DNA of 32,154 bases from Thermoleophilia bacterium (GTDB lineage: Bacteria > Actinomycetota > Thermoleophilia > Gaiellales > Gaiellaceae): the NCBI GenBank assembly GCA_017882615.1, contig JADGPD010000021.1, positions 1 through 32,154 on the forward strand, given 5' to 3'. Below, piece by piece: positions 1-32,154 of this stretch. How positions within the stretch are numbered: the first letter of the stretch is position 1; each line of letters opens with the position of its first letter. Position numbers and translations under genes: made by a program. A model generated the notes under the pieces. That model was not told the DNA's origin and did not search any database. It worked only from the letters and a program-made list of their open reading frames with translations.

Positions 1-1
1 G

Positions 2-115
2 GCGAAGACCGTCTTGTTCAGAGCTCGCCTGGCCAACGGCAGCGATCAGTCCGCCGAGTTCTCGCTGAAGGTTCCCACGCATCCCTGGAAGGGCTGCGTC
101 TGGGGAACCTGCTAG
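2..115 (+). CDS. C-terminal fragment of an unrecognised protein
   Basis: An open frame enters from the left edge and stops at TAG 113-115, leaving 37 codons. The visible tail has an ordinary amino-acid mix and ends in a Cys/Trp-rich stretch (HPWKGCVWGTC). Two cysteines five residues apart near the terminus would suit an extracytoplasmic protein, but that is weak. No family can be assigned from so short a piece. It converges on the minus-strand gene at 432-893. The alternative reading frames here lack stops for longer, so the choice of frame rests on the protein-like composition and a clean stop before the intergenic gap. Confidence 0.4.
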   Translation, partial: AKTVLFRARLANGSDQSAEFSLKVPTHPWKGCVWGTC

Positions 116-307
116 CCCTTCTGAGAGCTCGATCAGAAGCGCACGCATCCCAGATCCTGTTGCCGATCGGCCCTCGGCCCCATTCTTCCCGGAATATCTC
201 GATCGCTTTTCTTTGAACGTCGCTCCGAGAAGATGCGGGGAGCCAAGGCCGGTTAATCCAAGAGTCGAGCCGATTCGAACCCGATGCTGCAACGCGATGG
301 AGCCGGC

Positions 308-347
308 GAAAGGCCTGACGGCGAGTAGAAAGGCCTGACGGCGAGTT
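308..347. repeat. 20-bp tandem direct duplication
   Basis: The unit GAAAGGCCTGACGGCGAGTA at 308-327 is followed directly by a copy at 328-347 that differs only in the last base. The region is non-coding, so this is either a replication-slippage duplication or a small repeated binding site. Confidence 0.85.
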
Positions 348-367
348 GTTGACGCGTTGAGTCCTCG

Positions 368-401
368 GCCGGCGCGTCGCGCGCTGCCGTACGGCGCCGG
401 C
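368..401. terminator. Possible hairpin between convergent genes
   Basis: GCCGGCGC (368-375) and GCGCCGGC (394-401) are perfect 8-bp arms separated by 18 bases. The position, 3' of the minus-strand gene ending at 432, suits a transcription terminator. There is no T-tract on either strand and such GC-rich palindromes arise easily in this genome, so the call is weak. Confidence 0.25.
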
Positions 402-431
402 GGAACAGCCTCTAGCTACGTCGGCGCAGCA

Positions 432-893
432 TTAAGTGCGCTGTTTCCGGACGGCGACTACGCCGATCCCGCCGCTGATCGCGACGATGATCGCGAGTAA
501 CACGACGAGGCGCGCTTTGCTCCCGCCGCCCCCCGAGGAGGCTATTGCCGCTGTGAGCGAACCGCCGACGGACGAGTTGAGATTGCGGGTGGGCGCCGCC
601 TTGACCTTTGCGAGGCTGGCAGTCGGGGCACCGAACTTCGAATTGGTGGCCATGTTCTCGAGCGTTTTCTTGGTGGCGCGATTGTGCAGCCGAGCCAAGG
701 AGGCCTTGCTCTTCTTCGGGAGGACCGTCTTTTTCTTTCCGGCTATCTTGCCGCCCGAGCCCGGAACGGTCTCGGTGTACTGCGAGACGGCCGAGCCGTC
801 GCCGGCTGCCGCGATGCTTGGCACGGCGAGCATCGCCAGGGCTACAAGGGCAACTATTCCAACTCGAGTGCGTGAGGCCTGGATGAAAATCAA
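432..893 (-). CDS. Small secreted/membrane protein with signal peptide and C-terminal TM anchor
   Basis: The 153-residue product begins with a typical signal peptide: a basic start, a hydrophobic core at about residues 11-28 and an Ala-rich cleavage region ending AAAGDG. The middle is rich in Lys, Ala, Ser and Thr with no recognisable domain. A Gly/Ser stretch (about 119-124) then precedes a hydrophobic helix (about 128-147) and a short basic tail (RKQRT). The start is TTG at 893, chosen because a strong Shine-Dalgarno sequence (minus-strand GGAGGT, 904-909) lies 11 nt upstream. The mature part would sit outside the membrane. No family is recognised. The gene is divergent from the polymerase gene at 935, so a surface role linked to the polysaccharide is possible but inferred. 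The opposite-strand frame of similar size lacks these signals. Confidence 0.7.
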   Translation of the reverse strand: MIFIQASRTRVGIVALVALAMLAVPSIAAAGDGSAVSQYTETVPGSGGKIAGKKKTVLPKKSKASLARLHNRATKKTLENMATNSKFGAPTASLAKVKAAPTRNLNSSVGGSLTAAIASSGGGGSKARLVVLLAIIVAISGGIGVVAVRKQRT

Positions 894-903
894 CTGACGG
901 TGA

Positions 904-909
904 ACCTCC
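904..909 (-). promoter_or_regulatory. Strong Shine-Dalgarno sequence for the TTG start at 893
   Basis: On the minus strand this reads GGAGGT within GAGGGGAGGT, a good match to the anti-SD end of 16S rRNA. The 11-nt spacing to TTG supports the minus strand as the coding strand here. Confidence 0.65.
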
Positions 910-934
910 CCTCGGGCGACTAGTCTACCAAGAC

Positions 935-2926
935 GTGGCGATTTTGAAACGAATCCGTCCCGCGGCGCTCTCGCCGGCGATTCTCCTCCCGCTCACGCTC
1001 GCCGCTATTACATTCGCGATTACCTACGACAACGGGAGTTACGACCTGCCCAGTCGTAACACCCTTGCAATAGCAGTCTGGTGGGCCGTAATCGTCGGGG
1101 TGGCGCTGCGGGTGTTCAGCACGGAGAGCGCAACGAGAGCGACGCTTGCATTCGCCGGGGTGCTCGCGGCGCTCTGCGCCTGGACTTTCGCCTCGGTGTT
1201 CTGGGCGCCGAGCGCCGAGAACGCATTCAACGAGTTCAACCGGGTATCTCTGTTCCTCGGCGTCTTCGTGCTGGTGGCAATCGCTATCAAGCGCAAAGCG
1301 CTGGGCCGCTGGTGCGACGGGCTCGCGCTCGCGGCTACGGCGATCACCATCGTCTCGCTGATCAGCCGGCTCTTCCCCGGCTCCTTCCCCGACCAGGGGT
1401 TGTCGGCGAATCTTCACAGCGTCGCCGCTCGGCTCAGCTTCCCGACCGGATACTGGAACGGGCTCGCCGTCTTCGTCGTTCTCGGCATTCCCCTGCTGCT
1501 GAGAATCGCCGTCAACGACAAGCGAATGCTCGTGTCCGCGCTCGCGGTCGCGCCGATTCCGGCGATCGTCTCCGTCGTGGTTCTCGCCTCGTCTCGAGGC
1601 GGGATTCTCACAGTCGCCGTCTGCTTAGTCGTGTTCTTCGCGCTCACGGAGAACCGCTGGCGCGCCGCCGTAGCGCTCCTCTGCGCGACGCTCGGCTCAA
1701 TCGGTGCCGTCGCCTCATTGCTAGCGCGCAACGCTTTGGTCAACGGACCGCTCGGATCGGAGTCGGTCGAGCGCCAGGGACACACCGCCGCCCTCCTCGT
1801 CGCTCTGGCCTGCCTGGGAGCAGGGGCGCTTTTCGCGGCGAGCCGCGTCGCCGCCGCTCGCATGAAGTACGAGCCGAGACCCTGGCTGGGCTGGGGCGTC
1901 GTAGCCTTACTCGTGCTGGCCATCGTTGTCGGCGCGGTTGCCAGTCACCCGGTTCGCCAGATCCATGCTTTCAAGCGTTCGCCGGCGACCCTCGTACCAA
2001 TAGCCTCCAACAATTTCGCGCGTGCCCACCTGATCAATGGACGCGGCAGCGGGCGCTGGCAGTTCTGGGGCTCGGCCATCAACGAGTGGGAACATCACCC
2101 GGTGCTTGGCGGCGGAGCGGGCTCTTTCGAAGAGTGGTGGCTCGCGCACACGAGCTTCTACTACGCGGTCAAGGATTCGCACTCTCTTTACATCGAGTCG
2201 CTCGCCGAGCTGGGCATCATCGGGCTCCTTCTGACCGCCGGTCTGGCGATCGGGGGTATCAGTGTCGGCGTTCGCAGATCGCTGCGAAGCTCGGGTGAGA
2301 CCAAGGTCACCTTCGCCGCGCTGACCGCCGTCTTCGCCGGCTACTCCGCGGCGGCCGCTGTCGACTGGATGTGGGAGCTGACTGCGGTAACCGTTGTTGG
2401 ATTGATGGCGCTGGCGCTTCTCAGCACGAGCGCAGCTTCGAACCATTCTCTGCGCGTCGTCGCGGTCGACGAGCAACGACCGGCTCGATATCGGCGCTTC
2501 GGCCTGAGCGTGGCCGGGTTGATCGGCGTCTGGCTTCTTATCTGCGCTCAGGCGATCCCGCTGCTCGCCCACCTTCGAATCAGCGACAGCGAAGCCTTCA
2601 CGACCAGCGGCAATACGAGCGGCGCGATTCGCGCGGCGCTGGATGCGAGGAACCTCCAGCCCTGGGCTTCGACCCCCTACCTACAACTTGCGATCGTCAG
2701 CGAACGGGAACAACGGCTCCAGGAGGCCCATTCCTGGATCAAGAAGGCGATCAAGCGAGATTCGTCGAACTGGGGAGCTTGGTATTTGGCCGCTCGGATC
2801 GAGACAGAGCTCGGCGACGCCCGCCAGGCCGAGAAAAGCCTGCAACGCGCCTTCTCGCTCAACCGGCGCTCGCCGCTCTTCTCCGACTTACGAAAAACGC
2901 CACTCACGGCGGCAATTCTCCCTTAA
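935..2926 (+). CDS. O-antigen ligase/polymerase (Wzy-type) with C-terminal TPRs
   Basis: The 663-residue protein is polytopic, with hydrophobic helices from about residue 10 onward. It has the O-antigen ligase/polymerase (Wzy_C family) signature in a large extracytoplasmic loop: EHHPVLGGGAGSFEEWW near residues 385-403 and KDSHSLYIESLAELG near 412-426, followed by more helices. After the last helix (about 530-550) comes a soluble tail of TPR-like helices (about 555-655). Family members join or transfer lipid-linked glycan units on the outer face of the membrane; TPR tails are common in bacterial members and may bind partners. The GTG start at 935 lies only 41 bp from the divergent gene and has no clear Shine-Dalgarno sequence. 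The next gene starts 51 bp downstream on the same strand. Whether it polymerises or ligates cannot be decided from sequence. Confidence 0.88.
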   Translation: MAILKRIRPAALSPAILLPLTLAAITFAITYDNGSYDLPSRNTLAIAVWWAVIVGVALRVFSTESATRATLAFAGVLAALCAWTFASVFWAPSAENAFNEFNRVSLFLGVFVLVAIAIKRKALGRWCDGLALAATAITIVSLISRLFPGSFPDQGLSANLHSVAARLSFPTGYWNGLAVFVVLGIPLLLRIAVNDKRMLVSALAVAPIPAIVSVVVLASSRGGILTVAVCLVVFFALTENRWRAAVALLCATLGSIGAVASLLARNALVNGPLGSESVERQGHTAALLVALACLGAGALFAASRVAAARMKYEPRPWLGWGVVALLVLAIVVGAVASHPVRQIHAFKRSPATLVPIASNNFARAHLINGRGSGRWQFWGSAINEWEHHPVLGGGAGSFEEWWLAHTSFYYAVKDSHSLYIESLAELGIIGLLLTAGLAIGGISVGVRRSLRSSGETKVTFAALTAVFAGYSAAAAVDWMWELTAVTVVGLMALALLSTSAASNHSLRVVAVDEQRPARYRRFGLSVAGLIGVWLLICAQAIPLLAHLRISDSEAFTTSGNTSGAIRAALDARNLQPWASTPYLQLAIVSEREQRLQEAHSWIKKAIKRDSSNWGAWYLAARIETELGDARQAEKSLQRAFSLNRRSPLFSDLRKTPLTAAILP

Positions 2927-2977
2927 CCGAAGGCCTCGTTCGACGTTGCGATAGCACTTCGCGCGTTCGGATGAGCG

Positions 2978-4588
2978 ATGCCGGCCCTTTCCGGCGGGGG
3001 GACTGCTTGTAGGCCTCCATTCAGGGATCTACTATTGCCTATTATCAAGGTCAAAACTCGACTGATCTCCCTGTTTTTCCTGAACGGCGAAGGGCTTTCA
3101 GCGGCCCCTGAATCGGAGACCGAGCGGGAAGAGCTTGCGGATTTGTCTCGGCAGCGAAGCTACGATCTCGCTTCCGGCGCGGCCACGATCGCTGCGCCGG
3201 CCGAGCCGAGTTCGGAGAGTCGAGTCGGCGCACTACCTCGGCTGGCGTCGAACGAGTGGCGCGAGTCGCTTCTTCGCCGGATGCTCGCGTCGGGTGACAT
3301 CCTCGCCGTGGTCTTCGGTGCGCTCTGGATCGGCTTCTTCGCCGGCGGAAACGTAAGCGCATTCTTCTGGGTCGTCGCACTCGTCCCCGTCTGGACGATT
3401 CTCGCCAAGCTGCTCGGCCTCTACGACCGCGATCAACGAGCTCTTCGCCATCTCACGATCGATGAGTCGGCCCCGCTCGCGGTTTGGGCCGTGCTCGGTT
3501 CCGCGGCCGTCATTCTCTTCTTCCACCTGCCCGTCCCGGGGTCGCTCTCGTCAACGGGCGCAGGGCATCTGACTCTTGCCGTTTTCGGCTCTGCCTTCGT
3601 TCTCAGGGGTCTCACGCGCTACCTCTGGCGAAAGATCACGCCGCCGGAGCGCACCGTCGTCGTGGGCTCGGGCCCGGAGACTGAGGCCTTCTTGCGCAAG
3701 ATCGAGCTCTTCCCCGAGACGCATCTCGAGATCGTCGCGAACGTCCCCGAGATGGACATCGACGAGCTGCTCCGCGGAGACGGCCGGCTGCAATCGATCG
3801 ACCGAATCGTCGTCGCCTCCGCCGCCACGGACGGACAAGATGTCGCCCGGTTGATTGCGGTTGGACAGGAGCAGAACATCAGACTCAGCGTCATACCTTT
3901 GACTAGGAGCCTCTTCGGCACCGCGGTTCAGCTCAGCCGCATCGCTGACCTTCCCGTGCTCGAATACCGCACCTGGGCCGTCGCCCGCTCGACTCTCTTT
4001 TTGAAGCGTTCGCTCGACCTGCTCGTCAGCCTGATCTCGCTGTTAGTCCTACTACCTCTCTTCGTCTTGATCGCGCTTGCGATCAAGCTCGACAGCCGCG
4101 GCCCGGTCATCTACTCGCAACGCCGCGCCGGCGCCGGCGGACGGCCTTTCTTGATGTTCAAGTTCCGCACCATGGTTCGCGACGCCGAAGAGCAACTCAA
4201 GGACCTCGTGCCCTTCGACAAGCTGGCTGAGCCGATGTTCAAGCTGACCGACGATCCCCGCATTACGCGCTTCGGCCGCTTCCTCAGACATTGGAGCCTG
4301 GACGAGCTACCGCAGCTGGTGAACGTGCTGATCGGCAAGATGAGCCTGGTCGGGCCCCGTCCGGAGCAGGTCGAGTTGGTTGAGCGCTACGAGCCCGAGC
4401 ACCTCTTCCGCGTCTCGGTGAAGCCAGGCCTCACCGGCCCGATGCAGGTCTACGGACGAGGCCAGCTCGTATTCCAGGAACGCCTCGCTGTCGAGCGCGA
4501 ATACATCGAGAACCTCTCCATCGGCCGCGACCTGCGGATCCTGGTGCTTACTGTCGCCGTGGCGCTGGGCCGCAAGGGCGCTCTCTAG
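2978..4588 (+). CDS. WbaP-like polyprenyl-phosphate sugar-phosphotransferase (priming enzyme), copy 1
   Basis: This 536-residue protein has the layout of the large bacterial phosphoglycosyltransferases. A variable N-terminal tail (1-90) is followed by membrane helices (about 105-225), a CoA-binding-like/Rossmann middle section and, from about residue 337, the catalytic sugar-transferase domain. The catalytic part shows YSQRRAG, FKFRTMV, the Asp-Glu dyad D442-E443 in SLDELPQ, and [10 protein letters not shown]. Such enzymes move a sugar phosphate from a UDP-sugar to undecaprenyl phosphate, the first membrane step of glycan assembly. It follows the polymerase gene by 51 bp. Its TAG stop shares the palindrome CTAG (4585-4588) with the stop of the convergent gene. 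The sequence before residue 90 is poorly constrained, so the start could lie downstream. A full-length paralogue lies at 17238-18794. Sugar specificity is unknown. Confidence 0.93.
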
Positions 4589-6705
4589 CTCGGCGGTTCC
4601 GCGCCAGGCTCCGGTTCGGGCTCCAGCCAGGCAACCGTGGCGATAATCGAGAAGAAACCGAAGGCCGCGAACAGGTAGGGGTTGGTGGCAGAGACAAGCA
4701 GGACGCTGGCGATGATCGCCACTACGATCGCACCGCCGCGCGGCAGTGCCCCCCGGGCTGTCTTGGCTTTGCCGAAACGCTGGCGTAAAGCATCCCAGAC
4801 CAGTCGCAGCGGAAAGGAAAGGAAGAGAAGCAGCCCGACGATGCCCGCCTTGAAGAGAATGTCGAGATACGACAGCTCGTACCTGTAGCCCACGGCGGAG
4901 TAGTCGGTTGCGATCGCACCGAACCCGGAGCCGAGCAGGGGGTGCTTGCGGATGTGCCGGACCAGGCTCTTCGCCTGCCTTATCCGGTACGAGTTGGAGA
5001 TCTCACCCTCGAGATCGCCATTCGTATCACCCGCACCTTGAATGCCCGGTTGCGGCGCCACTGAAGTCGGCGCCGCCGTCGGGGTTGACGGCGATGCCGT
5101 GGTTGACGGCGGCGTCGCGGTCGAGGCCGATGTCGTGGTCGAGGCCGATGTCGTGGTTGACGGCGGCGTCGCGGTCGAGGCCGATGTCGTGGTTGACGGC
5201 GGCGTCGCAGCGACTTCCCGGGCAAGGTGTATATCGTCCCAGTACACCCGCCCAATCGCTGCGTAGAGCCTGATTTGAATATCACGCGCCTGTGCGACCG
5301 TCGTGAACGAGAGCACCACGCGCTTCCACTGTTCAGCCGTGTTCCCGATCCCGATTTCGGAGGTTGACCCGCCCTCTACATCCCAGACAACCAGACGCGT
5401 TGGAAGCGAAGACCACGAGCTAACCCAGGCGCTGACCGTGTAGCTCGTGCTCGGCAACACCGACAGATTCTGGTAGGCGTAGTCGTCCTCTCCGGAGGCG
5501 GTATCGATCAACTCGAGCGAGTGCGACCCGGACCTGTGTTGGACAGTCACCCGGCGCATTCGCAACGAGATCGTCGTCCAGTCGAACGGTGTCCAGGCGC
5601 CACTTTTCTCGAAGCCCGGGTTGACGACGGCTGTCGGGAATTGAGACGTCTGCGTGCTGGTGATCGACGCCGAGCGTTTGAACACGTAGTCGCTCAGCGA
5701 GAACCCGGCCACCGGCATCACGATCATCGCGACAGCGAAGCCTGCAACCGTCACGCCCGAGAAGGTCAACGCGCGCCTCAGCGTTGGCGCTGCGAAAGCG
5801 ACGATCAAAACGACGGCGGCGAACCCCCCGATCCAGAGCCCGCGTGTGTACGTAGCGACGAGGTCGATCAAAAACACGGCATAGAGCAGCCAGTACCAAT
5901 ATGACCGTGGCCGCAAAAGCAGTCGCCAGGTGGTCAGAGCCAGACCGACCTGCAGATAGAGGCTGGCGCCGGTGAAAAGCCTGAAGTCCCCGTTGGTCAT
6001 GTGGCCGATGACCCCACCCATGTCGAGCCGGCTGGACAGAAGAGCCTGGTTAATCGACGTGAGAGTGGTCAGATGCGACGCGGAGGCCAGGATCAGCACG
6101 AGGTTTGCGACCCCGTTCGTCGCGCAGGCAGCGAGGAATACGTTCCGGAACCACTGCCCGTCGCCGCGCCGTACGAGCAGGATGACCACCAGGGCGAAGG
6201 CGAAGTAAGCGAAGCCGTTGCCATCGCCGAAGACGTTGCCCGCGCCATTGTGGTTGAGCAGACCGATGGTCATCCAGATCGCCGGGAACAGGAAGGCGAG
6301 CGCCAACGCATGCGCGCCGTAGCGGCCGAGGACCTTTCGCTCTCCCCGCCGCCAGTCGGCAATGACGATGCTCGCGACTCGAAGCATCACAACTCCATCC
6401 AGGAGGACGCGCCCGCTCAGATGCGTTCCGTACTCGACCCAGCCCCCGCTGGTGCCACCGAGGACTAGCTCGAAAACTGCGATGGCGACGCTCGCCCGAA
6501 AGTCGACGATGCTCAGGCCCACGAAGGAGAATGGGAGGATCACCTTGAGCAAGCTCGGCAGAGGGCCCACGTCCAGCGCCGTCGCCTTCAGGACCGCGAG
6601 CCCGACGACGCAGGCCGCGCTCAGCGCGAACAGGCCGATGCGCACACGCGGGCCGACGAGCTCCGTCCGCAATCTCGTGCGAAACCCGCCCGCGGTCGCG
6701 CTCAT
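4585..6705 (-). CDS. O-antigen ligase/polymerase with inserted carbohydrate-binding domain and Thr/Ser repeat linker
   Basis: The 706-residue protein starts with about ten membrane helices. At about residue 360 a domain begins with NPGFEKSGAW and runs to about 495. Its pattern (NPGFE start, SGSHSLEL, a central YTVSAWV strand, EQWKRVVLSF, and VYWDDIHL near the end) is typical of family 4/9-like carbohydrate-binding modules. A linker of Thr/Ser/Pro 6-residue repeats follows (about 498-553), then the conserved HPLLGSGFG motif (about 587) and the last helices. The insert therefore sits in the large extracytoplasmic loop that carries the active-site region. I chose the ATG at 6705 because it overlaps the upstream gene's TGA as ATGA; an in-frame extension upstream would overlap that gene by 145 bp. 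Polymerase or ligase function follows from the family; glycan binding by the insert is inferred. Confidence 0.88.
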   Translation of the reverse strand: MSATAGGFRTRLRTELVGPRVRIGLFALSAACVVGLAVLKATALDVGPLPSLLKVILPFSFVGLSIVDFRASVAIAVFELVLGGTSGGWVEYGTHLSGRVLLDGVVMLRVASIVIADWRRGERKVLGRYGAHALALAFLFPAIWMTIGLLNHNGAGNVFGDGNGFAYFAFALVVILLVRRGDGQWFRNVFLAACATNGVANLVLILASASHLTTLTSINQALLSSRLDMGGVIGHMTNGDFRLFTGASLYLQVGLALTTWRLLLRPRSYWYWLLYAVFLIDLVATYTRGLWIGGFAAVVLIVAFAAPTLRRALTFSGVTVAGFAVAMIVMPVAGFSLSDYVFKRSASITSTQTSQFPTAVVNPGFEKSGAWTPFDWTTISLRMRRVTVQHRSGSHSLELIDTASGEDDYAYQNLSVLPSTSYTVSAWVSSWSSLPTRLVVWDVEGGSTSEIGIGNTAEQWKRVVLSFTTVAQARDIQIRLYAAIGRVYWDDIHLAREVAATPPSTTTSASTATPPSTTTSASTTTSASTATPPSTTASPSTPTAAPTSVAPQPGIQGAGDTNGDLEGEISNSYRIRQAKSLVRHIRKHPLLGSGFGAIATDYSAVGYRYELSYLDILFKAGIVGLLLFLSFPLRLVWDALRQRFGKAKTARGALPRGGAIVVAIIASVLLVSATNPYLFAAFGFFSIIATVAWLEPEPEPGAEPPS
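5081..5206. repeat. In-frame 18-bp modular tandem repeat (Thr/Ser/Pro linker)
   Basis: Seven 18-bp modules lie head to tail. On the plus strand type a is GTGGTTGACGGCGGCGTC and type b is G(C/T)GGTCGAGGCCGATGTC. The order is a divergent a (5081-5098), a, b, b, a, b, a, ending at 5206. Each module encodes six residues on the minus strand, giving alternating ATPPST- and TTSAST-like blocks in the polymerase. Because 18 is a multiple of three, gain or loss of modules would change linker length without a frameshift. Confidence 0.9.
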
Positions 6706-7757
6706 GTCGTGCGCGCCCGAAAGACGTTCGCCGACGCTTCTCGGATTCGATGTCCGAGTGACGGATAGCCGGAGTTCATCAGGCGCCTCAGCTCGCGGCT
6801 GCTGATGCGGCGCGTCCTCTGCACCTCTTTTCGCCTGCGCGTCCATGCCGGCAAGGCGCGCAAAACGTCCCGATGGGCCTTCAGGGTAAGGATGGTCTTA
6901 CGCTCGGTCACCGCCTTGGCAAGCGAGAGCAGCTCGGCGAAAAGGATTCGCAGTGAGCTTCGCCAGAGCAACGGCGCAGGGCCGTTTTTCACGATCATGC
7001 TCCAGCGGTTGCGCACCGCGTGATAGTAGGCAAACTCGCTTGCCTGCCGCCGTGACGTGCCACCGCCGGCGTGGAAAACGACCGCCTTCGGGGCGTACCA
7101 GCACTCATATCCCGCCAGATGCGCCCTGAAGCTCAGGTCCACGTCTTCGTAGTAGGCAAATAGATCTTCATCGAAGTAGCCGAGCTCGCGCGCAACCTCG
7201 CTGCGCCAGAGGGAGGCTCCTCCCGAAGCGCCGAACACCTGCACCTCCTCGTCGTACTGGCCCTTGTCCTGCTCGCCTCGTCCGCGGGCATACGCTCGGA
7301 AGTACGTCGTCAGTATGTCGCCGCAGTCGTCGATCCGGCTGCGTTCGTTCATGGCGAGCATCTTCGACGTGGCGGCCGCGGCGCGGGGATGGCGCTCGAG
7401 GCAGGCGACGAGCTCGCCCAGCCAGCCGGGATCGGTCTCGGTGTCGTTGTTCAGGCAGGCGACGTAGTCGTTGCGCGCCTCCCGAAGAGCGATGTTCATT
7501 GCGGCGCCGAAGCCCTTGTTCTCGTCGAGCCGGATCACCGATACCGCCGGGAATTTCGACTCGATCAGAGCAACCGAGCCGTCACTCGAGGCGTTGTCCA
7601 CTACGACGGTCTCGAACTCCCGATAGGTCTGGGCGCCGAGCGTCTCCAGGCAGGCCGTCAGGTGGGCGATTCCGTTCCAGTTCGGAATGATGACGCGCAC
7701 CGGGAAGCGGATTTCCTCAGCGGTCGAGCTCCCGTTTCCATTGCGTTCTGATTTCAC
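6702..7757 (-). CDS. Family 2 glycosyltransferase, rhamnosyltransferase (WbbL)-like
   Basis: The 351-residue protein has the GT-A fold signature of GT2: VIIPNWNG near the start, the nucleotide-binding DNASSDG (about 54-60), the metal-binding region LNNDTE (about 102-107), and in the second half YFDEDLFAYYEDVDLSFRAHLAG. It ends with a YHAVRNRW segment typical of WbbL-like enzymes. These transfer a deoxyhexose or related sugar from a nucleotide donor to a lipid-linked acceptor on the cytoplasmic face. The GTG start at 7757 is preferred over the ATG at 7790 because a strong SD (GGAGGT, plus-strand 7769-7774) lies 11 nt upstream. The TGA stop overlaps the next start as ATGA, so it is probably translationally coupled to the polymerase. 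Degraded remains of a close relative lie at 30762-31333. Donor and linkage are unknown. Confidence 0.9.
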   Translation of the reverse strand: MKSERNGNGSSTAEEIRFPVRVIIPNWNGIAHLTACLETLGAQTYREFETVVVDNASSDGSVALIESKFPAVSVIRLDENKGFGAAMNIALREARNDYVACLNNDTETDPGWLGELVACLERHPRAAAATSKMLAMNERSRIDDCGDILTTYFRAYARGRGEQDKGQYDEEVQVFGASGGASLWRSEVARELGYFDEDLFAYYEDVDLSFRAHLAGYECWYAPKAVVFHAGGGTSRRQASEFAYYHAVRNRWSMIVKNGPAPLLWRSSLRILFAELLSLAKAVTERKTILTLKAHRDVLRALPAWTRRRKEVQRTRRISSRELRRLMNSGYPSLGHRIREASANVFRARTT

Positions 7758-7768
7758 GGTTGACTGAC

Positions 7769-7774
7769 ACCTCC
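7769..7774 (-). promoter_or_regulatory. Shine-Dalgarno sequence deciding the GTG start at 7757
   Basis: Minus-strand GGAGGT lies 11 nt before GTG 7757, the same spacing as at the 893 start. The alternative ATG at 7790 would place this motif inside the coding region. Confidence 0.6.
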
Positions 7775-7981
7775 GAGGCCCGCCGAGCATACAGAAAGCC
7801 CTCCTCAGATAGGCTCGCTGCGGGCCTCGACCGCGTATCGAAATCCCGCCGATAGCCGGCGCCGGGAATCGTTTCCGGCTCCCCGGCGGTTCGGGCTTCG
7901 AGTTGGCATGCGTCTCGAACCTGATTACCGTCTTCGTGGGGCGCGACAGTCCGCGACGACGCCGGGTAGCTTGGAGGTATC

Positions 7982-8014
7982 GTGTCGCGCCGCCTGAAGA
8001 GGGTCACCGACTAA
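7982..8014 (+). CDS. Possible 10-codon leader ORF upstream of the flippase
   Basis: A GTG at 7982 follows GGAGGT (7973-7978) and opens a 10-codon frame rich in Arg/Lys (VSRRLKRVTD) that stops with TAA at 8012-8014, one base before the flippase TTG start at 8016. The flippase frame itself is closed upstream by TGA at 7995. The geometry would allow reinitiation. The SD spacing to GTG is only about 3 nt, which is short, so this may be chance. Confidence 0.2.
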   Translation: MSRRLKRVTD

Positions 8015-8015
8015 A

Positions 8016-9449
8016 TTGAATCCCGCGCAGACACCCGAAGGTCAGGCTGCGAGCGGCAGTGTTGGGAAGCGCAGGACGCTAGCCCGCAACTCCTCGAGCG
8101 TGTTGTTCGCGACCATCGTTGCGGCGATCGCCGTCGTCGGGACGGCGATCATCACGACGCGCCTGTTGGGACCGACCGGGCGCGGCCAGCTGACCGTGGC
8201 GACGCTGCTGGCGACGCTGATCGTCACGCTCGGAAGCGTCGGGCTGGGCTCGGCGGCGACCTACTTCACGGCCCGCGGCGAGCGAGCCCGAACCGTAGTG
8301 CTCGGCAATAGCGTTTTGCTCGGCTTCGCACTCGGGCTCGCGATCATCGGCGCGGGATTCGCCGTCATCGTCTTCAGCGGCGCAACGCTCAAAGGCGTTC
8401 CCGCTTCCTACCTCCTCATCGCCATGGCGGTCGTCCCGTTCGCTCTCGTTTTAGGGAATGTGCAGTCCGTCTTCCTGGGGCTGCAACGCTTCCGGGAGTT
8501 CAACCGGATAACGGTCGCGCAGGCCGTGCTGCCCCTGCTCCTGATCGGAGTCGCTCTTCTCGCTCTGGGAGGTGGAGTGCGCGCCGCGATCGTCGCGACC
8601 ACGATCAGCACCGTCCTGCTCGCGGTGGTGGTTCTCGTGATAGCCAGCCGGACCGTTGGCGTCAGCTGGCGACCCGACCGTGGCTACGTCAAGGTCGCCA
8701 CCTCATACGGCATTCGCGTCCACGCGGCCAACGTGTTGAACTTCCTCGGCTACCGGCTCGACGTCTTCGTTCTCAACGCCTACGCGTCGCCCGCGGCGGT
8801 CGGTCTGTATGCGGCCGCGGTGGCCGTGGCCGAGCGTCTCTGGATGCTCTCCCAGGCCGTGAGCGTAGCGCTCTTTCCGAGGATCGCCGAGGAAAAGGAC
8901 GAGGACGTACGCCGCTCGATCACGCCTTTGCTCGCGCGAAATACCTTCTGGCTTACCGCCGCCGCAGCGGCACTGTTCTGGCTGCTCAGCGGGCCGCTGG
9001 TGACTCTCCTCTACGGAGGCAAGTTCGCCTCTTCGGCCGGCGCTCTACGTGCCCTCCTCCCCGGCATCGTCGCCTACAGCGCAACCCGCGTGCTCGGAAA
9101 CGACATCGCCGCGCGCGGGCGTCCGATCCTCAACTCCTACATCGCCACCGTGAGCGTCGCGTTGAACCTGGGCCTGAACCTGATGCTGGTTCCGCGTTAC
9201 GGGATCAAAGGAGCTGCCTGGTCGAGCACGGCCTCGTACTCGCTGCTGTGCGTGATGACCGCAGCGGTGTACTGCAAGATCGCCAAGGTCTCGGCTCGAG
9301 CCGTGTTCGTTCCCGCCCGGGAAGACGGCGCGGCCTACCTGCGCCTGGCTCGCAGGCTGCTCGCACGCCCCACGGCTCAGGACTCTGCCGGCTTGGATGT
9401 GGCGGCAACGCCCGCCGCTTTGTCCGACGCCGAGAGCACGGACTCGTAG
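8016..9449 (+). CDS. Oligosaccharide flippase (Wzx/MATE-like), copy 1
   Basis: The 477-residue product is hydrophobic almost throughout, with about twelve to fourteen predicted helices starting near residue 28, and a short polar C-terminal tail. The early LLGPTGRGQL segment and the later YGIKGAAWSSTASY segment are typical of polysaccharide-biosynthesis flippases of the MOP superfamily. Such proteins translocate undecaprenyl-linked oligosaccharide units across the membrane for Wzy polymerisation. TTG 8016 is the first usable start, because the frame is closed by TGA at 7995. The gene is divergent from the GT2 at 6702-7757. Its last 73 bases (9377-9449) overlap the end of the opposite-strand GT4 gene. 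Substrate cannot be told from sequence. Confidence 0.9.
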   Translation: MNPAQTPEGQAASGSVGKRRTLARNSSSVLFATIVAAIAVVGTAIITTRLLGPTGRGQLTVATLLATLIVTLGSVGLGSAATYFTARGERARTVVLGNSVLLGFALGLAIIGAGFAVIVFSGATLKGVPASYLLIAMAVVPFALVLGNVQSVFLGLQRFREFNRITVAQAVLPLLLIGVALLALGGGVRAAIVATTISTVLLAVVVLVIASRTVGVSWRPDRGYVKVATSYGIRVHAANVLNFLGYRLDVFVLNAYASPAAVGLYAAAVAVAERLWMLSQAVSVALFPRIAEEKDEDVRRSITPLLARNTFWLTAAAAALFWLLSGPLVTLLYGGKFASSAGALRALLPGIVAYSATRVLGNDIAARGRPILNSYIATVSVALNLGLNLMLVPRYGIKGAAWSSTASYSLLCVMTAAVYCKIAKVSARAVFVPAREDGAAYLRLARRLLARPTAQDSAGLDVAATPAALSDAESTDS

Positions 9450-10579
9450 ATCGCCTGTAACTGTGCTCCGACGGCTTCGAGGCTGTATCGACCGCGGGCG
9501 TCTGCGGCGATGCTGACGCGGTCGTACGAGTCGAGGCTCGAGAGCACGCTGTCCAGGGCATCGGCCAGCGCCGGGGGATCATCAGGCGGTACGAGGATGC
9601 CGGCGCCTTCGTAGACCATCTCCGGGATGCCCCCGACCGTGGTCGAGACAACGGGGAGCCCTGATGCCAGCGCCTCGACGACGACGCAGGGGAGATTGTC
9701 GAAACGGCTCGGAAGCACGAACAGATCAGAGCCGCGCATCATCTCGGCGATCTCCCGTTTCGGCTTCGCCCCGTGAAAGGCGACCGCCCCGGAAAGACCC
9801 GCAGCCTCGGTGCGCCGCTGGTACTCCGGGCGCTCGGGCCCCTCGCCGATCACCTCCAGTCGCCAGTCGCTGCGGCGGTTGCGAAGCAGCGTCAGCGCCT
9901 CGAGCAGCGTCGGATAGCCCTTGTGTTGCGACGGCTCGAGGTTCCCGACGAAGATCATCCGCTTCTCGTCCGTCTTCTTCAGCCTCCGCTTCGCGGTGAA
10001 GAACATGGTGGTATCGGCGACGTTGGGCACGATCTCGAACTTGGCCTCGATCCCGTAGGCCTCGATCGACCGCTGCAGGTGCATCGATACGGGCAGCGCG
10101 CGATCGGCGTTCCGGTAGGCGTAGCGGGCCTTGCGCACCGCCGCCCGATTCAGCGTCCGGCGCGGGAAGCCGGTGAACTGCTCGGTGATCACGACGGGAA
10201 TTCCATTTCGCTTTCCGATCATCACTGCGGGGACTCCGGCGTCGTAGACGTGGGCGTGGATCACGTCGGGCACGAACCCCTCCGCGCGCAGGCGCCGGAA
10301 GGCCTTGATCGCACTCCGGAGATAGAGCGGATACGACGTTCCGCGAAGCGGCATCGCACGGTGGTAGACGTGATAGGCGGGAATTCCCTCGCTGAGCTCG
10401 GGGTCGAGCTCCTCCTCCATCTTCCAGAGCCCGCGGCACTCCTTCGAGGCTCGAGCCAGGTGCAGCACGACGACCTCGTTGCCCGCGGCCCGAACGGCCT
10501 TGGCGTGCTCGCGCACGAAGACACCTCCGTAGCCGAAGTCGCGGGTCGGGTACCAGTTCGTAATGAAGAGAACCTTCAT
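9377..10579 (-). CDS. Family 4 glycosyltransferase
   Basis: The 400-residue protein has the two-domain GT-B plan. The N-terminal half starts MKVLFITNWYPTRDFGYGGVFVREHA, with the glycine-rich loop facing the acceptor. The C-terminal half has VGNLEPSQHKGYPTLLEAL and the donor-binding region LPSRFDNLPCVVVEALASG. There the EX7E motif reads D-X7-E, a variant seen in many GT4 enzymes. It retains the anomeric configuration of the donor by family rule. It acts on the cytoplasmic side of the membrane on a growing lipid-linked glycan. Its ATG (10579) overlaps the TGA of the upstream GT4 as ATGA, so the two are coupled. Its 3' end overlaps the flippase gene by 73 bp, so the two convergent transcripts would be complementary there. 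Confidence 0.9.
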   Translation of the reverse strand: MKVLFITNWYPTRDFGYGGVFVREHAKAVRAAGNEVVVLHLARASKECRGLWKMEEELDPELSEGIPAYHVYHRAMPLRGTSYPLYLRSAIKAFRRLRAEGFVPDVIHAHVYDAGVPAVMIGKRNGIPVVITEQFTGFPRRTLNRAAVRKARYAYRNADRALPVSMHLQRSIEAYGIEAKFEIVPNVADTTMFFTAKRRLKKTDEKRMIFVGNLEPSQHKGYPTLLEALTLLRNRRSDWRLEVIGEGPERPEYQRRTEAAGLSGAVAFHGAKPKREIAEMMRGSDLFVLPSRFDNLPCVVVEALASGLPVVSTTVGGIPEMVYEGAGILVPPDDPPALADALDSVLSSLDSYDRVSIAADARGRYSLEAVGAQLQAIYESVLSASDKAAGVAATSKPAES

Positions 10580-11979
10580 GAATTCGTTCGAGCCTCCTTG
10601 GGAAAGCGAGGTTTTCGTTTCGGCGCCGCGCCTTCTGCGTCGATCAGATCGAGCATCTTCCGGCCTAGACTTTCGTACTCGTAGGCGCCCAGGTCAAAGG
10701 CCGGGGAAGGCTGGAATTGCTCCCCCGCTTTGGCCCAGCGCGCCAAGTACGCGCGGAAGGCCGCAGCAAGCTCCTCGGGGCCGGTTGGCGGCGCCGCCGT
10801 ATGAGCACCGGCCTCGCTGAGCAGCTCCGCGGCGGCGGACTGTCGCTCGGTGATGGCGAAGATCGGCTTCTTCGCGGCCAGATACTCGAATACCTTGGCG
10901 GTCGTTGCGTCGATGCCGCCGGGGATCAGCAGCAGACCGTCGGCGGCTTGTTGAAGGCCGAGCGCCGTGCTGTGAGGGACTCGCCCCATGACGCGAGTGA
11001 CGCGACCGAGATTCCCCTCGCCGAGCAGCTCGCGCTCGGCATCGCTGATCGTCCCGGCGGCGACAAGCTCGAAGCTGGTCGTCAGCTGCGGCTCCCGTTC
11101 GAGCAAGAGCTCCAGCGCATCGAGAAACATGCGGGCGTCTCGACCTCGGTGAAGAACCGGTTCCTCCAGGTCCATCCCGAACATTCCGGTGTAGACCAGC
11201 GAGAATCGCTTCGCGTCGAGCTTCGCCCGCTCGTCCGTCGCGCTCTCGATCGCCCGCATGTCGAAGCCGTTCGAGATGACGTGCGCCGAGACGCCGTAGC
11301 GGCGCCTGACGTCTGAGGCGATCTCCTCGTTGATCGCGCTGACGAAGGTCGCGCGCCGCGCAATCAATCGTTCCAGCAGCCTGTCGAGCGGGCGCAGGAA
11401 GAAGGGATGGGACACGTCGCGCAACCATCCGTCGCGGTAGTCGGCTACCCAGCGGACGCCGAAGGCGCGTGCGACGAGGCCGAGCAGATGCGTCGACTCC
11501 GGCCCCGAGGTGGTCACGATCGCGTCGGGGCGGTCTTTCCTGATCAGCTTGAGCAGTTGCCGAAGCGCCTGCGGAAACCAGGTCAGCGCAGTGATGTCGG
11601 GAACCACGAAGTTCGTCCACCAGCGCGGCCTGTCGCGTGAGGCGACGCCTGTCTCCCCGCTGTATCCGACGAGCTCCTGGTACTGCGTGCGAAACCGAGT
11701 CCTCAGGTCGCCCGCGCGAATGACCCCCTGCGCCTCGTCATCTTCGGCCGAGCCGGAGATCTTGCTCGTCAGCACCGTAGTGCGGACACCCGCCGCCTCA
11801 AACCCCCGGCGCAGCCCAAGCGGCCGATGTGCGGAGACCACGTTGCAGGGCGAGTAGAGATAGGCGACCAGGAGGATGTGCTCGATGGGCCGGTCGCTGC
11901 GACGCTTCAATCTCGTACCTCGACGCCGGCCCGTGCGCGTTCTCGCTGCACCGGAGCGCTCGCCGCGGACGACTCGCAT
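10576..11979 (-). CDS. Family 4 glycosyltransferase
   Basis: The chosen product is 467 residues, with a basic N-terminal tail followed by a GT-B domain (HILLVAYLYSP, then SAHRPLGLRRGFEAAG). The middle contains the acceptor-domain elements TTSGPESTHLLG and WVADYRDGW. The C-terminal donor domain has SLVYTGMFG, LLLIPGGIDATTAKVFEYLAAKKPIFAI, in which the usual EX7E region is altered as in related WcaI-like or sugar-binding GT4 proteins. I start at ATG 11979; a further in-frame start at 12060 would add 27 residues of low-complexity sequence. The stop overlaps the next gene by 4 nt (ATGA). It is the first gene of the two-gene minus-strand unit reading to 9377. The donor sugar is unknown. Confidence 0.86.
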   Translation of the reverse strand: MRVVRGERSGAARTRTGRRRGTRLKRRSDRPIEHILLVAYLYSPCNVVSAHRPLGLRRGFEAAGVRTTVLTSKISGSAEDDEAQGVIRAGDLRTRFRTQYQELVGYSGETGVASRDRPRWWTNFVVPDITALTWFPQALRQLLKLIRKDRPDAIVTTSGPESTHLLGLVARAFGVRWVADYRDGWLRDVSHPFFLRPLDRLLERLIARRATFVSAINEEIASDVRRRYGVSAHVISNGFDMRAIESATDERAKLDAKRFSLVYTGMFGMDLEEPVLHRGRDARMFLDALELLLEREPQLTTSFELVAAGTISDAERELLGEGNLGRVTRVMGRVPHSTALGLQQAADGLLLIPGGIDATTAKVFEYLAAKKPIFAITERQSAAAELLSEAGAHTAAPPTGPEELAAAFRAYLARWAKAGEQFQPSPAFDLGAYEYESLGRKMLDLIDAEGAAPKRKPRFPKEARTNS

Positions 11980-12172
11980 GCGTCGCACAAGGACGCCGAC
12001 CGACTGGCTGGAAGGTAATTGGGCACCGGTAGCCGCAATCGTAGCGTTGGCGCTCGACACCGATCACCACCTTTTGCAGACAATTCCGTCCGAGGCGATC
12101 AGCCATCCTGTCGAATGGATGTCCGGAACAGGCAGCCACAGGTAGGTCCAGGTCTCGTCCGATGGATCAGTC

Positions 12173-12916
12173 ATGAAAAACCGCGACAGCTGGAGACCAA
12201 GCAAGTTCGTCTACCGGCGTGGGAAGCTGATCGCTTCGCGAGACAGCGAGGAAGTCGACGCGGCTTCCCGGTTGATGGTCGATCGAGTAGCCGCCTACTA
12301 CGACGCCAACCTACGGCGCCATGCCAGGGGCAGACTGGTGGATCTCGGCTGCGGCAAAGCGCCGCTCTATCGCGCGTACGCGGACTGCGTAAGCGAGGTC
12401 ACCTGTGTGGACTGGGGCAACACCTCACACGAGAACGCCTACCTCGACGTGGAGTGCGATCTCAACAAAGCCCTCCCCTTCGCTGACGCCGCCTTCGACA
12501 CGGTAATCCTGTCTGACGTTCTCGAGCACATAGCGCAGCCGGAGCCGCTCTGGGCGGAGATCTCCAGGATTCTGGCGCCAAGTGGGAAGGTGATCCTGAA
12601 CGTGCCTTTCTACTACTCGATTCACGCCGGCCCCTACGACTACTACAGGTACACCGAGTTCGCGCTGAGAAGATTCGTCGAGAACTCGGGTCTCAGGCTG
12701 ATTCAGCTCGAGAGTATCGGCGGCGCTCCCGAGATCCTGGCCGACGTGTTCGCAAAGAACGTCAAGCGCTTTCCGCTGATCGGATATCCACTGGCGGTGT
12801 TTTCTCAGTGGCTCACGGCGGGATTCACGAGAACGCGTTTCGGCAGGAAAGTATCCCGAGCCACCGGCCACAGCTTTCCCTTCGGTTACTTCTTGATTGC
12901 AGAAAAGCCGCGCTAG
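12173..12916 (+). CDS. Class I SAM-dependent methyltransferase
   Basis: The 247-residue protein has a class I methyltransferase core. Motif I is LVDLGCGKAPLY (about residues 54-65), the acidic ribose-binding position lies in VTCVDWGN, and motif IV is FDTVILSDVLEHI (about 103-115). After these come ILAPSGKVILNVPFYY and the tail SFPFGYFLIAEKP. The glycine-rich loop and the LEH element match methyltransferases common in surface-glycan loci, where they methylate sugar hydroxyls or carboxyls. It stands alone on the plus strand between minus-strand glycosyltransferase genes, with a 193-bp divergent region upstream and 18 bp to the convergent GT2. No strong SD precedes the ATG at 12173. The substrate is inferred only from context. 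Confidence 0.88.
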   Translation: MKNRDSWRPSKFVYRRGKLIASRDSEEVDAASRLMVDRVAAYYDANLRRHARGRLVDLGCGKAPLYRAYADCVSEVTCVDWGNTSHENAYLDVECDLNKALPFADAAFDTVILSDVLEHIAQPEPLWAEISRILAPSGKVILNVPFYYSIHAGPYDYYRYTEFALRRFVENSGLRLIQLESIGGAPEILADVFAKNVKRFPLIGYPLAVFSQWLTAGFTRTRFGRKVSRATGHSFPFGYFLIAEKPR

Positions 12917-12934
12917 CGGCGGGAGCTAGAAGCG

Positions 12935-13831
12935 CTATCCGGAGCGCCGGAATATGGATCTCAGCCGGCGGTTGAAGAAGAGCCGCGACTTCGCCGCGAG
13001 ATCGCGAAGCTGACCGTGACGGAGATAAGGCGCGGCCTCACGCAGGCGTCCGTGCTTGAGCAGTTTCGCTCCGAGCGCAACGTTCGTCCGCTCCAATGTT
13101 CGTTCGAGCAAAGTCTCGGCCTCCGGCGGGAAGGGGTAATGCGAAGAGAAGTACTCCAGTGCCTGCATGTACCGCTTGAGCATCACGACGCTGTCCGAAG
13201 AGTCGCTCTTGTGGCCTCGGTAATAGATTGCCAGCGGCTCGTCGAAGTAGTCGAAGCGGGTACCGGCGAGAGCGACCCTCAGCCACAGGCCATAGTCGGT
13301 ATTCGAGCGGAACGGAGCCTCGCAATCGAAGCCGCCTACGCTTCTCAGTAGATCCTTCGACGCGATCACGCTGTTGTTCGTGATGAAGGCGTGCTCGAGC
13401 CACTCCGCCAGCAGCGGCACGAGTATCTGTCCGTCCCACGGCGGCGCCAGCTTGCTGTAACGAACGCGCTTCCCGCCTTTTGTGCAGTACGAGTCCGTGT
13501 AGCTGAATTCCGAGCGCCTCTCGTCCATGAACGCGATCTGTCGCTCGAGCTTCTCGGGCAACCACTCGTCATCGGCATCGAGAAAGGCGACGAGCTCACC
13601 CTGCGATTCCTCGAGTCCGCGGCTTCGCGCCTCCGCTTCTCCCTGATGGTCCTGGCGGACGTATCGGACTTTTTCGAACGAGCGCGCGATCTCGGCTGTG
13701 CGGTCGGTCGAGCCGTCGTCGACGAGGACGATCTCGTAGTCGCTGTACGTCTGCGCTTCGACCGAGCGAAGCGCTCGGGCGAGAAAATCCTCAGCGTTGT
13801 AGGCGGGTATGTTGACGCTAACTCTGGACAC
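12935..13831 (-). CDS. Family 2 glycosyltransferase (paralogue of the gene at 29672-30556)
   Basis: The 298-residue product is a single GT-A domain with the GT2 landmarks VNIPAYNAEDFLARAL (7-21), VLVDDGSTDRTAE (36-47) and the metal-binding FLDADDEWLPEKLE (83-96). The acceptor half reads GGFDCEAPFRSNTDYGLWLRVAL and ends in a basic amphipathic tail that may touch the membrane. Enzymes of this type add one sugar with inversion to a lipid-linked acceptor in the cytoplasm. The start is GTG at 13831. It is divergent from the flippase at 14116 and convergent with the methyltransferase ending at 12916. The protein is similar over its full length to the one at 29672-30556, with landmark motifs at identical residue numbers, which indicates a duplication. 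Confidence 0.9.
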   Translation of the reverse strand: MSRVSVNIPAYNAEDFLARALRSVEAQTYSDYEIVLVDDGSTDRTAEIARSFEKVRYVRQDHQGEAEARSRGLEESQGELVAFLDADDEWLPEKLERQIAFMDERRSEFSYTDSYCTKGGKRVRYSKLAPPWDGQILVPLLAEWLEHAFITNNSVIASKDLLRSVGGFDCEAPFRSNTDYGLWLRVALAGTRFDYFDEPLAIYYRGHKSDSSDSVVMLKRYMQALEYFSSHYPFPPEAETLLERTLERTNVALGAKLLKHGRLREAAPYLRHGQLRDLAAKSRLFFNRRLRSIFRRSG

Positions 13832-14115
13832 GGCTCTACTGGTGTGTTCGCGGACTCCAATATAGTCTCGCTCCCCGTCTTACGCGCAGCGACTGGAAGA
13901 CGCCACGCCGCCCCGCCCGCAGGGAATTCGTCGCAAGAGTGGCGCTCCGCGTCAAAGTCCACATCCTCGAGCCCGAATGCGTGCTCGATGCTCGTCGAAA
14001 CGGTCGCGTCTCAGCCGAGTAGAGCGCGCCGTCCGCGCAGGCGGCGGTGACCGGCGCCGGCTAGCGTAGAGACAACTCGCTCACGAGCGCCGCTCGCACT
14101 AGTAGCTTCCCTCGA

Positions 14116-15657
14116 GTGCCCGCGCCATTCTCCGACAACAAAGCGACCGTGTCCCCCCAGAGATCGCCTTCGCTGACGAAGAGCGCGCTCCAAGGCGTCG
14201 TCTGGAACTACTCCGGGATCGCCATTCTGGTGGTAGTTCAGATCGTTTCGACGATCGCCACCGCGCGACTGATCGCCCCGGCGTGGTTTGGTGTCTACGC
14301 CGCCGCGCAGGCTGCGAGCGGGCTCGCCGCCTACTTCACCTTCGCGACCGTCGGTCTCGCCGTCTTGAGGCGCTCGGAGCTCGGCGAGAAAACGGTGGGA
14401 ACCGCCGTTGTCATCTCGCTCGTCGCCGCGACGCTCACGCTCGTAGCGCTTTGGTTTGTCGCTCCGACATGGGCAGATGCCTGGAACATCCCGGCGGCGA
14501 CGCGCCTCATTCGCGTGCTCGCCTTTTCCCTCTTCTTCAACTCCCTCTCCGCCGTGCCCCTCGCGCTCGTTCGCCGTCGTTTGCGGTTCGGCGCAAGCGC
14601 GCTCGTCGAAACGAGCACGCAGGTGAGCGGGATCACGGTCGGCGTCGTGCTCGCCGTTTTCCTGCACACAACCATGGCGCTCGCAATCGGGCAGACCGTG
14701 GGCGCCGGCGCGCTTTTCGTCGGCGCCATCGCGCTCGCGCGACACGATTTACGCCTCGGCTTCGATCGCGGCGAAGGGCGCACGCTCCTTACCTATGGCG
14801 GCCAGCTGAGTGGGCTCTATTTCAGCGCCTGGGCGATCAATGCAATCCCGAGCTGGTTCACGAGCCTCTCGTTCGGGAAGTTCACGCTCGGCCTGTACAA
14901 CCGCGCCTCGCTGGTTATCAATCTCCCGCTCGGCTACCTCTCGACGGGTATCACCAAAGTCCTGTTCCCGCTGTATGGTCGGGTTCGCGACGACGCCGTC
15001 AGAACAAAGGCGATGCTGAGCGAGGGCATAGTCCTGGCGACCGGCTACATTTGGCCGCTGTTTGCGATCGTCGCCGGAGGTGCGCCGGTTCTGGTCGACC
15101 TAATGCTCGGCCAGCGCTGGCACAGCGCAGCGCCGCTGCTCCGCCTGTTCGTCTTGATCGCCTGCGGCGCGTTCCCGACGACGTTCTTGACCAACGCAGC
15201 CGAGGCGCTGGGTTGGATCCGGTTCGCCGCGTTCAGGCTGTTCGTGCTGCTAGCGCTGCTCGGTTCCGCGGTCGCGGTGGTGGACGCCGCCGGGCTCGGG
15301 ATACAGGCACTCCTCGTCGGCGTGGCCATCGCTCAGTGGTCAACCTACGCGATCACGCTCAGGCCGTTCGTCAGCCGCGGCATCGTCGACGTTCGGCTCG
15401 TGCTCGGCAGTCACCTCATCCATGGGCTCGTGTCGCTGGCCGCTTTCGGCGCCGCTTTCGGCTGCGCCGAGCTTCTCGCCGGCGCGGGTCTCCTCGCTCA
15501 GGCCCTCGCCGAAGCCGTCCTTACGGTCGCGGTCTGCGTGCTCGTTATGCGCGGCCGAGCCTGGTACCCGGCCAGCAAAGTCCTCGCTCGGCGCATGCGC
15601 GGCGACTCGTTCGAGGCCGGCTTACTCGGTCGCTTGCGCTCGATCGTCGCGGGCTGA
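14116..15657 (+). CDS. Lipopolysaccharide-type flippase (Wzx/WzxC-like), copy 2
   Basis: The 513-residue protein is polytopic, with about fourteen helices. It begins with a polar stretch and then ALQGVVWNYSGIAILVVVQI, the arrangement seen in WzxC-like flippases, and contains SRATARLIAP-like and YLSTGITKVLFPLYGRVRDD segments. These carry undecaprenyl-linked repeats across the membrane. The GTG at 14116 has no obvious SD; GTG 14149 would remove only 11 residues of the polar N-terminus and is equally possible. The last 36 bases (15622-15657) overlap the opposite-strand GT4 gene. It differs clearly from the flippase at 8016, so the locus has two unrelated or anciently diverged flippases that may serve different glycans. 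Confidence 0.9.
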   Translation: MPAPFSDNKATVSPQRSPSLTKSALQGVVWNYSGIAILVVVQIVSTIATARLIAPAWFGVYAAAQAASGLAAYFTFATVGLAVLRRSELGEKTVGTAVVISLVAATLTLVALWFVAPTWADAWNIPAATRLIRVLAFSLFFNSLSAVPLALVRRRLRFGASALVETSTQVSGITVGVVLAVFLHTTMALAIGQTVGAGALFVGAIALARHDLRLGFDRGEGRTLLTYGGQLSGLYFSAWAINAIPSWFTSLSFGKFTLGLYNRASLVINLPLGYLSTGITKVLFPLYGRVRDDAVRTKAMLSEGIVLATGYIWPLFAIVAGGAPVLVDLMLGQRWHSAAPLLRLFVLIACGAFPTTFLTNAAEALGWIRFAAFRLFVLLALLGSAVAVVDAAGLGIQALLVGVAIAQWSTYAITLRPFVSRGIVDVRLVLGSHLIHGLVSLAAFGAAFGCAELLAGAGLLAQALAEAVLTVAVCVLVMRGRAWYPASKVLARRMRGDSFEAGLLGRLRSIVAG

Positions 15658-16833
15658 GCCGGGATCCTTGCTGGGTTTCTCCGCGAGAATGCGCGCAAGC
15701 GCTTCTTCAACGGCATCGAAACGAACCGGCCAGGACTGCTCGGCGGCAAACGCCCGCCTGGCCGCCGTCAGCTCGGACGAGTTGGAGGCAAGAAGCTCCT
15801 CGATCGCCTCCCCGAAGTCGACCGGATCTCCAGGTGCCACCGTGATCTGACCGGCGAAGATCGAAGGGTCGACAAACGGGGTGCAGAGCACGGGCAGGCC
15901 CATCGCCAGGTACTGGTAGACCTTGCCGGGGCTCATTCTGGTGGTGAACGGCTCGACACGATGCGGCACCAGCCCGACATCGCAACCGGCGATGAGAGAA
16001 GGCAACCGGTCGAGTTGAACCTGACCGAGGAAGGTCACTTTCGGAAGCGCTGTGAGCGGCTCGAGATCGACCTTGCTCTCTCCGGCCAGCACCAACGACC
16101 ACTCGGGCCGCTGGAGCATCAGATTGCGGAGAAGATCGAGGTCGACCCAGCGATCGAAAGTCCCGATTACTAGCAGGCGCGGGTGCCCGACCTGCGCAAC
16201 CGGATCATCGTGTCGAGAACCGGCTTTGAAGACATCGAGGTCGACGCCGTTTGGCACGAACAGGCGCCGACGGGTGGAGTTCGGTAGGTCGGTGAGAGAC
16301 AGTTCGTTGACTGTCACGCAGAGGTCGGCCAGCGTCGCGGCTTCGGACTCCAATTTGCGCAGTCGGCCGATGTTGACGCCCGGCGCGGACGGGTAGTCGT
16401 CGGTGCGGTAGTAGACGGTGAGATCGCAGTTGACGAGATGCCGCAGCTTCACCAGGTGGGGCGAGTACGACCAAAGCAGCACCCGTTCGGCGCCCAGCCT
16501 GCGAAGGGCCCGCCGAATCTGGAATGCGAGCATGCGCCGATTGAGCGCGGCTCCCGGCCGAGTGCCCTGGAGGGGGATCCCGAATGGTGCGAGGCGCCAG
16601 ATACGGTCGCTCACCCGAGCGAATGGGCGCCTGAACTGAAGTAGCCGGCGGGTCAGCTTCGCGACGTCTTTTCGCTGCAGTCTCGCGCTGCGCAGGCCAA
16701 TCGGATCAACCCAGAGAACTCGATAGCCTCGCCGCTCGGCCTCGTTCATGAGGTGCCGGGAGTTGTGCGGAAGACCGGCCCACTCCGTGATCGGAAGGCA
16801 CACGATCGTGTCGAAGAGCGGCCTGCGCTGCAT
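15622..16833 (-). CDS. Family 4-like glycosyltransferase (TuaH-like)
   Basis: The 403-residue protein has a GT-B plan. The N-terminal half has ITEWAGLPHNSRHLM and then YYRTDDYPSAPGVNIGRLRKLE, and at about 170-190 VTVNELSLTDLPNSTRR leading into VPNGVDLDVFK. The C-terminal donor domain has VIGTFDRWVDLDLL, GCDVGLVPHR and MSPGKVYQYLAMGLPVLCTP, in which a Lys-Tyr pair replaces the first acidic residue of EX7E. The pattern resembles teichuronic-acid-type transferases such as TuaH. It is transcribed towards, and overlaps by 36 bp, the end of the flippase gene. The ATG at 16833 faces a 404-bp divergent region. Substrate unknown. Confidence 0.85.
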   Translation of the reverse strand: MQRRPLFDTIVCLPITEWAGLPHNSRHLMNEAERRGYRVLWVDPIGLRSARLQRKDVAKLTRRLLQFRRPFARVSDRIWRLAPFGIPLQGTRPGAALNRRMLAFQIRRALRRLGAERVLLWSYSPHLVKLRHLVNCDLTVYYRTDDYPSAPGVNIGRLRKLESEAATLADLCVTVNELSLTDLPNSTRRRLFVPNGVDLDVFKAGSRHDDPVAQVGHPRLLVIGTFDRWVDLDLLRNLMLQRPEWSLVLAGESKVDLEPLTALPKVTFLGQVQLDRLPSLIAGCDVGLVPHRVEPFTTRMSPGKVYQYLAMGLPVLCTPFVDPSIFAGQITVAPGDPVDFGEAIEELLASNSSELTAARRAFAAEQSWPVRFDAVEEALARILAEKPSKDPGSARDDRAQATE

Positions 16834-17237
16834 CAGCGGTACGAGAGGGTGATCATGTCGAGCGCCGACGTACGATCTCCTACGCCGGCTTGGCGAGTTC
16901 CGCCGGAGCGGCGCGAACGCCGGCGCCTTCGCTGATCAACATCTTCTGTCCGTTCATGCGCATCAAGCCTATCGTGGAGCCTCGTCACAGGCGGCGGCAA
17001 CTCGTGCACGCATGAGCCTTTACAACCACTTGACATTTCCAGGTCTAGAGTGGGTGGAAAGGCCGGCGCCCGCGAACGCGATGCCCTTTCTCATCCCGAG
17101 CTCTTGTGGTTTGCAGGGCGCGCGAGTGGGGATACGGAAGAGTGTGATCGTTCGCCGGATCCATGATCGAAAGCCGTATCTCGCCAAACGCAACTGGTCC
17201 GGATTATAACTTTGCCATTAGCTAAGAAATCGGCCGC
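16834..17237. other. Long divergent intergenic region, probable promoter region of the ABC block
   Basis: This 404-bp gap separates the minus-strand GT4 from the plus-strand block beginning at 17238. I see no convincing gene; short open frames on both strands lack start signals and protein-like composition. It is more AT-rich in its right part. A TTGACA at 17030-17035 has no -10 partner at normal spacing. A TATAAC box at 17205-17210 lies 27 bp before the GTG start and is the best -10 candidate. Confidence 0.5.
17205..17210 (+). promoter_or_regulatory. Candidate -10 box upstream of the ABC block
   Basis: TATAAC fits the sigma-70-type -10 consensus in an otherwise GC-rich sequence. The expected -35 position (about 17182-17187, CGCCAA) is a poor match, so the promoter call is tentative. 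Confidence 0.3.
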
Positions 17238-18794
17238 GTGTTAGGCTGGGTCTCGCCAGGAATCGTGAGCGAGATGCCGAAACCACCAGAAGTCGCCGGG
17301 TGGAGTGACGGAAAGCAGTCACAGGAAGCTCGATCGCCAGGTCGCAATCACGAGACGATTATGAGCTTCATGTCGAGTCCCCCGTCACGCAAAACTAAAC
17401 ACGCCGATTCGCGCTCGATCGCCGGACACAACGACGTTTGGGCAGAGCCCTCGACCAACGAGTGGCGCGAGTCTCTTTTACGGCGCATGCTCGCGGCCGC
17501 GGACATCCTCGCCGTACTCTTCGGCGGCCTGTCGGTCGGCTTCCTGCTCGGAAGCAACGTCAACGCGCTGTTCTGGACGATCACGCTCATACCGTTGTGG
17601 GTTGTGCTGGCAAAGCTCCTCGGACTGTATGACCGCGATCAGCGCTCCCTCCGCCACCTGACGATCGACGAGGCGCCGCTGATCGCAACCTGGGCACTCC
17701 TCGGCTCGATCGGCATCGTGTTCTTCCTACGGCTGCCCCTTCCGGGCTCGTTGCCGCTGGCCGGCGCGGCGCACCTGATGCTCGTCACCGCCCTGTCGGC
17801 ATTCGTGCTGCGCGGAGTAACCCGCCGCCTTTGGAGGTACGCCACTCCGCCGGAGCGCACGATCATCATCGGCTCCGGCTCCGAGGTCGAAACGATCCGG
17901 CGCAAGGTCGAGCTGTTCCCCGACGCGCATCTCAACATCGTCGCGGAGATCGCGCAGATCGATCCCGAGGAACTGCGAGACGGAGACGGCCGCTGGCACT
18001 CGGTCGACCGCATCGTCGTCGCGGCCGCTTCGGTCGACGCGGACACGATCGAGGGGCTCTTCGCTCTCAGCCAGCGGCAGCACATCAGGCTGAGCGTGGT
18101 TCCGCTGGCCAGGAACCTCTTCGGGGCCGCCGTGCAGATGAACCACATCGCGGATCTCCCGGTGCTCGAATACCGAACCTGGAACATTCCTCGCTCGACG
18201 CTGCTCTTGAAGCGCGTCCTGGATATCGCCGTCAGCAGCGTTGCGATCGTCCTGCTCGCTCCGATCGCGCTCGTCGTCGCGCTCGCGATCAAGTTCGACA
18301 GCCGCGGCCCGGTCGTCTTCTCGCAGGTGCGCGCCGGCCACAACAAGCGACCGTTCCGCATACGCAAGTTCCGCACGATGGTCGCCGACGCCGAGCATCA
18401 CCTGCAGGAGATCGTTCCCTTCGACAAGCTCACCGAGCCGATGTTCAAGATCAAGAACGATCCCCGCATCACGCGTGTAGGCCGCTTCCTGCGCCGCTCG
18501 AGCCTCGACGAGATCCCGCAGCTGTGGAACGTGCTCAAGGGCGACATGAGCCTGGTCGGGCCTCGTCCGGAGCAGCTCGACCTGGTCGAGCGCTACGAGC
18601 CCGAGCACCTCTTCAGGCTTTCGGTCAAGCCCGGGCTGACCGGCCCGATGCAGGTCAACGGTCGCGGCGCCCTGTACTTCCACGAGCGCCTGGCACTCGA
18701 GCGCGAGTACATCGAGAACATGTCGATCTTCCGCGACTTGCGCATTCTGCTGATGACGGTGTCGGCGATCGTGACGCGGCGCGGGGCTTACTAA
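17238..18794 (+). CDS. WbaP-like polyprenyl-phosphate sugar-phosphotransferase (priming enzyme), copy 2
   Basis: The 518-residue protein matches the one at 2978-4588 along its length from [12 protein letters not shown] onward. It has membrane helices (about residues 85-200), a Rossmann-like middle part beginning [16 protein letters not shown], and the catalytic domain from about 318 with [18 protein letters not shown], the Asp-Glu dyad D424-E425 in SLDEIPQ, and [10 protein letters not shown]. By family it transfers a sugar phosphate to undecaprenyl phosphate. Only the N-terminal 70 residues and the middle region differ strongly between copies. The start is uncertain: GTG 17238 is the longest choice, with ATG 17274 and ATG 17361 as in-frame alternatives. 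It is the first gene of the plus-strand ABC block and 143 bp ahead of the permease gene. It probably primes the ABC-exported glycan. Confidence 0.92.
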
Positions 18795-18937
18795 AGCGAC
18801 GATCCCAGCTTCTCGCGGCACCGTGCCTCCGCACCCTGGGTATCCTCTAGGCGCCGCCGCATAGTGTTCGAATCGGCTGCGCTCCGAGTAAGCGCTCTCC
18901 GTCCGGGGGCGGCTCGGTTTCCGAGCGAGGACCATCA

Positions 18938-19819
18938 GTGAAACTCGAAGAGATAATCCGACCGATCGAGCGCGACGAGCATCCCGCGGAGGTAAAGCCG
19001 ATGGAGCTCTTCATCAGGCCCGAAGGACCGCTCAAGCTCGACCTGAGAGAGCTCTGGAGCTACCGCGAGCTCTTCTACTTCTTCGCCTGGCGCGACATCA
19101 AAGTTCGCTACAAGCAGACGGCGCTGGGGGCGCTCTGGGCGATGTTCGCCCCATTCGTCACCGTTGTCGTCTTCACCGTCTTCTTCAACAAAGTGGCGCA
19201 CATCAAATCGCCGAACGCCATCCCGTACGCCATCTTCACCTACACGGGCCTGCTGTTCTGGAACTTCTTCGCCGCCGCCCTGGCCTCAACCAGCAACAGC
19301 ATGATGACCAACAAGTCTGTCATCTCAAAAATCTACTTCCCGCGCCTCATCGCTCCCTTTTCCGCGACGATCGTCAACATGGTCGACTTCTGCTTCGCTT
19401 TCGTGCTGTACGCCGCACTTTTCCTCTTCTACGGCGTCAGGCCAGGACTTGCGGGAGTCGCTCTGCTCTTACCGATGCTCGCGCTTACCTTCCTCGCCGC
19501 CACGGGACTGGGGCTCTTCTTCGGCGCCCTCAACGTCCGCTATCGCGATGTCCAGTTCGTCGTGCCGTATCTGATCAGCACGCTCCTCTTCCTCACGCCG
19601 GTGATCTATCCGATCACGCAGGTCCCCGCCCGTTTTCAGTGGGTCCTCTATCTGAATCCGATGACCGGGATCATCCAGGCCATGCGCGCCGGCACTCTGC
19701 ACCAGGGAGCCATCCCGTGGTCGATGTTCTGCATCTCTCTCACGAGCATCGTCTGCATGCTCGTATTCGGCGTTTACTACTTCCTGCGCCAAGAACGAAG
19801 CTTCGCCGACTACATATGA
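18938..19819 (+). CDS. wzm: ABC-2 type polysaccharide export permease (Wzm/TagG-like)
   Basis: The 293-residue protein has a cytoplasmic N-terminus and about six membrane helices. The conserved junction WRDIKVRYKQTALGALWAMFAPF (about residues 50-72, quoted in part) is characteristic of Wzm/TagG/KpsM-type permeases. Near the C-terminus it has LFLTPVIYPITQVP and LNPMTGIIQAMR, again family hallmarks. With the ATPase it forms the transporter that exports completed undecaprenyl-linked glycan across the inner membrane. The GTG start at 18938 has a GAGG seven nt upstream. The TGA stop overlaps the ATPase ATG as ATGA (19816-19819), so the two subunits are translationally coupled. Confidence 0.94.
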   Translation: MKLEEIIRPIERDEHPAEVKPMELFIRPEGPLKLDLRELWSYRELFYFFAWRDIKVRYKQTALGALWAMFAPFVTVVVFTVFFNKVAHIKSPNAIPYAIFTYTGLLFWNFFAAALASTSNSMMTNKSVISKIYFPRLIAPFSATIVNMVDFCFAFVLYAALFLFYGVRPGLAGVALLLPMLALTFLAATGLGLFFGALNVRYRDVQFVVPYLISTLLFLTPVIYPITQVPARFQWVLYLNPMTGIIQAMRAGTLHQGAIPWSMFCISLTSIVCMLVFGVYYFLRQERSFADYI

Positions 19820-21108
19820 CGCCGATCGTCGAGATCAACGGCCTCTCCAAGGCCTACGTCATCAGCCATCAACCCAAAGCGGGGTACGGCTCCCTTCGCG
19901 ACGACATCGTCAACATTCTGCGCCGCCCGCTTCAACCCCACATAACCCAGGGCGCCTCCCGAGAGACCGTATGGGCTCTCGACGACGTGAGCTGCGACGT
20001 TCAGCAGGGGGAGATCTTCGGCGTCATCGGCGGCAACGGCGCCGGGAAATCCACGTTGCTGAAGATCCTCTCGCGGATCACATATCCGACAAAGGGGCAC
20101 GCCATTCTGCGTGGACGAGTTGGAAGCCTCCTGGAGGTCGGGACCGGCTTTCACCCGGAGCTCACCGGCCGCGAGAACATCTTCTTGAACGGCGCCATCC
20201 TCGGCATAAGAAAGCAGGAGATCACGAGGCGCTTCGACGAGATCGTCGCCTTCTCCGAAATCGAGCGGTTTCTCGACACGCCGGTCAAGTTCTATTCGTC
20301 CGGGATGTACGTTCGTCTGGCTTTCGCCGTCGCCGCCCACCTGGAGCCGGACGTCCTGATCGTCGACGAGGTCCTCTCCGTCGGGGACGCACGGTTCCAA
20401 AAGAAGTCGCTCGGGAAGATGGGCGACGCCGCGACCTCCGGCACCACGGTACTCCTGGTGAGCCACAACATGGCCTCGATCGAGAGCCTGTGCACGCGAG
20501 CCATGTTCTTGGAGCACGGCCAACTGGTCGAGATCGGCCCAACAACGAAGATCATCGAGAAGTACCTGTCCATCGCATCTACAGCCGCCAGCCAGAACCT
20601 CGCCGAGCGCACCGATCGGCAAGGCGACGGCCGACTCCGCTTTACCAGCGCCGGCCTTCGCTCGGGTGAGCGTGGGCAGTACTCGGACGTCGCCCAGTGC
20701 GGTCAGGATCTGGAGTTCGTCGCCGCTTTCACCAGCGATAGCGGCCTCAAGCACGTCAACGCTTCCATGGCCGTATACACGGCGGCGGGGCAGTGCCTGA
20801 TGGTTCTGGATAGTGAAATGGCAGGGATCAGTCTCGGTTCCGCGCCGAGGCACGGGCGCTTTTCGTGCCGGATCGAGCGGTTACCTCTGGCGCCGGGTCA
20901 GTACTTCCTCAATCTGTTCTGCACGGCCAACGGCGAGATCGTCGATTGGGTTCAAAACGCGGTCACCTTCCACGTCGAAGCGGGTGACTTCTTTGGGACC
21001 GGCAAGCTGCCTTCATCGAGCCACGGCGGACTGCTCGTTCCGCAGGAGTGGAGCTGCGACGACGACGATTCGAGCGGTGCACGCCCCTCGGACGTGACGT
21101 CGGGATGA
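19816..21108 (+). CDS. wzt: ABC transporter ATPase with C-terminal glycan-binding domain (Wzt-like)
   Basis: The 430-residue protein starts at ATG 19816, four bases inside the permease stop; an in-frame extension further upstream would run through the permease gene and is rejected. The nucleotide-binding domain shows Walker A GNGAGKST (about 73-80), signature YSSGMYVRLAF (about 160), Walker B VLIVDEVLSVGD (about 180-191) and H-loop LVSHNM (about 214). From about residue 265 there is a second, beta-rich domain (LRFTSAGL, then LEFVAAFTSD, and PGQYFLNLFC) like the Wzt C-terminal domain. In characterised O9a-type systems that domain binds the modified non-reducing end of the glycan and licenses export. 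The next gene, a methyltransferase, overlaps by four bases, which fits a methyl-capped glycan; this link is inferred. Confidence 0.93.
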   Translation: MTPIVEINGLSKAYVISHQPKAGYGSLRDDIVNILRRPLQPHITQGASRETVWALDDVSCDVQQGEIFGVIGGNGAGKSTLLKILSRITYPTKGHAILRGRVGSLLEVGTGFHPELTGRENIFLNGAILGIRKQEITRRFDEIVAFSEIERFLDTPVKFYSSGMYVRLAFAVAAHLEPDVLIVDEVLSVGDARFQKKSLGKMGDAATSGTTVLLVSHNMASIESLCTRAMFLEHGQLVEIGPTTKIIEKYLSIASTAASQNLAERTDRQGDGRLRFTSAGLRSGERGQYSDVAQCGQDLEFVAAFTSDSGLKHVNASMAVYTAAGQCLMVLDSEMAGISLGSAPRHGRFSCRIERLPLAPGQYFLNLFCTANGEIVDWVQNAVTFHVEAGDFFGTGKLPSSSHGGLLVPQEWSCDDDDSSGARPSDVTSG

Positions 21109-21908
21109 GAGGAATCAGGGCGCGCCTTATAACCAAGCTGAAGTCCCGGCCGATCGTTAGGGCCACTTGGTTCAGGATTATGGGAGTCTGGTCCGCCTAC
21201 TGCGAGGCGCGCGGTTGGTGGAGCCGAAAAGTCGAACGCTGGCTCGGCAGATGGGTTTACCGCAAGCCGAGTGAGGTAGTGAAGTCTAATTCGAAGAAGG
21301 CCTTCGATTACTTCTTCTCACAGGACGAGTTCATCGAGACCGACTACCTGCGCGAAAGCCGCCTCGCGTTCTACGATCAGATCGCCGACTACTGCGTCCC
21401 AGTTCTCGGCGGCCTCGCCGGAGAGTCGACCGACTACCGGGTGATTGACGTGGGATGCGGGACAGGGCACTTTCTACTGGCCCTCCGGCGGCGAGTGGGA
21501 AGCGCAGGTGAGCTCTTCGGGCTGGACTTCTCGAGCGTCGCAATTACGCGCGCGCGTTCTGTTGTTCCGGGCGTGGCCTTCCATGAAGGCGACGCCTACG
21601 AGATTCCGTTTCCGAGCGACCATTTCGAATTGGTGACGTCCCTCGAGACGCTCGAGCACCTGAAGAAACCGGCAGTCGCCCGCGATGAGATGGCGCGTGT
21701 CTGCAAGCCGAACGGCCAGCTGGTCATCACGGTTCCAAACGGTAGTGAGGACGATTGGAAAGGGCACGTGAGCTTCTGGACGGCTACCACACTGAAAGAG
21801 TTCCTGGCACCGGTTGGCGCCGCGGAAGTCATCGAACTGCCCGAACACGGGACCCTCTTGGCGCGCGTCGCGATATCCTCATCCCGCTCTCCCGAGCCGG
21901 ATAGGTAG
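21105..21908 (+). CDS. Class I SAM-dependent methyltransferase
   Basis: The 267-residue product begins at ATG 21105, overlapping the ATPase stop as ATGA. An in-frame ATG at 21048 would overlap the ATPase gene by 61 bp and is less likely. The core has motif I VIDVGCGTGHFLLALRRR (about 112-129), the ribose-binding acidic residue in ELFGLDFSS, and FELVTSLETLEHLKKP (motif IV). After these come NGQLVITVPNGSEDDW and a C-terminal strand. The YFFSQDEFIETDYLRESR segment ahead of the core resembles methyltransferases that act on sugar substrates in O-antigen loci. Coupling to the Wzt-like ATPase suggests action on the exported glycan, possibly its terminus. It is followed by a 49-bp gap and then a putative glycosyltransferase gene. 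Confidence 0.88.
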   Translation: MRGIRARLITKLKSRPIVRATWFRIMGVWSAYCEARGWWSRKVERWLGRWVYRKPSEVVKSNSKKAFDYFFSQDEFIETDYLRESRLAFYDQIADYCVPVLGGLAGESTDYRVIDVGCGTGHFLLALRRRVGSAGELFGLDFSSVAITRARSVVPGVAFHEGDAYEIPFPSDHFELVTSLETLEHLKKPAVARDEMARVCKPNGQLVITVPNGSEDDWKGHVSFWTATTLKEFLAPVGAAEVIELPEHGTLLARVAISSSRSPEPDR

Positions 21909-21957
21909 CCATTGAGATGAACGACGGCTATCGCGATACCGGTGCGAGACTTAGCCC

Positions 21958-22890
21958 ATGCTGACGCTGTTCTCGATCCCCAAGCCATTCGCCGGTCACG
22001 TTGGCGTTATCCAGATGAACGCGCTGCGTAGCTGGACTTTCCTCGAGCCGAAATGCCAGATCGTCATCTTCGGAGACGAGCCCGGCATTGCTGAGGCGGC
22101 CGCGGAGATCGGCGCTATTCACGTCGTCGATATCGAGCGGAACGAGCATGGCACGCCGCGCCTGGACCGGGCCTTCAATCGCGCGCAGGATCTGGCAGAG
22201 CACCGGCTGACGTGCTACCTGAACAGCGACGTCATCGCGTTCGACGACCTGCCGGAGACGGCGGCGGGGATCGAGTTTCCGCAGTTTCTCATGCTCGGAG
22301 AGCGAACAGATCTCGACGTCACCGAGCCTTTGGACTTCAGCGACGGTTGGCAGAAGCGTCTTCTGCTTCGAGCACGAGAGCACGGGTCGCCTCATGGTCC
22401 AACCGGAATGGATTACTTCGTGTTTCCAACCGGGATGATTCGCAACATGCCGGCGTTTGTCGTGGGTCGGGGCGGATGGGACAACTGGATGGTGTACAAC
22501 GCGCGAGCCGAGAGAATCCCCATCGTCAATGCCACACGCGCAGTCGGCCTGGTCCACCAGGCGCACGACTACTCTCACCACCCCGGGCCGCTGAAGGGAA
22601 CTTGGCAAGATCCCGAATCGGTTGCCAACCGTGGCCTTCTCGAGAACGGATTCATGACGCAGTTCTTGCTCTCGGACGCGACCTGGAAGATCAAGCGCCC
22701 CGGTGGCAAGCCGGTTCGAGCCTGGCGTCATCTGCGCAGGGCGCTCGACACCTGGCCGCTTCTGTATCCCCCTGCACAGTATCCGCTTATGCGACCGCTC
22801 GTTCCCGCCTACCGCGTTGTCAACTATGTGAGAGACAAGTGGTACTGGCACCGCGTCGCTAAGCGGCGCCGAGCCGAAGCGGGGACATAG
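21958..22890 (+). CDS. Putative glycosyltransferase, GT-A-like, family not recognised
   Basis: The 310-residue protein starts FSIPKPFAGHVGVIQMNALRSW, followed by IVIFGDE and GIAEAAAEIGAIHV. This resembles the first strands of nucleotide-sugar-binding GT-A folds. A metal-binding-like NSDVIAFDDL occurs at about residues 89-98, where DxD motifs usually sit, and a His-rich VHQAHDYSHHPGP lies further on. I cannot match it to a named family. I read it as a glycosyltransferase because of this motif and because it lies between a methyltransferase and a GT-B gene. A conserved tryptophan/tyrosine-rich C-terminal segment (DTWPLLYPPAQYP, then YVRDKWYWHRV) is basic and could sit on the membrane. It is two bases from the next gene. 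Confidence 0.72.
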   Translation: MLTLFSIPKPFAGHVGVIQMNALRSWTFLEPKCQIVIFGDEPGIAEAAAEIGAIHVVDIERNEHGTPRLDRAFNRAQDLAEHRLTCYLNSDVIAFDDLPETAAGIEFPQFLMLGERTDLDVTEPLDFSDGWQKRLLLRAREHGSPHGPTGMDYFVFPTGMIRNMPAFVVGRGGWDNWMVYNARAERIPIVNATRAVGLVHQAHDYSHHPGPLKGTWQDPESVANRGLLENGFMTQFLLSDATWKIKRPGGKPVRAWRHLRRALDTWPLLYPPAQYPLMRPLVPAYRVVNYVRDKWYWHRVAKRRRAEAGT

Positions 22891-22892
22891 TC

Positions 22893-24029
22893 GTGGCCGC
22901 GCGCAGCTTACTGATCGTCGACACGTACTACCCTGCCTTTCTCGAGACCTTCCACGAGGCTCACCCGGAGCTCGGCGACGCCGACTATGACGAAGCGCTC
23001 GCCACGTTGATGGCTACGTACTTCGGAACCTCCGACTTCTACTCGAAGAATCTTCGCTTGCTGGGGCACGATGCGGTCGACGTCATTGCCAACGACCGGG
23101 TACTGCAGGCGAAGTGGGCGGTCGCTCACAAAATGGCTCTGCCCACACCGTCGGCGAGACAGAAGCTCATGCGCAGAATCCCGCACGCGGCGCGGTTCAT
23201 GAAGGAACCGAGCTGGATCCTGCCGCTTCTAGCCCGGCGCATCGAGGAAGAGCGGCCCGACGTGTTGTACTTCCAGGACATCGGCCTTTGCGAGCCCTGG
23301 TTCATCCGCGAGGTACGCCCGTTGGTGAAGCTCATCGTCGGGCAGATAGCGTGTCTTCCGCCCGCGGAGCACTACTTGCGCAGCTGCGACCTCATCCTCA
23401 CCTCGTTTCCGCGCTTCGTCGATCGATTCCGGAGCCTGGGAATTGGAAGTGAGTACCTCAAGATCGGCTTCGAGCCCGCGGTCCTCGACCGATTGACTGC
23501 GCTTCCCCACCCCTACGGGGCGGTTTTCATCGGCGGGTTCGCAGACGTTCACAGCAGGGGGACGGCGTTACTAGAGAAGGTAGCCGCGGAGATCGAGCTC
23601 GACGTGTGGGGCTACGGCGCCGAGAGCCTGCCGGCGGGCTCGGCGCTGAGGAAGAGGTTCCACGGCGAGGCGTGGGGTCTGGATATGTACAACGTCCTTC
23701 GTAATTCCAAGATCGCAGTCAACCGGCACGGCATCGTTTCGCCAGAGAACGAGACCTTCGCCAACAACATGCGCCTCTACGAGGCGACGGGTGTTGGCGC
23801 AATGCTTCTCACCGACGAAAAGGACAATCTGGGCGAGCTCTTCGATGTGGGATCAGAGGTCGTTTCCTATAGTGACGCCGACGATCTGATCGAGAAGATC
23901 AGGTATTACCTTGTCCACGACGAGGAGCGCCTCGCCATCGCGCGAGCCGGTCAGGAACGTACGCTGCATAGCCACACATACCTGCAGCGGATGAAGGAGC
24001 TGGAGCAGATCATCGAGGCCTACCTGTAA
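22893..24029 (+). CDS. CgeB/Glyco_trans_1_2-like glycosyltransferase
   Basis: The 378-residue protein has a long N-terminal domain containing EERPDVLYFQDIGL and KLIVGQIACLPPAEHY, then GAVFIGGFADVHSRG. Its C-terminal half has YNVLRNSKIAVNRHG and NNMRLYEATGVGAMLLTDEKDN, with a closing YLVHDEERLAIARAGQERTL. This layout is that of the CgeB-type GT-B transferases (Glyco_trans_1_2), where the EATG region is equivalent to the donor-binding EX7E of GT4. By family it would transfer a sugar from a nucleotide donor in the cytoplasm. The GTG start lies two bases after the preceding stop, which argues for one transcript and coupled translation. Substrate is unknown. Confidence 0.83.
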   Translation: MAARSLLIVDTYYPAFLETFHEAHPELGDADYDEALATLMATYFGTSDFYSKNLRLLGHDAVDVIANDRVLQAKWAVAHKMALPTPSARQKLMRRIPHAARFMKEPSWILPLLARRIEEERPDVLYFQDIGLCEPWFIREVRPLVKLIVGQIACLPPAEHYLRSCDLILTSFPRFVDRFRSLGIGSEYLKIGFEPAVLDRLTALPHPYGAVFIGGFADVHSRGTALLEKVAAEIELDVWGYGAESLPAGSALRKRFHGEAWGLDMYNVLRNSKIAVNRHGIVSPENETFANNMRLYEATGVGAMLLTDEKDNLGELFDVGSEVVSYSDADDLIEKIRYYLVHDEERLAIARAGQERTLHSHTYLQRMKELEQIIEAYL

Positions 24030-24057
24030 GCCGAGGACCTCGGCGGACGGAGAAGAA

Positions 24058-25056
24058 GTGAACGAGGAAATCAAGAAGAGTTTTGAGGGCAAAGAAGTGC
24101 TGGTGACAGGCGGCCTCGGCTTCGTCGGGAGCAACCTGGCCGCGAAGCTCGTGGACTGCGGCGCCCACGTCCTACTCATGGACGCCATGATCCCCGGCCT
24201 CGGAGGCAATCTCTTCAATGTCGAGCCTGTTCGCGACCAAGTCGTCGTGAACTTCTCCGATATCCGCGACGAGCACAGCATGAACTACGTCGTCCGCGGT
24301 AAGGACTTCATCTTCCATCTGGCCGGCCAGAACGACCATGTACTGAGCCTGACCGATCCCTATTCGGACATCGACATCAACATCAAGGGGTCGGTCGTGC
24401 TGCTCGAGGCCTGCCGGAAGTTCAACCCCGAAGCTCGATTGGTGTACACGGGAACCCGCGGCGAGTATGGATCCGTCGCGAAGCTACCCGCCAGCGAGGA
24501 CGCGCCGATCAACCCGAAGGGCCTCTATGAACTCTCGAGCTTGACGTCGCAGAAGATATTCAAGATCTACCACGACAACCACGGCATCCAATCCGTCACG
24601 CTGCGCCTCACCAACATCTACGGCGAGCGGGCGCAGATGCTCCACAGCCGCTTTGGCGTGGCCAACTGGTTCATTCGGCAGGCGATCGACGGAGAGACGA
24701 TCAGGGTGTTCGGCGACGGCCAGATTCTGCGCGATTTCTTGTACGTTCAAGACTGCGTTGACGCCATCCTCATGGCCGCAAGTTCCGAGCAGGCCTACGG
24801 CGAGGTGCTGAACGTCGGCGACGACAAGGCGTCGAGCTTCCTCGAGCTGGCCAAGGTCGCGATCGAGGAGGCCGGCTCGGGCGAATGGGAGTTTGCTCCG
24901 TTCACGCAGGAGCGCGCCGCTCAGGAACCGGGCGACTTCTACTCGGACATCTCCAAGATTCGGCGCGTCGTCGGTTGGGAACCGACGACATCCCTCCGCG
25001 CAGGCGTCAAGCAGACGGTCGATTTCTACCGTCACAACAAGCCTCAGTATTGGTGA
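24058..25056 (+). CDS. NAD-dependent epimerase/dehydratase (extended SDR) with atypical active site
   Basis: The 332-residue protein is an extended short-chain dehydrogenase. The nucleotide-binding glycine motif is TGGLGFVGSNL (residues 17-27, GxxGxxG at 18, 21 and 24), followed by LAGQNDHV and INIKGSVVLLEAC. The strand with the catalytic Ser/Thr reads YTGTRGEYG (130-138). Tyr157 is present in LYELSSLTSQKI, but the position four residues later, normally lysine of YxxxK, is Ser161 (codon AGC). The C-terminal half has LRLTNIYG, RDFLYVQDCVDAI and LNVGDDKASSF, matching GalE/RmlB-like enzymes. The role would be epimerisation or dehydration of a nucleotide sugar, probably feeding the aminotransferase next door. 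A GGAG five bases upstream supports GTG 24058. The missing Lys makes the exact reaction uncertain. Confidence 0.85.
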   Translation: MNEEIKKSFEGKEVLVTGGLGFVGSNLAAKLVDCGAHVLLMDAMIPGLGGNLFNVEPVRDQVVVNFSDIRDEHSMNYVVRGKDFIFHLAGQNDHVLSLTDPYSDIDINIKGSVVLLEACRKFNPEARLVYTGTRGEYGSVAKLPASEDAPINPKGLYELSSLTSQKIFKIYHDNHGIQSVTLRLTNIYGERAQMLHSRFGVANWFIRQAIDGETIRVFGDGQILRDFLYVQDCVDAILMAASSEQAYGEVLNVGDDKASSFLELAKVAIEEAGSGEWEFAPFTQERAAQEPGDFYSDISKIRRVVGWEPTTSLRAGVKQTVDFYRHNKPQYW

Positions 25057-25073
25057 GAGACGGTGCCGAGACG

Positions 25074-26192
25074 ATGAGGGTGCCGTTCGGCAGCGTGAAG
25101 CGAGAGCTCGTCGACTGCGGGGAAGACGTCCGGGCGGCAGTCGCCCGGGTCATCGAATCCGGCTGGTTCGTTCTCGGTCAAGAGGTCGAGGGCTTCGAGG
25201 CGGAGTTCTCCGCCTACCTCGGAGGCTCACCCGTCGTCGGAGTCGGCTCCGGAACCGAGGCAATCCACCTGGCTCTCGTCGCCGGCGGCGTCGAACAGGG
25301 CGACTACGTCGTGACGGTGCCCAACACGGCTGTCCCGACCGTCTCGGCGATCAGCGCGGCAGGCGCGACGCCGCTGCTTGTGGACATCGACGCGGCGAGT
25401 TTCACGATGGACCCGGATAGGCTGCGCGAGCTCGTGGCTGCTCAGAAACCGCGCCTCGGGCGGCGGCTGAAGGCGGTCGTTCCCGTGCATCTCTACGGCC
25501 AGTGCGCCGACATGGATCCGATCATGGATATCGCCCGGGAGTTCGAGCTGGTCGTCGTAGAGGACGCCGCTCAAGCATCCGGGGGCGAGTACAAGGGGCG
25601 CAAGGCCGGCACCATGGGTGACTTCGGCGCTTTCAGCTTCTACCCGAGCAAGAACCTGGGCTGCTACGGAGACGGAGGCGCAGTCGTAGCGCGAAGCAGC
25701 GACGGCGCGCAGCAAATCCGGATGCTCAGGAACTACGGCCAGGAGCGTCGTTACTACCACGAGGTCAAGGGCTTCAACAGCCGACTCGACGAGATTCAGG
25801 CAGGCATCCTGCGGGCCAAGCTAAAGCGGCTCGACACCTGGAACGAGCGCCGCCGCCGGATCGTCGCTATCTACCAGGAAATGATCGGCAACTCGCTCGT
25901 GCGCCGCCCCGTATGTATGGACTACGCGGTTCATGCCTGGCACCTATATGTCATTCGCCATCCAAGGCGCGACGTGCTCGCCGCGGCGCTTGCCAAGCGC
26001 GGAGTCGCAACTCTCATCCACTACCCGGTCCCGGTTCATCTGCAGGGCGCTTACCGCGATCTCGGTCTACGCGAGGGAGCGTATCCGGTAGCCGAAGCCG
26101 CAGCGTCCGAAGTCCTCTCGCTGCCGATGTTCCCGCAGTTGACGGAGAGCGAGGTCGAGTACGTATGCCGACAGATCGACGCTAGCGAATGA
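25074..26192 (+). CDS. DegT/DnrJ/EryC1/StrS-family PLP-dependent sugar aminotransferase
   Basis: The 372-residue product has the family's N-terminal MRVPFGSVKREL, GWFVLGQEVEGFE, the cofactor loop VGVGSGTEAIHLAL, NTAVPTVSAI, and VVEDAAQASGGEYKG. The PLP-binding lysine is Lys193 in FYPSKNLGCYGDGGA. It ends with GVATLIHYPVPVHLQ and LPMFPQLTESEVEYVC, both family hallmarks. Such enzymes put an amino group on a 3- or 4-keto nucleotide sugar, using glutamate, in the cytoplasm. The upstream epimerase/dehydratase is the natural supplier of the keto sugar. I chose ATG 25074 because the conserved N-terminus begins there. GTG 25053, which overlaps the preceding TGA as GTGA, would add seven residues and is an equal alternative. 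A far longer in-frame extension is rejected because it runs through the epimerase gene. Confidence 0.92.
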   Translation: MRVPFGSVKRELVDCGEDVRAAVARVIESGWFVLGQEVEGFEAEFSAYLGGSPVVGVGSGTEAIHLALVAGGVEQGDYVVTVPNTAVPTVSAISAAGATPLLVDIDAASFTMDPDRLRELVAAQKPRLGRRLKAVVPVHLYGQCADMDPIMDIAREFELVVVEDAAQASGGEYKGRKAGTMGDFGAFSFYPSKNLGCYGDGGAVVARSSDGAQQIRMLRNYGQERRYYHEVKGFNSRLDEIQAGILRAKLKRLDTWNERRRRIVAIYQEMIGNSLVRRPVCMDYAVHAWHLYVIRHPRRDVLAAALAKRGVATLIHYPVPVHLQGAYRDLGLREGAYPVAEAAASEVLSLPMFPQLTESEVEYVCRQIDASE

Positions 26193-26244
26193 GCCGCTCG
26201 ACGACCGTCTTGGACAATCACGGACATGAAGCGAGGACGAGAGC

Positions 26245-27054
26245 ATGCTGTTGAGAGCTAGAAGAGTCATGTCCCGGGTCTTGACGGGAAACCCGCGTTG
26301 CGAGGTTTGCGGCTTCGGGGCCCGTTACAAGCGATACGTGGGCAGCGATTGCCGGTGGACAGAGCAAGAGCCGCCGACCGAAGCGCATCCGCACGCCTTT
26401 TGTGGCAAGCACCTTCCTGAGCTCGGCTCGAGCGCTCTCGATCTGACGGGCGATCGGGATATCGAGTGGAGCTACGTCGCTGCACGCATCAGTCGCTTCG
26501 CTGGTCCCGGTAAATCCGTTCTCGACTTCGGCGCCGGCTCGGGCGTTCTATCCCTGGCGGCGGGCAGTACCGGCGCGCGCGTGCTTGCGATCGACCTCAT
26601 GCCCCTACAGTTCTCGCTCAGCTACCCCAACATCGAGTTTCGCCACGTCGACGTAATGGATCTCCGCGAGGAAGACGACCGCTTCGATCTGATCATGAAC
26701 TGCTCAACGATCGAACATGTCGGGCTCGCCGGCAGATACGGGTCGGCCGATCGACTGAACGGAGATATCGAAGCGATGGCCAAGCTGAGAAGCTTGCTGT
26801 CCCCGGACGGGCACATGGTCCTCGTGCTTCCAGTGGGGCAGGACGCGCTTTTCCGTCCGTTGCACCGTGTCTATGGTCCGGATCGGCTCCCCAAGCTGCT
26901 TGACGGTTATCGCGTTCTGGAGTCTTCGTACCTCCGCAAGAACGCACGCAACGAGTGGATCGCGTCAAGCCGGGAGGAGGCTCTCTTGGAGGTCGGAAGT
27001 GCGCGTTATTACGCTTTGGGAGCGATGGTGCTCCAGGCAGAGGGTGGCAAGTAA
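26245..27054 (+). CDS. Class I SAM-dependent methyltransferase (possibly DUF268-like) with cysteine cluster
   Basis: The 269-residue product has a cysteine-containing N-terminal section (CEVCG at about 19-23, then further Cys and FCGKH by about 55) that could bind zinc. The methyltransferase core follows: VLDFGAGSGVLSLAAG (about 92-107), VLAIDLMPLQ, FDLIMNCSTIEHVG and LLSPDGHMVLVLPVG. The late segment VYGPDRLPKLLDGYRVLESSYL resembles DUF268-type methyltransferases. By family it methylates a small molecule or sugar with SAM. A GAGG eight bases before ATG 26245 supports the start. It lies between the aminotransferase and a glycosyltransferase-methyltransferase fusion, so an amino-sugar or sugar substrate is plausible but unproven. 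Confidence 0.82.
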   Translation: MLLRARRVMSRVLTGNPRCEVCGFGARYKRYVGSDCRWTEQEPPTEAHPHAFCGKHLPELGSSALDLTGDRDIEWSYVAARISRFAGPGKSVLDFGAGSGVLSLAAGSTGARVLAIDLMPLQFSLSYPNIEFRHVDVMDLREEDDRFDLIMNCSTIEHVGLAGRYGSADRLNGDIEAMAKLRSLLSPDGHMVLVLPVGQDALFRPLHRVYGPDRLPKLLDGYRVLESSYLRKNARNEWIASSREEALLEVGSARYYALGAMVLQAEGGK

Positions 27055-27117
27055 CCGAGGCGAGGCGGAGCGGAGCCTCTATCGGCCACCGCTAGCTAGT
27101 CTCACGGAGATCGACGT

Positions 27118-28815
27118 ATGCACTACGACTTCTGCACACTTTTCGACAAGAACTACCTGTTCAAGGGGCTGGCTCTCCACCAGTCGCTTCGGCGCCACGT
27201 CAGTGACTTCACTCTGTGGATTCTGTGCATGGACGATACGGCGTTCGACATTCTCGAGCGACTCGATCTACCCAACGTCAGACTTCTGTCTCTCGCCCAG
27301 TTCGAGGACCGGGATCTACTCGCGGCAAAACAGACTCGTACGCAGGTCGAATACTGCTGGACCTGCACTCCGAGCCTGCCGCTCTACCTACTCGAGCACG
27401 AGCCCGGACTCGAGGCGATCAGCTATCTCGATGCAGATCTCTTCTTCACGAGCGATCCCGCGCCGGTTTTCGAGGAGCTTGGTGAGGGATCGATCGGTAT
27501 CGTCGGCCACCGCTACGGACCCAAATGGGAGGCCCTCGTCGAGGACTCGGGCATCTACAACGTCGGGTTCATGGTGTTCAGAAACGACGAACGCGCCCGG
27601 ACATGTCTGACGTGGTGGCGCGACCGATGCAACGAATGGTGCTACCACCGTGTCGAAGACGGCAAGATGGGCGACCAGAAGTATCTCGACGACTGGCCGA
27701 AGCGGTTCGAGGGCGTCGTCGTCTTGCAACACAAGGGAGCGGGGCTCGCTCCTTGGAACTTCGACAGATACTCGATCAGGAAGAAGAACGGTGAGATCCT
27801 GGTTGACGGAGAGCCGCTCATCTTCAGCCATCTCCATTCGCTCGAGATCGTCGACGATGGCAGGGACTTCGTTCTTGCCTACCCCGAGTACGGGGTGAGC
27901 AGCGCGAACGAGAAGCTCCTATACCCCAACTACACAAAAGCGCTTCGGCGAGCAATCGATAAAACCCGAGCCCTGGAGCCCGGCTATTCGCACGGTATCG
28001 GCGAGGTCTCACCCCACGCGCAACGCGAGCGTCTTCGAATCCAGAGAAGAGCCCGATTGAGGCGCTTGTTGGGCTCGATTACGCCGCTGCGATGGGGTTG
28101 GCGCATCGCTAAACGAGTCCTGCGTCCCACCGCCGCGCCCGTGATGCCCGAAGGGAGCTTGAAGGACTCCTGGAAAGACCCCGACGTTGCCAGACAGCAG
28201 AAAGCGCTTATCGAGGAAGAGCTTCGCGACCCCACCGAGGTGGCTCCGTTCAAAGCATTCCTCGATATCGTCGACTACGTCCTCCTGACCGGGGACATTC
28301 GCGCCTCTCGATTCCTCGATATCGGTTGTGGTGTAGGGCACTACTCCGAGCTTCTCCACCGATTCCATCCGGGCCGCTTCGACTACACGGGCTGTGACTA
28401 CTCGCCGGCGATGATCGAAACGGCGCGCTCTCTCTGGTCGCACTCGGAGTTCGTCGTCGACGATGTTTTCGAGCCGCGTCTCGACTATTTGAACTTCGAC
28501 ATCATCATGGCGAGCGCGCTCGTCGACGTGATCGAGGACTTCTGGACTGTGCTCGACGTGCTTTTCGCGAACACATCGAACCTGCTTCTCCTGCACCGCC
28601 AGCGGCTTACCGACACGGCGTCCTACTCTGTGACCGCTTCCGGCTATGTGGGCCAGAACACATATGCGACCTACTTGAATCTGAGTGAACTGGAGATGCG
28701 CCTGGATCGGTTCGGGTTGCGGATCCGGAAGGATTTTCCCGTTACCGATGACATTCACAGCTTCCTGATCGAGCGGACTCGGCCGCTGGCGGCCACACCG
28801 GTCGGTAAGGATTGA
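27118..28815 (+). CDS. Two-domain fusion: GT-A glycosyltransferase plus SAM-dependent methyltransferase
   Basis: The 565-residue product joins two enzymes. Residues 1 to about 290 are GT-A-like. They start YDFCTLFDKNYLFKGLALHQSL, and have a DxD site in ISYLDADLFF (about 101-110), NVGFMVFRNDE and DQKYLDDWPKRF, ending in WNFDRYSI and SHLHSLE. This pattern recalls GT8-like and related transferases. A basic linker follows (about 300-350). Residues from about 370 form a methyltransferase, with motif I FLDIGCGVGHYSELL (about 398-412), GCDYSPAMIETAR, and IMASALVDVIED, finishing FLIERTRP. One chain could thus add a sugar and methylate it or its neighbour. A GGAG eight bases before the ATG supports the start. 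The stop overlaps the next gene as TTGA. The order of domains and the reading frame are uninterrupted, so this is a true fusion within the sequence given. Confidence 0.88.
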   Translation: MHYDFCTLFDKNYLFKGLALHQSLRRHVSDFTLWILCMDDTAFDILERLDLPNVRLLSLAQFEDRDLLAAKQTRTQVEYCWTCTPSLPLYLLEHEPGLEAISYLDADLFFTSDPAPVFEELGEGSIGIVGHRYGPKWEALVEDSGIYNVGFMVFRNDERARTCLTWWRDRCNEWCYHRVEDGKMGDQKYLDDWPKRFEGVVVLQHKGAGLAPWNFDRYSIRKKNGEILVDGEPLIFSHLHSLEIVDDGRDFVLAYPEYGVSSANEKLLYPNYTKALRRAIDKTRALEPGYSHGIGEVSPHAQRERLRIQRRARLRRLLGSITPLRWGWRIAKRVLRPTAAPVMPEGSLKDSWKDPDVARQQKALIEEELRDPTEVAPFKAFLDIVDYVLLTGDIRASRFLDIGCGVGHYSELLHRFHPGRFDYTGCDYSPAMIETARSLWSHSEFVVDDVFEPRLDYLNFDIIMASALVDVIEDFWTVLDVLFANTSNLLLLHRQRLTDTASYSVTASGYVGQNTYATYLNLSELEMRLDRFGLRIRKDFPVTDDIHSFLIERTRPLAATPVGKD

Positions 28816-29648
28816 GGCTGCGAGTGCACGGTCACGAGAGCCAACCGCTCGTCTCGATCATCACGCCCTCGTTCAACCAGGCGTCGTTCATCGAGCGGAC
28901 AATCGCGAGCGTCGAGAGTCAGGACTATCCGAACGTCGAGCACATCGTGATCGACGGAGGCTCGAGCGACGGGACGATCGAGATCCTGAAGAAGCACCCC
29001 CATCTCGACTGGCTGTCCGAGCCCGACGACGGTCAGTCCTCGGCCATCAACAAGGGATTCAGGAAGGCCAGGGGCGAGATCATCGGCTGGCTCAACTCCG
29101 ATGACGTCTACTACCCCGGCGCCGTTCGCGAAGCGGTCGAGTATCTCCAGGCTCACCCCGAGACGGCGCTCGTCTACAGCGACTTCATGGAGATCGAGGC
29201 CGACGACCGCGAACGAGCAAGGGTGCAGACGCTCCCGTTCGATCTGGGGCAGATGCTGAACCAGGGCAACCTGATCCCGCAGCCCTCGACGTTCTTCCGT
29301 CGCGTGGTCTTCGAGCGGGCTGGATACCTCAATCCCGACCACCGCTACGCCATGGATTACGACTACTGGATCCGGATCGCAAAGTCTGGCTTGCGTCTCG
29401 ATCGCGTGGACAGGTGCTGGTCGGGCTTTCGCCTTCACGGCAGCTCCAAGACGATCTCCGAGAGCTCGAGGGCCTGGAGAGAGCACCGCAGCATCTCTCG
29501 CGCCTACGGCGGTCATTTCCTGGTACCTCTGTTCTACGGATACCGGCGACTGGTCTACCTCAGGCTCGCCAACTCCCGCTTTCGCGCTCTGGGCATGCGA
29601 GTCAACCGAGTGTTCCGCCGGCTCGGGCTCAAAGGCTTTCACGGCTAG
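28812..29648 (+). CDS. Family 2 glycosyltransferase
   Basis: The 278-residue product is a single GT-A domain: VSIITPSFNQASFIERTI (14-31), VIDGGSSDGTIEIL (46-59), the metal-binding LNSDDVYYPGA (94-104), and NLIPQPSTFFRR with YAMDYDYWIRIAKSG. The tail is basic and contains several aromatic residues. It belongs to the GT2 group common at the end of O-antigen operons. The TTG start at 28812 overlaps the previous TGA as TTGA. GTG 28824 is an in-frame alternative. It is the last plus-strand gene of the ABC block and converges on a minus-strand GT2 23 bp away. Confidence 0.9.
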   Translation: MRLRVHGHESQPLVSIITPSFNQASFIERTIASVESQDYPNVEHIVIDGGSSDGTIEILKKHPHLDWLSEPDDGQSSAINKGFRKARGEIIGWLNSDDVYYPGAVREAVEYLQAHPETALVYSDFMEIEADDRERARVQTLPFDLGQMLNQGNLIPQPSTFFRRVVFERAGYLNPDHRYAMDYDYWIRIAKSGLRLDRVDRCWSGFRLHGSSKTISESSRAWREHRSISRAYGGHFLVPLFYGYRRLVYLRLANSRFRALGMRVNRVFRRLGLKGFHG

Positions 29649-29671
29649 CCCGCCGCGACTTCGCCAAAGCT

Positions 29672-30556
29672 CTATTTCGGACGAACGAAGAGCGAGAGCA
29701 CCCGACCCGTTGCACGCAGCAACCGATGCCGCAGGTTGTCGGGAGCAACGCGGCGGAGATGGGGAGCGGCCTCTCGGAGCCGGCCTTGCTGAAGCAGCAT
29801 CCGGCCAAGCGCGGCATTCGTTCGGTTCAAGGTCGAGATCACCTGGCTACGCGCTTCCGGGGGGAGCTCGTAGCTCGAATCGAAATGCTCCAGGGCCTCG
29901 AGGTACCGCTCGTGCATGGAGATTCGATCCGACGAATCGCTCGCAAATCCGCGGTGGTAGATGGCGAGCGGCTCATCGAGATAGTCGAAGCGCGTACCGG
30001 CCAAAGCCAGGCGTAACCAGAGGTCGTAGTCCTCGTGTGAGCGAAACGGGACGTTCTCGTCGAATCCGCCTACCCGCTCGAGTAGCTCTTTGCGGGCGAT
30101 CACGGTGTTGATGGTGATGAAGCTTTGCCGAAGCAACCCCAGCAGGATGTCGCCGTCGCACGGAGGCACCAACTCGCTGTGGCGCCCGACGCGCTTGCCC
30201 TTGCTGCTCACGTAGGTGTCGGTGAACGAGATCTGCGAGTCGCGCTCGCTCATGAAGGCGAGTTGACGCTCGAGCTTCTCGGGCAGCCACTCGTCGTCGG
30301 CGTCGAGGAAGGCGATCAGCTCGCCTTTTGCCTCTTTGAGGCCCCGGTTGCGAGTAGCCGGCTGGCGCCGGTTGGGCTGATGGAAGTAGCGCGCCTGCTT
30401 GAACGAGCGCGCTATCTCGGCGGTTCCGTCCGTCGATCCGTCGTCGACGAGAACGATCTCGTAGTCGTCGAACGTTTGAGCAACTACCGAGCGCAGAGCG
30501 CGGGCCAGGAAAGCCTCGGCGTTATAGGCGGGGATTATGACGCTGACTCTTGGCAT
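29672..30556 (-). CDS. Family 2 glycosyltransferase (paralogue of the gene at 12935-13831)
   Basis: The 294-residue protein has VIIPAYNAEAFLARAL (6-21), VLVDDGSTDGTAE (36-48) and FLDADDEWLPEKLERQ (83-98), then GGFDENVPFRSHEDYDLWLRLALAG. It ends in a basic tail after LREAAPHLR. It is alike along its whole length to the product of 12935-13831, with the GT2 landmarks at the same residue numbers and the same C-terminal GRLREAAP segment. It lies beyond the ABC block on the minus strand. The ATG at 30556 is the first good start. By family it is an inverting sugar transferase acting in the cytoplasm; donor unknown. Confidence 0.91.
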   Translation of the reverse strand: MPRVSVIIPAYNAEAFLARALRSVVAQTFDDYEIVLVDDGSTDGTAEIARSFKQARYFHQPNRRQPATRNRGLKEAKGELIAFLDADDEWLPEKLERQLAFMSERDSQISFTDTYVSSKGKRVGRHSELVPPCDGDILLGLLRQSFITINTVIARKELLERVGGFDENVPFRSHEDYDLWLRLALAGTRFDYLDEPLAIYHRGFASDSSDRISMHERYLEALEHFDSSYELPPEARSQVISTLNRTNAALGRMLLQQGRLREAAPHLRRVAPDNLRHRLLRATGRVLSLFVRPK

Positions 30557-30761
30557 TAGCGGCTCGTCTTCGGGCTGAGTAACCGCGAAGTGCGCTCATT
30601 GTAGAATCCCTGCCTCGTTCTCGCCTCTTGGGCCCGTGACGACCGACACGAAAGGCGACGAAAACGAGGCTCGGCGCGTGCTCGAAGGGGTGAGACGAAG
30701 CTCGCGCAAGACGCTATGAGCGCGCTAGTGCGGCTGGCTGCGGGGACCTGAAGGCTGGCAG

Positions 30762-31333
30762 ATGAAGACATCAAACGGAACCAGACTAACCTAACGCCGT
30801 TCATCTCCGTCGTCATCTCCAACTGGGACGAGGAGGCATTCCTACCCTATGCCTCTCGACGCGCCGGGCAACCAGGCTTGGCGGCCTTCACGACCGTCCT
30901 CATCGACAACGGCTCGGCGTACGGCGGGAATCGAAGGCCTCAACCGGCACGATCCTCACTCGCCGAGCGACCGGCGACATAACGATGTCGCAAAGAGGGC
31001 ACCGGTCAGCACGCCAAGAGATACGGGGCCCTCGGAGTCACAGGCGGCGTTTCGCCCAGCGGCGACAGCTGCGACGAGAGCGTCGCCTGCGACTCAGATA
31101 CCGATCAGAGCCACCGAGTGCGCCTTGCCGATCATCGGTGGCGATAAACGCCGCGAGACTCGGTTCCTTCACGAAGCCGGAGGTAGTCGCGCGCGCGGGC
31201 AAGCGAATCTGTTCTCTATCATGGCTTGTGTAGCCGCTGGAGCACGATCGCCAAGAACGCTTCAGTAGCTCTTTATTATCGAAGCGTGCGCCGCCTGGCC
31301 GCCGCCCGATATTTCGTTGCTGACGCGGACTAG
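30762..31333 (+). pseudogene. Degraded family 2 glycosyltransferase (WbbL-like) with several frameshifts
   Basis: Pieces of a GT2 protein occur in order on the plus strand, in alternating frames. A likely start ATG 30762 runs to a stop at 30792. The next frame reads PFISVVISNWDEEAFLP and FTTVLIDNGSAYGG (30797 onward), like VIIPNWN and VVVDNASSDG of the intact gene at 6702-7757. The following frame gives GIEGLNRHDP. Around 31073 another frame reads DESVACDSDTDQSHRVRLADHRW, like the DVDLSFRAHLAG region. Then FLHEAGGSRARGQANLF resembles VFHAGGGTSRRQASEF, and finally YHGLCSRWSTIAKNA resembles YHAVRNRWSMIVKNG, ending at TAG 31331-31333. The remains span about 570 bp against more than 800 bp for the matching part of the intact gene, so there are deletions as well. 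Sequencing errors alone cannot easily explain so many changes. Confidence 0.78.
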
Positions 31334-31469
31334 AACCGAACGAGAACCGACAACGATGCTTACCTCAAATCGTGTCCTGAGCCAGTTGCATGGCTGGAGT
31401 GCCACCCGACGAGTAGCCAAGGCGCCAAATGCCTCTCGACGGCGTCTCGTCTGACCGGTGACTACCGCC

Positions 31470-32154
31470 ATGAGCCCTTCTCAACCGGTCAAGATCGATG
31501 TTGCGATCAACGTCTTTCGCAAGCCGTACCAGACCGCCTTAACCCTACTTTCGCTCTTAAGGCACTCTGGCGATCTCGTTGACAAGATTTACTTTACGAT
31601 CGACGCGCCGGGAACGGAGCATCTCTATGACGCTCTTTTCGAGCGTCTTGCCGGCAAATATATTCTTTTCGTTCCGCGGTTCCACTACTGGGTTCGTCCC
31701 TCTAAGTATCGTCACTTTCTCTTTCGCTACCGCGTCTTCCGTCAATCTCTTCGATATCAATACGCTTGGGAATCTACCGATAAGAAGTTCCTCTTCATTA
31801 CCCACAACGATGTCCTCTATTCTGCCGACGTTGCGACGTTATTCATGCGATCTATCGGCGAGAATATCGGGATCGGCGAAGTAGGTATGTGCTGGAATTG
31901 CCCCGCAAACTCGGCCAACTTATGCTCGAGCGATCGGTATCTAGAGTATCGACCGACTCCGAAAGAATACCGAGACTTAATACGCGAGCATCCCGGTTCC
32001 AGGCAGAAATTCTACTCGCGTTACCAGCGTGATTCCACTTGGCCGTTGCCGGAATGCCGATTGAACGAGTGGTCCTGTATGATCAATATGGAAAAGGCGC
32101 GCCGTATTACCAGTCCATATGGTGCCTGCACTCCATTCGGAGCGATGTACTTGG
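31470..32154 (+). CDS. Putative GT-A-like glycosyltransferase, 3'-truncated by the window end
   Basis: An uninterrupted frame from ATG 31470 to the right edge encodes at least 228 residues. It begins MSPSQPVKIDVAINVFRKPY, with LTLLSLLRHSGDLVDKIYFTIDAP next, like the first strands of a GT-A fold. FLFITHNDVLYSADV follows at about residues 108-122, with HNDV (112-115) where a DxD-like metal site would lie. There is a cysteine-rich GMCWNCPANSANLC stretch near 145-158. No named family is recognised; a glycosyltransferase is inferred from this motif and the locus. Codon use is unlike the rest of the window: at least five TTA and one ATA codon and many TAT, TCT, CTT and CGT codons. That suggests recent acquisition. 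A 3' portion lies outside the window. Confidence 0.75.
   Translation, partial: MSPSQPVKIDVAINVFRKPYQTALTLLSLLRHSGDLVDKIYFTIDAPGTEHLYDALFERLAGKYILFVPRFHYWVRPSKYRHFLFRYRVFRQSLRYQYAWESTDKKFLFITHNDVLYSADVATLFMRSIGENIGIGEVGMCWNCPANSANLCSSDRYLEYRPTPKEYRDLIREHPGSRQKFYSRYQRDSTWPLPECRLNEWSCMINMEKARRITSPYGACTPFGAMYL

What the first reader, a model, noticed from the sequence alone, without database searches (positions are those of the whole stretch)
5040..5630. Carbohydrate-binding-like domain and repeat linker inserted into an O-antigen polymerase/ligase loop
In the 706-residue protein a CBM4/9-like domain (about residues 360-495) and a Thr/Ser/Pro linker of 18-bp modules lie between the membrane helices and the HPLLGSGFG motif of the active loop. 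Family members usually have a plain loop there. The insert could hold the acceptor or the growing chain outside the cell and so influence chain length, and the linker could set the distance. Domain identity and function are inferred from sequence patterns.
Basis: partly seen in the sequence, partly recalled or inferred. Interest (0 to 1): 0.62.

Follow-up and report, generated by a model that had tools for sequence, protein, structure and literature searches.

The report
Sugar-binding-like domain inside polysaccharide polymerase
A membrane enzyme that probably strings sugar units into a long surface polysaccharide carries, in the outside loop that holds its active site, an inserted domain resembling known sugar-binding modules plus a stretchable linker, suggesting that it may grip the polymer it makes, although sugar binding itself has not been shown.

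Summary
The 706-residue protein (window 4588-6705, minus strand) has an inserted all-beta domain (residues 358-498) and an 18-bp-modular Thr/Ser/Pro linker (499-553) between the last helix before the catalytic loop and HPLLGSGFG. The domain resembles CBM4/9 and CBM16 modules, but sequence scores stay below Pfam's curated cut-off and the model is only moderately confident. Charge distribution puts the loop outside the cell. Two orthologues keep the domain under purifying selection. Three 50%-identical paralogues lack it, holding only a short Ser-rich linker at the same spot. A 39%-identical relative from another genus has two such domains in tandem there. The catalytic residues align as Arg288, Arg574 and Glu610; Glu replaces the ligase His, so this is a Wzy-type polymerase (GT-C1-like) rather than a ligase. 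In another family of the class, ligase-like Wzy_C proteins carry an unrelated NBR1-like Ig domain in the same slot, so the slot has accepted a domain more than once. Sugar binding and chain-length control are inference: CBM16-like domains do not always bind sugar. I found no description of this architecture in the open-access papers searched. Verdict: new variant of a known kind.

The parts
4588..6705 (-). Wzy-type (Wzy_C / GT-C1-like) membrane polymerase, 706 aa
   Evidence: Open frame, ATGA overlap with upstream GT2 gene; Wzy_C E 9e-5 on the C-terminal part, below cut-off; paralogue 1e-6; about 14 hydrophobic helices
5710..5781 (-). Membrane helix just before the large extracytoplasmic loop (residues 309-332)
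   Evidence: Hydropathy and AF2 secondary structure
5212..5634 (-). Inserted CBM4/9-CBM16-like beta-sandwich domain (residues 358-498)
   Evidence: Pfam CBM_4_9 E 6e-4, NCBIfam 2e-7, CBM16 PDB profile hit 5e-6 (lost with orthologues only), AF2 all-beta pLDDT 62, Foldseek top hits CBM16/CBM4/CBM61
5047..5211 (-). Thr/Ser/Pro linker of 6-residue (18-bp) modules (residues 499-553)
   Evidence: TRF 5078-5201; +24 aa in orthologue L003; dN/dS about 0.55
5842..5844 (-). Arg288 of TRG motif, aligned with the first diphosphate-binding Arg of O-antigen ligase
   Evidence: Alignment with P0002 by motif
4984..4986 (-). Arg574, second conserved Arg, 14 residues before HPLLG
   Evidence: Ungapped alignment to R374 of P0002; invariant in orthologues and paralogues
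4918..4944 (-). HPLLGSGFG motif (residues 588-596)
4876..4878 (-). Glu610 at the position of the ligase catalytic His
   Evidence: 11 residues before GIVG, as His416 before GIIG in P0002; Glu also in paralogues and in G014

Best explanation
The gene encodes an inverting Wzy-type polysaccharide polymerase of the GT-C1 kind (two diphosphate-binding Args plus an acceptor-activating Glu). A CBM16/CBM4-9-like beta-sandwich has been inserted into its large extracytoplasmic loop, on a flexible linker of variable length, just before the catalytic Arg574/HPLLG/Glu610 segment. Most likely mechanism: the tethered domain binds repeat units of the growing or neighbouring polysaccharide next to the active site, raising local acceptor concentration or processivity, with the linker acting as a flexible tether. 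Shown here: insertion, loop side, domain resemblance, catalytic motif, conservation in two orthologues, absence in paralogues. Inferred: sugar binding, its ligand, and any effect on processivity or length. The confidence given is for the architecture, polymerase assignment and CBM-like identity together; I put about 0.4 on 'it binds the polymer being made' and about 0.15 on 'it sets chain length'.
For: CBM-like identity. Loop side: 19 K/R in 83 inside-loop residues against 3 in 68 outside. Catalytic triad: with PMC10920833 stating that GT-C1 polymerases mostly have Glu or Asp where O-antigen ligase has His. Orthologues keep the domain, dN/dS 0.18 and 0.44-0.45 against 0.12-0.22 for the core, linker 0.55-0.57. 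Paralogues of the same genus lack it but keep a short Ser-rich linker. Relative G014 has two tandem domains in the same loop, 45% identical to each other over 58 residues, similar to the window domain at 0 of 1000 shuffles. The locus is a Wzx/Wzy locus: initiating sugar transferases, flippases and several glycosyltransferases.
Against: All CBM family scores are below curated cut-offs. The CBM16 sequence hit depends on including the G014 rows and disappears with orthologues only. Models have pLDDT 62 (domain) and 51 (full length), and Foldseek superpositions have rmsd mostly 5-10 A. The domain evolves faster than the core. The sugar-binding surface could not be examined. PMC5651945 reports CBM16-like domains with no demonstrated sugar binding, in some cases proposed to help folding. 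A non-CBM domain fills the slot in other Wzy_C proteins.
Confidence: 0.72

Rival explanations
1. The inserted domain does not bind the product but works as a structural or protein-interaction module: a cap or scaffold over the active site, or a docking site for partner proteins. Any stable beta-sandwich on a linker would serve.
For: The same slot holds an NBR1-like Ig domain, not a CBM, in ligase-like Wzy_C proteins of another family. The CBM16-like domain of a PL18 alginate lyase was proposed to act in folding, and sugar binding by such domains had not been reported (PMC5651945). Paralogues work, presumably, with a linker only.
Against: Three searches rank carbohydrate-binding modules first for this domain; tandem copies in G014 are typical of avidity in binding modules (general knowledge).
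Confidence: 0.3
2. The domain tethers the polymerase to an existing cell-surface or cell-wall polysaccharide (localisation or acceptor capture), not to its own nascent chain.
For: CBMs commonly anchor enzymes to bulk polysaccharide (general knowledge); a long flexible Pro/Thr linker of variable length fits a tether.
Against: No evidence on ligand; an integral membrane enzyme needs no anchor to stay at the envelope.
Confidence: 0.2
3. The insertion is a nearly neutral accident: the loop tolerates soluble domains and the domain has no role.
For: Faster evolution than the core and linker length drift; confined to one genus plus one relative among several hundred genomes.
Against: dN/dS 0.18-0.45 with fold-typical residues (GFE, Q-N-L-x-x-L-P, DD) kept in all three orthologous sequences; two copies in G014.
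Confidence: 0.12
4. The protein is an O-antigen-ligase-type transferase that puts finished polymer on an acceptor, with the CBM holding the acceptor.
For: Pfam names the family 'O-Antigen ligase'.
Against: Glu610 replaces the ligase His, also in paralogues and G014, while the neighbouring P0002 has His; PMC10920833 assigns Glu/Asp to polymerases. The nearest named records are Actinomycetota MAGs, where lipid A ligation is not expected.
Confidence: 0.1

Closest known systems
Inverting bacterial polysaccharide polymerases of clan GT-C1 (CAZy GT125-GT129; PMC10920833)
   Same: Two conserved Args, Glu at the O-antigen-ligase His position, long extracytoplasmic loop near the C-terminus
   Different: A 140-residue CBM-like domain and repeat linker are inserted in that loop; not assigned to a specific GT family here
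O-antigen ligase WaaL (GT121)
   Same: Overall Wzy_C organisation, TRG and HPLxGxG motifs
   Different: Glu610 instead of the catalytic His; inserted domain
CBM16 modules of Caldanaerobius polysaccharolyticus Man5A (PDB 2zew/2zex/2zey)
   Same: Best profile and Foldseek match
   Different: Attached to a secreted hydrolase, not a membrane polymerase; about 20% identity; binding site not verified here
Wzt C-terminal carbohydrate-binding domain (present at window 19639-21105)
   Same: A beta-sandwich glycan-recognition domain built into a polysaccharide assembly machine
   Different: Cytoplasmic ABC-transporter route, C-terminal, different Pfam family (Wzt_C)
Ligase-like Wzy_C proteins with an NBR1-like Ig domain in the loop (loci L066-L071)
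   Same: Soluble beta domain in the same slot before the second Arg/HPLxGxG
   Different: Unrelated domain family (PF16158), His-type enzyme, no Thr/Pro repeat linker
Wzz / polysaccharide co-polymerase regulators of Wzy (PMC10030265)
   Same: Proposed effect on chain length through an extracytoplasmic domain next to Wzy
   Different: Wzz is a separate oligomeric protein; no Wzz was found among the window genes scanned

Membership tests
Wzy_C / GT-C1 polysaccharide polymerase | Multi-pass membrane protein with long extracytoplasmic loop near the C-terminus | tested here: met
   About 14 helices, loop 332-608 outside by charge
Wzy_C / GT-C1 polysaccharide polymerase | Pfam Wzy_C over curated cut-off | tested here: not met
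   22.7 bits against 31.7 on the C-terminal part; the insertion splits the model; paralogue 28.9 bits
Wzy_C / GT-C1 polysaccharide polymerase | Two conserved Args and Glu/Asp at the ligase His position | tested here: met
   R288, R574, E610
Wzy_C / GT-C1 polysaccharide polymerase | Polymerises lipid-PP-linked repeat units | not testable with these tools
   Needs biochemistry
O-antigen ligase (GT121) | Catalytic His | tested here: not met
   Glu610 in place of His
CBM16 / CBM4_9 | Sequence score over curated Pfam cut-off | tested here: not met
   20.6 bits against 25.9; 22.0 and 20.0 in orthologues
CBM16 / CBM4_9 | CBM-type beta-sandwich fold | tested here: inconclusive
   Ten-strand all-beta model, top Foldseek hits CBM16/CBM4/CBM61 at E 2e-5, but pLDDT 62 and TM about 0.5
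CBM16 / CBM4_9 | Binds carbohydrate | not testable with these tools
   No binding data

The most novel reading that the evidence does not exclude
The loop before the catalytic Arg/Glu segment of Wzy-type enzymes is a recurrent docking slot in this actinobacterial class. Soluble modules (CBM-like single or tandem, NBR1-like Ig) on length-variable linkers are plugged in there, and the CBM version holds the nascent chain and sets its length in place of a separate Wzz regulator.
Probability: 0.13. Interest if true: 0.78.

Novelty: new variant of a known kind. Interest (0 to 1): 0.5.

Why it matters
How Wzy polymerases control chain length and hold their product is still debated. A polymerase with its own CBM-like domain, beside a paralogue in the same genus without it and a relative with two copies, is a natural domain-gain series in which the role of a tethered glycan-binding module can be tested by deletion and swapping.

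Tried and rejected
Searches with the full 706-residue protein in 30 or more genomes gave no answer from the machine; core-only queries worked. Viral contigs gave no relatives. Plasmids gave one weak CBM hit in Streptomyces. Profile-profile comparison of the window domain with the G014 domain found nothing, because the profiles are too shallow, although a shuffle test did. The CBM16 PDB hit did not survive removal of the G014 rows, so it is not counted as fully independent. Four Wzy_C matches with long spans in other genomes turned out to hold extra membrane helices, not soluble domains. A crude architecture screen for Wzz-like proteins over about 95 kb of the related genome G001 found no convincing candidate, but no profile search for Wzz was run there.

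Full report
What was checked. The finding concerns the protein read on the minus strand from 6705 to 4588. The ATG at 6705 overlaps the stop codon of the upstream GT2 glycosyltransferase gene (ATGA), which supports the 706-residue start over the 753-residue one. The linker DNA has an 18-bp period with 6.9 copies and a 54-bp super-period with 89% match.

Domain identity. As a segment, the domain matches Pfam CBM_4_9 at E 6e-4, below the curated cut-off. The two orthologues score 2e-4 and 1e-3. NCBIfam's CBM-like GTA_spike_fiber domain matches at 2e-7, and at 1.6e-7 in an orthologue. A profile of the window domain, its orthologues and the G014 domains finds CBM16 modules in the PDB at 5e-6; with orthologues alone the hit is lost. 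AlphaFold2 gives a ten-strand all-beta model with mean pLDDT 62, its first 48 residues poor. Foldseek places CBM16, CBM4-2, a porphyran-binding CBM and CBM61 high in the list (best E 2e-5, probability 1.0, TM about 0.5, rmsd mostly 5-10 A). The full-length model is weak (pLDDT 51), but its best PDB matches are again CBMs. I conclude a CBM4/9-CBM16-like beta-sandwich with good but not formal support.

Topology. Hydropathy and AF2 helices give about 14 membrane helices. With the N-terminus inside, K/R counts are 19 in 83 residues of inside loops and 3 in 68 residues of short outside loops, so the 277-residue loop 332-608 is extracytoplasmic.

Enzyme type. Aligning on HPLLG and GIVG without gaps against the neighbouring ligase-like protein P0002 (window 935-2923, Wzy_C plus TPR) gives R574 to R374, E610 to H416 and R288 to R221. 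PMC10920833 reports that O-antigen ligases bind the lipid diphosphate with two Args and use a His, while GT-C1 polymerases mostly have Glu or Asp there. E610 is Glu in the orthologues, the paralogues and G014. The protein is therefore best read as a Wzy-type polymerase. The surrounding genes fit: sugar-phosphate transferases, Wzx-type flippases, many glycosyltransferases, and also a Wzm/Wzt pair with its own Wzt_C domain.

Comparative evidence. Relatives in named records are Actinomycetota MAGs; the genome search found the same orthologues in the genus. Both orthologues carry domain and linker; the linker of L003 is 24 residues (four modules) longer. dN/dS is 0.12-0.22 for the membrane core, 0.18 and 0.44-0.45 for the domain and 0.55-0.57 for the linker. 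Paralogues at about 50% identity lie in the same genus, on the same contig about 30 kb away in two genomes. They have no domain, only a short Ser-rich linker at the same position. A 39%-identical relative in another genus of the family (G014) has two tandem domains at the position, the second cut by an assembly gap. They resemble the window domain at 0 of 1000 shuffles. No further relative was seen in 101 genomes of the family or 299 of the class.

Base rate and a wider pattern. In a Wzy_C search of 41 genomes of the class, nearly all listed matches span too little DNA to hold a domain. Seven matches starting at model positions 74-82, all in one other family, were followed up. Their proteins carry a domain of about 110-130 residues in the same slot, matching the NBR1-like Ig family PF16158 at 8e-6 to 1e-3 in the four tested, slightly below cut-off. 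One examined in full has the ligase His. So the slot has received soluble beta domains at least twice, of different families. Proteins with insertions score lower in such a search, so this census undercounts them.

Mechanism. The best-supported account is a polymerase whose active-site loop carries a tethered CBM-like module. Holding nearby polymer or repeat units to raise processivity or acceptor concentration is the most natural role, but it is inference. CBM16-like domains without demonstrated binding exist (PMC5651945), and the Ig-like insertions show that the slot is not reserved for CBMs. Chain-length control is one step further. Wzz, the known regulator (PMC10030265), was not among the window genes scanned, but the rest of the genome was not tested for it.

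Novelty. Searches of the open-access library for Wzy or O-antigen ligase together with carbohydrate-binding domains or domain insertion returned no description of this architecture. Subscription papers are mostly not held, so absence there is not proven.

Noticed in passing
L066-L071 (e.g. L068:672-2489): Wzy_C ligase-like proteins of another family in the class carry an NBR1-like Ig domain (PF16158, slightly below cut-off) in the same loop slot.
   Followed up: partly
window 935-2923: A second Wzy_C protein, with the ligase-type His and C-terminal TPR repeats, sits two genes away; closest NCBIfam model (below cut-off) is the exosortase-associated O-glycosylation ligase TIGR03097.
   Followed up: partly
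window 435-893 (-): Small secreted-looking protein with N-terminal hydrophobic segment, Gly-rich stretch and C-terminal membrane helix ending RKQRT, next to the TPR ligase; conserved in genome G001.
   Followed up: no
window 18938-21105: Wzm/Wzt-type ABC exporter with a Wzt_C glycan-recognition domain in the same locus as Wzx/Wzy genes and two initiating sugar transferases.
   Followed up: no
L008, L010 (paralogue): The paralogous polymerase has a run of about 14 serines at the slot where the window protein has its domain and linker.
   Followed up: partly
L022/L025 (G014:C64): Relative with two tandem CBM-like domains in the loop; the second is interrupted by a 298-base assembly gap.
   Followed up: yes
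G000: The 2-Mb genome holds at least eight Wzy_C matches, many for its size.
   Followed up: no
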